A DNA stretch of 64,000 nt from Porphyromonas crevioricanis (GTDB lineage: Bacteria > Bacteroidota > Bacteroidia > Bacteroidales > Porphyromonadaceae): NCBI RefSeq assembly GCF_900167225.1, contig NZ_FUXH01000010.1, forward strand, positions 1 through 64,000, in the 5' to 3' direction. The position numbers and the translations under genes were made by a program. Positions within the stretch are counted from its first letter, which is position 1. The number at the start of each line of letters is the position of its first letter. The notes below the pieces were generated by a model, which was given only the letters and a program-made list of their open reading frames with translations, ran no database searches and was not told where the DNA came from. This document shows positions 1 to 64,000 of this stretch, in pieces.

Positions 1-50
1 ATAGCGGGTGATGAGTTGTAAGACTTGTTACCCGCTATTCTTTTTTAGAC
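1..50 (+). terminator. Rho-independent terminator of the upstream gene
   Basis: The arms ATAGCGGGT (1-9) and ACCCGCTAT (31-39) form a perfect 9-bp stem, followed by TCTTTTTT. The gene it would end lies outside the window to the left. Confidence 0.75.
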
Positions 51-400
51 CGCGCCCGCGCTGTTCCCGCTGTTTTATTCTCTCTCTTTCCTCTCTCTTT
101 CCTCTCTAACCTCTTTCTCTTGCTTCTCTTCTTTCCTCAAGAGCGAAGGAAAGCAAGAGGTAGAGAAAACACAGCCTGAATGCTACTACAAACAATTGCT
201 CTAACTATTTCCTTATCTATTCCTCCCGCTATATACCCCAACTTCTAACCCTCTCTTTCTATTACATGCTGATCTTTATTGCTCTACTCCGTTTATTGCT
301 TTGATTCTTTACTCCCTACTCCGTTTATCATATTCGGCACTCCAAAATGAGAGAGAGGGAGTATTCTCTGTCGAGAGGGGATACAAGCCATCTGTTGTGT
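49..400. other. Gene-free stretch before porQ, pyrimidine-rich
   Basis: No credible reading frame is seen. Roughly 60-135 is almost purely C/T on the + strand with TCTCTCTTTCC-type direct repeats. A purine-rich stretch at about 137-172 can partly pair back with it (CTCTTGCTT against AAGCAAGAG). The rest is AT-rich leader ending in the porQ -7 box. Confidence 0.5.
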
Positions 401-408
401 TATCTTTG
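401..408 (+). promoter_or_regulatory. Bacteroidetes -7 box (TATCTTTG) for porQ
   Basis: TATCTTTG matches the TAnnTTTG -7 consensus of the Bacteroidetes primary sigma factor. No clear TTTG -33 box lies 19-21 nt upstream. The box ends only 5 nt before the porQ ATG, so the leader would be almost absent. Confidence 0.5.
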
Positions 409-413
409 CGAGT

Positions 414-1430
414 ATGAATAAGCGAACACTGTTTCACCTCTTTGTCGCTCTCCTTGTTTGGGGAGTGTTTTTGCTTGCTCCTCACATATCAGCATCAGCT
501 CAACAGCTGTCTAAGAAGGAAGTATATGGTTTTCTGCAGCTACCGGCTTCGGCTGAAGCAGCAGCTCTTGGTGGACGCACAGTTTCTTATATCAGCGAGA
601 ACCCGGCCATGGTATTTTCTAATCCCGGATTGTATGGTCAGGAAATGAGAGGAAAGTTAGCTCTCTCTTATTTGAATTATATAGGTTCGGCTCATGCCGG
701 ATCGGTTCTTTATGGTCAAGATTGGCACGAGCGTGGAGCTTGGGCTGTAGGAGGGCGTTTTGTCCAATATGGTCGTATGGCAGGCTATGATGCACAAGGG
801 CTTCCTACCGGGCATTTTGCTGCTACTGATCTAGCTTTACAGGCGACTTACGCTTATGATTTGTCTTACTATTTTCGTGGAGGTATAAGCCTAAAGGGCG
901 TGTATTCCCACATTGACACCTATTCTTCTTTTGGTGTTGGAGCCGATGTTGGAGTCAGCTATTATAATGATGAGAATGATCTCTCTTTGGCTATTGCTGC
1001 AACTAATATTGGAACGCAGTTGAAAGGATTCCACAAAGAACGGGAGCTTCTGCCATGGGACATACAGTTAGGAATGAGTCAGGGGCTTTCGCATGCTCCT
1101 TTCAGAGTCCATTTTCTTGTCCATAATCTTAATCCTCGTATGTGGGGAGATAGGAGCCGTCCTCTTCTTAGACGGGGATTGAGACATTTGTTGTTGGGTC
1201 TGGAATTTCAACCCGGAGAACGTTTTAATCTGATTGCCTCCTATAATCCGGCTTTGGCTGAAGACCTGCGAGTGCAGAACGGTGGAGCCTTATCCGGATT
1301 TTCATTGGGCGCAGGACTACGTACCTCGAAGTTGGATATACAGCTGGCTGCCACATCTTTTCACCCATCCGTACTCTCAATCATGCTCAGCTTGAGTATG
1401 CCTCTTGGCAAGAGACTGCAAGAATTGTAA
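414..1430 (+). CDS. porQ: Type IX secretion system protein PorQ
   Basis: PorQ belongs to the PorV/PorQ family of outer-membrane beta-barrel proteins of the type IX secretion system, which exports and anchors C-terminal-domain cargo at the cell surface. The 338-residue product has a signal peptide (residues 1-29, cleavage likely after ASA before QQ). Just after it comes the family signature FLQLPASAEAAALGG, followed by an NPA motif and alternating beta-strands. The ATG at 414 is chosen because it gives the complete signal peptide. cmk follows 32 bp downstream, so co-transcription is plausible. The assignment rests on the conserved N-terminal signature and on length. PorV-type paralogs are the main alternative. 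Confidence 0.82.
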   Translation: MNKRTLFHLFVALLVWGVFLLAPHISASAQQLSKKEVYGFLQLPASAEAAALGGRTVSYISENPAMVFSNPGLYGQEMRGKLALSYLNYIGSAHAGSVLYGQDWHERGAWAVGGRFVQYGRMAGYDAQGLPTGHFAATDLALQATYAYDLSYYFRGGISLKGVYSHIDTYSSFGVGADVGVSYYNDENDLSLAIAATNIGTQLKGFHKERELLPWDIQLGMSQGLSHAPFRVHFLVHNLNPRMWGDRSRPLLRRGLRHLLLGLEFQPGERFNLIASYNPALAEDLRVQNGGALSGFSLGAGLRTSKLDIQLAATSFHPSVLSIMLSLSMPLGKRLQEL

Positions 1431-1462
1431 TAGCTAATCACAGGTAGAGATATTTATATTCG

Positions 1463-2167
1463 ATGAAGGACAAACGCATTATCATAGCCATTGATGGGCA
1501 TAGTTCATGTGGCAAAAGCACGATGGCGAGAGATTTGGCCAAAGCTCTTGGTTATGTGTACATAGATACGGGAGCCATGTATAGAGCTGTGACCCTCTAT
1601 AGTTTGCAGCAGGGAATATGGACAGAAGACGGTAGTCCGGATGAAGATGCTTTGCAGAGGTCTATGAAAGATCTGCATATAGAATTTCAGTTTTTCCCCG
1701 AAGAAGGTCGATCGCATACCTTGCTCAATGGTATTGATGTGGAGCAGGAAATTCGCAGTATGGAAGTCTCTTCCAGAGTCAGTCCAATTAGTGCTATCCC
1801 TTTTGTTCGTTCGTCCATGGTGAGCCAACAACAGGCTATGGGGAAGGAGAAAGGTATCGTGATGGATGGCCGAGATATTGGTACTACAGTTTTCCCTCGA
1901 GCCGAAATGAAGGTTTTTGTAACAGCCCGTCCGGAAGTCCGGGCACAGCGCCGTCTTGATGAGTTGCGCAGTAAAGGTAATACCGCTACAACATTGGAGG
2001 AAGTGTTAGCCAATATCAATGAGCGAGATTATATTGACTCTCACAGAGCCGTGTCTCCACTTGTGCAGGCTCAAGATGCACTTGTATTAGATAATTCTCA
2101 AATGACAATCCCCGAACAAAGCCAATGGCTGATAGACAGATACAAAGAGATTGTGAGCCGGCTGTGA
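1463..2167 (+). CDS. cmk: Cytidylate kinase
   Basis: Cmk phosphorylates CMP and dCMP with ATP in pyrimidine nucleotide recycling in the cytoplasm. The 234-residue protein begins with the P-loop GHSSCGKS (about residues 12-19), followed by the substrate-site motif [14 protein letters not shown] and, mid-protein, [21 protein letters not shown]-like sequence typical of bacterial CMP kinases. Length is normal for the family (about 220-235). Its stop codon overlaps the probable GTG start of ispH by 4 bp, which suggests translational coupling. Confidence 0.95.
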
Positions 2168-3048
2168 TACCTATTGTCGAAATAGATGAGGGCTCAGGCT
2201 TTTGTTTTGGCGTAGTCAACGCCATTCGTTCAGTGGAGAAAGAGTTGGAGAAGAGTAAAGAGACGCTCTATTGCTTGGGAGATATTGTGCATAATAGTCA
2301 GGAAGTAGAGAGGTTAGAGGCCAGAGGAATGTGTACGATTTCCTATCAAGACTTAGAGCAATTGAGAGATGCCAAGGTTTTGCTTCGAGCGCACGGAGAG
2401 CCTCCGTCGATCTATCGAATGGCAGAGAGGCAACATCTGAAGATTGTCGATGCTACATGCCCTGTGGTATTGGCTTTACAGCGACGTATTCGTAGAGCTT
2501 ACGATTCTACCAGGGAAATATGTGCTCAGATTGTTATTTTTGGCCAGCGAGGGCATGCTGAGGTGAATGGTTTGGTAGGTCAATGTGAAGGAGATGCCCT
2601 GGTGATCGAGAATCCACAAGAGATAGAGAGCATAGATAGAGAAAGACCTGTACTACTCTTTTCTCAAACAACGAAGGGGCTGGAAGACTATGCTCAAATC
2701 ATAGAGTTGATAGGACAATGGCTCAAGCCCGGCGTACGTTTTGAGCATTATGATACAATCTGTAGGCAAGTCTCCAACCGTATCCCTCACATTCGAGAAT
2801 TTGCAGCCAAACATGGTTTGGTTCTTTTTGTCGCTGGAAAGAAAAGCTCCAATGGGCGAGTGCTATTTGCTCATTGTCAAGACTCAAATCCCAGATCTGT
2901 ATTTTTGAGTTCGCCGGAAGAATTGTCTATCGAGCAGTTAATGCCTATTCCCCGGTCAATAGGTATATGTGGGGCCACCTCAACCCCCAAAAGACAAATG
3001 GAAGCCATGGCAGAGGCTGTAAAGGAGATATTGGCATGCGGAAGTTGA
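2164..3048 (+). CDS. ispH: 4-hydroxy-3-methylbut-2-enyl diphosphate reductase
   Basis: IspH is the last enzyme of the MEP pathway and reduces HMBPP to IPP and DMAPP with a [4Fe-4S] cluster. The three cluster cysteines are visible in [13 protein letters not shown] and GICGATSTP, and the family motif [12 protein letters not shown] is present. I place the start at the GTG at 2164, inside the cmk stop (GTGA), giving 294 residues that begin just before the conserved [13 protein letters not shown]. An ATG at 2125 would add 13 residues encoded wholly within cmk. ispE, an earlier step of the same pathway, lies at 59973. Confidence 0.94.
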
Positions 3049-3578
3049 AAATTACAGAAATACAACGCCTCAGTGTAGAGACCTTTCGGCAGTTTAATAA
3101 ATTGCCTATTGTGGTGTTGTTGGATGATATTCGTTCTATGAACAATGTCGGATCAATATTGCGCACTGCTGATGCTTTTCGCCTGGAGGCTGTTTTGCTG
3201 TGTGGTATTACAGCTTGTCCTCCCCATCCTGATATTCATAAAACTGCTCTTGGAGCGGAGGATAGTGTCTGCTGGGAGAAGATTACAGATCCGCATGAAG
3301 CCGTATTCCGGTATATAGAAAAGGGCTATCGTATTTGTGCATTGGAGCAAGCCGAGGGGAGTTTACTTCTACAGGATTTGAATGCACAGCGAGGAAAAGG
3401 CTATGTCCTGATTTTGGGTAATGAAGTTTTTGGGGTCAAGCAATCGTTGATTGATTTGTGTGATTGCTGTTTGGAAATCCCTCAGTTTGGCACTAAGCAC
3501 TCTCTCAATGTATCTGTAGCAGCCGGAATGGCGATTTGGCAAATGGCTGTTCCTCTGTTGCCGAGCTTGGCATATTGA
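3036..3578 (+). CDS. TrmH-family (SpoU) RNA 2'-O-methyltransferase
   Basis: This 180-residue protein is a short SPOUT-class methyltransferase expected to methylate a ribose 2'-OH in tRNA or rRNA using SAM. The three family motifs are present: NNVGSILRTADAF near residue 31, LILGNEVFGV near 129, and IPQFGTKHSLNVSVAAGMA near 150; these build the trefoil-knot SAM site. The ATG at 3036 is preceded by AAAGGAGA and overlaps the end of ispH by 13 bp. The longer upstream frame inside ispH is rejected. No N-terminal substrate-binding domain is present, so the RNA target cannot be named. Confidence 0.88.
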   Translation: MRKLKITEIQRLSVETFRQFNKLPIVVLLDDIRSMNNVGSILRTADAFRLEAVLLCGITACPPHPDIHKTALGAEDSVCWEKITDPHEAVFRYIEKGYRICALEQAEGSLLLQDLNAQRGKGYVLILGNEVFGVKQSLIDLCDCCLEIPQFGTKHSLNVSVAAGMAIWQMAVPLLPSLAY

Positions 3579-3639
3579 TACTCAATGTGACTGAGAAGAG
3601 TAAAAGAGATGAGATGAAAATCCCGAATGGTATTTGTAG

Positions 3640-3647
3640 TACCTTTG
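3640..3647 (+). promoter_or_regulatory. -7 box TACCTTTG upstream of thrS
   Basis: Perfect TAnnTTTG match 37 nt before the thrS ATG. No convincing -33 TTTG at the usual distance. Confidence 0.45.
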
Positions 3648-3683
3648 TTCTCGAAAATGTCACATCAGAAACTAATAATGAAC

Positions 3684-5654
3684 ATGATAAAGATAACGTT
3701 CCCTGATGGTAGCATTCGGGAATATGAGGTCGGAACTACTCCGATGCAGATAGCAGAGAGTATTAGCCCTCGTTTGGCAAAGGAAGTTTTAGCTGCCGGT
3801 GTCGACGGTGAAATTTTTGATTTGCAACGACCGTTGTTCTCCGATGCATCTGTGAAGTTGTATAAGTGGGAGGATCCTGAGGGTAAATATGCTTACTGGC
3901 ACTCAAGTGCTCACTTGATGGCCGAAGCTCTTGAGGAACTTTATCCAGGCATCAAGTTCGGTATTGGTCCAGCTATTGAGCAGGGCTTTTACTATGATGT
4001 AGACCCGGGTACTGCCATTATTAAAGAAGAAGATTTGCCTCGTATAGAGGAATGTATGCGTCGATTGGTAGCCAAGGAGGAACCTATTGTTCGTCGGGAT
4101 ATAAGCAAGGCAGATGCCCTCCGGATGTTTCAGGAGAAGAACGATGAATACAAGGTAGAGCTGATAAGTGAGTTGGCCGATGGCACAATCACATTGTATA
4201 CACAGGGCAATTTTACCGACCTTTGTCGTGGTCCTCACTTACCCAATACGGGACTTATCAAAGCTGTTAAACTGCTCAACGTGGCCGGAGCTTATTGGCG
4301 AGGGGATGAGAAGCGTAAGCAGCTGACACGCATATATGGGATTACTTTCCCAAAGAAAAAGATGCTTGATGAGTATCTGCAGATGCTTGAAGAGGCCAAG
4401 AAGAGAGATCATCGCAAGATTGGAAAGGAGTTGGAGCTTTTTACGTTCTCTCAAAACGTAGGAGCAGGGTTGCCGTTGTGGTTGCCCAGAGGTACTCAAC
4501 TCAGGCTCAAGTTGGAAGATTTTCTCAAGCGCATTCAGAAGCATTTCGGTTATCAGCAGGTGATGAGCCCTCATATAGGAAACAAGAAACTCTATGTTAC
4601 CTCCGGGCACTATGCCAAGTATGGAGCAGATTCTTTTCGCCCTATAACCACGCCTCAGGAAGGAGAGGAATTCATGCTCAAACCCATGAATTGTCCCCAT
4701 CACTGCGAAATATATAAAGCTATACCTCACTCATATAGAGATCTTCCTGTGCGTTTGGCCGAGTTTGGCACTGTGTATAGGTATGAGCAGAGTGGAGAGC
4801 TCCATGGTCTGACTCGTGTGCGTGGTTTCACTCAGGATGATGCACATTTGTTCTGTCGTCCAGACCAAATTAAGGAAGAATTTTGCAAGGTGATGGATAT
4901 TATCTTCATCATTTTCAAGGCTTTGGACTTCAAGAATTTTGAAGCACAGATCTCTTTGAGAGATAAGGTCAATCGTGAGAAATATATCGGTAGCGAGGAG
5001 AATTGGGAGAAAGCAGAGCGTGCCATTATCGAGGCTTGTCAGGAAAAAGGCTTACCAGCTGTCATTGAATACGGAGAAGCGGCTTTCTATGGTCCAAAGT
5101 TAGACTTCATGGTTAAGGATGCTTTGGGACGTAAGTGGCAACTGGGTACGATTCAGGTTGATTACAACCTTCCAGAGCGATTTGAGTTGGAATACACCGG
5201 AGAAGACAACCGCAAGCATAGACCTGTGATGATTCACCGTGCACCTTTTGGTTCTATGGAGCGTTTTATAGCTGTTCTTATCGAACATACTGCTGGTAAA
5301 TTTCCCCTTTGGTTGACTCCTGACCAGGTGGTGATACTTCCGATTAGTGAGCGATTCAATGAGTATGCTTATAAGGTGGCTCGCCAGCTTAATGAGGCTG
5401 ATATTCGTGTGCAGGTGGATGATCGCAACGAAAAGATTGGTCGAAAGATCCGAGACAATGAGCTCAAACGTGTTCCTTATATGTTGATTGTAGGGGAGCA
5501 GGAGGAGCAAAATGAGGAGGTCTCTGTGAGAAAACAAGGAGAAGGAGATAGAGGTACGGTGAAATTGACTACCTTTGCCGGGCAAATCTGTGGTGAAGTG
5601 GATGCAATGGTCAATGCTTGGCAGGCAGATTTGACCGAAACTTCCGCAGAGTAA
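3684..5654 (+). CDS. thrS: Threonine--tRNA ligase
   Basis: ThrRS charges tRNA-Thr and edits mischarged serine. From the ATG at 3684 the protein has 656 residues: a TGS domain ([10 protein letters not shown] onward), the editing domain with HSSAH and CRGPH zinc-type motifs, a class II core with motif 2 ([22 protein letters not shown]) and motif 3 ([13 protein letters not shown]), and a C-terminal anticodon-binding domain. In-frame ATGs at 3627, 3657 and 3678 would only add unconserved residues. It heads the thrS-infC-rpmI-rplT order common in bacteria; a TACCTTTG box lies just upstream. Confidence 0.97.
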
Positions 5655-5773
5655 ATGTGTTGATAGAAAACGACTCTACGAGAAATACAAAAGAATAAGA
5701 GTAGGGCTTGTGTAGAGGTATGATAGGACAAAGAACTAAAAAACCTGCAAGCTCAATGACTAATAGATACTGA

Positions 5774-6382
5774 ATGGTAGAAGCAAGGCAGAAAGATCAG
5801 TACCGGATAAATGAGGATATTCGTGTTCGGGAAGTGCGTTTGGTGGGCGACAATGTGGAGCAGGGGGTATACTCTATCCAGGAGGCTCGCAAGATAGCAA
5901 AAGAGCAGGACCTCGACTTGGTGGAGATCTCTCCATCGGCCAAACCTCCGGTTTGTAGGGTCGTAGACTATCAGAAATTTATTTACCAGCAGCGTAAACG
6001 CCTGAAGGAACAAAAGGCTAAGAGCGTCAAGGTTGTGATCAAAGAGATTCGCTTTGGCCCTCAGACGGATGATCATGACTATAACTTTAAGCTCAAGCAT
6101 GCGAAGGAGTTTTTGGAGTCTGGAGCTAAAGTTAAGGCGTTTGTATTCTTTCGTGGGCGGTCTATTCTGTTTAAGGAGCAGGGTGAGGTGCTGTTGTTGC
6201 GATTTGCCAATGACCTTGAGGATTACTGTCGAGTAGAGCAGATGCCTATACTTGAAGGCAAACGTATGTCCATTATGTTGGCTCCTAAGAAGCCGGGTAG
6301 TACGAAAAAAGAACCTCAACCTGTCACAGGCAAGGATGGTGTGGCTTCTCTTTCAGAAGAAGCCCAAAGAAGTGAAGAATAA
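5774..6382 (+). CDS. infC: Translation initiation factor IF-3
   Basis: IF-3 binds the 30S subunit, prevents premature 50S joining and checks start-codon pairing. The 202-residue protein has the N-terminal [18 protein letters not shown] domain, a basic linker ([11 protein letters not shown]), and the C-terminal domain with [23 protein letters not shown]. It carries a roughly 25-residue extension rich in Lys, Glu and Ser beyond the usual end. The ATG at 5774 is used, unlike the AUU start of E. coli infC, so that form of autoregulation is not evident here. Confidence 0.95.
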
Positions 6383-6461
6383 GAAAGATAAAGGCCGTAG
6401 GGGCTTAGGCTGTTGCCTTTGTCTTCGAGGCGTAAACGTTTAATATTTAAGTAACAAGCAA

Positions 6462-6659
6462 ATGTCTAAATTGAAGACTAAATCCGGTGCCAAAAAGAGG
6501 TTTGCCCTTACCGGATCCGGTAAAATCAAGCGTAAGCACGCTTTCAAAAGTCACATCCTGACCAAGAAAACAAAGAAACAGAAGCGCAATCTGACAAAGT
6601 TCACAGTGTTGGATAGGGTTGATGAGAAGCGTGTGAAGGAACTCTTGTGTGTGAGATAA
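6462..6659 (+). CDS. rpmI: 50S ribosomal protein L35
   Basis: L35 is a small basic protein of the large ribosomal subunit. The 65 residues begin [34 protein letters not shown], typical of bL35. It lies 79 bp after infC and 105 bp before rplT in the conserved infC-rpmI-rplT order. The intervals are long enough to hold leader structure for L20-type autogenous control, but I see no recognisable L20 leader. Confidence 0.96.
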
Positions 6660-6764
6660 CCCCTTTGATCAAGAGTAACGAACAGATTTTATAACAGAGA
6701 GGTCAGCCAAGAAGAGCCGTAGTGATTTAACTCCGACCGCTGCCTATCACAAACATTTAGAATT

Positions 6765-7109
6765 ATGCCAAGATCAGTCAATCATGTAGCTTCGAGAGCT
6801 AAAAGAAAAAGAATTCTCAAGCTGACACGTGGGTATATTGGTGCCCGTAAAAATGTCTGGACCGTAGCCAAGAATACTTGGGAAAAGGGTCTTACCTATG
6901 CTTACCGTGATCGTAAAAATAAGAAACGGAACTTCCGCGCTTTGTGGATACAGCGTATCAATGCAGCTGCTCGTTTGGAAGGGATGTCCTATTCTCGTCT
7001 GATGGGTGCTCTGCACAAAAGTGGGATTGAGATTAACCGCAAAGTTCTTGCCGATTTGGCTATGAATCATCCCGAAGCATTCAAGGCTATTGTGGAAAGA
7101 GTGCGTTAA
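6765..7109 (+). CDS. rplT: 50S ribosomal protein L20
   Basis: L20 binds 23S rRNA early in 50S assembly and represses its own operon in several bacteria. The 114-residue product starts [19 protein letters not shown] and contains [26 protein letters not shown], both diagnostic. It ends the thrS-infC-rpmI-rplT block and is followed by a strong terminator. Confidence 0.97.
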
Positions 7110-7140
7110 GCTCGAATTTTTCCTTTTACACAAGGGCTGG

Positions 7141-7192
7141 AAGCTGCATGAGGCAAGTATGTAACTCGCCCTATGCAGTTTCTTTTTTTTCT
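7141..7192 (+). terminator. Rho-independent terminator after rplT
   Basis: A 17-position stem (arms 7142-7158 and 7164-7180, four mismatched or wobble positions) closes on the loop ATGTA and is followed by TTTCTTTTTTTT. It closes the thrS-rplT transcription unit. Confidence 0.85.
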
Positions 7193-7325
7193 ACTGCTTA
7201 GAAGACAAGCAATAACTTTAGAGGAGTCTGTGGCTCAATGTGGGCTAGGCTTATTTCTGTTTACTCATACACTCAAATGAGATTGTATAATGCTTCCCTT
7301 TGAGCAATGTTTTTTTTAATCTGTT

Positions 7326-7362
7326 TTTGGGTGATAAATACAGAACTAAAAGACTACCTTTG
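7326..7362 (+). promoter_or_regulatory. Candidate promoter for ilvE
   Basis: TTTG (7326-7329) and TACCTTTG (7355-7362) are separated by 25 nt, slightly more than the usual 19-21. The box lies 85 nt before the ilvE ATG. The remaining DNA between the rplT terminator and this promoter shows nothing else. Confidence 0.5.
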
Positions 7363-7447
7363 TGGAAGGTAGAAAAGCACTTTGGAGGAGTTTCTCCGGG
7401 TGCAGACAGATTATGTTAAACCAATCCACATCTAAATTCAAAAGAAA

Positions 7448-8467
7448 ATGGAGAATATCAATTGGTCAGAGCTCGGTTTCGGCTATATGAAGACTGACTA
7501 CAATGTGCGTTGCTATTATCGGAATGGTAAGTGGGGTGAGTTGGAAGTTTCTTCCGACGAGCATATCAACATCCATATGGCAGCTACTTGTTTGCACTAC
7601 GGACAAGAAGCTTTTGAAGGACTTAAGGCTTTCCGTGGTAAGGATGGTAAGATTCGTATCTTCCGTATCGAAGAGAATGCCAAGCGTATGCAACGCTCTT
7701 GTGAGGGTGTCGTAATGGCAAATCTACCTGTTGAAATATTCGAAGCTGCCTGCAAGAAGGCTGTCAAACTCAACGAGCGTTTTGTGCCTCCTTACGAAAG
7801 CGGAGCTTCTCTCTATATTCGTCCCTTGCTCTTGGGGCTTGGTGAACAAGTAGGGGTTAAGCCGGCTCCTGAGTATCTCTTTATTGTTTTTGTTTCTCCT
7901 GTAGGACCCTATTTCAAGGAAGGTTTTAAGCCGACTCCGATGGTTATTTTGCGTGGTTATGACCGTGCTGCTCCATTAGGTACGGGTACAATCAAAGTTG
8001 GCGGAAACTATGCTGCAGGTATGATTCCGACAGTGAAAGCTCATGATATGGGATATTCTGCTCCCTTATTCCTGGATGCTAAGGAGAAGAAATACATTGA
8101 TGAGTGTGGCCCAGCCAATTTCTTTGGAATTAAAGACAATACTTATATCACACCGGAGAGCTCCTCTATTTTGCCCTCTATTACCAATAAGAGCTTGATG
8201 CAGTTGGCTGAAGATCTTGGTATGAAGGTTGAGCGTCGTAAGGTATTGGAAGAAGAATTGGCTACATTCGAGGAGGCCGGAGCTTGTGGTACGGCAGCGG
8301 TAATTAGCCCGATTTTGCGTATTGATGATCCGGACGAAAATCGTACCTATGTGATTAGTAAGGATGGAAAGCCAGGTAAGCGCTGTGAAGAGCTTTATCA
8401 TAAGCTGCGCGCTATACAGTATGGAGATGAACCTGATGTGCACAACTGGGTCTCTTTTGTAGAATAA
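7448..8467 (+). CDS. ilvE: Branched-chain amino acid aminotransferase
   Basis: A fold-type IV PLP enzyme that interconverts Leu, Ile and Val with their keto acids using 2-oxoglutarate/glutamate. The 339-residue protein shows YGQEAFEGLKAFRGKDG, the PLP lysine at about K183 in GTIKVGGNYAAG, DECGPANFFGI, and FEEAGACGTAAVISPI near the end. The length and these motifs fit the longer (type II) branched-chain aminotransferases better than the E. coli-type enzyme. It is preceded by its own promoter and followed by a 106-bp gap. Confidence 0.94.
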   Translation: MENINWSELGFGYMKTDYNVRCYYRNGKWGELEVSSDEHINIHMAATCLHYGQEAFEGLKAFRGKDGKIRIFRIEENAKRMQRSCEGVVMANLPVEIFEAACKKAVKLNERFVPPYESGASLYIRPLLLGLGEQVGVKPAPEYLFIVFVSPVGPYFKEGFKPTPMVILRGYDRAAPLGTGTIKVGGNYAAGMIPTVKAHDMGYSAPLFLDAKEKKYIDECGPANFFGIKDNTYITPESSSILPSITNKSLMQLAEDLGMKVERRKVLEEELATFEEAGACGTAAVISPILRIDDPDENRTYVISKDGKPGKRCEELYHKLRAIQYGDEPDVHNWVSFVE

Positions 8468-8573
8468 TCCATTTATAGATTGCTTTCGCCGAGTTTTTCT
8501 CTTTGGCGGAAACTTTGATAGAAAAGGAGAGTGCGTGGTGAAGAACTGCGCACTTTCTTTATACATTAGCTCC

Positions 8574-9140
8574 ATGAAAGATCAGTCTTTTTATTCTTTG
8601 GCTTGTCGTAGGCGTTCTATTCGTAAGTATACCGATGAGCCAATTAGTCCGAAGGATGTTCAGCTTCTCTTGGCCTCCGCTCTTCGGGCTCCATCCAGCA
8701 GGAATAGGCACTCCCCTCAATACATTGTAGTGGAGGATCGAGAAATGCTTAGCAAAATGTCTGTGGTTAGAGAGAAAGGAGCTGCATTTTTGAGAGAGGC
8801 TCCTATTGCAATTGTTGTGCTGGGTGATCCCTCTTGTTCTGCCCATTGGTTTGAAGATGCTGTGCTTGCGGCTTCTTACATACAACTGCAGGCTGAAGAT
8901 TTGGGTTTGGGCTCGTGTTGGTGTCAAATAGTCGATACTCTCACGGTCAACGGGCAGGAGTCTGCAGAGTATATTCGCCTGTTACTTGGTATTCCACTGC
9001 AGTTGCAGGTGTTGGCTATCATTGCGATTGGGCATAAGGGTGAGGATAAAGAGCCTCGTCCGGAATCTGAGTTGCTTTGGGAGCGAGTGCATATTGGAGC
9101 CTATATGGATAGCAAAGAAGAGGATCATGAACCGGCCTGA
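8574..9140 (+). CDS. Nitroreductase-family protein
   Basis: An FMN-dependent oxidoreductase of the nitroreductase fold; the physiological substrate is unknown. The 188-residue product has the FMN-contacting RRSIRKYTDEPIS segment near the N-terminus, ALRAPSSRNRHSPQYIVV, and the LQAEDLGLGSCWCQI motif. The C-terminal IAIGHKGEDKEPRP matches the usual IGyP..k.rp ending. The ATG at 8574 (MKDQSFYSL) is preferred over an upstream start in the same frame. It overlaps the next gene by 14 bp. Confidence 0.86.
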   Translation: MKDQSFYSLACRRRSIRKYTDEPISPKDVQLLLASALRAPSSRNRHSPQYIVVEDREMLSKMSVVREKGAAFLREAPIAIVVLGDPSCSAHWFEDAVLAASYIQLQAEDLGLGSCWCQIVDTLTVNGQESAEYIRLLLGIPLQLQVLAIIAIGHKGEDKEPRPESELLWERVHIGAYMDSKEEDHEPA

Positions 9141-9921
9141 CTTGCAGATTGTCCTATTGGGTAGTGGTAATGTTGCTACTCATTTTGCTTTGGGCTTGGA
9201 GAGGGTAGGGCTTCCCGTTTCTCAGGTGTATAGTCGTACCCCTCAGAATGGTCTCTCTCTTCTGGAGAGATTGTCGAATAAGCCAGATTTGATCTTTACG
9301 ACCGACAGACTGATTCGGACGGCAGATTTGTATCTTTTTACTGTTAGTGACAATGCTATAGCTTCGTTGGCCGAATCACTTCCTGCAACAAGAGGTATTT
9401 GGGCACATACTGCTGGCAGTATCAGTATGGAGGTTTTGCATAAACATCATGCTGACAGTGGAGTCCTTTATCCTTTGCAGACTTTTAGTAAGGACCGAGG
9501 ATTGGACTTTTCGACAATCCCCCTGTATGTAGAGGGCTGTACACAGGCGGCATGCGATTTTTTGACATCGGTTGGCAAGATTCTTAGCTCTCAAGTTTCT
9601 TTTGCCTCTGAAAAACAGAGGAGGCAACTTCACTTGGCAGCTGTTTTTGCCTGTAATTTTGTCAATCATTTATACTGTTTATCCGAGGAGATTTTGTCGG
9701 GAGCAAGCCTTTCTCCGGAAGCTCTTGCTCCACTTATATCAGAAACTGCGGCCAAAGTACAGCGAATGCCTGCGAGAGAGGCTCAGACCGGACCTGCAGC
9801 TAGATATGACACTGAGACCATAAAACGTCATCTGGAAATGCTGCCAGAAGGGTACTCTAAACAGGTTTATCATTTGATGTCGGAATCCATAATGAGTCTA
9901 AATAGAAAAAGAAGTGAGTAG
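9127..9921 (+). CDS. Rossmann-fold / DUF2520 protein
   Basis: A 264-residue protein with an N-terminal NAD(P)-type Rossmann segment (IVLLGSGNVATHFALGL, residues 7-23) and a C-terminal DUF2520-like helical domain containing LHLAAVFACNFVNHLY and QTGPAARYDTETIKRHLEML. The layout resembles pyrroline-5-carboxylate and ketopantoate reductases, but no reaction is established for this family. The ATG at 9127 sits inside the end of the nitroreductase gene, and its own stop overlaps the next GTG start by 8 bp, so four genes here are probably translated in a coupled way. Confidence 0.8.
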   Translation: MNRPDLQIVLLGSGNVATHFALGLERVGLPVSQVYSRTPQNGLSLLERLSNKPDLIFTTDRLIRTADLYLFTVSDNAIASLAESLPATRGIWAHTAGSISMEVLHKHHADSGVLYPLQTFSKDRGLDFSTIPLYVEGCTQAACDFLTSVGKILSSQVSFASEKQRRQLHLAAVFACNFVNHLYCLSEEILSGASLSPEALAPLISETAAKVQRMPAREAQTGPAARYDTETIKRHLEMLPEGYSKQVYHLMSESIMSLNRKRSE

Positions 9922-10435
9922 TATACCATACGATTTAACAAAGATTGCCGGATTTGTGTTTGATATGGATGGAGTGATTAGTTGCTCGGTCGTCCCTATG
10001 ACAGCTGAGGGAGAAGCCCAGCGGACTCTGAATATCAAAGATGGTTACGCTCTGCAGTATGCAGCTAAGCAGGGCTATGTGTTGGCAATAATATCGGGAG
10101 GAGAAAGTCCTGCTATGCGTGAGCGGGCCAGATATCTGGGTATCCCTTATGTATATATGAGGGTGAGGAGTAAGCTCAATTGTTTGAAAGATTTGCTGGA
10201 TGCCACGGGGCTTAATCCTGAGCAATTGATTTATGTAGGGGATGATATTCCCGATTTGGAAATTATGCAGGCAGTTGGGTTGCCAGTAGCACCACAGGAT
10301 GCTGTCCCGGAGGTGAAAGCTGTTGCTGGCTATATCTCTCGCTATGCCGGGGGGCAAGGTGTTGTTCGCGATGTGATAGAGCAAACCCTCAAGGCACAAG
10401 GTCGGTGGGCCAATGGAGAAGGATGGGGATGGTAA
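9914..10435 (+). CDS. HAD phosphatase, KdsC-like
   Basis: A 173-residue HAD-superfamily phosphatase without a cap domain, resembling KDO-8-phosphate phosphatase (KdsC), which makes free KDO for lipopolysaccharide. Motif I is FVFDMDGVI (about residues 14-22), motif II the S of IISGG, a conserved K lies in RSKLNC, and motif III is VGDDIPDLEIM. The size matches KdsC (about 170-190). The frame opens at a GTG (9914) overlapping the preceding stop; the next in-frame ATG lies inside motif I, so GTG is preferred. Substrate is inferred from family only. Confidence 0.82.
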   Translation: MSSIPYDLTKIAGFVFDMDGVISCSVVPMTAEGEAQRTLNIKDGYALQYAAKQGYVLAIISGGESPAMRERARYLGIPYVYMRVRSKLNCLKDLLDATGLNPEQLIYVGDDIPDLEIMQAVGLPVAPQDAVPEVKAVAGYISRYAGGQGVVRDVIEQTLKAQGRWANGEGWGW

Positions 10436-10448
10436 AATAATGTGTGCT

Positions 10449-11036
10449 ATGTTGAAAGATTTTCTCTCGGATTATCAGATCGTTTTAGCTTCACAATCTC
10501 CTCGTCGCCGAGAGCTGCTCGCCGGGCTTGATATCCCATTTATCCAGATTTCTCTTCCTGACATAGAGGAGGTTTATCCCGATTCTTTGCCTTTGGAAGA
10601 AGTCCCTCTATTTCTTTCTCGTCTTAAGGCAACCGCTTACCGTGAGCGAATGCAGGCAAGTACTCTGTTGATTACGGCTGATACAGTTGTGATTATAGAA
10701 GGAGAGATTTTAGGTAAACCTCAAGATCGCAGCGAAGCCGAGAGTATGCTCAAAAAGCTCAGCGGAAAAGAGCATATCGTGGTGACCGGAGTGAGTATTA
10801 CTTCTCTTGAAAAACAGGAATCCTTTTCATGCTGCTCCAAAGTTTGTTTTGAGAAACTCAGCTCGGAAGAGATTGATTTTTATTTAGATCACTATCGTCC
10901 CTATGATAAGGCTGGAGCTTATGGAATCCAAGAATGGATTGGGTATGTAGGCATTCATCACGTGGAGGGGTCTTTCTACAATGTAATGGGGTTGCCTGTT
11001 CATTTGCTCTACCAATCCCTTAAAGACTTTGCATAA
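10449..11036 (+). CDS. Maf-like nucleotide pyrophosphatase
   Basis: Maf proteins hydrolyse non-canonical nucleoside triphosphates (or dTTP/UTP) to monophosphates. The product (195 residues from 10449) has the ILASQSPRRRELL-type signature (here VLASQSPRRRELLAG), the ITADTVV motif, LGKPQDRSEAESMLKKLSGKEH, and YDKAGAYGIQEW, which together define the family. Starts at 10413 and 10440 are possible but add residues overlapping the previous gene; the start is therefore uncertain by up to 12 codons. The downstream rpmH promoter is embedded in its last codons. Confidence 0.9.
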   Translation: MLKDFLSDYQIVLASQSPRRRELLAGLDIPFIQISLPDIEEVYPDSLPLEEVPLFLSRLKATAYRERMQASTLLITADTVVIIEGEILGKPQDRSEAESMLKKLSGKEHIVVTGVSITSLEKQESFSCCSKVCFEKLSSEEIDFYLDHYRPYDKAGAYGIQEWIGYVGIHHVEGSFYNVMGLPVHLLYQSLKDFA

Positions 11037-11059
11037 TTAAGAATTGATCCCTACCTTTG
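11028..11059 (+). promoter_or_regulatory. Promoter for rpmH
   Basis: TTTG (11028-11031), a 20-nt spacer and TACCTTTG (11052-11059) match the Bacteroidetes -33/-7 consensus exactly. The -33 box overlaps the end of the maf coding sequence. The transcript leader would be about 40 nt. Confidence 0.75.
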
Positions 11060-11102
11060 CACTTCAATACGGAAGATGTAAAAGCATAACTGATAAAAGA
11101 AA

Positions 11103-11258
11103 ATGAAAAGGACATTCCAACCTTCGAATAGGAAGCGTAAAAACAAGCACGGGTTTCGCTCGAGAATGGCCACTGCAAATGGTCGTCGGGTATTGGCTTC
11201 CAGAAGAGCCAAAGGACGTGCAAAACTCTCTGTATCTGACGAATACACGGTTCGTTGA
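11103..11258 (+). CDS. rpmH: 50S ribosomal protein L34
   Basis: A 51-residue, strongly basic large-subunit protein. It starts [22 protein letters not shown] and continues with the typical [19 protein letters not shown]. The ATG lies about 43 nt after a near-perfect promoter. Unlike the gammaproteobacterial arrangement it is not next to rnpA. Gene is short but the match to bL34 is unmistakable. Confidence 0.97.
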
Positions 11259-11579
11259 TAGGAGATTGATCTGACTGCTAGGGAAGGCTTGTTATTTTTC
11301 TGACTTTCTTCCTTGGCTGTCGGATTTTCCATTTCCTCTGTTTCGACCTCTTGTTTGTAATTCTTTGTAATCCTTGAGGTCTCTTGGTGCCAACTTGCTC
11401 CTTTGAGGGGATGAGACCCGCAGAGTGTCGGGTGTTTGTGTGTATAGTGAGGTTGTGTGAGTAGGAAAATATAGCTTACTTTGCACTTCTGATGATTTGT
11501 GAGCCTCCTCAGTGATGCTATGGGTGTAGTGCCACAGGTATGTGATATTGGTAAACAAATAACGATAAGAAATAAAGAT
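11259..11579. other. Gap between rpmH and rpmB
   Basis: No gene is supported here. A weak hairpin (CCCG ... CGGG near 11429-11441) and an imperfect -7-like TTACTTTG near 11476-11483 may belong to the rpmB leader. The rest is unremarkable. Confidence 0.4.
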
Positions 11580-11837
11580 ATGTCTAAGATGTGTCAAATC
11601 ACGGGAAAGAAGGCTATGGTCGGCAACCATGTGTCGCACTCAAAGCACCGCACCAAGCGTTCTTTCAATGTGAATCTCTTTACCCGCAAGTTCTTTTGGG
11701 TGGAGCAACAATGTTGGGTTGTACTTAAGGTGTCAGCAGCAGGCTTGCGCCTAATAAATAAGATCGGTCTGGAAGCCGCACTCAGAAGAGCTGCAGAGAA
11801 AGGCTATCTGACCAGAATAAACACTATGGAGGCATAA
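11580..11837 (+). CDS. rpmB: 50S ribosomal protein L28
   Basis: An 85-residue large-subunit protein. [29 protein letters not shown] is the typical start of bL28, and the C-terminal [22 protein letters not shown] also fits. The ATG at 11580 is chosen over an upstream in-frame start that adds 27 unconserved residues. rpmG follows after 7 bp. Confidence 0.96.
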
Positions 11838-11844
11838 GGAGGCT

Positions 11845-12033
11845 ATGGCAAAGAAAGCAAAAGGTAATCGCGTACAAGTCATACTTGAGTGTACCGAGCA
11901 CAAGGAAAGTGGTATGCCGGGTACTTCCAGATATATCACTACTAAGAACAGGAAAAATACGACTCAGCGCCTTGAACTCAAGAAATACAATCCGATTCTG
12001 AAGCGCATGACCGTTCATAAGGAAATTAAGTAA
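11845..12033 (+). CDS. rpmG: 50S ribosomal protein L33
   Basis: A 62-residue basic protein starting [39 protein letters not shown] and ending [15 protein letters not shown], both diagnostic for bL33. Only two of the positions where zinc-binding bL33 carries CxxC pairs hold cysteine-like context (a single C in ECTEH), so this is the zinc-free form. Tight spacing to rpmB and the next gene indicates one operon. Confidence 0.95.
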
Positions 12034-12049
12034 GAGGAGGTTTTGACTC

Positions 12050-12199
12050 ATGGCAAAGAAAGCAGTTGCTACGTTTAAGCAAGGGGAGAGCCGTTCCTAT
12101 TCGAAAGTAATTAAGATGGTGAAGTCTCCCAAGACTGGTGCCTATACTTTCCAGGAAGAAATGGTTCCCAACGATATGGTGAAAGATGTTCTTAAGTAA
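12050..12199 (+). CDS. DUF4295 small basic protein
   Basis: A 49-residue protein beginning MAKKAVATFKQGESRSYSKV and containing MVKSPKTGAYTFQEEMV. It is too short for most gene finders but lies 16 bp after rpmG behind an AGGAGG-like site (12033-12040). It matches what I know of DUF4295, a Bacteroidetes protein always found next to rpmB-rpmG and probably ribosome-associated. Function is unproven. Confidence 0.88.
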   Translation: MAKKAVATFKQGESRSYSKVIKMVKSPKTGAYTFQEEMVPNDMVKDVLK

Positions 12200-12291
12200 G
12201 AAAGAACCTTTTTGGCTTCCTTCTTCATGCTCTTTTTACGCTGAGAGCGAGTAAATGTGGTAGGCCAATTTATAGAAGGGATTATAGAGAG

Positions 12292-12330
12292 TTCCCCCTT
12301 TGCTACATGGTGGCAAAGGGGGAATTTTTG
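12292..12330 (+). terminator. Rho-independent terminator after the rpmB operon
   Basis: Perfect 12-bp stem TTCCCCCTTTGC (12292-12303) / GCAAAGGGGGAA (12313-12324), nine-base loop, then TTTTTG. It closes rpmB-rpmG-DUF4295 and marks the left limit of the core genome before the recombinase island. Confidence 0.9.
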
Positions 12331-12778
12331 CATAAGTACCGACAGTGTACTTGGTCAATGTTTTGATTACCGAGATAGTTAATAGGTACCCAAGTGTCTA
12401 TTCATGCCCTTTTGATCAGTCTTTTCAGAATGGTGTAATCAAGGAAAAAATGAGAGATACAAGGGATGGAGTTCAGGTATGGTAAGGAACTATCAGCGGA
12501 AAGGGCATTAGGGTGAGGATGGAAGGTAAGTGAATGAGAATGAGAGGGATTTTCGGAATTTTGCGATGGATTGCATTGGAGTGTAAAGAGCAGAAGATGT
12601 GGATTTATGCAGAAGTTCCGTTACCAAATCGTTAGTCCATTTCTCTAATGGTAACGAAGAGGCAAGAGAAAGTAACAGACGGAAGAGTGTTCGGTAATTC
12701 GCCTTTCTGTCGTTACGGTTCTTATTCTTTGTACCACAATGTTTTGCGTAGCTGAAAACGCTTCGGTAACGGGTAATT
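12331..12778. other. Gene-free leader of the recombinase island
   Basis: No coding frame is supported. From about 12615 onward it holds a cluster of GTTAC/GTAAC motifs in both orientations (near 12620, 12649, 12671, 12711 and 12764), including the inverted pair CGTTACCA / TGGTAACG. These may be recombinase or accessory-factor binding sites. Confidence 0.4.
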
Positions 12779-14029
12779 TTGCCCATAATAAAGAAGCGTA
12801 TGCAAACAGACAAATTCAAGGTGTTGCTCTACCTGAAAAAGAGCGGATTGGACAAGTCGGGACAGGCTCCGATAATGGGGCGTATAACTTACGGGCGAAC
12901 CATCGCCCAATTCAGTTGTAAACTCTCGTGCGACCCGAAGTTGTGGAATGCTCGTGAGAGCAGACTGAACGGCAAAAGCCGTGAAGCGGTGGCAACGAAT
13001 GGCAAGTTGGAACGCTTGCTTCTCTCGGTGCAGTCGGCTTATCGTGTACTTTGCGAGCGAGGAATTGCATTTACAGCGACAGACATCAAGGAGCAGTTCC
13101 AAGGGAGTATGCAAACTCAAATCACCTTTTTGGAACGATACGACCGAATGGTCAAGGAGATGGAGCAAAAGGTGGGCATCGAAATAAAGGCTACGACTAT
13201 GAGTAGTTACTATACTATCCGTAAATATTTGCAAGTCTTTATTGGAGAGAAGTACCACACGGCTGACATTCCTTTCGGACAGATGGAAGAAGATTTCTTG
13301 GAATGTTTGCAACATTATTCTGTTGGGAAGCTGGGACATTCGCAAGCCTACTATCATAAGATGGCATTAGCCGTGAAGAAAGTCTGCCGTTTGGCGTATC
13401 GGGAAGGATTAACCGAACGACAATTGTTCGCTCACATACAGATTGAACGAGGAGAGAACAAACAACCTCGTGCTTTGGATAGGGCTTCATTGGATAAGTT
13501 GCAGAGCTTGACTTTTGAGCCGTATGAGGTGGAGTTGGAAACCGCCCGCAATCTCTTTCTCTTTTCTTGCTTTACGGGTGTAGCCTATTGCGATATGATT
13601 GCGCTGAATCGGGAACACCTCTTTACGGATGATGAAGGGGCGTTGTGGCTAAAGTTTCGCAGGCAAAAGACCAATACCCTTTGTCGTGTGAAGCTCTTGC
13701 CTGAAGCAATTCGTTTGATAGAGCGGTATCAATCGGATGAACGTACCACGCTCTTCGCTCCCATTGCTTATCCTGCTTACCGTGTCCAGCTTAAAGCCCT
13801 GCAACCTCGGGCAGGTATCTCCATTCCTCTTTCGGCACACGTCGGTCGCCACACTTTTGCCACGCTCATAACGTTGGAACGAGGTGTCCCCATCGAAACG
13901 GTAAGCCGAATGTTGGGGCACAGCAATATCCAAACAACCGAGCGATATGCCCACGTTACCCCGAAGAAACTCTTCGATGAGTTCGAGCGGTTTCTCTCTT
14001 TCACCGAAGATTTACAACTCTCTTTGTGA
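12779..14029 (+). CDS. Tyrosine recombinase (IntDOT-like), copy 1
   Basis: A 416-residue site-specific recombinase. It has an N-terminal arm-binding domain (residues about 8-100), a SAM-like core-binding domain (about 115-210) and a C-terminal catalytic domain. The catalytic H354-x-x-R357 (HVGRHTFAT), H381 (LGHSN) and nucleophile Y390 (TERYAHV) are intact. The usual first arginine, in a TGLR-type motif, is missing: the sequence reads CFTGVAYCDM. IntDOT-type integrases of Bacteroides elements lack it in the same way, so the enzyme may still be active. The start at the ATG 12779 gives a complete arm domain. Confidence 0.92.
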   Translation: MPIIKKRMQTDKFKVLLYLKKSGLDKSGQAPIMGRITYGRTIAQFSCKLSCDPKLWNARESRLNGKSREAVATNGKLERLLLSVQSAYRVLCERGIAFTATDIKEQFQGSMQTQITFLERYDRMVKEMEQKVGIEIKATTMSSYYTIRKYLQVFIGEKYHTADIPFGQMEEDFLECLQHYSVGKLGHSQAYYHKMALAVKKVCRLAYREGLTERQLFAHIQIERGENKQPRALDRASLDKLQSLTFEPYEVELETARNLFLFSCFTGVAYCDMIALNREHLFTDDEGALWLKFRRQKTNTLCRVKLLPEAIRLIERYQSDERTTLFAPIAYPAYRVQLKALQPRAGISIPLSAHVGRHTFATLITLERGVPIETVSRMLGHSNIQTTERYAHVTPKKLFDEFERFLSFTEDLQLSL

Positions 14030-14054
14030 CATTCAAGAATATACCCTCAAAAGC

Positions 14055-14120
14055 ACCTAAGCTTTTCCGAGAAAGCAATAAAGCTTTTGTCCGAAAGCTT
14101 AGGAGCTTTGGGAGATAAAG
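14055..14120. repeat. 22-bp repeat units between the two recombinases
   Basis: Two successive 22-bp units (14055-14076, 14077-14098) and a degenerate third. The second unit is identical to the unit at 33692-33713 in the guaA upstream array, with 27 matching bases counting the preceding AAAGC. The segment is also imperfectly palindromic: AAAGCACCTAAGCTTT on the left faces AAAGCTTAGGAGCTTT on the right. Confidence 0.8.
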
Positions 14121-14152
14121 TAATTACCATTCATACAGCAGACGAAAAGATT

Positions 14153-15316
14153 ATGCGCAGTACCTTCAAAATCCTATTCTATATCAATAAGTACAAGACC
14201 AAGGCAGACGGCACAACAGCAATCCTCTGCCGTATCACCATAGACGGAGCGAACGTGGTGATAACTACAGGCGAAAGCACCACTCCCCACGATTGGAGCG
14301 TGAAGCGAAGGGAAACGACGGACAAGAAGACCAACCAACGCCTGCAAACCTTTCGGGAGGAAATCGAACAGGGGTACAACACCTTGCTCTACAAATATGG
14401 AGCGGTGAGTGCCGAGCTTCTGAAGAACTACTTGCAAGGCATCGGGAGAACTCCGACAACACTTCTCGCCCTTAGTACGGAGGAATTGAAAGCTCAACGA
14501 GAAAGCAAGAGTGAGGGGACGTATAGCAACAATCGGTGTTCAGACAGGCAACTCAATGCCTTTGTGCGAAGTCGTGGCGAGGAGGATATTCCCCTAACGG
14601 CTCTTACGATGAATTTCTTTGATGATTATCGTTTCCACCTGAAGAAGGAGGGCTACGCCCCTGCAACGATAAACGGGCATCTCTGTTGGTTGAGTCGGTT
14701 GATGTATCGAGCCGTCAGTCAAGGCACAATACGCTTCAATCCTTTTGAGAGGGCGAAGTATGAAGCCGTGGAGCGCAAATCTCGTTTCTTGAGCAAAGGC
14801 GATGTGGCAAAGCTCTTGGCATTCCCATTGCAGGACGAAGGGGCAGAACTAAGCCGAAGAATGTTTCTTTTCTCTGTCTTTACGGGTTTGGCATTTGCTG
14901 ACTTACAGAGCCTGCGAGCTTCGCAAATCGAAACGAACAGTGAGGGGAAGCGCTATATCCGCAAGGCAAGACAGAAAACGGAAGTGGAGAGTCTGATACC
15001 CTTGCATCCGATAGCGGAGCAGATACTTTCGCTTTACACTAAGGAGGAGAGCAAGGGGGATTATAAGATATTTCCCGATACGATGAGCAAGGGCAAACTA
15101 CTAACCCATCTCAAAGCCGTGGGCTTGGCGTGTGGCATTCGCACTCCGCTGGGCTACCACCTCGCTCGCCACAGTTTCGGCACGCTGACTTTGGAGGCAG
15201 GTATTCCGATGGAGAGCATTGCCAAGATGATGGGACACGCCTCCATCTCCAGCACGCAAATCTACACCCAAATCACCGACCAAAAGATTGCAAAGGATAT
15301 GGATAGATTGATATAA
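14153..15316 (+). CDS. Tyrosine recombinase (IntDOT-like), copy 2
   Basis: A 387-residue recombinase from the ATG at 14153; the longer frame opens at a TTG inside the repeat and is not preferred. Architecture matches copy 1: arm-binding domain (STFKILFYINKYKTKADG), SAM-like core-binding domain, catalytic domain with H336-x-x-R339 (HLARHSFGT), H362 (MGHAS) and Y371 (TQIYTQI). The first catalytic arginine is again replaced (VFTGLAFADLQSL). The two proteins are clearly diverged, so this is not a recent duplication. Paired integrases of this kind may act together on one element. Confidence 0.92.
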   Translation: MRSTFKILFYINKYKTKADGTTAILCRITIDGANVVITTGESTTPHDWSVKRRETTDKKTNQRLQTFREEIEQGYNTLLYKYGAVSAELLKNYLQGIGRTPTTLLALSTEELKAQRESKSEGTYSNNRCSDRQLNAFVRSRGEEDIPLTALTMNFFDDYRFHLKKEGYAPATINGHLCWLSRLMYRAVSQGTIRFNPFERAKYEAVERKSRFLSKGDVAKLLAFPLQDEGAELSRRMFLFSVFTGLAFADLQSLRASQIETNSEGKRYIRKARQKTEVESLIPLHPIAEQILSLYTKEESKGDYKIFPDTMSKGKLLTHLKAVGLACGIRTPLGYHLARHSFGTLTLEAGIPMESIAKMMGHASISSTQIYTQITDQKIAKDMDRLI

Positions 15317-15346
15317 AAAGGAATATTGTAGAGTTGGTATAAATAT

Positions 15347-15390
15347 AAGGAGCTTGCTTCATAAATACGAGCAAGCTCCTTTCTATTTTC
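15347..15390 (+). terminator. Rho-independent terminator after copy 2
   Basis: Perfect 12-bp stem AAGGAGCTTGCT (15347-15358) / AGCAAGCTCCTT (15370-15381) and a short U-rich tail TCTATTTT. It may also serve the converging hydrolase gene. Confidence 0.75.
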
Positions 15391-15477
15391 TCTATATGCG
15401 GTATCTATTTATGTTTACATACTGAATGTGTCAAGAGATTTTGCCGTCTATCTCATTTTTGTATCAGGAACCACTTT

Positions 15478-16404
15478 TTATTTTGTCCAACTTTGCACCT
15501 TGCGAATAAATAAAGACTGTTGATCAACAAACACATTATGAGAGCAATTATCCATATATATAACATTGTTTTTGCCTAATATATCTTGCAAGTTCTTGAT
15601 TTGATCAGGTGAATAGAGTCCATCGTCTTTTCCATACAGACCATAAATGTTCATATTTTTTGTCTTTAGATGTTTGATGTTTGCTGTAATGTCGATAGTT
15701 GTGTATTTTTCATTTGCCCAAAAACCTTTTACAGCCTCTGGCGAAGCCTGAGAAGAATACTTTATCAACAAGGAATCGGTCTTAAATTTCTCATAAATAC
15801 TTTGGGCTTCAGCCGTTGGATTCTTAGGATGATAAAAGCCATTTTGCATTGCGTGCATAAAGCAATAAGAACAATATTCAAGACTTGCGTTATCCATATT
15901 CTCAAGCATAGAAATATAGTTCAGATTTACGCTATCCTTCTTTGTTTGGTAAATATTTTTTGACTTTTGTAGAATAGTTTTAAACGACGATTGCAAAGAA
16001 ACAGGTGTCCCTACGAGAATAAGTGATTCTATTTTTTCAGGATATTTCTCAGCAAATAATGTCGCAATCACACCGCCAAAACTATGACCTATTAGCGTTG
16101 ATTTAGAAAGACCGTATTTTTGATAAATATAGTTTAAGTCATCAAAGGTTTCCTTGAAAGTGAATTGAGCAGAAGCTCTACTCCGTCCCTCTCCTCGTCT
16201 ATCATATACAATAACATAGAAGCCACGATCAGCAAGTTGTTGAGCGGTAGTGAATTCAAAATTTGCACTGTTATATCCAGGACCTCCATGAAGGAATATA
16301 ATAGCCCTATTCGTGTGATTCCCGAAAGTCTTGGTATAAAGATTCTGACTATAGGCAAACAATGTTGATAGTGCGAGTAGCGTTGTAAGCAAGATTTTTC
16401 TCAT
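15478..16404 (-). CDS. Secreted alpha/beta hydrolase (proline-iminopeptidase-like)
   Basis: A 308-residue protein with a signal peptide (residues 1-19, cleavage after FAYS-Q). The oxyanion motif HGGPG (39-43) and YDRRGEGRS (67-75) are typical of the proline iminopeptidase branch. The catalytic triad can be proposed as S108 (GHSFGG), D260 or D261 (GKDDGLY) and H289 (CSHNVF). The substrate is unknown. Its coding DNA is visibly richer in A+T than the flanking genes, consistent with acquisition as cargo of the island. It converges with the second recombinase. Confidence 0.82.
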   Translation of the reverse strand: MRKILLTTLLALSTLFAYSQNLYTKTFGNHTNRAIIFLHGGPGYNSANFEFTTAQQLADRGFYVIVYDRRGEGRSRASAQFTFKETFDDLNYIYQKYGLSKSTLIGHSFGGVIATLFAEKYPEKIESLILVGTPVSLQSSFKTILQKSKNIYQTKKDSVNLNYISMLENMDNASLEYCSYCFMHAMQNGFYHPKNPTAEAQSIYEKFKTDSLLIKYSSQASPEAVKGFWANEKYTTIDITANIKHLKTKNMNIYGLYGKDDGLYSPDQIKNLQDILGKNNVIYMDNCSHNVFVDQQSLFIRKVQSWTK

Positions 16405-16608
16405 ACTATTCGTAATTATTTATGAATAAATTAAGTATACGACCACTTACTCCGAATTGTTTAATTTCCGATATAGGAATCTTTCGACAATCAATGAGTT
16501 TCGTATATTTATTATGCAAGTATAGTTGTTTCTTGCGATGTTTTCAAGCGCTGAAAAGTCTATTAACACGACTTTAACAAATTAGCCTCTTCCGTATGCT
16601 TTATCTCA

Positions 16609-16902
16609 TTATCTCAGATAATTCTCTTTCAAAATTCGTTGCAGGTCAGATATGCGATAGAGTATTTTCCCCGCGATTTGGGTGTAGGGAATAATGCCCT
16701 TGTCCCGATAGTCCTGCAAGGTACGAGGACTGACGAAAAGGCGTTCGCAGACTTCTCGCCCCGTAAGGTAAATTTCTCCTCCGAACAGCGGACGGTGCGT
16801 TTGGGCAATCTCCCGAAGGCGTTTGCTCACTTCTTTGATGCCTGAGATGAGTTGTTTCATTTCGGGCGTTTCTTTGTCTACGATTTCGTGTTCCATAATC
16901 AT
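16609..16902 (-). CDS. Helix-turn-helix DNA-binding protein (excisionase-like)
   Basis: A 97-residue protein with an N-terminal helical segment and a MerR-type winged helix-turn-helix: EIYLTGREVCERLFVSPRTLQDYRDKGIIPYTQIAGKILYRISDL. This HTH_17 pattern is found in excisionases and small regulators of Bacteroidetes mobile elements. Its ATG overlaps the stop of the next gene upstream (ATGA, 16899-16902), so the two are co-translated. Role as recombination directionality factor is inference. Confidence 0.85.
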   Translation of the reverse strand: MIMEHEIVDKETPEMKQLISGIKEVSKRLREIAQTHRPLFGGEIYLTGREVCERLFVSPRTLQDYRDKGIIPYTQIAGKILYRISDLQRILKENYLR

Positions 16903-17177
16903 TGTATCTTTCGGTTCGACTTTTCGAGGAGTGCTTCCACATCCTCACGTTTGTAATAGCACTTATGCCCGATTTGGATAAAGGGTAACACGGACGTGTC
17001 CCGATAGTGTTGGAGCGTTCGCTTGCTGATGTTCAGTATTCGGCACACGTCCCCGTTGTGCAACAGGTCGGGGACTTCGGGTTTCGCGCCAAAATGTTCT
17101 CTCATGCAAAGAGCCAGTTCTTCGATGCTCTTTTTCAGTTCCTCCCAAGCGGAGGTGTCGATGGCGGTAAATCTCAT
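16899..17177 (-). CDS. Helix-turn-helix DNA-binding protein (excisionase-like), paralog
   Basis: A 92-residue protein from the ATG at 17177 (MRFTAIDTSAWEELKKS); an upstream start would add unconserved sequence. The helix-turn-helix reads LLHNGDVCRILNISKRTLQHYRDTSVLPFIQIGHKCYYKREDVEALL, parallel to its neighbour (RTLQxYRD, IPYTQI/LPFIQI), so the two arose by duplication. A minus-strand TACATTTG box (17218-17225) is about 40 bp upstream. Confidence 0.85.
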   Translation of the reverse strand: MRFTAIDTSAWEELKKSIEELALCMREHFGAKPEVPDLLHNGDVCRILNISKRTLQHYRDTSVLPFIQIGHKCYYKREDVEALLEKSNRKIQ

Positions 17178-17217
17178 ATCAATATCGTTTTTAATTGTCG
17201 TTTTTCTCTTTTCGGTG

Positions 17218-17225
17218 CAAATGTA
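17218..17225 (-). promoter_or_regulatory. -7 box TACATTTG before the HTH pair
   Basis: Matches TAnnTTTG on the minus strand, 41 nt before the HTH start at 17177. No TTTG -33 box at the expected spacing. Confidence 0.35.
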
Positions 17226-17234
17226 TGCAGCCAA

Positions 17235-17566
17235 ATCCTTGTTCTCTGACCTGATGAGATCAAAGGAAATCGCAGGAATTTACAGGCAAATGTATAAGTA
17301 AAACCTATCTGTTTTTAGAAGGGATTCCTTGCCTTTTCTCTCTGTTCCTCCGAATTCCTTGTAGTGGAATTTTCAGTTATTCGCAGCTTTCAGACATAGG
17401 AGAAGGAGGAGGCATACTTCGAGCATGTAGAGATATCAAGAAATTCGATAAATCAAAAGTGGTTGGAGGATAGGCGGACTTCAAGAGGGTAGGTAATCAA
17501 ACCTGAATATCGATAATGAAGAGGTAGTGAGTACTGTGTTATGCAAGGTCTTATATGTCTTATATC
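17235..17566. other. Gap between the island and fabD
   Basis: No gene, repeat or convincing attachment site is seen. The right limit of the island lies somewhere here. Confidence 0.4.
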
Positions 17567-17610
17567 GATAAAAAAGAGAGTGCTGTGAGCAAAACGCTAC
17601 AGCACTCTCT
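17567..17610 (-). terminator. Rho-independent terminator after fabD
   Basis: Perfect 12-bp stem AGAGAGTGCTGT (17575-17586) / ACAGCACTCTCT (17599-17610). Read on the minus strand it is followed by a TTTTTTAT tail, as expected for fabD, which ends at 17641. Confidence 0.88.
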
Positions 17611-17640
17611 TTGGTTTTGTTTGAATCCCTTAGTTTACGC

Positions 17641-18522
17641 CTACTGTCTTCCTTCAACTTCGATGGAACGGTCTATTTTCTTTACCAATCCTTGTAATAC
17701 TGCTCCCGGACCCAATTCGATAAATTTGGTAGCTCCATCGGCAATCATATGCTCTACACTCTCTGTCCAACGTACTGGAGCTGTGAGTTGAGCAATAAGG
17801 TGTTCCTTGATCTCTGACGGATCAGAAGAAGGAGCTGCTGTTGCATTTTGGTATATAGGGCAAATTGGTTTGTTGAATTTGGCCTGCTCGATAGCTGATG
17901 CCAATTCTTCGCGTGCAGGTTCCATCAACGGAGAATGGAAAGCTCCTCCCACGGCTAATTTGAGAGCCCTCTTGGCTCCTGCTGCCTTGAGGAGTTCACA
18001 GGCAGTATCCACTCCCTCTATTGTTCCTGATATGACTACTTGCCCAGGACAGTTGAAGTTGGCTGCCACCACTGTATCCTTTACTTGTGCTACGATTTCT
18101 TTGATTTGTTCATCAGGTAGCCCCAAGATGGCTGCCATGGTGGAGGGACATATTTCACAAGCTTTTTGCATGGCTTGAGCACGACGACTTACCAGATTCA
18201 GTCCCTCCTCAAACGTCAAAGCTCCAGCTGCAACCAAAGCAGAGAATTCTCCCAGAGAGTGTCCGGCCACCATATCTGGCTTGAGTTCCTCTCCCATAGA
18301 GAGAGCCAGAGCAACTGAATGCAAGAAAACTGCAGGTTGAGTCACTTTGGTCTGTTTGAGTTCCTCGGCTGTACCGGCAAACATGATGTCTGTGATATTG
18401 AACCCAAGTTGCTTATTGGCTGTATCAAATAGGCCACGAGCGATATCATTTTGTTCGTAGAGGTCTTTCCCCATTCCTACGAATTGTGCCCCCTGTCCGG
18501 GGAAAACATAAGCTGTTTTCAT
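17641..18522 (-). CDS. fabD: Malonyl-CoA:ACP transacylase
   Basis: FabD moves malonyl from CoA to acyl carrier protein at the start of fatty acid synthesis. The 293-residue protein has GQGAQ (residues 9-13), the nucleophile S89 in GHSLGEF, the malonate-binding arginine near 113-114, and the catalytic H196 in GGAFHSPLM. No other fab genes are adjacent. pepD lies 70 bp upstream on the same strand. Confidence 0.96.
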   Translation of the reverse strand: MKTAYVFPGQGAQFVGMGKDLYEQNDIARGLFDTANKQLGFNITDIMFAGTAEELKQTKVTQPAVFLHSVALALSMGEELKPDMVAGHSLGEFSALVAAGALTFEEGLNLVSRRAQAMQKACEICPSTMAAILGLPDEQIKEIVAQVKDTVVAANFNCPGQVVISGTIEGVDTACELLKAAGAKRALKLAVGGAFHSPLMEPAREELASAIEQAKFNKPICPIYQNATAAPSSDPSEIKEHLIAQLTAPVRWTESVEHMIADGATKFIELGPGAVLQGLVKKIDRSIEVEGRQ

Positions 18523-18592
18523 CTTGATGTGGTTTTTAGTCCATTGTAAAAAGGTTTCATCAGCTCCAAGCCGACTTTATGTTTGAGATTCG

Positions 18593-20047
18593 TTAGAACT
18601 GTTCTAATGCGTTCACTAATACACGCCATACCCGTTCTACAGACTCGATGTGAACTTTTTCGTCTGGAGAATGTGGGTGACGTATTTCGGGGCCTACCGA
18701 GATCATATCCATATCCGGCATTACACCCTGAATGATTCCACACTCCAATCCAGCGTGCATCACCAATACATTGGGTTCGTAGCCAAATATTTTGGCAGAG
18801 CTTTTTTTCATCACCTCAAGGGCATGGCTTTCGATGTTTGGTTGCCAACCATTGTAAGCTGCGTCAAATTCGACGGCAAAGCCACCCAAGCGGAAAGCAC
18901 TTTCGATGGCGGAAGCCACCCACATTTTTCGAGATTCACTGGAACTCCGTACAAGGAAACAGAGCTCTATTTTTCCATTTGCAGCCTTTAGCTTGGCCAG
19001 ATTGGTACTTGATTCTACTGTGCCTGGGAAATCGTGCAACATGGATATTGGACCATTGACACAGGCTTCTACTGCATTGACCAGTGCATCTTGGATTTCC
19101 TCGGGAATGAGATGTTCGGGACATTCTACTCGTTCGGCTGTGAAAGAGATTTTGTCTTCAATCCCTTTATACTCCTGACGGAAGAGATCTTGATAATCGG
19201 ATACCAATTCCCAAAGTCCTGCCACATCTTCGTTGGGCAATGTAATAACTGCTGTTGCTTCTCGAGGTATTGCATTTCGCAGAGACCCTCCATCAAGCCA
19301 AGACAGGCGTGCTCCATAAAACTCTATTGCTTCTTTGAGGAATCGGCACATCAGCTTATTGGCATTGGCTCTACCCAGATGTATATCTACTCCCGAATGT
19401 CCTCCTTTGAGCCCTTTCAGGCTTAGTTTAACTCCTGTATCTGAATTAGGTACAGGACAATCATCTTTGTATTCGAGAGAGACATTTACGTCGACTCCTC
19501 CGGCACAGCCGACAAAGAGAGAACCCTCTACTTCCGAGTCTATATTGAGTAGGATGTTTCCGCGAGAGAACCCCGGTTGCAAATTATTCGCTCCGTCCAT
19601 ACCCACTTCTTCATCTACAGTAATCAGAGCTTCGATTGGGCCATGCTTGAGAGTTTTGTCTGCCATAATCGCCAGAGCATAAGCCACTCCTATGCCATTG
19701 TCAGCCCCGAGTGTCGTTCCTTTGGCCTTTACCCATTCTCCGTCTATATGGGCTTCTATCGGGTCGCTCTCGAAGTTGTGGTTTACATCCGAGTTTTTCT
19801 GCGGTACCATGTCCATGTGCGCCTGAAGAGTGACAACCGGCTTATTCTCCATCCCAGGAGTAGCAGGTTTGCGGATAATCACATTGCCGATATCATCCCT
19901 GTGAGTTTCCAGTCCCAATCTCAATCCCTCTTGATAAATATATTCGCCGACCTCTTTGCAATGAAATGTCGGACGAGGAATCTGAGTAAGCTCGTAGAAA
20001 TACGACCATACGGCTGCCGGTTGGAGTGATTTGATCTCTGTAGCCAT
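18593..20047 (-). CDS. pepD: Aminoacyl-histidine dipeptidase
   Basis: An M20C-family zinc peptidase that cleaves Xaa-His (carnosine-type) and other dipeptides in the cytoplasm. The 484-residue length matches PepD. Metal and catalytic motifs are visible: LQAHMDMVPQK, GTTLGADNGIGVA and VDEEVGMDGA, with the central lid domain containing GLKGGHSGVDI and a C-terminal HAGLECG. No signal peptide. For an organism feeding on peptides, dipeptide hydrolysis is central. Confidence 0.93.
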   Translation of the reverse strand: MATEIKSLQPAAVWSYFYELTQIPRPTFHCKEVGEYIYQEGLRLGLETHRDDIGNVIIRKPATPGMENKPVVTLQAHMDMVPQKNSDVNHNFESDPIEAHIDGEWVKAKGTTLGADNGIGVAYALAIMADKTLKHGPIEALITVDEEVGMDGANNLQPGFSRGNILLNIDSEVEGSLFVGCAGGVDVNVSLEYKDDCPVPNSDTGVKLSLKGLKGGHSGVDIHLGRANANKLMCRFLKEAIEFYGARLSWLDGGSLRNAIPREATAVITLPNEDVAGLWELVSDYQDLFRQEYKGIEDKISFTAERVECPEHLIPEEIQDALVNAVEACVNGPISMLHDFPGTVESSTNLAKLKAANGKIELCFLVRSSSESRKMWVASAIESAFRLGGFAVEFDAAYNGWQPNIESHALEVMKKSSAKIFGYEPNVLVMHAGLECGIIQGVMPDMDMISVGPEIRHPHSPDEKVHIESVERVWRVLVNALEQF

Positions 20048-20083
20048 AACAAAATCGATTTATTAAGATTGTTTTTGTGTGTA

Positions 20084-21124
20084 CTAGACTTCTGGATGCG
20101 ATGAGACTCGGTTGTAGCCCTTGTTCACAAGAGGCAGAAGCATGATTGACACGAACCCTACAATCGTAATCCATAGGGTTTGTATTGTATGGACAACCAA
20201 TGCGAATGTAGCCGCATCGACTTTTGCTATTCCGTAAGAAGTGAGTGTATTGATAACCATGAAGTGCCATGCCCCAATACCACCTTGCACCGGTACGGCC
20301 ATGGCAATACTACCCATTGTGAAGGCTACCAATCCAACACCAAAGCCCAAGTTGGAGGTGAAGCCAAAGGCAAAGAAAGTCGTGTAGAAGTACAAGAAGT
20401 ATCCTAGCCAAAGAAGTACGGTGTAGAGAAGGAATAGCCACTTGCGTTTCATATGCCAAATGGAGTAGAGACCTTGAATGACCTTCGATACCATTTCGAC
20501 GAGTTTTTTCATCGGTTTGGTCTGTCGCAGGTATTTGTAACTCACAAGGGTTCCCACAACAAGAATAACAAATCCTACATAGAGCCACATGGAACTGAAG
20601 ATAGTAGCAATGCCGGGAACACCAAAAGAGGACTGATTATCAGCAAAAAAACGGAAAAGGAAGTCTCCGGCTCCAAGCAATACTCCCAGAAATATTAATC
20701 CTACAGCCACCAAGTCCATGATGCGATCCATGAAAAGAGTTCCCAGAAGTTGAGCGAAGGGTAAGCGTTCGTAACGCCCTTCTTCTGCGCAGCGCCAGAG
20801 CTCCCCTGCTCTGGGGAGGGCCATATTCACTGTGTAAGTGCCGAGGGTTGTTAGTACTGCATTGAGAGCTTTGGGTTTGGGGGTGGCGACCGGTTCAATA
20901 AGAAGTTGCCAGCGTAAACCTCTCACCACATTGGCCGCCAAGCCAAAGATGAGAGAGAGGAGGATATACCAGATGTTAAAACCTCGGTTTAGAGCTTCTT
21001 GAACTTCCTCTAAATCTAAATTGCGATAGACCAACCACAATATAAGTACTCCAAAACAGAGCGGGATGATGACTTTGGTCAATGACCGCAGCGGGGAGAC
21101 TTTAGGGCTGTTCGTTTGCTTCAT
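20084..21124 (-). CDS. Integral membrane protein, lysylphosphatidylglycerol synthase TM / UPF0104 family
   Basis: A 346-residue protein with about eight hydrophobic segments, starting near VIIPLCFGVLILWLVYRNL. It contains the family pattern RGLRWQLLIEP followed by GxYxVNMALPRAGELWRCAEE (GTYTVNMALPRAGE) and, near the end, PVQGGIGAWHFMVI. These belong to the flippase-like domain shared with MprF and YbhN. The lipid handled is unknown. It is 36 bp from pepD and transcribed away from rsmA. Confidence 0.85.
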   Translation of the reverse strand: MKQTNSPKVSPLRSLTKVIIPLCFGVLILWLVYRNLDLEEVQEALNRGFNIWYILLSLIFGLAANVVRGLRWQLLIEPVATPKPKALNAVLTTLGTYTVNMALPRAGELWRCAEEGRYERLPFAQLLGTLFMDRIMDLVAVGLIFLGVLLGAGDFLFRFFADNQSSFGVPGIATIFSSMWLYVGFVILVVGTLVSYKYLRQTKPMKKLVEMVSKVIQGLYSIWHMKRKWLFLLYTVLLWLGYFLYFYTTFFAFGFTSNLGFGVGLVAFTMGSIAMAVPVQGGIGAWHFMVINTLTSYGIAKVDAATFALVVHTIQTLWITIVGFVSIMLLPLVNKGYNRVSSHPEV

Positions 21125-21182
21125 ACCTTAAATTTTCTTTGCTACCGGACCTCCCAAGATTAGCGCAGCGGCATAATAGTGG

Positions 21183-21190
21183 TATCTTCG
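21183..21190 (+). promoter_or_regulatory. -7-like box TATCTTCG for rsmA
   Basis: One mismatch to TAnnTTTG, 21 nt before the rsmA ATG. Confidence 0.35.
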
Positions 21191-21211
21191 CACATCCAGT
21201 ACCACAAAGAT

Positions 21212-22018
21212 ATGTACAATTTGAAAGATAAGGGACTCGTTAGGGCTAAGAAGCATTTGGGGCAACATTTTCTCACAGACTTATCTGTAGCAGAGCGTAT
21301 TGCATCGACTGCCGATGAGGCTGTAGGGCAGATGCCAGTCTTGGAAATTGGCCCAGGTATGGGAGTCCTTACTGATTTCTTGCTAAAGAAAGGACATGAT
21401 CTCTATGCCGTAGAGTTGGACAGAGAAAGTATCACTTATTTACACCAACGTTTCCCCGGCTTGGATGGCCGATTTTTAGAGGCCGACTTCCTTCGTTTGG
21501 ATTTGAAAACACTTTTTCCAAAGGGACAGCATTTCTGTCTTACAGGCAATTACCCCTACAATATCTCTTCTCAAATATTTTTCCGCTTGCTCGATTATAA
21601 GGATCAAATACCTCTTTGTACGGGTATGTTGCAGAGGGAGGTCGCTCTACGTTTGGCCTCTCCTCCCGGACCGAAAGCCTATGGAATTCTGTCTGTATTG
21701 CTGCAGGCTTGGTATCATGTGGAATATTTGTTTACGGTGGATGAATATGTATTTTCTCCTCCTCCCAAAGTGAAGAGTGGGGTGATTAGACTTCGTAGAA
21801 ATGACCGACAGACCTTGGGTTGTGACGAGGCTTTGTTTAAGCAGGTTGTGAAGACTGCTTTTAACCAAAGACGTAAGACTTTGCGCAATTCACTGAAATC
21901 GCTTTTACCACCCGAAGAAAAATCTTTGCTCGTAGAGCTACTAAACAAACGTCCTGAGCAATTATCTGTGGAAGATTTTGTTGAATTGACCTTGCTCATT
22001 GGTTCACCTCAAGATTGA
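21212..22018 (+). CDS. rsmA: 16S rRNA (adenine1518/1519-N6)-dimethyltransferase
   Basis: RsmA (KsgA) dimethylates two adjacent adenines at the 3' end of 16S rRNA late in 30S assembly. The 268-residue protein begins with the signature VRAKKHLGQHFLTD. It has the SAM-binding LEIGPGMGVLT and the catalytic NYPYNIS (NxPY) motif, and FSPPPKVKSGVIRL followed by AFNQRRKTLRNSL. The ATG at 21212 is chosen because upstream codons are unconserved. Confidence 0.96.
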   Translation: MYNLKDKGLVRAKKHLGQHFLTDLSVAERIASTADEAVGQMPVLEIGPGMGVLTDFLLKKGHDLYAVELDRESITYLHQRFPGLDGRFLEADFLRLDLKTLFPKGQHFCLTGNYPYNISSQIFFRLLDYKDQIPLCTGMLQREVALRLASPPGPKAYGILSVLLQAWYHVEYLFTVDEYVFSPPPKVKSGVIRLRRNDRQTLGCDEALFKQVVKTAFNQRRKTLRNSLKSLLPPEEKSLLVELLNKRPEQLSVEDFVELTLLIGSPQD

Positions 22019-22040
22019 ATAGCGCAAGTTATTATTGTTA

Positions 22041-22092
22041 TACCTAAACGGGGCTGTGGCAAAAATCAAATTTTGCCACAGCCCCGTTTAGG
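22041..22092. terminator. Long palindromic terminator between rsmA and the OMP cluster
   Basis: An almost perfect inverted repeat: TACCTAAACGGGGCTGTGGC on the left, GCCACAGCCCCGTTTAGGTA on the right, with an AAAA-ATCAA-TTTT centre. It lies between converging genes and would terminate in either direction. It also forms the end of the repeat-like segment 22093-22200. Confidence 0.7.
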
Positions 22093-22200
22093 TATATTAG
22101 AACGCGAAGAATGTGAGGTACTAAGGCTGAGGCTGAAGGGAGCATACCGTGGAGTATGTAACCGAAGCCAAATGTCGCAAGTAACAAGGCCGTTTACGTA
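22093..22200 (-). repeat. Repeat-like segment with a small open frame
   Basis: On the minus strand a TTG-started frame of about 50 codons runs through this segment and the terminator arm, encoding ALVPHILRVLIYLNGAVAK. I recall this peptide from many small hypothetical ORFs of P. gingivalis, so the DNA is probably a copy of a genome-wide repeat and not a gene. That recollection is unverified. Confidence 0.4.
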
Positions 22201-22270
22201 TTATGCACACCGCCGTTTTTGTTAGCTAAAAGATAAGAATGATAATCATCTTCCTTTCCTGAGAGGTCAT

Positions 22271-22963
22271 TTAGAACCTGACCCCAAGACCCAAGAAAAA
22301 GTCGGAGTTCTTTATTCTTACATTATCTATATCTATACTTTTTGCAATATCGGCAATACCGAAGTCTGTACCTGCTTGAGTGTAGAAGTGAGAAAACTCA
22401 AAAGAAACCTGAACTGTTCCTCCAAAGTCGAACCTCGTGAAGGCAGGTTTGATTTCCTTGTCTTCTAACTTTTTCCCCTCAAACAAGTCAAATTCTATGA
22501 TTTTCTTTTCCTTGGAGTATAGTTCGGTTTCTATTAGTTTGGCCTTACTAGCGAAACCGTACGATAGATATGGACCAAATTGCAACGAAAACCCTAAGTT
22601 ATTTGGGAATCTGAACCTTGCTCCCAATTGCAGAGGGATTTGTAGATAATGGGGACGCATCGTCAATTCCATTACCCCTTCTTCAAGGTCCATCGTTATC
22701 CCTTGCTCTTTGATTTTTGCTCCTTTGCTCAAAACAGAAAGCCCGGGGGAGAAATAGTACAACCCTGTAGATTCTTTGCCTGCAAAGGGCATTTCTACTG
22801 CCCCGTTTACACGGTAACCCGGAATTTTCTTGGGGTTTGCTCCAAGAACATTGATATCCAAATTGCTAAAACTCAAGTTCGCATCTACTTTGAACTTGAT
22901 TTGGGCATTTGTTATAACTACAGATCCCAAAAGAAAGACTGTGAATAGAAGAATCTTTTTCAT
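22271..22963 (-). CDS. Outer-membrane beta-barrel protein, paralog 1
   Basis: A 230-residue protein from MKKILLFTVFLLGS, with a signal peptide of about 19 residues (cleavage after TNA, before QIKFKVDANL). Amphipathic beta-strands such as RPHYLQIPLQLGARFRF and GFSLQFGPYLSYGF run through it, ending FLGLGVRF with the C-terminal Phe typical of outer-membrane barrels. It closely resembles the next two genes and fits the PorT-like OMP_b-brl family. Function unknown. Confidence 0.8.
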   Translation of the reverse strand: MKKILLFTVFLLGSVVITNAQIKFKVDANLSFSNLDINVLGANPKKIPGYRVNGAVEMPFAGKESTGLYYFSPGLSVLSKGAKIKEQGITMDLEEGVMELTMRPHYLQIPLQLGARFRFPNNLGFSLQFGPYLSYGFASKAKLIETELYSKEKKIIEFDLFEGKKLEDKEIKPAFTRFDFGGTVQVSFEFSHFYTQAGTDFGIADIAKSIDIDNVRIKNSDFFLGLGVRF

Positions 22964-23273
22964 GTTTTTTATCGATAAAACATGGCTACAATAAAAGGGG
23001 ACGTAGCCTTCCAAAAACAGATTTTTCAGAACAGAAAACCGGGTTACACATTTCCGGCGTATCTGACTTTTTGAAGGTACATTTTAGATAGAGTGCTGGT
23101 TGATTTGTTATAGTTTATAGCTTGTGCGAAGGAGGGTACCAAGGGTGAGTACAATACTACAACCGAATTCAGGCTAACTGAAACAGCTCAATCAACACAA
23201 CAGTATCGATTGAGCTGCTTTTCCTTTTGGGGAGAGATCAAGACATACGATATCCCATCCCAATTCGCAAAAC
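22964..23273. other. Gap between OMP paralogs 1 and 2
   Basis: Contains the inverted repeat AACAGCTCAATC (23182-23193) / GATTGAGCTGCTT (23208-23220), a probable terminator after paralog 2. No gene seen. Confidence 0.5.
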
Positions 23274-23969
23274 TTAGAATCTGATACCGACTCCTACAAA
23301 GAAGTCGTAGTTCTTTATTTTGTTTTCTTTCCCCAAAGTATCTTCGTTGGTATCGCTGGCAACATTGGCAAACCCGATGTCTGTTCCCACTTGAGCATAG
23401 AAGCGAGAAAACTCAAGTGCAGCTTGAATCGTTGCTCCGTAGTCAAAGCGTTCGAGGGGTGCTTTAACCTTGAAGCTACCGTCCAAGATAAATGAGTCCT
23501 CGAACAAATTGATGTCCTCTTCTATCTTACCTCTTGAATTTGTCAATTCTGCTTTCGCTTTGCCGGCAAATCCGTATGACAAGTATGGTCCAAATTGCAG
23601 AGAAACACCCATGTTTTCTGCAAAACGGAAGCGAGCTCCCAACTGCAGGGGTACTTGTAGATAATGTGGTCTTGCTGTTACTTCTATTTTGGTGCCTGGT
23701 GCCAAGCTCTCTGCTTCTAGCTTTGCTCCTTTGCTTAACACTGTAAGCCCAGGGGAGAAGTAGAATAGCCCTGTGGACACATCCCCTGCAAAGGGTATTT
23801 CTACGGCTCCGCTCACACGATATCCCGGAATCATTTTGGGACTTAGCTGTGAGATGTTGATGTCAATGTTACTGAAGCCAAGGTTTGCATCGACTTTGAA
23901 GCCGACCTGTGCATTTGCTACTGCTACGGAGCCCAGTACGAGGGCTGCGGATAAAAGAAATTTTTTCAT
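23274..23969 (-). CDS. Outer-membrane beta-barrel protein, paralog 2
   Basis: A 231-residue protein starting MKKFLLSAALVLGSVAVANA-Q, a signal peptide of 20 residues. The body shares with paralog 1 the stretches GFKVDANLGFSNIDIN, IPGYRVSGAVEIPFAG, TARPHYLQVPLQLGARFRF and SLQFGPYLSYGFAGKAK, and ends FFVGVGIRF. Insertions differ mainly in one loop (after AKAELTNS). It follows paralog 3 by 42 bp and is probably co-transcribed with it. Confidence 0.82.
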   Translation of the reverse strand: MKKFLLSAALVLGSVAVANAQVGFKVDANLGFSNIDINISQLSPKMIPGYRVSGAVEIPFAGDVSTGLFYFSPGLTVLSKGAKLEAESLAPGTKIEVTARPHYLQVPLQLGARFRFAENMGVSLQFGPYLSYGFAGKAKAELTNSRGKIEEDINLFEDSFILDGSFKVKAPLERFDYGATIQAALEFSRFYAQVGTDIGFANVASDTNEDTLGKENKIKNYDFFVGVGIRF

Positions 23970-24011
23970 GACTTTTTGGATTAAATTTTCACTTCAAACT
24001 ATAGGAGTTAT

Positions 24012-24755
24012 TTAGAAACGTATTCCTAAACCAATGTGGCTGCTGATGTTGTTGATAGACAGAGAATTGCTCTTTTTGTTGAGTGCTTTGATTTGGTCTC
24101 CCAAGGCATCTCTGTTGAGCATATTGAAGAGGCCATATTCGGCTCCTATCTGTATGTAAAAGCGGGCTATATCCACTATGGCTGTCGCGCCTATTCCTAA
24201 ATCAAAACGATTGGCCAATGATTCGTCGTTTTTGATTGCTTTTTTGATCAATAACCCCAGATTGTCAAGCTCTTCTTTGCTGTATTCTCTGTAGAGACCT
24301 ATTGTGTAGTTGGTGCCCAAATGAGATGTGAAGTTAGCCTCTCCGGAGAGAGCGTAACTTAGGTATGGACCGGCTTGTAACGAAAACCCGAGTAGATCCC
24401 CCAATGCCAACCGAAATCCCAAATTGACCGGTAATTGCACCTGTTTTGTCCGAACTTTTATAAGCCCTTCTTTTACTCCTAATTTGAGGAGATCATATTG
24501 TAATTCGCCACCTTTCGTGGCGAAGGTCAGTCCTGTATTGAGGTAGAGAACTGTTCCCAAAGGAATATCCACCCCAGCAGAGAATCGATATTGTTTGCTC
24601 GGCTTAGAGCCATTTTCAAAAACTTCTCCTGCATTACTTACGAGCATTTTGCTTGCACTCAAGTTCGCATCTGCCCTAAACTGAAATTTGTTTTGAGCAC
24701 CAGTTGTACCTATAAAAGCTGCAAAAAGGACGGAAATTAATATCGACTTCTTCAT
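24012..24755 (-). CDS. Outer-membrane beta-barrel protein, paralog 3
   Basis: A 247-residue protein from the ATG at 24755 (MKKSILISVLFAAFIGTTGAQ), signal peptide of 20 residues. It is the most diverged of the three but keeps FRADANLSASKM, QVQLPVNLGFRLALGD, GFSLQAGPYLSYALSGEA and the end HIGLGIRF. It is the first gene of the minus-strand cluster. Function unknown; PorT-like barrel family. Confidence 0.78.
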   Translation of the reverse strand: MKKSILISVLFAAFIGTTGAQNKFQFRADANLSASKMLVSNAGEVFENGSKPSKQYRFSAGVDIPLGTVLYLNTGLTFATKGGELQYDLLKLGVKEGLIKVRTKQVQLPVNLGFRLALGDLLGFSLQAGPYLSYALSGEANFTSHLGTNYTIGLYREYSKEELDNLGLLIKKAIKNDESLANRFDLGIGATAIVDIARFYIQIGAEYGLFNMLNRDALGDQIKALNKKSNSLSINNISSHIGLGIRF

Positions 24756-25601
24756 ACTCTTTCGGTTCTTCTTCAATATTACAAACACAACGGATGTGAA
24801 TCTCTTTTTGTTGAGGCTAGTCCTTCTGGAGTAGTAACCTCATCGCCCTCTTGGTCAAATCTTGCATCCACACCCGAATACAAAAACTATGAGCAAACAT
24901 AAAATAAAGAACCGATACGAGCAAGTTGTAAAGTGATATTGCTCTTGGTGCTGGAATATGCAAACCTCGAAAATTACTAATTGAGAAGTCTAATTGAGAA
25001 GTGTTGTTACGTATATTATTGTATAAATATATTTTCTTTGCCCTATGTTTTTCCACCCAAATAGAGGGGCTTTTTCTGAGGGTTTTCTCTCCCTTTTTTG
25101 ATGCTGACGGGAGGTATTTTTTGCTGACACGGGAGAAAACAAAAATTCTCTCCTGAGAGAATTTTCGCTAACACAGGAGAGAGCAAAATTTTTCTCAGGA
25201 GAGAATTTTGACCCTCTCAGAATGTCCTATTCATCGATGTTCTGGGAGACCAATCTGAAGTGCCTAAAAGGGAGGTGTGTCTACCCATATAGAGAGGTCT
25301 TTTTTCCCCCTTTTTTCCCGATTCCCGTTCCAAGCGGAATTTACAAAACATATCACTTTGGGAGGGGCAAAAAAGAGCTTCTTGACTTCATCTCGATCAT
25401 TCGGCTGCTCTTTGCCGGGCTCATGAGAAGGACTGCCATGAGGATATAACGTTTTCGTGGAAAGCAGCTGTAACAGCCTTTTTGATCTGTCCGTGCATTG
25501 CGTATTGAGGAAAGGCTTTGGCTTGCCTCCCAAACAAAGATGAGGCTGAGGCAAAATCCGATTTTGACATAGCCCGTCTCATTCATAAGGGCCTATCTCT
25601 A
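24756..25601. other. Long gene-free stretch before rnpB
   Basis: Holds dispersed repeat copy A (about 25050-25530) and an imperfect inverted repeat TGAGGCTGAGGCAAAATC facing GATTTTGACATAGCCCGTCTCA (25541-25581). A 79-codon minus-strand frame at 24817-25056 has no recognisable features and is not accepted as a gene. Confidence 0.55.
25050..25530 (+). repeat. Dispersed repeat, copy A
   Basis: Core 25101-25260 contains two 44-bp tandem units (25123-25166 and 25167-25210), each GCTnACACnGGAGAnA followed by AT-rich sequence and GAGAGAATTTT. After them come CCTATTCATCGATGTTCTGG and, further on, GGAATTTACAAAA (25336-25348). The same sequence order recurs at 53905-54240 and, inverted, at about 53640-53790. 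No coding capacity. Confidence 0.7.
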
Positions 25602-25632
25602 ATTGTATTCCCGGAGTCCGTTTGTATCTTTG
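25602..25632 (+). promoter_or_regulatory. Promoter of rnpB
   Basis: ATTG (25602-25605), 19-nt spacer, TATCTTTG (25625-25632). The -7 box ends about 20 nt before the first base of the P1 helix. Confidence 0.65.
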
Positions 25633-25651
25633 CTCTGGAATAAAAAAGAAA

Positions 25652-26030
25652 AGCAGTAGACCGGTCTGTCGCTCCGACTTTAGAGAGTTGGGGAGGAACG
25701 TCCGGGCAACGTAGAGCACCACACTACCTAACGGGTAGCCGTTCGTGAGGGCAGAGTAGCGTAACAGAGAAGAACCGCCATGGCTTGCCATGGTAAGGGT
25801 GAAAAGGTGAGGTAAGAGCTCACCGGCAGGGTCAGCGATGGCTCTGGCCGTACGCCTTGTGGGTTGTAAGATCATGTATACCAACGTTTGAGGGTTGCTC
25901 GCCTGAGGTTGGGGGGTAGATCGCTTGATTCGCGAGGAGACTCGACGAACAGATAAATGACAGACACCGCTTATTGCTTCGAGGAAGTCAAGTGGTACAG
26001 AACCCGGCTTATAGGTCTACTGCTCTCTTT
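25652..26030 (+). ncRNA. rnpB: RNase P RNA (bacterial type A)
   Basis: The catalytic RNA of RNase P, which trims tRNA 5' leaders. The P1 helix is formed by AGCAGTAGACC (25652-25662) and GGTCTACTGCT (26014-26024). The conserved core elements are visible: GAGGAACGTCCGGGCAAC (25692-25709), the AGGGTGAAAAGGTGAGGTAAGAGCTCACCGG region, and ACAGAACCCGGCTTATAGG at the 3' end. P1 is followed directly by CTCTTTTTTT, which ends the transcript. Length about 373 nt fits type A RNAs. Confidence 0.96.
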
Positions 26031-26089
26031 TTTGTACATTGCCTTCCGGGAGTGTTCCATCTCTACCTAAGTATGTTAGTTTAGCGCAA

Positions 26090-27514
26090 ATGTCTAAGAA
26101 GTCGAATAAACGATCCGAAGGATTGTCTCGGGAAAATCTCCCCAAAAAACATTCCAAGCTGCATTATGTCTGGGTATGGATATTGGTAAGCATTCGTTTC
26201 ATTACTCGCGATATGTGGCGTTTGCGGGATGATGAATTGAGGGGAATGAGAGGGGTATTGGCACGTATTCTGCGCCCGGTATGTGTATCTGCCAAGGCTT
26301 TTATAGATGACGGCCTTTTCTCTAAAGCTTCTGCTTTGACCTACGATACAATCCTTTCTATTGTACCCATGTTGGCTGTGCTTATCGGGATAGCCAAGGG
26401 TTTTGGGATACAGCAACTCTTATCGAATTTTCTATACACCTATCTGCCTTCTCACCACCAAGAGCTGAATAAGATCATGGGGTTTGTCGATAACTATTTC
26501 TCTCAAATTCAGGGAGGAGTATTTGTTGGTATTGGTCTGGTGATTTTGCTCTATACGGTGATCTCTCTAATTGTGTCTATCGAGGATACTTTCAATCGAA
26601 TTTGGCAATGTAGTTCGTCCAGACCGTGGGGACGTCGGATTGTGGATTATCTCGCCATTTTTATCATCATCCCTATCCTGATTACTTTTTCTTCCGGTCT
26701 TACCCTGGTGATGTCTACCGTTCGATCAGCATTGCCCATGCAGTACGGTTTGATTGCTCCGGCCTTGGAGTTTTTTCTCAACCTGACCCCTTTCTTTATC
26801 ATCATATTCATTTTCACAGCCTCTTATATGGCTTTGCCGAATACGAAGGTCAAGTTTTTTCCTGCGCTTATATCGGCAGTTTTGGCCGGAATAGCATTTC
26901 AGGTGCTGCAGGCTTTGTATATCAATGGGGTTATATGGATTTCTAAATACAACGCTATCTATGGTAGTTTTGCTGCTATCCCCTTGATGTTCATGTTTAT
27001 CCAAGTTTCTTGGGCAATTTGTCTTTTTGGGGCGCAGTTGGCTTTTTCGATACAGAATGTACGAAACTTTGCCTTTGAGCAAGACGCTCGCTCGATTTCC
27101 CGGCGTTACTTGGATTTTCTGACTATACTGGTTGCTTCGCGCATCGTTCAACGTTTCGACAATGTCCAGAACGATGAGCCTTATACAGCCGAAGAAATTT
27201 CGGCAGAGTGCAAAATCCCAATCAAATTGACCTCAAATATTATTCGCAGACTGCTCAAAATGGGCATTATCATAGAGGTTTTCTACAAACAAGAGCGAGA
27301 GGTCGGACATTACCATCCTGCCTTGGCTCCCGATATTCTCACTGTTGGCTATTTGATGCAGCGTATAGATAGCTTCGGCAGTGAGCGTTTCAGAGTAGAT
27401 AATGAGGGTGTCTACCGTGAGCTTTGGCAGGCTGTTTTGGCTTCCAGAGCAGGTTTTACTTCGATTGAAAATCAGACCTTACTCAGAGACCTTCGCTATG
27501 TTAGCGGATCTTAA
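26090..27514 (+). CDS. YihY/BrkB-family inner-membrane protein
   Basis: A 474-residue protein with a basic cytoplasmic N-terminus, six predicted membrane segments (about residues 75-310), and a C-terminal cytoplasmic winged-helix-like domain (YTAEEISAECKIPIKLTSNIIRRLLKMGII). The membrane part carries FSKASALTYDTILSIVPMLAVL and YNAIYGSFAAIPLMFMFIQVSWAICLFGAQL, which define the family. It was once annotated as RNase BN, wrongly. The ATG at 26090 is used; the upstream TTG lies in the rnpB terminator. Confidence 0.9.
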   Translation: MSKKSNKRSEGLSRENLPKKHSKLHYVWVWILVSIRFITRDMWRLRDDELRGMRGVLARILRPVCVSAKAFIDDGLFSKASALTYDTILSIVPMLAVLIGIAKGFGIQQLLSNFLYTYLPSHHQELNKIMGFVDNYFSQIQGGVFVGIGLVILLYTVISLIVSIEDTFNRIWQCSSSRPWGRRIVDYLAIFIIIPILITFSSGLTLVMSTVRSALPMQYGLIAPALEFFLNLTPFFIIIFIFTASYMALPNTKVKFFPALISAVLAGIAFQVLQALYINGVIWISKYNAIYGSFAAIPLMFMFIQVSWAICLFGAQLAFSIQNVRNFAFEQDARSISRRYLDFLTILVASRIVQRFDNVQNDEPYTAEEISAECKIPIKLTSNIIRRLLKMGIIIEVFYKQEREVGHYHPALAPDILTVGYLMQRIDSFGSERFRVDNEGVYRELWQAVLASRAGFTSIENQTLLRDLRYVSGS

Positions 27515-27566
27515 TACTACTGGATATTTATCAATCTTTCATACATAACTAAATTCTCAAGCTCTC

Positions 27567-28133
27567 ATGCTATACAGGATCATATTAGTAAGCGAAGAAG
27601 TGGACAACTTCCGTCGCGAGATCAAAATCAATACCGATGCTACTTTTGCCGATCTGCATACTGCTATCATGGATTGTTGTGGCTACAGTGATAAAGAAAT
27701 GAGTTCTTTCTTTATCTGTGACCAAGATTGGCAAAAAGAACAGGAGATCACACAAATCCCCATGGGTAGCTCCAGCGATATGGATGAATACGTAATGGAC
27801 GAAACCCGTTTGGAGGACTTGATAGAAGAGGTTGGCCAGCAGTTGATATTCGTCTACGATATGCTTTCCGAACGTTACTTCTGCATGAAGGTGGTAGAAT
27901 TGATCACTCGCGAAACCCTTGACAAGCCTATTTGTATTCTATCGCAAGGTGATGCTCCCAAGCAGACCTCTACTATCGAATTAGCCGGAATGCGGAGTGT
28001 CGCAACTCATACTGCAACCACAAATACGGCTGACGAACTGGGAGACGAAGATTTCTATGGAGATGAGGCTTACAACGAAGACGAACTCTTCAATTTGGAC
28101 GAAATACCAGCCGACTCAGCTGATCTTCTTTGA
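27567..28133 (+). CDS. pRiA4b ORF-3-like (IS1096 TnpR-like) domain protein
   Basis: A 188-residue acidic protein. MLYRIILVSEEVDNFRREIKINTDATFADLHTAI at the start matches the plasmid pRiA4b ORF-3-like domain, a fold also seen in passengers of IS1096. The last 40 residues are almost all Asp, Glu and small residues (ADELGDEDFYGDEAYNEDELFNLDE). In Bacteroidales it is a chromosomal protein. Despite the name there is no sign of a transposon. It is 21 bp before miaA and probably shares its transcript. Confidence 0.82.
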   Translation: MLYRIILVSEEVDNFRREIKINTDATFADLHTAIMDCCGYSDKEMSSFFICDQDWQKEQEITQIPMGSSSDMDEYVMDETRLEDLIEEVGQQLIFVYDMLSERYFCMKVVELITRETLDKPICILSQGDAPKQTSTIELAGMRSVATHTATTNTADELGDEDFYGDEAYNEDELFNLDEIPADSADLL

Positions 28134-28154
28134 ATACAGCAAGAGACAAGTCGT

Positions 28155-29087
28155 ATGAGTACACAGGCCGATCGCCCGTTATTGATTGTGCTCACCGGAC
28201 CTACCGGGATTGGCAAGTCGGCTTTGGCTTTGACTTTGGCTCAGAAGATTGGATGTAGCATTGTCTCAGCTGATTCTCGCCAAGTATACAAACAAATTCC
28301 CATAGGAACGGCAGCCCCTTCCCCAGCGGATTTGGCTGCCGTTCCCCATTATTTTGTAGGCTGCAGAGATGTATGGGAGGCTTACAGTGCAGCTGACTAC
28401 GAAACTGACGTTCTGAAGCTTTTACCTCTCTTATTTAGAGAAAAAACAAAACAGCTCCTCTGTGGAGGTTCGATGATGTATGTAGATGCGGTTTGTAGCG
28501 GAATAGATTTCATCCCATCTATTCCTCAAGAGCTTCGCTCAGCTCTTTGGCGTAGGTTCGAGACAGAAGGAGTCGAACCCCTTGCCGAAGAGCTTTTTCG
28601 TGTTGATCCGGAATATCTGAAACGGATAGATCCTCGCAATCACAAGCGCATTATCCATGCCTTGGAGGTGTTTCATGCCTCGGGCAAGCCATACTCCTCT
28701 TTCCATACGCACAAATCCGTAAAACGTCCCTTCGATACACTCAAGATATGTCTCACGATGGAGCGCGAACAGCTGTATCGACGCATTAACCAGCGCGTCG
28801 ATTTAATGATGACGCAGGGGCTGGAAGAGGAAGCCCGGGCCGTGTGGCCGTATCGTTCGCTCAATGCTTTGAATACCCTCGGATACAAAGAAATGTTTGC
28901 CTATTTTGATGGGCAAATTACCCTTGACGAGGCGGTGGATTTGATACGGAGAAATAGTCGCCACTATGCTCGCAAACAATTGGCTTGGTGGAGACGGGAT
29001 CCTGAAATGAATTTTGTAAAGATAAGGGAGGATGCTTCCGCAATGAAGATTATAGAGGAGCTGCTGGAAGCTCAATCGCCTACATAG
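28155..29087 (+). CDS. miaA: tRNA dimethylallyltransferase
   Basis: MiaA adds a dimethylallyl group to A37 of tRNAs reading UNN codons; the donor DMAPP is made by IspH, also in this window. The 310-residue protein has the P-loop GPTGIGKS (15-22), SADSRQVYKQIPIGTAAPS, and the RRNSRHYARKQLAWWRRDP-type region near the C-terminus. Followed after 15 bp by the Plug-type gene. Confidence 0.96.
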   Translation: MSTQADRPLLIVLTGPTGIGKSALALTLAQKIGCSIVSADSRQVYKQIPIGTAAPSPADLAAVPHYFVGCRDVWEAYSAADYETDVLKLLPLLFREKTKQLLCGGSMMYVDAVCSGIDFIPSIPQELRSALWRRFETEGVEPLAEELFRVDPEYLKRIDPRNHKRIIHALEVFHASGKPYSSFHTHKSVKRPFDTLKICLTMEREQLYRRINQRVDLMMTQGLEEEARAVWPYRSLNALNTLGYKEMFAYFDGQITLDEAVDLIRRNSRHYARKQLAWWRRDPEMNFVKIREDASAMKIIEELLEAQSPT

Positions 29088-29102
29088 AACAACTGGGAAG
29101 AT

Positions 29103-30368
29103 ATGGCAATTAGAGTTTTACTGCTCAACGTTGTGCTGCTGTTTGTCTCTTTTACTTCTGTTGCTCAGGAAAAGAGACAAGTTGCAGGAGTACAGACCAG
29201 ATTGTTGGGCACATCTCAAGAGCGGCCGGTAGTCTACTATCATTTGAATTCGGAGGAGCATATTGATATCGGTTTTGATTTGATCGGGGATGATAATGTG
29301 TCTCTCTACTATCGTATTTACAGACTACCGAAAGGAGAAGAAGCCGAATTGCCTCCAATACAGTACCTCAGCAATTCATGGCCGGTAGAAGTTTCCGGCG
29401 GTAGGCATTCTCGTTCGACTCGTATCCCATATGTCCATTATGAAATACAGATCCCGAACGAAAAGGTAAGTCCTCTGATGAGTGGGTTCTATATTTTGGA
29501 GGTATATAGCAATGATACAGACTATTCGAGAGGAGAGGGACTTGTGCGTGTCCCATTCACTGTAGTAGAGCCATTTCTGGATGTAGATTTGGAGTTTCAG
29601 TCTTTCAATATCGAGGGAGATCTTTCGCAAGATCAAGAAGTTGCGGTAACCGTACAAGACGAAGACTCCAAGCTGCTAAAAAATCCGCAAGACATCACAG
29701 TGGAAGTCTGGAAAAACTATGCCGAAGATTACAGGGAGCTTTCCATTCCTTCCCAGATTCATTCGGATAAGATCGTGTACGATGCCAGACGGGCGGCCAT
29801 CTTTAGAGGCGGCAGTGAATACGAACATTTCGATTTGCTGGACATTTCCTCCGGTTCCATGTTAGGGATCGATAGCGTGGTATTGGCCTCCAATGGTTAT
29901 CATGTTTATTTGCCGATGGGGCACAACAGAATAGATAGACCTTATATTTTCCAGCCAGATTTGGATGGAAAAAGAAAAATCCGCTCCACGGCCTATGGTG
30001 TATCACTTCCAGAGTTGGAGGGAGAATACTACACTGTTCATTTTGCTCTCGAATACGAGCCGGTCAAAGCAGAACTTCGGTCTGGATGTGTCTTCCGGCT
30101 TGCTGGGGAGGCTTTCTGTTTTTTCCCCGAAAGGACGACTATGCAGATAGATGAGCGTAATGGCACTGCCTATTGCTCTGTTCTTCTCAAGCAGGGTTAT
30201 GTAGAATATGCCTACACAGCTCAAGATCGTTCCGGTTTACTTCATCACATGGGAGGAGAACATCGGCAGACCAGCAACACATACACGGCTTTTGTCGTGG
30301 CTGATTCTCCTAACGAGGATTCCTACCGTATCGTTGGCGCTACTGTTCAGCGCTACATGGGGTTGTGA
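29103..30368 (+). CDS. Type IX secretion system Plug-type protein (DUF5103)
   Basis: A 421-residue exported protein with a signal peptide (1-21, cleavage SVA-QE). It is predicted to be all-beta and shows the DUF5103 features NVSLYYRIYRLP and the IPYVHYEIQIPNEKVSPLMSGFYILEVY segment. This family includes the Plug protein found to close the SprA channel of the type IX secretion translocon in Flavobacterium. Its role in Porphyromonas is inferred. The link to miaA is positional only. Confidence 0.8.
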   Translation: MAIRVLLLNVVLLFVSFTSVAQEKRQVAGVQTRLLGTSQERPVVYYHLNSEEHIDIGFDLIGDDNVSLYYRIYRLPKGEEAELPPIQYLSNSWPVEVSGGRHSRSTRIPYVHYEIQIPNEKVSPLMSGFYILEVYSNDTDYSRGEGLVRVPFTVVEPFLDVDLEFQSFNIEGDLSQDQEVAVTVQDEDSKLLKNPQDITVEVWKNYAEDYRELSIPSQIHSDKIVYDARRAAIFRGGSEYEHFDLLDISSGSMLGIDSVVLASNGYHVYLPMGHNRIDRPYIFQPDLDGKRKIRSTAYGVSLPELEGEYYTVHFALEYEPVKAELRSGCVFRLAGEAFCFFPERTTMQIDERNGTAYCSVLLKQGYVEYAYTAQDRSGLLHHMGGEHRQTSNTYTAFVVADSPNEDSYRIVGATVQRYMGL

Positions 30369-30378
30369 GGGAGGTACA

Positions 30379-30400
30379 TCCGGGAAAGAAGATTCCCGGA
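30379..30400. terminator. Hairpin between converging genes
   Basis: TCCGGGAA (30379-30386) / TTCCCGGA (30393-30400), perfect 8-bp stem. No adjacent T-run, so termination is uncertain. Confidence 0.4.
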
Positions 30401-30429
30401 GGGGGAGAGAATCGTAGTGATTTCTTTTT

Positions 30430-31149
30430 TTAAGGAATAGAAAGGGGATTGGGTGATGTTCCCGAGAGAGTTGTTTGCAGGATTGAAACTTCGAGGTAGA
30501 GGGATCGCAACATCTCTGCCAGTGTATCCGCAGCCAATGCCAGCCTGTTTCTACCGTCCGGCAGCTTCTCTGCTCCGAAGTCATTAATGAAAATGAGTGT
30601 ATCTCGTGTTTCCTCTCTTACTTTGGTTCGTTCGTGGTCGCTTGTGGGAGTAGCAAACGGGCCTTGTTCATCCACATAGGTCGGCAGACCTTCTATATTA
30701 AGTGTGCCACGTCCGATTCCCTCGAACTCGTCTTCGGCCGTTCCTCTTCGCAACAAGACGTTACCACCCACAGCACTGTAATCAAAAACTCCGATAGAGA
30801 AGCCGGTGGTAATTGAGATTACATTGCCTATGTCTACCAGTGGATTGACAAAGTATAGCCCATGTCCTAATGTGAGTCTGCGACAAAGTTGCTCGGCTGC
30901 AGGTCTGTAGCGATTGGGATCTTTGCCCAAAGCTTTGTAGGCTTTCCTTGTAGCAGCAATGGCCGCACGCTGCTTTATTTCGGCTGTTTCGTATCTCTGC
31001 TTTAGGAGATCTCCCGCTTCTTTCAATAGCTGTTCCACCGTAGGGGAGGTCTCGCCCCTCTCAGTCAAACCTCTTGCCACAGTCACAGATACACGAAACT
31101 CCGGAACTCGCTCGATGAAAAACTGATCGAAAGTTAATGTCTTAGGCAT
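30430..31149 (-). CDS. B3/4 tRNA-binding-domain protein
   Basis: A 239-residue stand-alone protein resembling the B3/B4 (editing) domain of phenylalanyl-tRNA synthetase beta chain: ATRKAYKALGKDPNRYRPAAEQLCRR, NPLVDIGNVISITTGFSIGVFDY, and GEG-like EFEGIGRGTLNIEGLP. Such proteins may bind or deacylate aminoacyl-tRNA, but no activity is shown. The ATG at 31149 is preferred over a TTG two codons upstream. It lies 2 bp after obg and is the last gene of hpt-adk-obg. Confidence 0.85.
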   Translation of the reverse strand: MPKTLTFDQFFIERVPEFRVSVTVARGLTERGETSPTVEQLLKEAGDLLKQRYETAEIKQRAAIAATRKAYKALGKDPNRYRPAAEQLCRRLTLGHGLYFVNPLVDIGNVISITTGFSIGVFDYSAVGGNVLLRRGTAEDEFEGIGRGTLNIEGLPTYVDEQGPFATPTSDHERTKVREETRDTLIFINDFGAEKLPDGRNRLALAADTLAEMLRSLYLEVSILQTTLSGTSPNPLSIP

Positions 31150-31151
31150 TG

Positions 31152-32303
31152 TCAATCTTCCCAGTCTACTTCTATCAAATCGTCATCTTCCTCCCAATCA
31201 TCATCCTCAATTTCGTTTTCCGGAGGGGTCAGCTCTTCGTCTTCTTCCCATACGATCTTGGTGAGGTCTAAGTTTTGCTTGATAATTTCATCGGGTTCGT
31301 GTAGACTCTCTTTGCTAAGTGTTTCCCACAGGAGATCCTTTAGCTTATCCAAGCCTTTTTGAGCAACGGAGGAGATGAAGACGACGGGTAAATCTGTTGG
31401 GAGATCTTCACAAAGCATTTCCTGCAACTCTTCGTCTATCAGGTCGCACTTAGTAACAGCGAGTACACGGTGCTTATGGGCAAGCTCAGGATTATATTGT
31501 GTCAGCTCTTTTATAAGCGTTTCGTATTCTTTTCCAATATGCTCGGTGTCGGCTGGTACCATTATTAGCAATGTAGCATTGCGCTCTATGTGACGCAAAA
31601 ACTCCAGGCCTAAACCTTTTCCCTCTGCGGCTCCTTCTATGATACCGGGGATATCCGCCATTACGAAAGATTTCCCATCCCGGTAGGCTACGATACCCAA
31701 ACTTGGCTCAAGGGTTGTGAAAGGGTAGTCTGCTATTTTTGGCTTGGCAGCCGTAAGTACGGATATAAGGGTTGATTTTCCTGCATTGGGTAGACCGACC
31801 AAGCCTACATCTGCCAACATTTTCAGCTGCAGGATGATCGTGAGTTCCTGTGAAGGTTCTCCGGGTTGGGCGTACCGTGGAGCTTGGTTGGTCGAAGACT
31901 TAAAAAAGGTATTTCCCTTACCTCCTTTGCCTCCTTTTAGCAATCGTATCTCTTGGCCATGTTCTTTAAGATCAGCGATGTAACTACCATCTTCGGCATT
32001 GTATATCACTGTTCCGAGCGGTACTTCTATCACCCTGTCTTCTCCATCCGATCCGGTGCATTTGTTTGCTCCTCCCGACATCCCGTTCGTTGCTAAGATG
32101 TGTCTATCGAACTTTAGATGTAATAAGGTCCAATAGTTGCGGTTGGCTCGGATATATACATGTCCTCCACGTCCTCCATCGCCACCATCGGGACCTCCTT
32201 TGGGGATATATTTCTCACGTCGAAAGTGTCGAGAGCCTCGTCCTCCTTTGCCCGAACGACAATAAATCTTGACGTAGTCTACAAAGTTGCTGCCTTTGGC
32301 CAT
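31152..32303 (-). CDS. obg: GTPase Obg
   Basis: Obg is an essential GTPase acting in 50S maturation and stress response. The 383-residue protein has a glycine-rich Obg fold ([28 protein letters not shown]), a G domain with GLPNAGKST, the G2 region [23 protein letters not shown] and TKCDLID, and a short, very acidic tail (about 35 residues of mostly D/E). It lacks the longer OCT domain of Gram-positive Obg. Confidence 0.96.
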
Positions 32304-32312
32304 ATGCCTGTC

Positions 32313-32891
32313 TTAGTTGCTGTTTAGCTGGTCTATCTCTTTGCGTATGCGTTCGGCAATCTGCTCTATTGTGCCAACCCCGTCTACACTGCGGTGTTTG
32401 CCTTTCTTCTTGTAGTAGTCCGCAATAGAGGCTGTTTGGTCGTAGTAGACGGAGAGACGCTTGTTTACGGTATCCAGATTGTCATCGGATCGTCCCGAGG
32501 CCTTTCCTCTTTCCAGAATGCGCTCGATAAGCACCTTCTCCGGTACTTCCAATTCTATCATCAGATCTACTTGTGTGCCGTGTTTCCCTAAGAGATCGCA
32601 GAGAGCATCGGCTTGCGCTACTGTGCGTGGGAACCCATCGAAAATGATCCCTTTGGCATCCTTATGGGCTTCCAGCACATGTTCGATCATTCCTATGATA
32701 GTGGAGTCAGGAACAAGCTGCCCCTGATCAATGTACGTCTTGGCTATCTGTCCAAGCTCTGTATTTTGGGCTATTTCGGCTCTTAACAGATCGCCTGTGG
32801 AAATGTGGTTGTATCCATAATGCGAGATTAACAACTCGCTCTGAGTCCCCTTGCCCGAACCGGGGGCTCCGAAGATAATAACGATTCTCAT
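32313..32891 (-). CDS. adk: Adenylate kinase
   Basis: Adk interconverts AMP, ADP and ATP. At 192 residues it is the short-lid type: P-loop GAPGSGKGTQ (8-17), AMP-site motif STGDLLRAEIAQNTELG, GFPRTVAQADAL, and a compact lid GRASGRSDD-like segment (GKASGRSDDN). It overlaps the hpt stop by 4 bp. Confidence 0.97.
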   Translation of the reverse strand: MRIVIIFGAPGSGKGTQSELLISHYGYNHISTGDLLRAEIAQNTELGQIAKTYIDQGQLVPDSTIIGMIEHVLEAHKDAKGIIFDGFPRTVAQADALCDLLGKHGTQVDLMIELEVPEKVLIERILERGKASGRSDDNLDTVNKRLSVYYDQTASIADYYKKKGKHRSVDGVGTIEQIAERIRKEIDQLNSN

Positions 32892-33424
32892 TCTTTTATC
32901 TTATAAATGTCGTTATACATGCGTCCCAAATCATCATAGTCCAATCCGTGTCCTACGATAAATTCGTTGGCAATATTGAGCCCGATATAATCCGTCTCTA
33001 CATCGCATTTCTTGGCATCAGGTTTGCAAAGCATGGCTGCTATCACAACCTGTTTGGCCCCCAATTCGTAGAAGCGTCTTTTGACATTCATCATTGTGAA
33101 TCCGGTATCGATCAAGTCTTCGAGTATCACCACTGTGCGTCCCTCCAGAGACTGTGTTACCGGCATTACTTCCTTGAGCTCGAATGTTGAGGAAGTACCG
33201 CTGTATGAGGAGTAGCGAGCAAAGGCAACTTCATAGCCATCATTGAGTCTCTGCATCAGCTCTGATGCAAACATAAACGAGCCATTCATGATGCAGACGA
33301 AGAGAGGGTTTTGGTCTCCCAAATCCCGTCTAATGTCTTCTGCCATACGATCTAATGCTTTGTTGATCTCTTCGGAGGAGATATATAACTCGAATACTTT
33401 ATCCTTTAGCCGAATTTCTTTCAT
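32888..33424 (-). CDS. hpt: Hypoxanthine phosphoribosyltransferase
   Basis: Purine salvage enzyme converting hypoxanthine or guanine plus PRPP to IMP or GMP. The 178-residue product has CIMNGSFMFASEL and the PRPP-binding motif VVILEDLIDTGFTM, and ends with FIVGHGLDYDDLGRMY. First gene of the hpt-adk-obg-B3/4 cluster, behind a minus-strand TACCTTTG box at 33451-33458. guaA, another GMP-forming gene, diverges from it across the repeat array. Confidence 0.95.
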   Translation of the reverse strand: MKEIRLKDKVFELYISSEEINKALDRMAEDIRRDLGDQNPLFVCIMNGSFMFASELMQRLNDGYEVAFARYSSYSGTSSTFELKEVMPVTQSLEGRTVVILEDLIDTGFTMMNVKRRFYELGAKQVVIAAMLCKPDAKKCDVETDYIGLNIANEFIVGHGLDYDDLGRMYNDIYKIKE

Positions 33425-33450
33425 GGAGTAATATAACTATCATTGCCTCA

Positions 33451-33458
33451 CAAAGGTA
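33451..33458 (-). promoter_or_regulatory. -7 box TACCTTTG for hpt
   Basis: Perfect TAnnTTTG on the minus strand 27 nt before the hpt ATG. No -33 TTTG match. Confidence 0.5.
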
Positions 33459-33625
33459 GTTAAAAAGAGAGCGTCTGCCTTGTTTTGCTCGACTGCGACT
33501 TCCCAGAGAGGGAGAGTTGTATTTTATTCCAGACTCTGTCCCTGGAGCTTTGGGGAGAAACTGTCGGTGCATTGGATTCCTGTTGAGTTTCACCGGAGTT
33601 GGGAATGGACCTGTTTTTTGTAAGC

Positions 33626-33887
33626 CTCGGTATCTTTTTGTCGATTGCTCGGTATTCTTTCCGGGAAGCACCCAATGAGAGCGTCAAAAGCAATAAAGCT
33701 TTTGTCCGAAAGCAATAAAGCTTTTTGAAGAAAGCAATAAAGCTTTTTGGAGAAAGCAATAAAGCTTTTGACGGATTACTCGGCATCTTTTCCGAAAAGC
33801 TCCTAATTAGCGTATGAAAAGCACCTAAGCTTTCGATTGATCGCTCGGTATCTCTTTGTCGATTGCTCAGTATCTTTTTCACCGTTG
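33626..33887. repeat. 22-bp-period minisatellite upstream of guaA
   Basis: Twelve consecutive units of 22 bp (two of 21) start at 33626, 33648, 33670, 33692, 33714, 33736, 33758, 33779, 33801, 33823, 33844 and 33866. The four central units begin AATAAAGCTTTT and the first three of them end in AAAGC, so that each unit junction (AAAGC-AATAAA-GCTTT) can form a hairpin. Outer units are of two further types, CTCGGTATC and CTCGGCATC variants. No unique spacers separate units, so it is not CRISPR. It resembles minisatellite-containing MITEs (BrickBuilt) that I recall from P. gingivalis. Confidence 0.85.
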
Positions 33888-34006
33888 CTATAAGGGGAGC
33901 AAGGAATAATACCTCCCTCTTTGAGACTATATATATGGCGCGATACTCAATTGAGCCTACAACCCATTCCCAATTGGGAGGAAAACTGAGGATTGGTGAC
34001 ATTGAT

Positions 34007-34014
34007 TACCTTTG
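34007..34014 (+). promoter_or_regulatory. -7 box TACCTTTG for guaA
   Basis: Perfect TAnnTTTG, 34 nt before the guaA ATG. No -33 TTTG box at normal spacing. Confidence 0.5.
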
Positions 34015-34047
34015 CCGGAGCAATTAAGTCATTACTCACCAATAGCA

Positions 34048-35568
34048 ATGCAAGAAAAAATACTCATCTTGGATTTCGGGTCACAAACTACTCAATTGAT
34101 CGGGCGTCGTATCCGTGATCTTGGTACGTATTGTGAGATTGTACCTTACAATAAGTTGCCGAATTCATTCGAAGGCATTAAAGGTGTTATTCTGTCAGGG
34201 AGTCCCTACTCGGTTTACGATCCTCACGCATTTAGAGTGGATCTCTCTGCCATACGTGGGCATTTACCTTTGTTGGGTATTTGCTATGGAGCACAAAGCC
34301 TCGTAAATCAGTCTGGAGGAAAAGTAGAGCCAGCCGATAGTCGCGAGTATGGTCGTGCGGCTTTGTGCATAGATAAAAAAGATGACCTTCTTCTGAAAGG
34401 CTTAAAAGACAAAAGCGTTGTATGGATGTCTCATGGAGATACTATTACTTCCTTGCCTGAAGAATTTGAATTGATTGCTTCTACTTCCGATGTCCCTAAT
34501 GCTGCTTTTAAGATCCGAGGAGAACAGACTTGGGGTGTCCAATTTCATCCGGAGGCTCACCATTCGGAAGAGGGTAAGGTCTTGATCGGTAACTTTATTG
34601 ATATATGTGGCGTGCGAAACAATTGGTCGGCACAAAGCTTTATTGAGCAGACCGTTCAAGAGCTCAAAGATCAATTGGGTCAGGACAAAGTCATCTTGGC
34701 TCTGTCCGGAGGTGTCGATAGTTCTGTATGTGCAGTATTGCTCAATAGAGCCATTGGAGATCGCCTTACCTGTATATTCGTAGACCATGGTTTGCTCCGG
34801 AAAGGAGAAGCACAGAAAGTCTTAGCCGATTATGAGCACCTGGGATTGAATGTAATAGGGGTGGATGCCTCGAAAAAATTCTACAAAGCACTGAATGGTG
34901 TTACGGATCCTGAACAAAAGAGGAAAATCATTGGAAAGGGATTCATAGAAGTATTTGATGAGGAGGCCCGCAAACTGGAAGGCATCAAGTGGCTGGGGCA
35001 GGGAACGATCTACCCCGATGTGATAGAGTCTGTCAATATCACCGGAATGGTAATTAAGAGTCATCACAATGTGGGGGGATTGCCCGAGAAGATGAACTTG
35101 AAGTTAGTCGAACCCCTGCGAGCTCTATTTAAGGACGAAGTGCGAAGAGTCGGCTTAGAGTTGGGAATGATGCCACACTTGATTCATCGCCATCCTTTCC
35201 CCGGTCCCGGTCTGGGCATACGTATCCTGGGTGAGATTACACCAGAGAAGGTGCGTATCTTGCAGGAGGCAGATGATATCTATATGTCTATGATGCGTGC
35301 CGAGGGTTTGTATGATCAAGTTTGGCAAGCCGGAGCTATCCTGCTTCCGATTCGTTCGGTAGGAGTGATGGGAGACGAACGCACCTACGATTATACGATA
35401 GCCCTTCGGGCTGTATCTTCTGTTGATGCCATGAGTGCTGACTGGTGCAGGCTCCCATATGAGTTTTTGGCCAAGGTATCTAACGAGATTATCAATAAAG
35501 TTCGTGGCGTGAATCGTTGCGTTTACGATATTTCTTCCAAACCACCCAGTACAATCGAGTGGGAGTAG
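34048..35568 (+). CDS. guaA: GMP synthase (glutamine-hydrolysing)
   Basis: GuaA aminates XMP to GMP. The 506-residue protein combines an N-terminal class I amidotransferase (nucleophile C79 in GICYGA, HPEAHH) with the ATP-pyrophosphatase domain (LSGGVDSSV) and a C-terminal dimerisation domain ending in STIEWE. The ATG at 34048 ([13 protein letters not shown]) is used; the longer frame has no ATG start. Length is normal. Confidence 0.97.
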
Positions 35569-35632
35569 ATCCCTCTGTCAGGTGATTTTTTTCATAAGGT
35601 ACACAGTCGAAAAACTATACTGATATAATAAA

Positions 35633-36454
35633 ATGTCTGTACATCAAGCAGAAGATGGTCGCAAGGTAACTACGCATCGTCTCACTGAAATGAAGCTGCG
35701 TGGAGAGAAGATAGCCATGCTTACGGCTTATGATTATTCTATGGCTACTCTTATCGATGCCGCTGGGATGGATGTAATCCTTATCGGAGACTCCGCTTCC
35801 AATGTTATGGCCGGTAATGTGACAACCTTGCCCATAACATTAGATCAGATGATTTACCACGGCAAGTCTGTAATGAAGGCTGTTCGCCGTGCTTTGGTTG
35901 TTTGTGATTTGCCTTTTGGTTCTTATCAAGGGAATTCCAAAGAAGCTTTATGCTCGGCCATCAGAGTGATGAAGGAAACGCATGTAGATGCAATCAAAGT
36001 AGAGGGTGGCCGAGAAATAGAAGAGAGTATTACCCGCATTCTCTCCGCTGGCATACCAGTGATGGGGCACCTTGGGCTTACGCCACAGTCGATAAATAAG
36101 TTCGGTACTTATAGTGTCCGTGCAAAGGAAGAAGAGGAAGCCAATAAGTTGATTGAAGATGCGCATTTGCTGGAGAGTTTGGGCTGTTTTGCTCTGGTAT
36201 TGGAAAAAATACCGGCATCACTTGCTGCCAGAGTTTCCTCTGAACTGACAATCCCGGTCATTGGTATAGGAGCCGGAGGTGGTACAGACGGCCAAGTGTT
36301 GGTAATGCACGATATGTTAGGGATTACCCAAGATTTTAGCCCTCGCTTCTTAAGACGATATGCTTCATTAGGCTCTTTAATAAAAGAAGCTACAGCTCGT
36401 TATATTGAGGATGTGAAATCCTCTGATTTTCCCAATATCAACGAACAATACTGA
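35633..36454 (+). CDS. panB: 3-methyl-2-oxobutanoate hydroxymethyltransferase
   Basis: PanB makes ketopantoate from 2-oxoisovalerate and methylene-THF in pantothenate (CoA) synthesis. The 273-residue protein carries [54 protein letters not shown] and the catalytic Glu in VLEKIP. No panC or panD nearby. It is 64 bp behind guaA and followed by a strong terminator. IlvE in this window works on the same keto-acid pool. Confidence 0.96.
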
Positions 36455-36486
36455 TCCATATAGATTTTATTGTCTCTCTTAAAATA

Positions 36487-36540
36487 AGCAAATAGCCTCA
36501 CAAGTCCGAACGACCTGTGAGGCTATTTGCTTTCTTCCTG
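36487..36540. terminator. Rho-independent terminator after panB
   Basis: Perfect 16-bp stem AGCAAATAGCCTCACA (36487-36502) / TGTGAGGCTATTTGCT (36516-36531) followed by TTCTTCCT; probably works in both directions, since the next gene converges. Confidence 0.85.
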
Positions 36541-36595
36541 CTGGGGCTCAATTATTGATGTCTGAGAGCAGAGAGTTCGTATGCAAGAGGTTTTC

Positions 36596-37345
36596 TTATT
36601 TCACTCCATTTTCTGCAAAGAATTCTCGTATCATTCGTTTCACATCGGCTATTGTATTATATCCGTCCAACTTCTTGGCAGGTTTGCCGGGAGCTATAGC
36701 GAATAAAGCAGGGATAGCATTGATGTTTTCTTTTCCAACACCATCACCTATGATTTCTCCTATGGGAGTCGTTTTTCTTTTGGGGTCGTAAATTTCAGCT
36801 TTTACAAAATAGGCACGACCGGCATATTCCTTAGCAAGAGGTTCTATTACTCTCTTGTACATCAGTTTGCATGGTGCACACCATGTTGCCCAACAGTCCA
36901 ATATTATTGGACCATCAGCCTTGCTGATAAATTTATTTGGACTGGTTTTATAGTCCCAAAGGTAGCGTTGCATAATTTCAGGAGTCAGTTCAAGGGCATG
37001 GTCACTATTGAGAGCAGGAAAATTATTAGACCAGCTGACTTTTATCTTTATGATTGTTTCCAGACCAGCTGATGCAGATTTGCCGGTGATCTGAGCTTGA
37101 CCTTCGTTCAGGGCTGTTACATATCCATCTTCTCCTACCATAGCTATGGTTGGGTCGGAAGTCGTCCAGGTCACATCATTGTATTCAGCAAACTTCAGCT
37201 CTTGGCGTTCGCCAGTTTTCATTTCTACCACATCTTTATTTTCCGGTTTCTCTTTCTTCGGAGTCGTGTCGTCACAAGAAGTTAGAAGCAAAAAGAAAGA
37301 AAACAGCATAAGCATTGCTGTCGAGAGCTTTTGATAAAGTTTCAT
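36596..37345 (-). CDS. Ig-like plus thioredoxin-domain lipoprotein
   Basis: A 249-residue protein with a lipobox (LLLTSC, lipidated C24), a bacterial Ig-like (Big_2) domain (about residues 38-105: VTWTTSDPTIAMVGEDGYVTALNEGQAQIT) and a C-terminal thioredoxin fold with WCAPC (155-159) and the cis-Pro in NAIPAL. It is probably a membrane-anchored periplasmic thiol oxidoreductase. The Ig-like part may hold a substrate or extend it from the membrane. The ATG at 37345 gives the right signal peptide. Single-gene unit. Confidence 0.88.
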   Translation of the reverse strand: MKLYQKLSTAMLMLFSFFLLLTSCDDTTPKKEKPENKDVVEMKTGERQELKFAEYNDVTWTTSDPTIAMVGEDGYVTALNEGQAQITGKSASAGLETIIKIKVSWSNNFPALNSDHALELTPEIMQRYLWDYKTSPNKFISKADGPIILDCWATWCAPCKLMYKRVIEPLAKEYAGRAYFVKAEIYDPKRKTTPIGEIIGDGVGKENINAIPALFAIAPGKPAKKLDGYNTIADVKRMIREFFAENGVK

Positions 37346-37514
37346 TGGTTTGATCTTATTTATTGGGTTAAACATTAGTTTTTCTACTATTTACCTGCCG
37401 AATACACCAAGAAATCACTAAGTGCCCCCAAAAGTAGTACATTTTGTCTTTCTGAGATCTAATTCTTTCGACAGATTGCTTCTATCTTGATTGTACTGGT
37501 ATAAAAAGAAGGTC

Positions 37515-38306
37515 TCAGAGGGGCTTCCGGGCAACAATATAGATTGGTTTGTAAGTAAGTCTGACTTTTTTAGAATTGGCTGTTTCGGAATAACGAGTCT
37601 TATAGTCTTGGATAAATTGCTTAAGAGACTTGGGAGTCCAATAGTTTGAGGTTGCAGACTCCGTGGCTGTGACTCCGGTGTACTTCAGGTGTTTGAGTAC
37701 TTCCATTGGATTAGCAAAATGGAGTACAATTTCCTCTTGCAGCACTTCCAAGACTTCATAGTGCGAAGTGAGCATTCGGGATAGCTCATTGCAATTGTGA
37801 TAGTGGAGTTTCTGTCCGATGAGGCTGTTTAGTTCACACAGATTGTCAGGAGCAAAGGTGGATAGCAGCAGGTAACCACCCGGCTTTATTGCACTTGCTA
37901 TTTGAGAGAAAAAAGAGGATAGATCCTTAAACCATTGTATGGTTGATGCCGAAATAACCAAGTCGTAGTGGCTTTTCTCAAAAGAGAGCTGTTCAGCATC
38001 ACCACAGATAAACTCGAATGAGACTCCTCCCGAATTGGATTGTAGGTACTCGAAAGCTTCCGGATAGAGGTCATTGAGTGTGTACCGGTACACGGAGTAG
38101 TGATTCAACAAAGCCCTTGTGAGCATACCACTACCACAGCCGATCTCCAATACCTGCTCCAACTCGGTCTCTGTTGGCAGGTATTTCTCGGCCAGACTAA
38201 TCAGACGATTTGAGATTTTCTGCTGTGCTACAGCATACTTCTCATAAGTGGGCAGAGCCCTGCGAAAACGTTCGGCTATGAAAAGTCTCGAATCAGCTGA
38301 CTCCAT
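37515..38306 (-). CDS. bioC: Malonyl-ACP O-methyltransferase
   Basis: BioC methylates malonyl-ACP to start the pimelate moiety of biotin. The 263-residue SAM methyltransferase has VLEIGCGSGMLTRALL, ICGDAEQLSF and YDLVISASTIQWFKDLSSFF, typical of BioC. The ATG at 38306 (MESADSRLFIAERFRRALPTYEKYA) is preferred; it overlaps the end of bioG by 31 bp. Last gene of the bioA-bioF-bioG-bioC series. Confidence 0.9.
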   Translation of the reverse strand: MESADSRLFIAERFRRALPTYEKYAVAQQKISNRLISLAEKYLPTETELEQVLEIGCGSGMLTRALLNHYSVYRYTLNDLYPEAFEYLQSNSGGVSFEFICGDAEQLSFEKSHYDLVISASTIQWFKDLSSFFSQIASAIKPGGYLLLSTFAPDNLCELNSLIGQKLHYHNCNELSRMLTSHYEVLEVLQEEIVLHFANPMEVLKHLKYTGVTATESATSNYWTPKSLKQFIQDYKTRYSETANSKKVRLTYKPIYIVARKPL

Positions 38307-38971
38307 TGGGTAATATCGTTGAACAGGTAATGCTCTCCTCTCGGAATTTCTACTACCGGAACATTTTTGTGCTGCCAGTATGTCTGTTGATTGATTGGAG
38401 GAATAATTTTGTCTTTCATAGGTACTAGAGCTGCTGTCCATGGTAGAGAGAACTGTTCTGCCTCAGCGATGTGATTTCTGCTCCATTCGTAGACTTCTCG
38501 CAGCTCCTGTTTGATTTCGTCTAAGGGTCTCTTTGCCAAAGAATCGAATAAATGACGCAGGGATCGACTGCCACACATTCGTCTGTTAAAACGTTCTCTA
38601 TTCTCTTCGGATAAGCCGTTCAAAGTGGCGCGAAAGAGTAGTGGAGGAATCCCCAAGCTGTCATGCATAGGGATTGGTGTCCCAGCTATAGCTACAGCGG
38701 AGTCTGGAGGAGGGATTGTTCCGTGTAAATAAAGTCGCTCGGCGGCCCAAACTCCCATAGACCAAGCTACCAGATGCAGCCGACGATAATCCTTTTTTAT
38801 TATGTCAATGTCAGATCCCGATAGTAAAGATCTATAATCTTGACAACATAGTAGGTCATACCCTTGTGGCGTGTCCATATGTTCTACGGCAGCTTTGTCC
38901 ATTGCCCAGCCGTTAAAAAACAGGATTAGACTCTCTGTTGTATTCGAATGGGAGAGAAAATATGATGTCAT
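38276..38971 (-). CDS. bioG: Pimeloyl-ACP methyl ester esterase, BioG type
   Basis: BioG (DUF452) frees pimeloyl-ACP from its methyl ester, replacing BioH. The 231-residue alpha/beta hydrolase has the nucleophile Ser in HLVAWSMGVWAA, and probable Asp and His in MKDKIIPP and RGEHYLF. FFNGWAMD near the start is typical of the family. It is 3 bp downstream of bioF. Confidence 0.88.
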   Translation of the reverse strand: MTSYFLSHSNTTESLILFFNGWAMDKAAVEHMDTPQGYDLLCCQDYRSLLSGSDIDIIKKDYRRLHLVAWSMGVWAAERLYLHGTIPPPDSAVAIAGTPIPMHDSLGIPPLLFRATLNGLSEENRERFNRRMCGSRSLRHLFDSLAKRPLDEIKQELREVYEWSRNHIAEAEQFSLPWTAALVPMKDKIIPPINQQTYWQHKNVPVVEIPRGEHYLFNDITQWSQLIRDFS

Positions 38972-38974
38972 GGA

Positions 38975-40141
38975 TTAAATGGCAATATTTAGTGTCGGGA
39001 GTAAATGCAAAAGCCCTTCTATCTCAGTCTGAGCTGTTAGGCTGATACGTAGTCTTGCCGAACCTTGAGGTACTGTGGGAGGGCGGACAGCAGGGGAGTA
39101 ATAGCCGGCTTCGATCAATCGAGATGCAGCCGATAGAGCATGGCTATTGCTGCCCAAGATGATAGGAATAATATGAGATGTAGAGGGCATAGTATAACCC
39201 AACTCCTTCAGTGTATTTCTTATTTTTTCTGATTTTTCTCTCAAGATTGAGCGATGAGAGTAGAAGTCGGATAGACGATCGAATATGAATTTGTTCCAGG
39301 CCGAGACAATAGGCGGCAAAGCTGTAGAAAAGATGAGAGGCCGGGAATGATTGATCAAGTATGAGCGTACATTGGATGAGCAAACTACATATCCTCCCAT
39401 CCCTGCCAGAGCCTTCCCAAAGGTACCACACAGCAGATCGATGTCTTGGATCAAACCATATTCTTCGGCTAATCCCAAGCCTTGATTTCCTCGTACCCCT
39501 ACAGCATGCGCTTCGTCGACGTACAAGACAAGTTGAGGGTAGATCTTTTTAAGAGCAACGAGGGAGCGCAAATCCGCTTCATCGCCATCCATGCTGTAGA
39601 TGCTTTCCGTTAATACCAAAACTTCATCGTACTTGTCAGCTTTGCGCTGCAAAATGCGCTCCAGAGCCGTTATGTCGTTGTGGCGAAATCGCTCGAATGA
39701 GCATCCACTCAGGCGAAGACCATCTATCATTGAGGCATGTACGAGTTTGTCTGCAATTACAAGTGTCCGGTGAGAGGCCAAAGCAGAAATGATACCCACA
39801 TTCATGTGATAACCACTGTTAAAGACAAGGGCAGACTCTCGGTCATATCGGTTGGCCAGACTATGCTCCAACTCTTTCAAAATCGGATAGTTGCCAGTGA
39901 GTAGCCGGGAAGAAGTCGACCCGAGAGCCCAATCTTCATAGGATACCATTTTTAGAAATTGGGTTCGCAGCTCTTTGTTTGATCCTAAGCCCAAATAGTC
40001 ATTAGAGGCGAGATTGATTAGCTTGTGGCTATCTACCACAATACTCTGTCCGCAATATTGCTTTTGTATGCTACGTAGTTCGCGTTTCTGTCCTTGTAGA
40101 GACAACGCTTCTAATTCAGCCGATAATCTTTCCTCTATCAT
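38975..40141 (-). CDS. bioF: 8-amino-7-oxononanoate synthase
   Basis: BioF joins pimeloyl-ACP and L-alanine in a PLP-dependent decarboxylating condensation. The 388-residue protein has NLASNDYLGLGS, DEAHAVGVRG, and the PLP lysine in GTFGKALAGMGGYV. The start at ATG 40141 is preferred over an upstream GTG. KBL and other alpha-oxoamine synthases are similar, but context fixes the assignment. Confidence 0.93.
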   Translation of the reverse strand: MIEERLSAELEALSLQGQKRELRSIQKQYCGQSIVVDSHKLINLASNDYLGLGSNKELRTQFLKMVSYEDWALGSTSSRLLTGNYPILKELEHSLANRYDRESALVFNSGYHMNVGIISALASHRTLVIADKLVHASMIDGLRLSGCSFERFRHNDITALERILQRKADKYDEVLVLTESIYSMDGDEADLRSLVALKKIYPQLVLYVDEAHAVGVRGNQGLGLAEEYGLIQDIDLLCGTFGKALAGMGGYVVCSSNVRSYLINHSRPLIFSTALPPIVSAWNKFIFDRLSDFYSHRSILREKSEKIRNTLKELGYTMPSTSHIIPIILGSNSHALSAASRLIEAGYYSPAVRPPTVPQGSARLRISLTAQTEIEGLLHLLPTLNIAI

Positions 40142-40194
40142 TGCTATTATCCTCGTTTTTCTCCTATTACTTGAGTGGATCACTCACAATGTAT

Positions 40195-41487
40195 TTATCC
40201 GCAACAGCAATTTTTAATCACTTTCAGAAGACCCGAGGTGAGTTTCCGAAGCTCTTCTGGGCGAATGATGTAAGGAGGCATTAGATAGCAAAGTTTGCCA
40301 AAGGGTCGAACCCAGATACCCTCTTGTACAAAGGCCTTTTGCATTTGAGACATATCCACAGCTTCTTTAGTCTGGACAACTCCTATGGCTCCTAATACTC
40401 TCACATCTGCTACAGCAGGGAGTTTTCTTGCCGGCTCCAATTCTTCTTTCAGTTGTGATTCAATGGCACGTACTCGTTCTTGCCAAGGACTCTTGAGTAA
40501 TAATTGCAAACTGGCTACAGCTACAGCACAGGCTAAAGGATTGCCCATAAAGGTGGGGCCGTGCATAAAACAGCCGGCTTCTCCACCACATATGGTATCG
40601 GCAACGAACTGACTGGTGATAGTGGCAGAGAGGGTCAAATACCCACCTGTGAGAGCCTTGCCGATAGTCATGATATCCGGCACGACTCCTGCATGATCTC
40701 CTCCCCAAAAATGTCCTGTGCGTCCAAATCCTGTAGCTATCTCATCGAATATCAGCAAAATACCAGCATCCGAACAAATACGCTTGGCCTCTACTAAATA
40801 TTGGGGATGATAGAAATACATCCCTCCAGCTCCCTGTACAATAGGCTCTAATATCAATGCTGCGATATCTTTTCCATGTTTTCTCACAAGGTCTTTCAGA
40901 GGATTCATGCTTTCCTCTTGCCATGATTCGTAATATCCGATGGGTGGTGTTGGTAAGAAATATTGGGTAGTTAAGGCTCCACCAAAGAGAGAGTGCATAC
41001 CTGTTTGAGGGTCACAAACGCTCATGGCATGCCAAGTGTCACCATGATATCCACTTCGGATTGTAGCGAAATGATTGCGGTTGGAATACCCCTTGGCTTG
41101 CTGGTATTGGATAGCCATTTTGAGGGCGACCTCTACTGCAACAGAGCCAGAATCGGCATAGAAGATCCGATCAAGACCTTGAGGCAAAACGGATAGGAGT
41201 ATTTCGGCGAGTTCCACTGCGGGACGGTGAGTAAACCCTCCGAACATTATGTGGCTCATCCGGCTTATCTGATCCATTGCAGCCTTGTTGAGCTCGGGTA
41301 CGTTGTAGCCATGTATTGCAGCCCACCAAGAACTCATACCGTCAATCAAATCTTTGCCGTCTTCCAGATAAATATGTGCTCCGGAAGCTCTTTCCACCGG
41401 ATAAACAGGCAATGGATCTATAGTAGAGGTATATGGATGCCACAAGTGTGTGCGATCCAATGCTATATATCTCTCTGATATTTTCAT
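40195..41487 (-). CDS. bioA: Adenosylmethionine-8-amino-7-oxononanoate aminotransferase
   Basis: BioA transfers the amino group of SAM to KAPA to give DAPA. The 430-residue class III aminotransferase begins [26 protein letters not shown], which is characteristic, and contains [15 protein letters not shown], the PLP-lysine motif [15 protein letters not shown], and [15 protein letters not shown]. bioD and bioB, needed to finish biotin, are not in the window. Confidence 0.95.
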
Positions 41488-41508
41488 AGATAAAAGGGAT
41501 AAGAAAAA

Positions 41509-42975
41509 CTATTGAGCATGTTGTCGATACCAAGAGATGACCGATTCGACATATTGAGATACAGCCTTACCTCTCAGATAACCAGCTTTGCAGACAGGAT
41601 CATTGTAGTAACGAGGGTCATTTTTTAGCCTTAGATAGGTCTCTACACTTCCCTCCCATACATGCGGATCTTGTCCATGCTTCTGAGCAAGACGCATAGC
41701 ATCTTGTAAATGGGCTGCTCCAGCATTATAAGCGGCTAGTATAATTTTGATAGTTTCTTCTCTCTCTGGCAAGTCTCCGAGAGCTTTTTTTGTAGAAATC
41801 AGGCAATCTACAGAAACTCGTATGGAAATGGCAGGATCCAACAGCTCTTCTTTTGATGCTCCGAATATTTTGCCTGTGGCAGGCATGATACCCATAAGAC
41901 CTCTAGCTCCACTCCATCCCACTACATCAGGCTGAAAGCGGGACTCATGATAAGCTATCGCAGCCAACAACTGCCATGGCCAACCTATACGGGGAGCCTC
42001 TTTTTTGAATAGTTCGTCAAAAGGAGAAATTCCTCCTGCTACTTTGTAGTAGATCTTTCTAGAGCCACGATGAGATGTCGGTGCTGCATTATACTCTTCT
42101 GTTCTTCCTTCGTAACTCTGCTTACTTTCTTCGAAGTATCGTTTGTAGATGATTCGGTGTGCATTTTTTGTGGGTACGCCCTTAGCCCACTCTTCGATAG
42201 AGGTTGCCAATTGTTTGCGGTCTTTCCTTACAATCCAACTCAATCGCTGGCTAAGTCCCACTGGTACGGATACATCGATGTCGTGGTAATAGGTATGGCT
42301 TAGCTTGGCTAACTTTTCATCGGCAAAAGTGCAACCTATACTGCGCTCTACCACAGCTTCGATCAGATCTTCTTCTGTGATGGTATCCCCATAAAGGATC
42401 GTTGAATCTACACCTCCACCGAGCTCTTTGTCTAGATGATGTAGCCTGTAGGCATAGCGGGTATAAGCTGGCACAGTGACATTATGCCCTGGTAATTCGG
42501 CTGCTGAACATAGAGCCGAGTCAGATTTGGGTTGCACCAACACAATGCCGGATTCTTCCTCTGGTCCGACAAAAAGGTAGTGTCTGTTAGCAGTTTGTGT
42601 TTGAGCCTGTGGGGTGATGCATAAATCTGCATAGCCACTGTCTATAGACTGCAAGAGAGCCTCGGCACTGGGAGCGATTTTGACTACAATAGGCATCCCG
42701 GCTTGCTCTGCATACAGTTTGGCCAGCTCATACTCATACCCCATATCCTCTCCTCTATATTGGAAATAAGTTGTGGAGCCAAACAGTGTGACGATACGCA
42801 AGGTGTCTGGCAACTTGTCTTCTAAGTTTGTCTGCCCGAGCTGGCTGTCTTTCCTGTAGCATTCTTGCAAAGAAGCTGTGACCCATATTAGCAACAGACC
42901 AGCCAATAAAGCCAAACAAGAATCCTTGAGAGAAATAGATCCGGAGAAACCCATCTGTGGAAGAAAGAGGTGCAA
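41509..42975 (-). CDS. MltF-like membrane-bound lytic transglycosylase
   Basis: A 488-residue envelope protein with an N-terminal hydrophobic anchor (about residues 20-38), a periplasmic solute-binding-like domain (SBP_bac_3, about 55-290: LRIVTLFGSTTYFQYRGEDMGYEYELAK), and a C-terminal SLT domain with the catalytic Glu in AAIAYHESRFQPDVVGWSGARGLMGIMPATG. It cleaves peptidoglycan glycan strands, releasing anhydromuropeptides. The start abuts the rlmD stop without a gap; an ATG at 42954 is also possible. Confidence 0.9.
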   Translation of the reverse strand: MHLFLPQMGFSGSISLKDSCLALLAGLLLIWVTASLQECYRKDSQLGQTNLEDKLPDTLRIVTLFGSTTYFQYRGEDMGYEYELAKLYAEQAGMPIVVKIAPSAEALLQSIDSGYADLCITPQAQTQTANRHYLFVGPEEESGIVLVQPKSDSALCSAAELPGHNVTVPAYTRYAYRLHHLDKELGGGVDSTILYGDTITEEDLIEAVVERSIGCTFADEKLAKLSHTYYHDIDVSVPVGLSQRLSWIVRKDRKQLATSIEEWAKGVPTKNAHRIIYKRYFEESKQSYEGRTEEYNAAPTSHRGSRKIYYKVAGGISPFDELFKKEAPRIGWPWQLLAAIAYHESRFQPDVVGWSGARGLMGIMPATGKIFGASKEELLDPAISIRVSVDCLISTKKALGDLPEREETIKIILAAYNAGAAHLQDAMRLAQKHGQDPHVWEGSVETYLRLKNDPRYYNDPVCKAGYLRGKAVSQYVESVISWYRQHAQ

Positions 42976-44430
42976 CTAAAGGGCACTGGCAGAAGAGAGG
43001 GAAGTCTTCCGAAGCTCCAGCAATACAACATTCTCAATATGATGGGTTTGTGGAAACATGTCCACAGCTCTTGACTTCAACAATTCGTATCGACCATCCA
43101 CCATCAGTATAGATAGGTCTCTGGCCTGGGTTGCCGGGTTGCAACTGACATACACGATGCGCTTTGGCTCCACAGTGAGTATCGTTTTGATCACATCATC
43201 GTGCATTCCGGCACGTGGAGGATCGGTAATTAGTACGTCGGGTTTCCCATGAGTTGACACAAAATCCATGGTGAGAATATCTTTCATGTCTCCAGCGAAG
43301 AAAGTAGCATTCTCTATACCATTGATTCGGCAGTTTATTCGTGCATCCGCCACGGCATCTTCTACGTATTCTATCCCTACAACTTTTTTGCAAAAACGAG
43401 ACACAAAAGAGGCTATCGTACCAGTCCCGGTATATAGGTCATAGACCAATTCTTGGCCTCCGAGGGAAGCAAACTCTCTTACAACTGAGTAGAGCTTGTA
43501 TGCTTGTCGGCTGTTCGTTTGGTAAAAAGATTTGGCTCCAACACCGAAGCGTAAGCCCTCCATTTCCTCTAGAATATAGTTGCGACCCGAGTATACTTCT
43601 ACGGCCAAGCCAGCTAAAGTGTCGTTGCATTTGGGGTTTATCACATAGCAAAGAGAAGTTATCTCGGGGAAAGCTTTTTCAATCGCAGCCAAGAGGGACA
43701 TCCGTTTCGGTGGGTCATCGTGATAGAACATCACTACAACCATTACCTCTCCGGTCGAAGCTGTACGGATCAACAAACTCCTCATCATTCCTTCCTGATT
43801 TTTCAGGTCGAAGAAAGGATAGTCCTCTAATCGCTCCAAACAGTAATCACGAACGAAAGATCGGATGCGATCACTTAGATCCGAGCCTAAGAAGCATTGT
43901 TTTATGTCAATTACCTTGTCGAAAAGGCGAGGAATATGGAATCCAAGTCCCGGTTCTATGCGAGGCTTTTCCTCTTCGGAAGTCATCTCGTCAAGAGAAA
44001 GCCACCGTTTGTGACTGAAAGTGAATTCCAGTTTATTACGGTATCTATAGGTCTCATCTGCCCCGACAATAGGTAGATATTCCTGAGGTTCTATCTTCCC
44101 TATGCGTGTAAGAGCATCTGATACTTGTTGTTGCTTGGCCTTGAGTTGTACTTCATACGGGATGTGCTGCCAACTGCAACCACCACAGATGCCAAAATGA
44201 GGGCAACGAGGTTCCACTCGAACCGGAGACGGAGTGATGATACGCTCCATACGTCCTTCCAAATAAGAGCGTTTTTTGCGTACAATTTGTATATCGCAGA
44301 TATCTCCGGGAGCTGCGTAAGGGACAAAAATGACCTGTTCGTCCACTCTTGCGATAGCCTTTCCTTCGGCGGCTATATCTGCAATGTGTACATTCTCAAG
44401 AAGAGGAAAAGGCTTTCGTTTGCGACTCAT
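42976..44430 (-). CDS. rlmD: 23S rRNA (uracil1939-C5)-methyltransferase
   Basis: A TrmA/RumA-family enzyme of 484 residues: N-terminal TRAM domain (about 10-65), an Fe-S cysteine cluster (CPHFGICGGCSWQHI), SAM motif YDLYTGTGTIASF, DPPRAGMHDDVI, and the catalytic cysteine in YVSCNPATQARDL. The target base is inferred; a tRNA U54 role is the alternative. It overlaps glmM by 4 bp. Confidence 0.88.
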   Translation of the reverse strand: MSRKRKPFPLLENVHIADIAAEGKAIARVDEQVIFVPYAAPGDICDIQIVRKKRSYLEGRMERIITPSPVRVEPRCPHFGICGGCSWQHIPYEVQLKAKQQQVSDALTRIGKIEPQEYLPIVGADETYRYRNKLEFTFSHKRWLSLDEMTSEEEKPRIEPGLGFHIPRLFDKVIDIKQCFLGSDLSDRIRSFVRDYCLERLEDYPFFDLKNQEGMMRSLLIRTASTGEVMVVVMFYHDDPPKRMSLLAAIEKAFPEITSLCYVINPKCNDTLAGLAVEVYSGRNYILEEMEGLRFGVGAKSFYQTNSRQAYKLYSVVREFASLGGQELVYDLYTGTGTIASFVSRFCKKVVGIEYVEDAVADARINCRINGIENATFFAGDMKDILTMDFVSTHGKPDVLITDPPRAGMHDDVIKTILTVEPKRIVYVSCNPATQARDLSILMVDGRYELLKSRAVDMFPQTHHIENVVLLELRKTSLSSASAL

Positions 44431-45818
44431 TTAACAAGGGTTTGAATACGATCGACAAAATCCAAAGCCAGTCGATCTGCCTGCCCTTGGGTTGGAGCTT
44501 CGGTGTAAATACGAATGATCGGTTCTGTATTGCTGCGCCTTACATGTACCCAGCTGTCAGCGAAGTCAATCTTCACTCCGTCTGTGAGTGTGGGGTTGTG
44601 CTCGGACATATCTTTGGCCAGTTTGTCCAACAAAGCTTGGGTATCCTTACTTTGAGGAACCTCGACACGCTGTTTGCTCATGGCATATTGTGGCAGGGTA
44701 GCACGGATGGAGCTCATGTTTTGTTTTCTTTTGGCCATCATTGTAAGTATGATAGCCACACCTACCAAAGCATCTCTGCCATAGTGCAATGCCGGATAGA
44801 TAACTCCGCCATTGCCTTCACCTCCGATTAAGGCTTTTACCTCCTTCATCTTTGCTACCACATTTACTTCTCCTACAGCAGATGCGTAGTAGTGACCTCC
44901 GTATTGCTCTGTAATGTCTCGCAATGCTCGTGTCGAACTGAGGTTAGATACTGTGTTTTTTCCAGGAAATTGTGACAGAAGGTATTCAGCTACAGCGACC
45001 AATGTATATTCTTCACCCACGAAGGCTCCATTTTCGTCAATCAGAGCCAAACGATCGACATCAGGGTCTACTACTACTCCCAAGTCTGCTTTTTGTTCGG
45101 CTACTAAGCTGCATATCTCTGTTAGATGATGGGGTAGCGGTTCGGGATTGTGAGCAAATTCTCCATCTGGCTCACAATTGAGAGGGTAGATTACTTCTAC
45201 TCCTAAAGCCTCCAAAAGACAGGGTATAGCTACCCCTCCAACAGAATTGACAGCATCTATAGCAACTGCAAAGCCAGCCGAACGGATGGACTCTGCGTCT
45301 ACTATATCCAGAGCAAGTATTTGTCGGATATGCTCATCGAGGAAGTTCTTGTATTCTTCTATTCTGCCCAATTGGTCTACTTCAGCAAAAGAAAATTCGT
45401 CACGTTCGGCCAAAGCCAAAACCTCAGCTCCTTGCTTCGCATCCAGAAATTCTCCTGTTGAAGTCAGCAGCTTAAGAGCATTCCATTGTCGGGGGTTATG
45501 GCTGGCTGTGAGGATTATACCTCCATCGGCATGGAAATGTGTTACTGCTAATTCTGTGGTCGGGGTAGTGGCCAGATCGATATCCAATACATCACAGCCC
45601 ATACCACACAAAGTTCCCAACACCAACTGCTTGAGCATTGGTCCTGAGATGCGGGCATCACGCCCCACAACAATACGCGGACGAGATAGTCCGCTATTTT
45701 TCTGGATAAAGGAAGCGTACGCCGAAACGAAGCGAACAGTGCTCAAGGGATTTAGACCCTCTTGTACAGCCCCTCCTATTGTGCCTCGTATGCCCGATAT
45801 AGATTTAATCAAAGCCAT
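44427..45818 (-). CDS. glmM: Phosphoglucosamine mutase
   Basis: GlmM converts glucosamine-6-phosphate to glucosamine-1-phosphate for peptidoglycan and LPS. The 463-residue protein has the phosphoserine S106 in TASHNPRQWNALK, metal loop DPDVDRLALID, sugar loop GGEGNGGV, and the phosphate loop RRSNTEPIIRIY. Other alpha-D-phosphohexomutases (ManB, Pgm) are possible; size and DPDVDR favour GlmM. Confidence 0.88.
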   Translation of the reverse strand: MALIKSISGIRGTIGGAVQEGLNPLSTVRFVSAYASFIQKNSGLSRPRIVVGRDARISGPMLKQLVLGTLCGMGCDVLDIDLATTPTTELAVTHFHADGGIILTASHNPRQWNALKLLTSTGEFLDAKQGAEVLALAERDEFSFAEVDQLGRIEEYKNFLDEHIRQILALDIVDAESIRSAGFAVAIDAVNSVGGVAIPCLLEALGVEVIYPLNCEPDGEFAHNPEPLPHHLTEICSLVAEQKADLGVVVDPDVDRLALIDENGAFVGEEYTLVAVAEYLLSQFPGKNTVSNLSSTRALRDITEQYGGHYYASAVGEVNVVAKMKEVKALIGGEGNGGVIYPALHYGRDALVGVAIILTMMAKRKQNMSSIRATLPQYAMSKQRVEVPQSKDTQALLDKLAKDMSEHNPTLTDGVKIDFADSWVHVRRSNTEPIIRIYTEAPTQGQADRLALDFVDRIQTLVK

Positions 45819-45831
45819 TGCTATACTTCAC

Positions 45832-46434
45832 TTAGAATGTGTACTCAACCTCATCGAAATAAATAGGAATACCACTGCGACTGGTAAATTCTGGTCCAAT
45901 GCTGAATGGTACTATCAATCGCACTCTCGCTCCATCCCCGAGCAAAGACATTGGGAACGCCAAGCCTTCACACATGTATCGGTTTAGGTTGAAGCCTGCT
46001 GCAGGAGGCAATGGCTGGAAATGTAAGGGCCCATCCCGGTAGACGTCAATGTAAATAAACTCTATGGGCTGATATTTGCCTTTCGATAAACTGTCGAATA
46101 TGACCGGCTCTGAAGAGTCTAATGCATAACCTCTTATTCGCATGAAAACATGCGTCTTCTGAGGCACGGCTTTAGCTCCACCCTTGTCAAGAACCTCCAT
46201 ATATAGATCATTGTCGAAATGGTAGAGGATTCCCGGGACAAAGTCTTTTTGTTCTCGCTCAGCTTCTTTCACTTTGAAGCCTTTGCTTACTATGAAAGAT
46301 TTGATCCGTTTGCGCTCATCTTGTCTCATCTCTGTCAAAGAGCGCACTTTGCTCTTTTCACAGGATATCAGAGTAAAGCAGGCAAGCATACAAATCAATC
46401 CAACGGCTCGATATATACGCATTGTTCTCTTCAT
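45832..46434 (-). CDS. DUF4827 lipoprotein
   Basis: A 200-residue protein with a lipobox (TLISC, C25). The rest is a predicted beta-rich domain with basic segments, resembling FKBP-like DUF4827 proteins of Bacteroidales: VFMRIRGYALDSSEPVIFDSL and PFSIGPEFTSRSGIPIYFDEVEYTF. No activity known. It lies 4 bp from the DHH gene and 13 bp from glmM, in one transcription unit. Confidence 0.78.
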   Translation of the reverse strand: MKRTMRIYRAVGLICMLACFTLISCEKSKVRSLTEMRQDERKRIKSFIVSKGFKVKEAEREQKDFVPGILYHFDNDLYMEVLDKGGAKAVPQKTHVFMRIRGYALDSSEPVIFDSLSKGKYQPIEFIYIDVYRDGPLHFQPLPPAAGFNLNRYMCEGLAFPMSLLGDGARVRLIVPFSIGPEFTSRSGIPIYFDEVEYTF

Positions 46435-46438
46435 TTGT

Positions 46439-47515
46439 CTATATTTTTTTTCGGTTACGTATTTCTTCCAATATCATTTGTGCTACCTTTTCCGCTTCAT
46501 CCGGATTGGGATATTCTGCACCGGCTGCATTCTTATGACCGCCTCCCCCAAACAGTTTAGTGGCAATGTCATTTACCGGCCTATCTCCACTGCTGCGGAG
46601 AGAGATCTTGAGATAAGTTTCTCGCCTGCGGATATAGAAAGAGTAGTAGATACCCTCTATTGCCAAAGGCTCGTTCACAAAGCCTTCTGTATCACTATCC
46701 GATACGCCAAATGACTCCAGCTCTTCTCTCTCCAATACAAAATAGGCTGCACCAATTTCTGGTATCAACTGCAACTTCCGGTCTAAGACATAGCCGCGGA
46801 GTTTCACCTGACCTGTGGTATTTCGGTGAAAGATTTGATCTATCAGCAGAGTTTTATTGGCCCCACAACTCAATAGATCGGCTACGACACAAAAAACACG
46901 TGGTGATTCCGATTGATAGGAAAAACACCCCGTGTCAGTAATAATTCCACAGAGTAGGCTTTGGGCGCAATTGGGGGTAATAGCAGAAGCCAGTCCCATC
47001 CCCTGCAGGCAATGATATACCAATTCCGCTGTGGATGACATCCCTGGAAAACTGAATGAAAGTTCAAAGAAGTTTTCTTCTGGATACAAATGATGGTCAA
47101 TGAGTATCTTGGGTGCTTTCGATTTGGTCAAGATTGGAGCCAACAGATTGCCCACTCGCTTGGGAGACTGAAAATCTAAACAACAGATCAAGTCGGCATC
47201 TAACAGCACTCTTTCGGCTTCTTGATTGGTGGTCCCATTGTGATGGATCAGCACCTCTTTTGCTAGAGGAAGGTCGGCCACGATGCGAGGTATGGCATTG
47301 GGCAAAATCATTTGCACATCCTTCTCTGGGTAAGCTGATCGCAGAGCATCACAAAGACCACAAACCGACCCAACAGCATCTCCATCCGGAGCCGTGTGGG
47401 ACAACAGGCATATTTTGGTGGATCTTTCGATGCGTTGTTTCAGTAGGCTAAACTTTTCCGTGTCGAAAGAAAAAGAGTCTTCCTGTTGAGATGACAAGTT
47501 TGTATTACAGCTCAT
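46439..47515 (-). CDS. DHH-family phosphoesterase (NrnA-like)
   Basis: A 358-residue manganese-dependent phosphoesterase: LLSHTAPDGDAVGSVCGL (motif I), LDFQSP, ILIDHHLYP, and a C-terminal DHHA1 domain with KLFGGGGHKNAAGAEY. Such enzymes degrade nano-RNAs, pAp or linear dinucleotides (pApA). The ATG at 47515 (MSCNTNL) is preferred to a start 26 codons upstream. It opens the minus-strand series that runs through glmM and rlmD to the biotin genes. Confidence 0.88.
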   Translation of the reverse strand: MSCNTNLSSQQEDSFSFDTEKFSLLKQRIERSTKICLLSHTAPDGDAVGSVCGLCDALRSAYPEKDVQMILPNAIPRIVADLPLAKEVLIHHNGTTNQEAERVLLDADLICCLDFQSPKRVGNLLAPILTKSKAPKILIDHHLYPEENFFELSFSFPGMSSTAELVYHCLQGMGLASAITPNCAQSLLCGIITDTGCFSYQSESPRVFCVVADLLSCGANKTLLIDQIFHRNTTGQVKLRGYVLDRKLQLIPEIGAAYFVLEREELESFGVSDSDTEGFVNEPLAIEGIYYSFYIRRRETYLKISLRSSGDRPVNDIATKLFGGGGHKNAAGAEYPNPDEAEKVAQMILEEIRNRKKI

Positions 47516-47569
47516 GATGCATTCAAGGGGGAACTGGAGGTTCTTCGATATTTGTTTTATTCCGGGCTT

Positions 47570-47577
47570 CAAATATA
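47570..47577 (-). promoter_or_regulatory. -7 box TATATTTG for the DHH-glmM-bio gene series
   Basis: Perfect TAnnTTTG on the minus strand, 55 nt before the DHH start. No matching -33 box. Confidence 0.4.
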
Positions 47578-47657
47578 CGAAGTTTGCACACATCGGGATA
47601 ATCCGAAATGCTCAGAGAAATTATTACCTTGCAAAGCATTAATATCGATAAAAAGGT

Positions 47658-50600
47658 ATGAGAAATAACACATTTCACCACTTGTTATACTCTTCTCTTT
47701 GCACACTGGTGCTGCTTGGCTCGTGTACTTGCCTTCCTTCTGTGCAGGCCCAAGAGAGAACCCTCCCAACCAAAGTCATGCAAGCGAAAGTTGATAGAAA
47801 AACCGGAAAAATGGATTTGCTGAAACAAAAGATAGATCTCGCAGTAGAGGATCGTAAACCCAGAGAAGCTATCCGATTCTGTGAAGATCTTATGGATCAA
47901 GCCCGGAGGCAAAAACATCTTGCTTATCTCTTATATGCAAGTGCACTACATTCTCAACTCGGGGAGGAACTAGACCCAGAAGAAAGAAAGAACAGTATTG
48001 CTCGGATATGGGAGATACGTACCCTTCCTTGGTTGTCTGAGGCGGATCAAATGGTTTTGCATGCTTACATGCTGGATTACTATACACAGCGATTCCGTCC
48101 TTTTTCTTGGAGTCCGAAGACTCAATCTCCTGAAACTGATAGGGCAGCTCAGCTGGGTGAATCTCCCGATTTTTGGGGAATGGATCAATTCCGTTCGGTG
48201 TTGCTACGCTGTATGGATGGTATGCTCAAAGATCCCAAATTGCTATCTGATACCACCATTGATCTCTATTACCCAATCTTCAAAACAGACTGTTCCTCTC
48301 CGGAAAAATCGGAAGTTATAGACTTGAGCCGTTCTCTTCTGTTTCAGTTTATTTCCCTCTGCGAAAAACTGATGCAGAATACACCTTTTCTGCAAACAGA
48401 CCAGATAGAGGTGGATGGCAAAGTGGTTGATCTATATGTCTATCTCACAAGTCAATTGGATGGGGTGGCTCAAGCAACCTCAAATAAAGAGCTTGCAGAC
48501 TATATTGTGTGGAAAAGACTGCAGTTGGATAGGAATACTCACCGAATATCACAGGAGGAATATGCTACCAAACTTCGATCTTTGATAGATCGAGCAAATG
48601 GGCAGTATGTGTTGTCTAATCTATATGAGGATTTGTGTAGACAATATGACTATGGTCGTCGCAAGTATAGACAGCGAAGAGCAGAGCTAATAGAACTGTG
48701 TGAACAGCTCTTGATGCGTTGCCCGGAGGATACTTTTTCTCGTCGGGAGCTTCTCAGAAACCTTTATTTGATAGTTGAGCCAAGCTTCAATTGGCAACTA
48801 CCTGCTGTAGTCCAGAGTCAGGACACTGTCTGGTTGCAGGTAGATCGCTTCGAGGCCTATGATATGCAGTCCATATCCGTGAAGATAGATAGGATGCAAG
48901 ATCAGCAAGGGGGATGGCGAACAAATACACCTGAAACTCCGATAGAGGGACAGACTTTAGAGCTGCATTTGACTCCTAAAGATCTGATGTCTTTTACAGA
49001 TGAAACGGGAGATTCTTCAGATACTTTTTTTAGATATCCCATAGCAGCCAAATTGCCGTATGGTACCTATAGAGTGCAACTAAAGGTTGAGCCTCTTTTG
49101 CTGACCAAGGAATTTTCTCCATTCGAGGGCGTAGAGTCTGTTCTCTACTTTGGTGTCAGTGATTTATTGACAGTAAAGCTGACGAATAGTGGGTCATCAG
49201 AAATTCGTGTTCACGAGGCAAATAGTGGGCGAGCGGTTCCTTTGGCTGAAGTTGAGATCTTCACACTCGAACGTAAGTATGGAGAAAACAGGCATACCGA
49301 TTACCTTGAGCTTAAAATGCGACTCAAGACTGACAAAAGTGGTATAGTTGTTCTTCCTTCTGAGTTACAAGGTTCATTGCACTGCCGGCCCATATCCGGA
49401 GAAGATAGGTACTGTCCCTCATCTAACTTATATGTCAGGGGAGGGTATCAGGAGAAAGACGATTCGATAGCCGCCAAACCTATTCCTTATGTGTACACGG
49501 ATAGGTCAGTGTACCGCCCCGGGCAGCGTGTCTTTTTCTCCGGTATCCTATATGAGAGTAATGTCTATCGAGCTAAGTCGAAGGTGTTGTCAGGCAGAAA
49601 GGTGGAGGTTGCCCTCTATGATGCCAATATGGAGTTTGTAGATAGTCTGAGCCTAACAAGCGGAGAGTATGGAGAATATGATGGTTCGTTCTTACTTTCT
49701 GAAAGGACTCTCGGTGGAGCTTTCTTCATCAAGGCTAAATATGAGGAAGAAGAAAGTCAAGCTCTTTTATATGTGGAAGAATACAAACGCCCTCGCTTTG
49801 AACTGACCCTGAAGAAGGAGGAAAAGAGGCAGTACAAACTGGGAGAGAAGGCTCTTATAGAAGGACAGGCCAAACTGTACAGCGGTGTGGGACTGCCCGG
49901 AGCACAGGTGAGAGCTGTGACAACCGTAGTGCGATATGATAGTTTTTACCGATCTATGCTGTACAGATCTGCAAGTTCTGAAATAGTCTCTGTAGATACT
50001 ACCGAAACAGATTCTCTGGGTAACTTCCAGATTGCTCTATTGATCCGATTGAATGCGAAGCTGGAGAGAGAAAGACAGTCTCTGGAGAAGGAGGCTATCA
50101 GAAACTCTTACTATCACTTCCGGACAACTGTTACAGTATTGTCTGAGAATGGAGAGACACAGTCTGTGGAGCACAGCTTTTTGATTGGTAAGCCTCATTC
50201 TCAACTCAGTGTACATCTGCGTTCTACGGGAATAACCTATGGTGTGGATGATTCTCGATTGTTTATCGACAAGAGTAGATCTGGAGAGAAGTTGTACTTC
50301 GAGCTTGATGCCCCTTTCGATTCGGCGCAATCCGCAAAGGTTTCTTTTAGTCTTTCTGGTAAAGATGGCAGAGTCCGTTACCATAAGGATGATCTTCCCC
50401 TTGTGTCAATCATTGATATTGCTAAAGAGTGGGGTAAGCTTCCTTCCGGATCTTATGTACTTAAGGCTTTTGCATACACTGATAGTGGTGACAGAGTAGA
50501 GCTTAGCAGGCCCATTGTTTTGTATGGATCAAGAGACAAACAGATCTCTGAAGCTTCGAAGTTATTTGTACGGCTATCCAAAGAGGAGTATTCCGATGGA

Positions 50601-53549
50601 AATCCTCCAGAACTTCTTTTAGCAAGCAAATTCGAGGATGCTCAGGTATATTATGATGTCATCACGAGAAAAGGAATCATAGAGAGGAGGCATATCTGCT
50701 TGTCTAGCAATCGATTGTTCCGTCTGCGGCCAAACTTGCCATCCGGAAAACTGCCTCCTGCATACATGATCCGAATTTACACGGTGAGGAATGCTGAACT
50801 CTATGAGCATAGAGTCCATTTTAAGCTAAAGGAGCCCGACAAAACCATTCGCATCAAGCAAATTTCTTTTAGAGATAGGAGCTTGGCCGGTAGTGCCCAA
50901 CAGTGGAGTTTCTCCCTAACCGATGCATCGGGAAAACCACTCAAAGCCCATGTGACAGCATTTCTTACTGATGAGGCTCTACAAGCTATTCGACCTCGCG
51001 AATGGATAGGTATTGAAGCTCAACATCCATTTTTGATGGATGAGCTGCCTGCTTCTGTTTCGAGGAGAGAGATGGCCCATTGTGCCATAAGTTTCTCCCA
51101 AAAGAGAATCGCTACTCTACCTCATTGTGTCTATAGACCAAACTGGCATTCTCATCTAGTCAATGTCTACAGAGGCCCTTGGTATGCGAGGGGTGGTGTG
51201 TCGTATGCGAAGGGAAGCGACTCAACGAGACCGACCCTTTTTGCCCAAAGCTTATCTCTGGTAGCAGATGTAGAAGAAAGTGTACAGGAAAATTTGGGTA
51301 CAATTGAGCAAAATCCGGCCGTCCGGCAGAATTTTGCCGAAACAGCTTTTTTCTACCCACAGCTTACAAGCGATGAACACGGAGAAGTCAGCTGGAGATT
51401 TACCTTACCCGAGTCTCTCACACGCTGGGAGCTCCAATTGGTTGCTCATACTCCTGATTTATTTTGGGGAAACCGTGTTTTGCATGTCGAATCCTACAAA
51501 GAACTGATGCTTGTGCCCAACATGCCTCGTTTTTTGCGCCGAGGAGATCAAACAGTCGTCGCTGCAACTGTGTATAATAGGACAGATATTCCACAACAGG
51601 TCGAATATTGCATGGAGCTGTTCGATCCGGATTCTCAGGCTATTCTGCAAAGACAGACACAGCCATTGAAATTGGAGCCGGGAGCACATACAACAGCTTC
51701 TTTTGAGCTACAGACAGTAGGAGATTTGCCTTTGATAGGGGTGCGTCTCATGGCTATTGGAGAGACACATACAGATGGAGAGCAGTATATCCTCCCTCAG
51801 CTGAGTGATGTAGAGAAAGTACGTGTTACGCTCCCCCTTTCTTTATCTCCAGGAGAGGAGCAAGTAGTAGATTTGTTCACTCTTCTTCCTCAGTATGAGG
51901 TGTCGGACTTGCAGATTTCTCTGCAAAATGAAGGAGGACTCCTTTGGCCCCTTTTCAGGAGTCTGATCTCTGTAGTCAAACCTAAAGAAAACAATGCCAT
52001 AGAAATAGCTTCTTCTCTGTATGCCAATAGGGTAGTGGAGTGGTTGCTTTCTCGGCCATCATTGCAACCCATACTCAAAGATATACGCCAATCGTCCCCT
52101 GATGTCAGTTCCACTCTGCGTCATTCGGGAGAGGCCTATGATATGTTGGATAGAGAGATGCCTTGGCTTAGAGAGAGTAAGCTCGAAGAGGCCTCTGCTT
52201 CTGCTCTTTTGGCTTTGTTAAATAATGACAGTAGTAGATTGCCGGCCTCGGTAGCCATCGAACAGCTAAGAGAGTTACAGAGAGATAATGGTGGTTTTGC
52301 TTGGTACTCGGATATGGAGGCTTCTTTTCATGTGACATCTTACATAGTTGAGCTGTTTACTCGATTGAAAATTATTGGTATTTCAGAACGGAGAGCTCCC
52401 GAATTAGATATTTGTATGCTGGCTTTCAACTACCTCGATGCCTACGCTTTGCGCGAGGTAAATCGATTGTTGCTACAAAAAATAAGCCCCAAGAGACTTC
52501 CCTATAATCTTTTGCGCTATCTCTATTTATCCACGATAGCTGATAGAAGACCTGAAACGGAGCAGACAAAAAAGGTCTGGGACTATTGTTTGCCTCTACT
52601 GTATCACTCTATGTCTAAGCTCCCTCTCGAGGAACTTCCCTATGCTGCGATTATCGCACAAGAAAACAATCAGGCTCAGAAAGCTGCTTGGGCTGTGGAG
52701 GTATTGAGGCAACATTTGACTGATTTGCCCCACCAAGGAACTTTCTTTGCCATGAAAGAGTCCGAAAGCTATCATTGGCAAGACAATCGCTATCCGCTAC
52801 ACTTGGCTGCTATGGAGGCTATAAATAGAGTGGAGGCAGATTGGTCTACCATTCACCGCATGCAGAAGTGGCTGTTGAGTCAGAGACGTGTACAGTACTG
52901 GCCCTCTTCTCCTACGACTGTGAATATTATACAAGGGCTTTTGATGAATGAACAGGAGTTGTTGGGGCAGGTTTCTGCTCCTTCCAGGCAGATGCTGACA
53001 ATTCCGAGTGATGGGCAGTTAAGAGTCCGGAATGAGAGTGGTCAGATACAGTGGTACGGAGTGTATATAGATTACTCTCGATCTTTGGAGCAGGCAAGTG
53101 AACTGCTTTCTGTTGCCAAGGGGCCTCTGCAGCTCGAGAGCAAGGCTTATAAAGTCGTAGTGAATGGGAATCAAAAGCGACTGCAAGCATTGGAGGATGG
53201 AGAAGAGCTCCATCCCGGAGATGAAGTCAGACTTCATTACACCATCCGACTGGATCGAGATATGGACTTCATTGTTCTTTCCGATTCTCGTATTGCAGCA
53301 GCCGAGCCTATGGGACCCCTTAGCGGATATAAATATGAGGGTGGAACCTTCTTCTACTTTGAGGCTAAAGATTCTGGACAAAATTTCTTTTTCGATACAC
53401 TGCATCGAGGCAGTTATCAATTGTCTTTTTCTCAAAGAATTCAGCATGAGGGTTTCTATCGCTCGGGAAAAGCGACTCTCAGATCCGCTTATGCCCCAGC
53501 TTTTTCCTGCGAATTGCCGGGTTTGAGAGTACGTGTTAGGAAGGAATAG
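47658..53549 (+). CDS. Alpha-2-macroglobulin-family protein
   Basis: A 1963-residue envelope protein. The N-terminus is hydrophobic with a lipobox-like LLGSC (C23) and an alternative signal peptidase I site after VQA (31). Then come a helical region, macroglobulin (MG2-like) beta-domains (VYTDRSVYRPGQRVFFSGILYE), an A2M domain (TAFFYPQLTSDEHGEVSWRFTLPESLTRWE) and an alpha/alpha toroid region. No thioester motif (CxEQ) is found, so it is unlikely to trap proteases by covalent attachment. It may protect the periplasm or act in secretion. Large single gene with its own terminator. Confidence 0.9.
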   Translation: MRNNTFHHLLYSSLCTLVLLGSCTCLPSVQAQERTLPTKVMQAKVDRKTGKMDLLKQKIDLAVEDRKPREAIRFCEDLMDQARRQKHLAYLLYASALHSQLGEELDPEERKNSIARIWEIRTLPWLSEADQMVLHAYMLDYYTQRFRPFSWSPKTQSPETDRAAQLGESPDFWGMDQFRSVLLRCMDGMLKDPKLLSDTTIDLYYPIFKTDCSSPEKSEVIDLSRSLLFQFISLCEKLMQNTPFLQTDQIEVDGKVVDLYVYLTSQLDGVAQATSNKELADYIVWKRLQLDRNTHRISQEEYATKLRSLIDRANGQYVLSNLYEDLCRQYDYGRRKYRQRRAELIELCEQLLMRCPEDTFSRRELLRNLYLIVEPSFNWQLPAVVQSQDTVWLQVDRFEAYDMQSISVKIDRMQDQQGGWRTNTPETPIEGQTLELHLTPKDLMSFTDETGDSSDTFFRYPIAAKLPYGTYRVQLKVEPLLLTKEFSPFEGVESVLYFGVSDLLTVKLTNSGSSEIRVHEANSGRAVPLAEVEIFTLERKYGENRHTDYLELKMRLKTDKSGIVVLPSELQGSLHCRPISGEDRYCPSSNLYVRGGYQEKDDSIAAKPIPYVYTDRSVYRPGQRVFFSGILYESNVYRAKSKVLSGRKVEVALYDANMEFVDSLSLTSGEYGEYDGSFLLSERTLGGAFFIKAKYEEEESQALLYVEEYKRPRFELTLKKEEKRQYKLGEKALIEGQAKLYSGVGLPGAQVRAVTTVVRYDSFYRSMLYRSASSEIVSVDTTETDSLGNFQIALLIRLNAKLERERQSLEKEAIRNSYYHFRTTVTVLSENGETQSVEHSFLIGKPHSQLSVHLRSTGITYGVDDSRLFIDKSRSGEKLYFELDAPFDSAQSAKVSFSLSGKDGRVRYHKDDLPLVSIIDIAKEWGKLPSGSYVLKAFAYTDSGDRVELSRPIVLYGSRDKQISEASKLFVRLSKEEYSDGNPPELLLASKFEDAQVYYDVITRKGIIERRHICLSSNRLFRLRPNLPSGKLPPAYMIRIYTVRNAELYEHRVHFKLKEPDKTIRIKQISFRDRSLAGSAQQWSFSLTDASGKPLKAHVTAFLTDEALQAIRPREWIGIEAQHPFLMDELPASVSRREMAHCAISFSQKRIATLPHCVYRPNWHSHLVNVYRGPWYARGGVSYAKGSDSTRPTLFAQSLSLVADVEESVQENLGTIEQNPAVRQNFAETAFFYPQLTSDEHGEVSWRFTLPESLTRWELQLVAHTPDLFWGNRVLHVESYKELMLVPNMPRFLRRGDQTVVAATVYNRTDIPQQVEYCMELFDPDSQAILQRQTQPLKLEPGAHTTASFELQTVGDLPLIGVRLMAIGETHTDGEQYILPQLSDVEKVRVTLPLSLSPGEEQVVDLFTLLPQYEVSDLQISLQNEGGLLWPLFRSLISVVKPKENNAIEIASSLYANRVVEWLLSRPSLQPILKDIRQSSPDVSSTLRHSGEAYDMLDREMPWLRESKLEEASASALLALLNNDSSRLPASVAIEQLRELQRDNGGFAWYSDMEASFHVTSYIVELFTRLKIIGISERRAPELDICMLAFNYLDAYALREVNRLLLQKISPKRLPYNLLRYLYLSTIADRRPETEQTKKVWDYCLPLLYHSMSKLPLEELPYAAIIAQENNQAQKAAWAVEVLRQHLTDLPHQGTFFAMKESESYHWQDNRYPLHLAAMEAINRVEADWSTIHRMQKWLLSQRRVQYWPSSPTTVNIIQGLLMNEQELLGQVSAPSRQMLTIPSDGQLRVRNESGQIQWYGVYIDYSRSLEQASELLSVAKGPLQLESKAYKVVVNGNQKRLQALEDGEELHPGDEVRLHYTIRLDRDMDFIVLSDSRIAAAEPMGPLSGYKYEGGTFFYFEAKDSGQNFFFDTLHRGSYQLSFSQRIQHEGFYRSGKATLRSAYAPAFSCELPGLRVRVRKE

Positions 53550-53577
53550 GATCTGTAGTGGACATAAATAGATCTTG

Positions 53578-53630
53578 AGAAAGTCCTCATATATGGAGAG
53601 TTTTTCTCCTATATGAGGACTTCTTTTTCT
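53578..53630 (+). terminator. Rho-independent terminator after the macroglobulin gene
   Basis: AAGTCCTCATATATGGAGA faces TCTCCTATATGAGGACTT around a GTTTTT loop, then CTTTTTCTCTC. Confidence 0.85.
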
Positions 53631-53639
53631 CTCTTCCTA

Positions 53640-53880
53640 AAAAAATCTATTCATCAGCATTCTGAGAAGATCAAAATTGTCTCCTGTGGGAATAAACGCT
53701 AGCTCTTGTGTTGGCGGAAGTTCTCTCAGGAGATATTTTTTTGCTCCTTTCTCTGTGGTTGAGGCCATCGTATGAGCTCCTGCCAAAAGCCTCAAGTAGA
53801 TCTCTGATGAAGGTGCTTTATTGTGTATTCTTATGTTTGCTTAGGTTTTCATGGTGAAGGGCTTTTTCTACTTCAAATCG
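53640..53880 (-). repeat. Dispersed repeat, copy C (inverted)
   Basis: Read on the minus strand this segment follows copy A: GGAGATAT...CTCTCAGGAGA, a degenerate GTGTTGGC (for GTGTTAGC), AATTTTGATC and ATTCTGAGA..GAATAG elements in the same order. It is more decayed than copies A and B and lies head-to-head with copy B. Confidence 0.55.
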
Positions 53881-53904
53881 AAGTTTTTGGCCTTGATTTT
53901 CACC

Positions 53905-54330
53905 CTCCTTTTTGATGTCTATAGGAGCTGTTTTTTACTAACACGGGAGAGAACGAAAATTCTCTCCTGAGAAAAAAAATATTCTCTCCTGTGTTAGCAA
54001 AATTTCTCTCAGGAGAGAAATTTAACCCTCTCGAAACGCCCTATTCATCGGTGTTTCGGAGGGCCATCATGAGCTAAAAATGAGGAACAAATTCGCTTGT
54101 CTATACAGGCTCTTTTTTTCTCCATTTCTTCTGTTTTTGTAGTAAGAAGGAATTTACAAAATATGTCGATTTTGGTGGCGAGAAACAACCTCTTGAAGAC
54201 CTTTGCATGGGTTCTAAAAAGCAAGTTTTAATTGCCTTTTGTCGATTTGCAGAATGCGGAGATCTTCATCTTTGTCTTAGAGCTTTTCACCATGATTATT
54301 GTATCCTGCAAAGGCAGTCGAAATAGCCTT
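53905..54330 (+). repeat. Dispersed repeat, copy B
   Basis: Same order of elements as copy A: TTTTTGATG, CTAACACGGGAGAGAA, TTCTCTCCTGTGTTAGC, CTCTCAGGAGAGAAATTT, CCCTCTC, CCTATTCATCGGTGTTTCGG, and GGAATTTACAAAATAT (54149-54164). Here the second unit is inverted, so CTAACACGGGAGAGAA and TTCTCTCCTGTGTTAG form a 16-bp hairpin stem. Confidence 0.7.
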
Positions 54331-54514
54331 TTGAGAGCTCGTATGGTGGTCTTTTTTTGACTTTCTCCTTTCTTCTTTTCTCTCTGTCATAAAATGGCTA
54401 TTAAATCTGGCTGAAACAGAACTATTACCTTTGTCTCCTGCTAAAGAAAGACTTGACAAAGTCTCATGTAGAGGGCTGTGTCGGTGTGCTTGATCTTAAG
54501 TAGGAAATTTGACA
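54331..54514. other. Remainder of the gap before the coiled-coil gene
   Basis: No further gene, repeat or clear promoter box is seen between copy B and the ATG at 54515. Confidence 0.4.
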
Positions 54515-55417
54515 ATGAAACAAAAAACGATCGTGGTGGCAGCTATCGCATTGGGGCTGGTAGCTGTTGTGTTAGGAGTGCTATTTTGGCAAGGGAAAAG
54601 ATCTTTGCAAAAAGAACGAGAGAGCTTCGCTCAAATAGAGAAAGAACAGATGCTTGATGAATTGTATGAGCTTTCGGCACAATATGATATGCAGTACAAC
54701 AAATTGTCTGGAACGAACACAGAGGGACAGCTTAAAATAGCTAATGATTCTATTTTGCAGCAACTTATCAGTGAGCGAGCAAAGGTAGATCGGCTAACCG
54801 AGGAGTTGGCAACAGTAAAAAGCGACAACCTCAAACGTATCAGTCAGTTACAATCCGAAGTCAAGACTTTGCGTAATATTCTCCGTTCTTATGTGACACA
54901 AATAGATTCGTTACATGCTACCAATGAGCGTTTGAGAGATGAGAACAAACAAGTGAAGGCTGATTATCATCGAGCTGAAGCCGAAGCGGGTCGTCTCAAA
55001 CAAGAGCGAGCAGAACTATCTGACAAGGTGACATTGGCTGCCAAACTTAATGCAGTAGGCATATCTGTCAGTACACTCAACAAAAAGGGGAAATCGACAA
55101 AGAAAATCAGTAAAATCACTGACTTTGCTGTGCAATTTACTCTCGCACGGAATGTGACGGCAGAACCAGGGCCTAAATCCATCTACATGAGGATCATTTT
55201 ACCTACAGGGCAAGCCATGGGAGAAGTCGGAACTTTTTCTTTTGAAGGGAAGAATATAGGATACACGGCAAAAAAAGAGATTGAATATACAGGAGAGGAT
55301 ATGTCTCTCACTATTTATAAATCTGTAACGGAGGCTCTCCCTCCTGGTCAGTATAGAGTTTATCTTTTCTCTGATGGGAATCAGATCGGGCGAAGTTTCT
55401 TCGATTTAGGGAATTGA
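54515..55417 (+). CDS. Membrane-anchored coiled-coil protein, unknown function
   Basis: I do not recognise the family. The 300-residue product has one N-terminal membrane segment (VVAAIALGLVAVVLGVLFW, about residues 6-26), a long coiled coil (about 30-180, heptads rich in L, E, K and R), and a C-terminal beta-rich domain (VQFTLARNVTAEPGPKSIYMRIILPTGQ ... GQYRVYLFSDGNQIG). The shape suggests an inner-membrane anchor with a periplasmic domain. Start at ATG 54515. Confidence 0.75.
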   Translation: MKQKTIVVAAIALGLVAVVLGVLFWQGKRSLQKERESFAQIEKEQMLDELYELSAQYDMQYNKLSGTNTEGQLKIANDSILQQLISERAKVDRLTEELATVKSDNLKRISQLQSEVKTLRNILRSYVTQIDSLHATNERLRDENKQVKADYHRAEAEAGRLKQERAELSDKVTLAAKLNAVGISVSTLNKKGKSTKKISKITDFAVQFTLARNVTAEPGPKSIYMRIILPTGQAMGEVGTFSFEGKNIGYTAKKEIEYTGEDMSLTIYKSVTEALPPGQYRVYLFSDGNQIGRSFFDLGN

Positions 55418-55543
55418 GAACTGCCGATCTCACCTGGTAGAGACAATGAAACGAACATTCTGTGATTTGTAGCTGTTACTCACAGTGTAAGACCAGAGAG
55501 TCAAAGTCGAATAATCAAACATATAAAACAGTACGTAAAACCT

Positions 55544-56047
55544 ATGGCAACAGTTACATTCAAACACGAAATCAAAGTAAACACATCCGGCAATTTACCT
55601 GCAGTAGGTAGCTTGGCTCCGCATTTCTGTGGTATAAAGGGAGATCTCAGTGAACTCAAGTTGGAAGATTTGCGTGGCAAGAGGGTGGTGATAAATATTT
55701 TCCCCAGTCTGGATACCGGAGTGTGTGCGGCCAGCGTGCGTCGTTTCAATAAAGAAGCCTCCGAATTGCAAAATACTGTGGTACTTTGCATTTCTCTCGA
55801 CTTGCCATTTGCTCAAACTCGTTTTTGTGCAGCAGAAGGTTTGGAGAATGTGATTACCCTTTCTGCTTTCCGCTGCGATTGCTTCCCCAAGAATTATGGA
55901 GTATTGATGGAAGACGGCCCTCTCAAAGGTCTTCTTGCCAGAGCTGTATTGGTTTTGGATGAAGAGGGAAAAGTGATCTATAACGAGCTTGTGCCAGAAA
56001 TCACACAAGAGCCGAATTATGAGGCAGCTATCGCTGTCTTAAAATAA
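55544..56047 (+). CDS. tpx: Thiol peroxidase
   Basis: Tpx is an atypical 2-Cys peroxiredoxin that reduces hydroperoxides with thioredoxin. The 167-residue protein has the peroxidatic C61 in [15 protein letters not shown] and the resolving C95 in [11 protein letters not shown], at exactly the E. coli Tpx positions, and the [14 protein letters not shown] stretch. No signal peptide. Useful to an anaerobe facing host oxidants. Confidence 0.96.
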
Positions 56048-56437
56048 ACACACTCTCAGTCCTTGAATTGGAGGACTTTGGGTGATGAAAAAATTAAGAA
56101 AACCTCTGGGGCTGGCTTCCAATTTGGGAGACAGCCCCATTTCTTATTTGTATATAAAGAGCGTGGGAGATACCTAGAGGGAGATGAGGATCATTGGAAG
56201 GATCTTCAAAAACTGCCGAGAAACTCCTTTGCTGAAGTTTGCAGGGAACAATAATCCCAAGACGTCGATAGTGCCTTTAGGTAGCTTAGCTATCTAAGCT
56301 CAAATTGTTGATAGCAATTTAGCAGTATGCTGTGTTGGCAAAAGGTTATATGGAGCTGAAAATCAGGATCAGATGTCGAATTGGAACTACTTTCGTCTTT
56401 AATGGACTTGAGAGGGGAGTAGCGGTTCTTTCTTTTG
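56048..56437. other. Gap between tpx and the TonB-dependent receptor gene
   Basis: Contains the tpx terminator at 56108-56148. The rest is unremarkable leader DNA; a 63-codon frame at 56063 overlaps the terminator and is rejected. Confidence 0.45.
56108..56148 (+). terminator. Terminator after tpx
   Basis: GGGGCTG (56108-56114) / CAGCCCC (56132-56138) with additional partial pairing inside, followed by ATTTCTTATTT. Confidence 0.65.
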
Positions 56438-56445
56438 TATCTTTG
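56438..56445 (+). promoter_or_regulatory. -7 box TATCTTTG for the TonB-dependent receptor
   Basis: Perfect TAnnTTTG, about 107 nt before the ATG, leaving a leader of roughly 100 nt. No -33 TTTG at normal spacing. Confidence 0.45.
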
Positions 56446-56551
56446 CGCACAAAGCAGGATCGATAGTCAAAAACTTTAGCAATAGGTATGTGACATCTGT
56501 TCCGCAGTTTTTAGTTACCAACAAAAATCATCAACCAAATTTTAATTATTT

Positions 56552-59263
56552 ATGAAGCGAGCATTTCTTCGTTTGACTCTGGTAGGTATGCTATGTCTCC
56601 TTGCCGGTTCCATGGCTTGGGCTCAAACGCTGCTGACAGGTCGCGTGTTGGACAAAACAACACGAGAAACCATCGTTGGTGTCTCGGTTACCACAGGTCA
56701 GGGCAGTAGCCTTAAAGGGACAGTGACTGATGTCGATGGGAAGTTCTCTTTTGAAGTTCCCTCCACTGCTACTATCTCTTTTCGCTATGTAGGTTACAAG
56801 ACTCTTACTCATTCTATTCGAAATGCAGGCAGCAAGCTCGAATTGGGTGATATTCTTTTAGAATCCGAAGCAACATCATTGGATGTAGTGAATGTAATCG
56901 CATCGGTAGTCCCCAGAGATCGTATCACACCGGTGCCGGTATCTAACATTAAGTTGTCTGATATAGAGGCAAAGGCATTCAATTCTGAATTCCCTGAATT
57001 GATGAAGTCTACTCCTTCAGTATATGTTACTCGATCCGGAGGTGGTTTTGGAGACTCTCGTATAGCCCTGCGTGGTTTCGATATGAGTAATATCGGAGTA
57101 CTTATCAATGGAGTACCCGTCAACGATATGGAGAACGGCAAAGTATACTTCAGCAACTGGGCTGGTTTGAGTGATGTTTCCAGTTTCGTTCAGGTACAGC
57201 GTGGTATCGGAGCATCCCGTCTTGGTCTTTCCTCTGTGGGTGGAACAATGAATATTGTAACTAAGAATGTCGATGCTAAGCGTGGAGGTAGCGTATTCTC
57301 CGGTGTCGGAAATGATGGTTACTTGAAGTATGGCTTCAATGTTTCTACTGGTTTGATGGACAATGGCTGGGCTGTGACTGCTTCGGCAAGTACGTCAAAA
57401 GGGGATGGTTATATCATGGGTACAAACTTCCGTGGGTACAATTACTTTTTGAATGTGTCGAAGAAAATAAATGCCGATCATACTCTCTCTCTCTCCGCTT
57501 TCGGTGCTCCACAGTGGCACAATCAGCGTAGTTCTGCCTATACACAGAAGCAATACGATGAGCATCCGGACGGAATTCGTATGAATCTTGAGTATGGCTA
57601 CCTCAATGGAGAAGTGTTGGCTCCCCGTTACAATTACTACCACAAGCCTCAGGTTTCTCTCAATCACATGTGGAGAATTGATGAGCAATCCTCTTTGAGC
57701 ACAGCTGTGTATGCTTCTATGGCCCGTGGTGGTGGCCGTAAGGCTGATGGTCTATCTGAGACAATCACAGACGGGAGTGGAAAAAAGGAAAAAATCTTCT
57801 ACTCAAATTGGATACAAGCTTATAAGGGACGACTCGACAAGATCGCCAAACGTACTCCCGGAGGTTTGATTGATTGGGAAGGTGTCTATCAGGCTAATGC
57901 CGCAGAGGGAGATAAAGGCTCCAAGGCAATTCTTGCTAACAGCGTAAATCAGCACAACTGGTATGGTTTGCTCTCTACATATCAGAATAAAATAGATGAG
58001 GATCTCACCCTCACTGCCGGGTTTGATGGTCGCTATTATTTGGGAGATCACTACAATGAAGTGCACAGCCTGCTCGGGGGATCTAAATATGTGCCTAACG
58101 GAGGGATCATGCATACGGATGCTTTGGGAGGAAAGAAAGAACTCAAGAAAGGTGATATCTACAATTATCACAATAAAGGAGAAGTAATTTGGAGTGGAGT
58201 CTTTGCTCAAGGAGAATACAATACCGACTTCCTTTCAGCTTTCTTGTCCGGCTCTTTCTCCTATCAAGGCTATAGATATTTGGTCCCGGATCTGTATTCG
58301 GAGGCCAACTATAGTAAGATGGATCCTGCTATACGAGACAAGAAAGAATCCGACCGTGTAACCTTCCTTCCCTTCAGTATCAAGGGTGGTGTTTCTTACA
58401 AATTCCTTGAGCACAGCAATGTGTTTGTCAATGCCGGATACTTTACACGTGCCCCCAAGTTTGGAGGGGTGTTCTTGAACTATTCTACTCTGATCAACAA
58501 GCATAAGAAGAATGAGAAAATTCTTACAGCTGAGTTGGGGTATGGTTTCCGTAACGAATATGTCAAGGTTGATTTCAATGGTTATTACACCAAGTGGAAC
58601 GACCGTTTCCTGCGTCGTAGTGGTCTGGATAGAGACTTCTACAATTTTCGCAACCTAAATGCCACACATATGGGATTGGAGTTGGAGGTACAAGCCAAAC
58701 CTCTTGAAAATCTCGATATCAACGGTATGCTTTCCCTTGGAGATTGGCGTTGGGGTAACAAGACCCAATTTGATATCTACGATGAAAATCAGGTGAAGAA
58801 GGGCTCCGGAGAAATAGACTTGAATGATGTACACGTAGGTAATGCAGCTCAAATTACGGCTTCCCTTGGTGCTGATTGGGAAGTTTTTAAGAGCTTGCAT
58901 TTGCGTGCCAATATCAATTTCTTTGGCAAGAACTACGCTGATTTTGAACCGGCTAATCGCATCAGCAAGGCGAAAGATCACACCCCGGAGAATCCTAAGT
59001 TTGAAACAAACTTTACCGGGGATTCGTGGATGTTGCCCAGCTATACATTGGTGGATCTGTCTGCCTCTTACAAACTCAAACTTGAGAGTGGTCTGGGCAT
59101 ATCTTTCTTCGGTGGTATAGATAATCTGTTTGATAAGAAGTATATCGCTGATGCAACTGATGGCTTCAAGACAAATGAAAAGAACGAGCGTACAGGGGAG
59201 GATGCGTTGGTGTACTACGGTTTCGGTCGTACATGGCAGTGTGGTATGCGCGTGAATTTCTGA
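56552..59263 (+). CDS. TonB-dependent outer-membrane receptor
   Basis: A 903-residue receptor with a signal peptide (1-24, AWA-QT), a carboxypeptidase-like regulatory domain (about 27-105: LLTGRVLDKTTRETIVGVSVTT), a plug (VYVTRSGGGFGDSRIALRGFD...GVLINGVPVNDMENG) and a beta-barrel ending in WQCGMRVNF. Such receptors import metal complexes, vitamins or glycans. No SusD partner follows, so a SusCD-type glycan system is unlikely. Substrate unknown. Confidence 0.93.
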   Translation: MKRAFLRLTLVGMLCLLAGSMAWAQTLLTGRVLDKTTRETIVGVSVTTGQGSSLKGTVTDVDGKFSFEVPSTATISFRYVGYKTLTHSIRNAGSKLELGDILLESEATSLDVVNVIASVVPRDRITPVPVSNIKLSDIEAKAFNSEFPELMKSTPSVYVTRSGGGFGDSRIALRGFDMSNIGVLINGVPVNDMENGKVYFSNWAGLSDVSSFVQVQRGIGASRLGLSSVGGTMNIVTKNVDAKRGGSVFSGVGNDGYLKYGFNVSTGLMDNGWAVTASASTSKGDGYIMGTNFRGYNYFLNVSKKINADHTLSLSAFGAPQWHNQRSSAYTQKQYDEHPDGIRMNLEYGYLNGEVLAPRYNYYHKPQVSLNHMWRIDEQSSLSTAVYASMARGGGRKADGLSETITDGSGKKEKIFYSNWIQAYKGRLDKIAKRTPGGLIDWEGVYQANAAEGDKGSKAILANSVNQHNWYGLLSTYQNKIDEDLTLTAGFDGRYYLGDHYNEVHSLLGGSKYVPNGGIMHTDALGGKKELKKGDIYNYHNKGEVIWSGVFAQGEYNTDFLSAFLSGSFSYQGYRYLVPDLYSEANYSKMDPAIRDKKESDRVTFLPFSIKGGVSYKFLEHSNVFVNAGYFTRAPKFGGVFLNYSTLINKHKKNEKILTAELGYGFRNEYVKVDFNGYYTKWNDRFLRRSGLDRDFYNFRNLNATHMGLELEVQAKPLENLDINGMLSLGDWRWGNKTQFDIYDENQVKKGSGEIDLNDVHVGNAAQITASLGADWEVFKSLHLRANINFFGKNYADFEPANRISKAKDHTPENPKFETNFTGDSWMLPSYTLVDLSASYKLKLESGLGISFFGGIDNLFDKKYIADATDGFKTNEKNERTGEDALVYYGFGRTWQCGMRVNF

Positions 59264-59334
59264 TGAGATAAATTTGCTTTTTCATTCCGTGGGCTGGAAA
59301 TAAATACCCCTACGGTTTGTGGTTTTCATGAGGA

Positions 59335-59378
59335 GAGAGTGTGTCATGATTTTACCCATGATACACTCTCTTTTTTAT
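59335..59378 (+). terminator. Terminator after the receptor gene
   Basis: GAGAGTGTGTCATG (59335-59348) / CATGATACACTCTC (59357-59370), 14-bp stem with one G-U, then TTTTTTATTT. Confidence 0.88.
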
Positions 59379-59491
59379 TTGAGAGGAGATTGCTGTATGG
59401 TTCCTTTCTTTACTCTGAAAACTTGGCTCCGAAGGATGAGAGTCTGCTAAGTGTGATAAAGGTGTTTTGTATAAGAAAAACTGTGTTCTCA

Positions 59492-59522
59492 TTTGTCTGT
59501 TTCAAAATTTATTCTACCTTTG
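59492..59522 (+). promoter_or_regulatory. Promoter of the tRNA cluster
   Basis: TTTG (59492-59495), 19-nt spacer, TACCTTTG (59515-59522): full Bacteroidetes consensus, 11 nt before the first tRNA. Confidence 0.75.
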
Positions 59523-59533
59523 CAGGGCAATTG

Positions 59534-59606
59534 GCGGAAATAGCTCAGTTGGTAGAGCACAACCTTGCCAAGGTTGGGGTCGCGGGTTCGAATCCCGTTT
59601 TCCGCT
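59534..59606 (+). tRNA. tRNA-Gly (GCC)
   Basis: 73 nt, complete cloverleaf: acceptor GCGGAAA / TTTCCGC, D-arm GCTCAGTTGGTAGAGC, anticodon loop TTGCCAA, T-loop GGTTCGAATCC. CCA is not encoded. Confidence 0.95.
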
Positions 59607-59616
59607 CAGTTGAGGG

Positions 59617-59698
59617 GCCCAGGTGGCGGAATTGGTAGACGCGCTCGTTTCAGGTGCGAGTGTTTAACGACGTGCAGGTTCGATTCCTGTCCTGGGCA
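59617..59698 (+). tRNA. tRNA-Leu (CAG)
   Basis: 82 nt with a long variable arm: acceptor GCCCAGG / CCTGGGC, anticodon loop TTCAGGT, variable arm around TGTTTAACGACGT, T-loop GGTTCGATTCC. CCA not encoded. Confidence 0.94.
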
Positions 59699-59745
59699 CA
59701 CAGCCAAGTGAGGTTGTGTGGCGAAGAAGAAAAAAGCTAACCAAT

Positions 59746-59829
59746 GCGCGGGTGGTGGAATTGGTAGACACGCTACTTTGAGGGGGTAGTGCCGGTTTCG
59801 GCGTATGAGTTCAAGTCTCATTCCGCGTA
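59746..59829 (+). tRNA. tRNA-Leu (GAG)
   Basis: 84 nt: acceptor GCGCGGG / TCCGCGT, anticodon stem CTACT / GGTAG with loop TTGAGGG, long variable arm, T-arm ATGAG-TTCAAGT-CTCAT. CCA not encoded. Confidence 0.93.
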
Positions 59830-59848
59830 CAAGTTTAATGATAGAAAG

Positions 59849-59880
59849 AGCCGAGGGCCGAGAGGTCTCTCGGCTTTTTC
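59849..59880 (+). terminator. Terminator of the tRNA cluster
   Basis: AGCCGAG (59849-59855) / CTCGGCT (59869-59875) followed by TTTTC; an inner GCCGAGA can compete for the same 3' arm. Confidence 0.65.
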
Positions 59881-59972
59881 TTTGCCATTAGGAGCTGTCA
59901 TCAGAAAGTTCACCTCCCGATGGATGTTTTGTAGCAGTCTCTAAATCATAAGACAAGAAATAGCAAACGAAA

Positions 59973-60824
59973 ATGATCTGCTTTCCTAATGCCAAGCTCA
60001 ACCTTGGTCTTTTTGTCACAGCAAGGCGCAGTGATGGCTATCATTGTCTGGAGACTGTATTTGCCCCTCTACCTTTATGTGATGTCTTGGAGGTTGAGCC
60101 TTCCCTCACGGGCAGAGATAGTTTATATATAGTTGGGCAGGGAGAAGTTGTGAGTAACCATGATAATTTGGTGGTACGTGCACTTGAGGCTTTGCGACTG
60201 ATTCGGGATATTCCCCCAACCTCCATAGCTTTGGAGAAACATATTCCCTCTATGGCTGGCTTAGGTGGAGGTTCTGCAGATGCGGCTTTTATGCTTCACC
60301 TGCTCAATGATCGTTTTAGTCTTGACCTTTCCAGTCAAGAAATGGAGCAGACTGCCCTTAGTCTTGGTGCTGACTGTCCATTCTTTCTGTATAACAGACC
60401 GGCCATTGCTCGAGGGATAGGTGAAGAGTTGGAGCCTTTGCCTATCTCTCTATTGCGAGGAGTGGCGGTCGTGGTCGTCCGTCCGCCCATTGATATATCT
60501 ACCCCTGAAGCATACGCTTCTCTTGGATTCTCTATTGGAGAGACTCGCTCGGGGATGACCCCGGAGCTTTTGTCTGCTCTGAGAGGGGGAAATCTCCAGA
60601 AAGCTGTATCGCAGCTGAGCAATGCTTTTGAAGAACAAGCTATAGCTCAGTATCCTCAAATAAGTCTTATCAAGGAGGAACTGTACCAATCGGGAGCTTT
60701 CTTTGCTCTAATGTCTGGTTCCGGTTCTGCCGTGTATGGGCTCTATTCTGATGCTCAATTGGCTCGACAGGCTGCTGTCAATCCCTTGTTTTCCGATTTT
60801 TTCTGCTGGCAGGGCTGTTATTAA
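59973..60824 (+). CDS. ispE: 4-diphosphocytidyl-2-C-methyl-D-erythritol kinase
   Basis: IspE phosphorylates CDP-ME in the MEP isoprenoid pathway. The 283-residue GHMP kinase has PNAKLNLGLFVTARRSDGYH at the start, the ATP-binding loop PSMAGLGGGSADAA (92-105) and the C-terminal MSGSGSAVYG. It precedes the radical SAM gene by 15 bp and probably shares its transcript. Confidence 0.95.
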   Translation: MICFPNAKLNLGLFVTARRSDGYHCLETVFAPLPLCDVLEVEPSLTGRDSLYIVGQGEVVSNHDNLVVRALEALRLIRDIPPTSIALEKHIPSMAGLGGGSADAAFMLHLLNDRFSLDLSSQEMEQTALSLGADCPFFLYNRPAIARGIGEELEPLPISLLRGVAVVVVRPPIDISTPEAYASLGFSIGETRSGMTPELLSALRGGNLQKAVSQLSNAFEEQAIAQYPQISLIKEELYQSGAFFALMSGSGSAVYGLYSDAQLARQAAVNPLFSDFFCWQGCY

Positions 60825-60839
60825 GATTGCTTCTTTCTT

Positions 60840-62663
60840 ATGTCACATTCAGCAAAAACTCGTCCCATATGGCTTCCTACAACACGAAAGGAAATGGATG
60901 AGCGTGGCTGGGACATGGCTGATGTAATTCTTTTTTCTGGTGATGCTTATGTGGATCATCCGGCATTCGGAGCTGCGGTGGTAGGACGTTTTTTGGAGTC
61001 TTTGGGTTTGCGAGTTGCCATTGTGCCCCAACCGAATTGGAGAGATGACTTGCGAGATTTCCGAAAGTTGGGTAGGCCTCGACTTTTCTTTGGTGTCTCT
61101 CCCGGGGCTATGGATTCTATGGTGAACAAATACACAGCTCACAAGCGTTTGCGTTCGGAGGATGCTTACACTCCGGATGGTCGCATTGATCTGCGTCCAG
61201 AGTATCCATCTATTGTTTATACAGAATGTATCCGAAGGGTTTACCCGGATGTACCTATAGTTCTCGGAGGTATAGAGCCAAGTTTACGCAGACTCTCTCA
61301 CTATGACTACTGGCAGGATAGATTACGTCCGAGTATCTTAGCCGATGCTAGGGCAGATCTCCTGATATACGGGATGGGCGAATTACCTCTTGAATACCTT
61401 GTGTCAGAGTTGAAAGCCGGTCATCGCCTTCAAGACCTTACTGACATTCCTCAAACAGTCTACATTCGTCCGGCAAATGAAATACAAGTTTTGCCGGGAG
61501 ATATAGTATTGCATACCCATGAGGAGTGTGTGAGTTCCAAGCGGAACCAAGCTCAGAACTTCTGTCATATAGAGACCGAAAGCAATAAATATCATGCTAA
61601 ACGTATCCTTCAAGGGGTTGGTCGAGATATTGTGGTAGTCAATCCTCCTTTCCCTCCAATGACAGAGGCTCAGATAGACAGAAGTTTTGATCTTCCCTAT
61701 ACACGCTTGCCTCATCCTCGTTATCGAGGTAAACGGATAGGAGCTTATGAGATGATCAAGCATTCGGTCAATGCTCACCGAGGTTGTTTCGGAGGTTGTG
61801 CTTTCTGTACAATTAGTGCTCACCAGGGGAAATTTGTAGCCTCGCGAAGTGAAGCCTCTATTATACGAGAGGTTGAGCAAATTGTACAGATGGAAGATTT
61901 TAAGGGTTATCTCAGCGATGTGGGAGGTCCTTCCGCCAACATGTACAAGATGGAAGGCCGAAATTTGGACTTGTGTAGTCGTTGTAAGCGTCCTTCTTGT
62001 ATTCATCCGAAGGTATGCCCCAACTTGCATGCAGATCACACGGCTTTGACACGATTGCTCAGAAGGATAGATAAAATAGAGGGAGTTAAAAAAAGCTTTA
62101 TTGGCAGTGGCGTACGTTATGATCTGCTTTTGGAGCCGTACAAAGATCCTCTGCTAAGAAAGGCAGCTCTCACTTATGCAGAAGATTTGGTGAAGTATCA
62201 TGTGAGTGGACGTCTCAAAGTAGCTCCGGAACATACATCCGACTCTGTCTTACGCTGGATGCGCAAACCTTCGTTTGCTCTTTTTGAGCAATTCAAGAAG
62301 TTTTTCGATAAAACGAATAAAGCTGCCGGGCTCAAGCAGCAGATTATTCCTTATTTCATTTCTTCTCATCCCGGTTGTACCGAAGCTGATATGGCGGAAT
62401 TGGCTGTTATTACTAAGCGGTTGGGATTCCGATTGGAACAAGTGCAAGATTTTACCCCGACGCCGATGACTTTAGCTACTGAGATTTATTATACAGGTAT
62501 AGATCCATATACTCTTGAACCCGTTTATACAGCTCGAACTGATAAACAGAAAAAGGCACAAAGCCAGTTCTTTTTTTGGTACAAACCTGATCAAGTGACT
62601 AAACTCAAACAGGAACTTCGTCGTATAGGACGTGCAGATTTGATTGCTAAGCTGTTTGGCTAA
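60840..62663 (+). CDS. YgiQ-family radical SAM protein
   Basis: A 607-residue protein with the radical SAM cluster motif in HRGCFGGCAFCTIS (CxxxCxxC), an N-terminal UPF0313 region (WLPTTRKEMDERGWDMADVILFSGDAYVDHPAF) and a C-terminal segment with RCKRPSCIHPKVCPNL, SGVRYDLLL, APEHTSDSVLRWMRKP, and DFTPTPMTLATEIYYTG. The family is widespread but its reaction is unknown. Start at ATG 60840. Confidence 0.92.
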   Translation: MSHSAKTRPIWLPTTRKEMDERGWDMADVILFSGDAYVDHPAFGAAVVGRFLESLGLRVAIVPQPNWRDDLRDFRKLGRPRLFFGVSPGAMDSMVNKYTAHKRLRSEDAYTPDGRIDLRPEYPSIVYTECIRRVYPDVPIVLGGIEPSLRRLSHYDYWQDRLRPSILADARADLLIYGMGELPLEYLVSELKAGHRLQDLTDIPQTVYIRPANEIQVLPGDIVLHTHEECVSSKRNQAQNFCHIETESNKYHAKRILQGVGRDIVVVNPPFPPMTEAQIDRSFDLPYTRLPHPRYRGKRIGAYEMIKHSVNAHRGCFGGCAFCTISAHQGKFVASRSEASIIREVEQIVQMEDFKGYLSDVGGPSANMYKMEGRNLDLCSRCKRPSCIHPKVCPNLHADHTALTRLLRRIDKIEGVKKSFIGSGVRYDLLLEPYKDPLLRKAALTYAEDLVKYHVSGRLKVAPEHTSDSVLRWMRKPSFALFEQFKKFFDKTNKAAGLKQQIIPYFISSHPGCTEADMAELAVITKRLGFRLEQVQDFTPTPMTLATEIYYTGIDPYTLEPVYTARTDKQKKAQSQFFFWYKPDQVTKLKQELRRIGRADLIAKLFG

Positions 62664-63128
62664 TTTTTCTGTCCCTATTGATATTGAGGAGTAGAAAAAC
62701 AAGGATACAGCTGTTTTTTGATTTCCCACCTGTTTTATTCTCTATATCTATTCAAAGCTGGACTCCTCTTTGGTCTTATTTTCTTTTTGGTCTTTTCTTT
62801 GTCTAAAGATTGGTCGTTCTTTTGTCTAAAGAGCTAGCTCTTCATAAGGGTTGAGATGCTTCTGGAGGGAAGATATAATGAATGTTTATTCTATAATATT
62901 CACTATTCTCCTCTTTTTTTTTTGTAGACTTGGCGCAGCAGGCGAGACTAATGTGATCGCTCAAAGAGAAGCGTACGTGGCGTTTTGTTCTATTCTTGAT
63001 CCATTCATATAGGGAGGATGAATCACAGATAGGAGAGTGTTTTGAGAGATGAGGCTGCGAATGTGCCTTACTCAAAGGAGATGAAATGGATTTGATCTGA
63101 GGTCTAATTATTTAATTCACAATTGAAT
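62664..63128. other. Gene-free stretch before the frameshifted gene
   Basis: AT-rich with a TTTGTCTAAAGA direct repeat (near 62799-62810 and 62821-62832). A 77-codon minus frame at 62842-63075 shows no recognisable features and is not accepted. No clear promoter box was found. Confidence 0.4.
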
Positions 63129-63840
63129 ATGAAAAAGAAAGTCGTTATTGTATCAATTATCACAGCCTTTGTGCTGTTATTTATTGCTTCGTTTCTTTGG
63201 AATAGAAATACCCACCACAAACTGCGCATTGCTGAGCACAATGTTTCTGCTGCTTTGGATAGCATCCGTTATCTCCGGGATGTGAATGGCAAGCTTCTTG
63301 CCGAGAAGATGTCTTTTATCACCACAGTCAAAGACCTAAAAGAATTAAACAGTGAGATGTATGAGAACATACAGTCATTGAAAAAGGAAATGCGTAAGCA
63401 ATTGATCTCAGGAGCCAATGTTTGGAGTGGTTGTCAGAGATACCATTTTTCAAGACAATGTGATTCAGTATACCTTGGATAGCTTAGTGAACATTCACTT
63501 CTCTGATCAGGCCATTGACGCTAATAGTCTTATCCGTATCCATCGTGATAATATTTACCTGCAGCAGTTTACATACAGTATGGATATTCCTCTTGAAGTC
63601 TATTTTACGAAAGATTACCAGCTTATTGCTCGGAGCAAAAATGAACATGTAACATTCAGCAAGCTTGATAGTTTTCTTGACCCCTCTATTACTAAGTATC
63701 GCAATCGTAGGCGTTGGGGGCTTGGTATACAAGCCGGTGTGGAAGTTATGCCGGGCTATAGTCTCGCAGGAAAGGAATTTTCGTTGGCTGTTGGCCCTTA
63801 TCTTGGCATAGGTATCAACTACAACTTAGTGCAGTGGTAG
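63129..63840 (+). pseudogene. Frameshifted gene for a membrane-anchored coiled-coil/DUF6808-like protein
   Basis: Two adjoining frames look like halves of one gene. The first (63129-63482, 117 residues) has a membrane anchor (VVIVSIITAFVLLFIASFLW), then a helical region. The second (frame +1, about 63418-63840) continues with VVVRDTIFQDNVIQYTLDS and ends with beta-rich GLGIQAGVEVMPGYSLAGKEFSLAVGPYLGIGINYNLVQW. Joining them near 63420-63480 restores a protein of about 235 residues resembling DUF6808-type proteins. Either a real mutation or a sequencing error explains the shift. The ATG at 63129 is the start. Confidence 0.65.
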
Positions 63841-63899
63841 GTAGTGAGTAGGATTACTTCGGCATAGAGAAGGGCAAGGATCTACTATTTGATTGTAAG

Positions 63900-63950
63900 A
63901 GGGTCTAAAAACTTGGTGGTTAATGACTCCAAATTTTTAGGCCCTTTTGT
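63900..63950 (+). terminator. Terminator after the frameshifted gene
   Basis: GGGTCTAAAAACTTGG (63901-63916) faces CCAAATTTTTAGGCCC (63929-63944) and is followed by TTTTGTTTG. The last 50 bases of the window show nothing further. Confidence 0.75.
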
Positions 63951-64000
63951 TTGTTTTGAAGTTACTGTAGAGAAAATTGATCAATAGAGATATTTTGTAA

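Follow-up and report, generated by a model that had tools for sequence, protein, structure and literature searches.

The recombinase locus and its repeat unit

The window, i.e., the whole stretch of 64,000 nucleotides analysed here, contains two tandem tyrosine recombinase genes on the forward strand, rec1 (12800-14029) and rec2 (14153-15316). Both encode Arm-DNA-bind_5, SAM_5 and Phage_integrase domains. The open reading frame of rec1 begins at a TTG at 12779, and its relatives start at the ATG at 12800. The ATG at 14153 is the start of rec2 in relatives with a short spacer; a TTG start at 14087, which would read through the repeat described below, is unlikely. The left end of the mobile element to which both genes belong (GGAACTAT, 12486-12493, forward strand) is a boundary common to its copies. 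On the reverse strand follow a cargo gene for an alpha/beta hydrolase (15478-16404) and, at 16609-17234, two HTH_17 (excisionase/MerR-like) genes (16609-16902 and 16899-17234). The window copy retains the recombinases, the hydrolase and the HTH pair. A right-end block and a relaxase match were looked for and not found in it, and the mobilization genes are missing.

Between the recombinase genes lies a palindromic unit of 60 bp (14050-14109, forward strand) with the layout AAAGCACCTAAGCTTT-6 nt-AAAGCAATAAAGCTTT-6 nt-AAAGCTTAGGAGCTTT. Its three 16-bp blocks are spaced at 22 bp; the outer two are inverted repeats, the first and the last block being inverted copies of AAAGCWCCTAAGCTTT. The initial annotation had reported that 14077-14098 equals 33692-33713, with a match of 27 bases when the preceding AAAGC is included. 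This is correct: 14072-14098 (forward strand) and 33687-33713 agree in 27 of 27 bases (100%), far above chance. The identity thus stands, the extent does not, as the full feature spans 14050-14109. AAAGCAATAAAGCTTTT, the core 17-mer, is present in five copies in the window compared to 0.01 expected from shuffles, and it has 27 genome-wide matches at no more than one mismatch against none for the reversed control pattern. As RNA, 14050-14109 folds into one long hairpin of -30.8 kcal/mol (z = -4.0), and none of 200 shuffles was as good. The stem is conserved mostly by identity, not by compensatory change. A known Rfam RNA is ruled out as identity of the unit or of the guaA array because neither 14050-14109 nor 33687-33770 matched above the gathering score.

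The unit in related recombinase pairs

The recombinase pair was sought in 26 Porphyromonas genomes, and 17 gave a DNA match. Six pairs from four genomes, read at the junction, have a long spacer in which the repeat is present as such or rearranged: C8 and C20 of our own genome, C14 and C15 of G003, and those of G006 and of P. loveana (G008). In P. canoris, too, the unit is in the same place between the recombinase genes. The spacer is short in 16 other pairs, 18-25 bp between the same anchors. The tree of long versus short spacers is ambiguous on age; the short form is nested among the long ones and is also present in the outgroup. According to the initial annotation the unit would be a chance insertion if every related element lacked it, and it had proposed to look for it at the same place in related elements. 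It is there, in several species and with conserved flanks. This refutes chance insertion and supports the view that the unit was captured by the element. Similarity among the long spacers extends past the palindrome, which is most simply explained by a single acquisition and subsequent inheritance.

A selfish, MITE- or REP-like insertion between rec1 and rec2 which is carried without function is a less probable reading, yet one to be taken seriously. The family is dispersed, long and short spacers coexist within one genome, and the 118 bp of extra sequence resemble an insertion. Against this, a clean target duplication is lacking, several species have retained the unit, and its flanks (123 bp in all) match the genes in conservation, with a mean column identity of 89%.

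Just past the window (C8:64.5-65.9 kb; L193 1986-3422) the 60-bp palindromic unit recurs behind a single, different integrase gene. The flanks are near-identical in another species (G009 C27).

The AAAGC family at core sites

About a dozen other sites in its own genome, mostly core intergenic, hold the unit as arrays, the longest with about 17 copies. Upstream of guaA we find a four-unit 22-bp array of this AAAGC family (33687-33770), headed by a leader of about 61 bp (33625-33686) which is common to arrays elsewhere in this genome; downstream of the array is the terminal block AAAGCACCTAAGCTTT (33818-33833; all forward strand). The core-site arrays have the 61-bp leader and tails in common, both of which are absent from the unit at 14050. 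Of the other species examined upstream of guaA, two have 22-bp arrays which differ greatly from it in sequence, and no array was seen in the others. In front of an HU-like gene, two other species have the compact 60-bp unit in the very place of an eight-unit array in this genome. The unit was amplified separately in this genome; the products are 22-bp minisatellites at core sites, the one upstream of guaA among them.

Several observations stand beside these. An HU-like gene (MANKP..., L017 4505-5891) has an AAAGC array in front, and at the spot which matches its upstream region P. gingivalis carries 22-bp repeats of CTCGGTATCTTTT. P. canoris has two 22-bp arrays with a related AAAGC unit (L045 424-688 and 2878-2966). 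Outside the genus, Alloprevotella rava has two neighbouring blocks of this type at a distance of 22 bp (L089 2045-2083).

A genus-wide class of arrays

Noncoding DNA was scanned for tandem periodicity in samples of 200-400 kb per genome. All five Porphyromonas genomes sampled possess dyad-symmetric intergenic arrays of 21-22 bp period which are unrelated in sequence. In 400 kb of our own genome 10 noncoding arrays have period 22, and at most one was seen at any other lag from 12 to 40. The respective figures are 7 versus at most 1 for G005, inferred to be P. gingivalis ATCC 33277, and 22 versus at most 3 for G016. G025 and G001 use periods 21 and 22, with many 21-bp arrays. No excess at period 22 was observed in other bacteria (110 non-Porphyromonas loci, 809 kb). 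Dyad symmetry is pronounced: 24% of the units have at least 7 of 8 arm pairs compared to 1.6% of shuffled units. The arrays show no bias to gene 3' ends. The window itself contains a third 22-bp-period array with an unrelated dyad unit (GAGAGAA....TTCTCTC; 53903-54050) and, upstream of the RNase P RNA gene, a repeat of period 44 (2 x 22) which belongs to the ACACAGGAGA family (25118-25209).

The unit at 14050-14109 is a compact member of this Porphyromonas class of intergenic repeats: dyad-symmetric, of 21-22 bp period, with many families, dispersed and often tandem. That the arrays arose from this recombinase pair is ruled out by their abundance in P. gingivalis (G005) and G016, two genomes in which no such pair was detected. 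The literature searched, of partial coverage and hence no proof of novelty, contained no description of the 22-bp class.

The CCACGTGG family (L270-L279, L290-L299) has period 21, not 22, in two genomes. Contigs C6, C10 (at both ends) and C13 (at its start) of G000 terminate within 22-bp arrays; thus, assembly breaks there, and the arrays help account for such breaks in these genomes.

Arrays as integration sites

The C20 copy is an intact mobilizable element of 13.6 kb with HTH_17, Toprim primase-like, DUF3408, NikA-like and relaxase genes. Having an integrase, a relaxase and defined ends it qualifies as an integrative mobilizable element; the window copy is incomplete. The cargo of the C20 element (L268/L267) comprises ABC transporter genes of the branched-chain amino-acid type, and in P. 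loveana (L186) a copy of rec1 has similar genes as neighbours.

A sharp left end, GGAACTATT, is common to the copies and lies at 12486 in the window. Left of it, when lags of 8 to 60 are compared, self-identity peaks at lag 22 (z = 4.7); 200 bp away the signal is gone. The lag-22 threshold is exceeded by 8 of 15 left boundaries compared to 5.4% of noncoding positions (P = 3e-7); the 15 include two boundaries at separate arrays of a single genome, and more than one boundary from some further genomes as well. Five of the 15 have a lag-22 identity below 0.35, and left of the window copy, at 0.32, there is no clear 22-bp array. In three genomes the left-flank arrays are families dispersed in that host.

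Two elements lie within an array. Our own C20 element (C20:153.7-167.4 kb) has AAGAAAATATTTTTTCGTGCGG units on either side, and at C20:97 kb a paralogous site of 96% identity holds the array uninterrupted and without an element. G025a likewise has a 12.8 kb element at whose right end the units of the left-hand family start again. For G004, BLAST with the left flank found no match on the right side. A right-end block is common to G006, G004, G025a and G025c. A conserved right terminal repeat ATAGTTCC was ruled out: it is exact in our own C20 only, the others having AGATAGTTCT, AGATAGTTCG, AGATAGTCCG and AGATAGCCCG. The junctions, read by eye, show repeats of a few bases, e.g., CAGAGGG in G006 and GTACAGG in G004, which fit integration by a tyrosine recombinase.

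The initial suggestion of a target used by the element consequently has to be divided. It holds for the repeat class, as element ends adjoin 22-bp arrays and two elements split one. It is not supported for the AAAGC family, in whose arrays no inserted element was seen. Full-length relatives of the element are inserted in arrays of this repeat class, so that the repeats resemble not only passengers but also landing pads.

One may speculate, tentatively, that not sequence but dyad symmetry and period, i.e., two helical turns, define the class, that mobile elements recognise its arrays structurally as landing pads, and that the internal unit is a carried pad. If recognition is structural, tyrosine recombinases would thereby choose their targets in an unusual way, and the landing sites of the elements could be predicted simply.

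We regard it as improbable that the 22-bp units are core-type recombination sites of the element's own tyrosine recombinases, the internal unit being a secondary attachment or regulatory binding site. The geometry is typical, with inverted arms of 5-6 bp flanking a 6-bp centre, element ends are located in arrays, and the arms of the target unit in G025, AGTTCC-AAGGGA-GGAACT, are those of the element end GGAACTAT. Yet P. gingivalis (G005) and G016, in which no pair was detected, are rich in arrays, the unit sequences of different families are too different for one sequence-specific protein, and no rearrangement was seen at the internal unit.

Role of the unit

The following account is, in our estimation, probably correct as a whole. 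The unit, a member of the repeat class, is an inherited part of one lineage of integrative mobilizable element, situated between its two tyrosine recombinase genes. Amplification at core sites proceeded separately in this genome. The element appears to integrate at this repeat class, i.e., between two units of an array with junction repeats of a few bases, as seen in the junctions of two genomes; the element's recombinases presumably catalyse this insertion. The most likely role of the 60-bp unit would be that of a hairpin, in the transcript or in DNA, which separates rec2 from rec1, because the genes nearly abut in relatives without the unit. This is the weakest step. We favour separation by the hairpin, with passive carriage as the main rival. 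What is established for the internal unit is hairpin potential and position; its function is putative.

The initial annotation had further proposed that the palindromic arms end transcription between the two recombinases. As an intrinsic terminator or attenuator the unit would profit from its strong, stable hairpin and from its site between two genes on the same strand. The prediction does not support this: a T-run is lacking, the terminator scan, which looks for hairpin plus T-run, called no terminator-like site at the unit, and 14 of 53 arrays of the class are in divergent intergenic regions. We consider this role doubtful.

Comparison with known systems

Bacteroidales mobilizable and conjugative elements with IntDOT-type integrases possess arm-binding tyrosine recombinases as well as HTH_17 accessory, primase-like, NikA and relaxase genes. 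The element described here shares this gene set, and its short junction repeats, which differ between sites, are reminiscent of coupling sequences. It differs in having two tandem recombinases with a repeat unit in between and in its integration in 22-bp arrays.

The BrickBuilt minisatellite-MITE of P. gingivalis, of the same genus, is likewise intergenic and dispersed, consists of leader, tandem units and tail, and breaks assemblies (PMC4596501); our core-site arrays also have leader and tail flanking an intergenic array. That the arrays are BrickBuilt is nevertheless highly improbable and excluded by sequence, as its unit has 23 nt, AGAYCATARTATCCTCTCRTRTG, is unlike AAAGCAACTAAGCTTTCGGACA and unrelated to the 22-nt unit found here (AAAGCAACTAAGCTTT + 6), and was not reported inside recombinase elements (PMC4596501). 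An HU protein of P. gingivalis binds a 77-bp inverted repeat (PMC3969353), a hint by analogy that such hairpins may bind HU-like proteins.

The analysis ties a local repeat to a genus-wide rule: intergenic repeats unrelated in sequence share one period of 21-22 bp and serve as integration sites for a family of mobilizable elements with transporter, regulator and other genes as cargo. REP/BIME palindromes are insertion sites of particular mobile elements (PMC1525189, PMC2817692), and REP palindromes as mobile-element targets (PMC1525189) may be regarded as the closest precedent. Like REP/BIME, the 22-bp class is multi-copy, extragenic, dyad-symmetric and often clustered. The RAYT/REP machinery is ruled out because the Y1 transposase (PF01797) is missing from this genome and from most of the genus (present in 3 of 26 genomes). 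Unlike REP/BIME, the arrays described here have a fixed head-to-tail period of 21-22 bp with many unrelated unit sequences per genus, and they are used not by an IS but by a mobilizable element with tyrosine recombinases.
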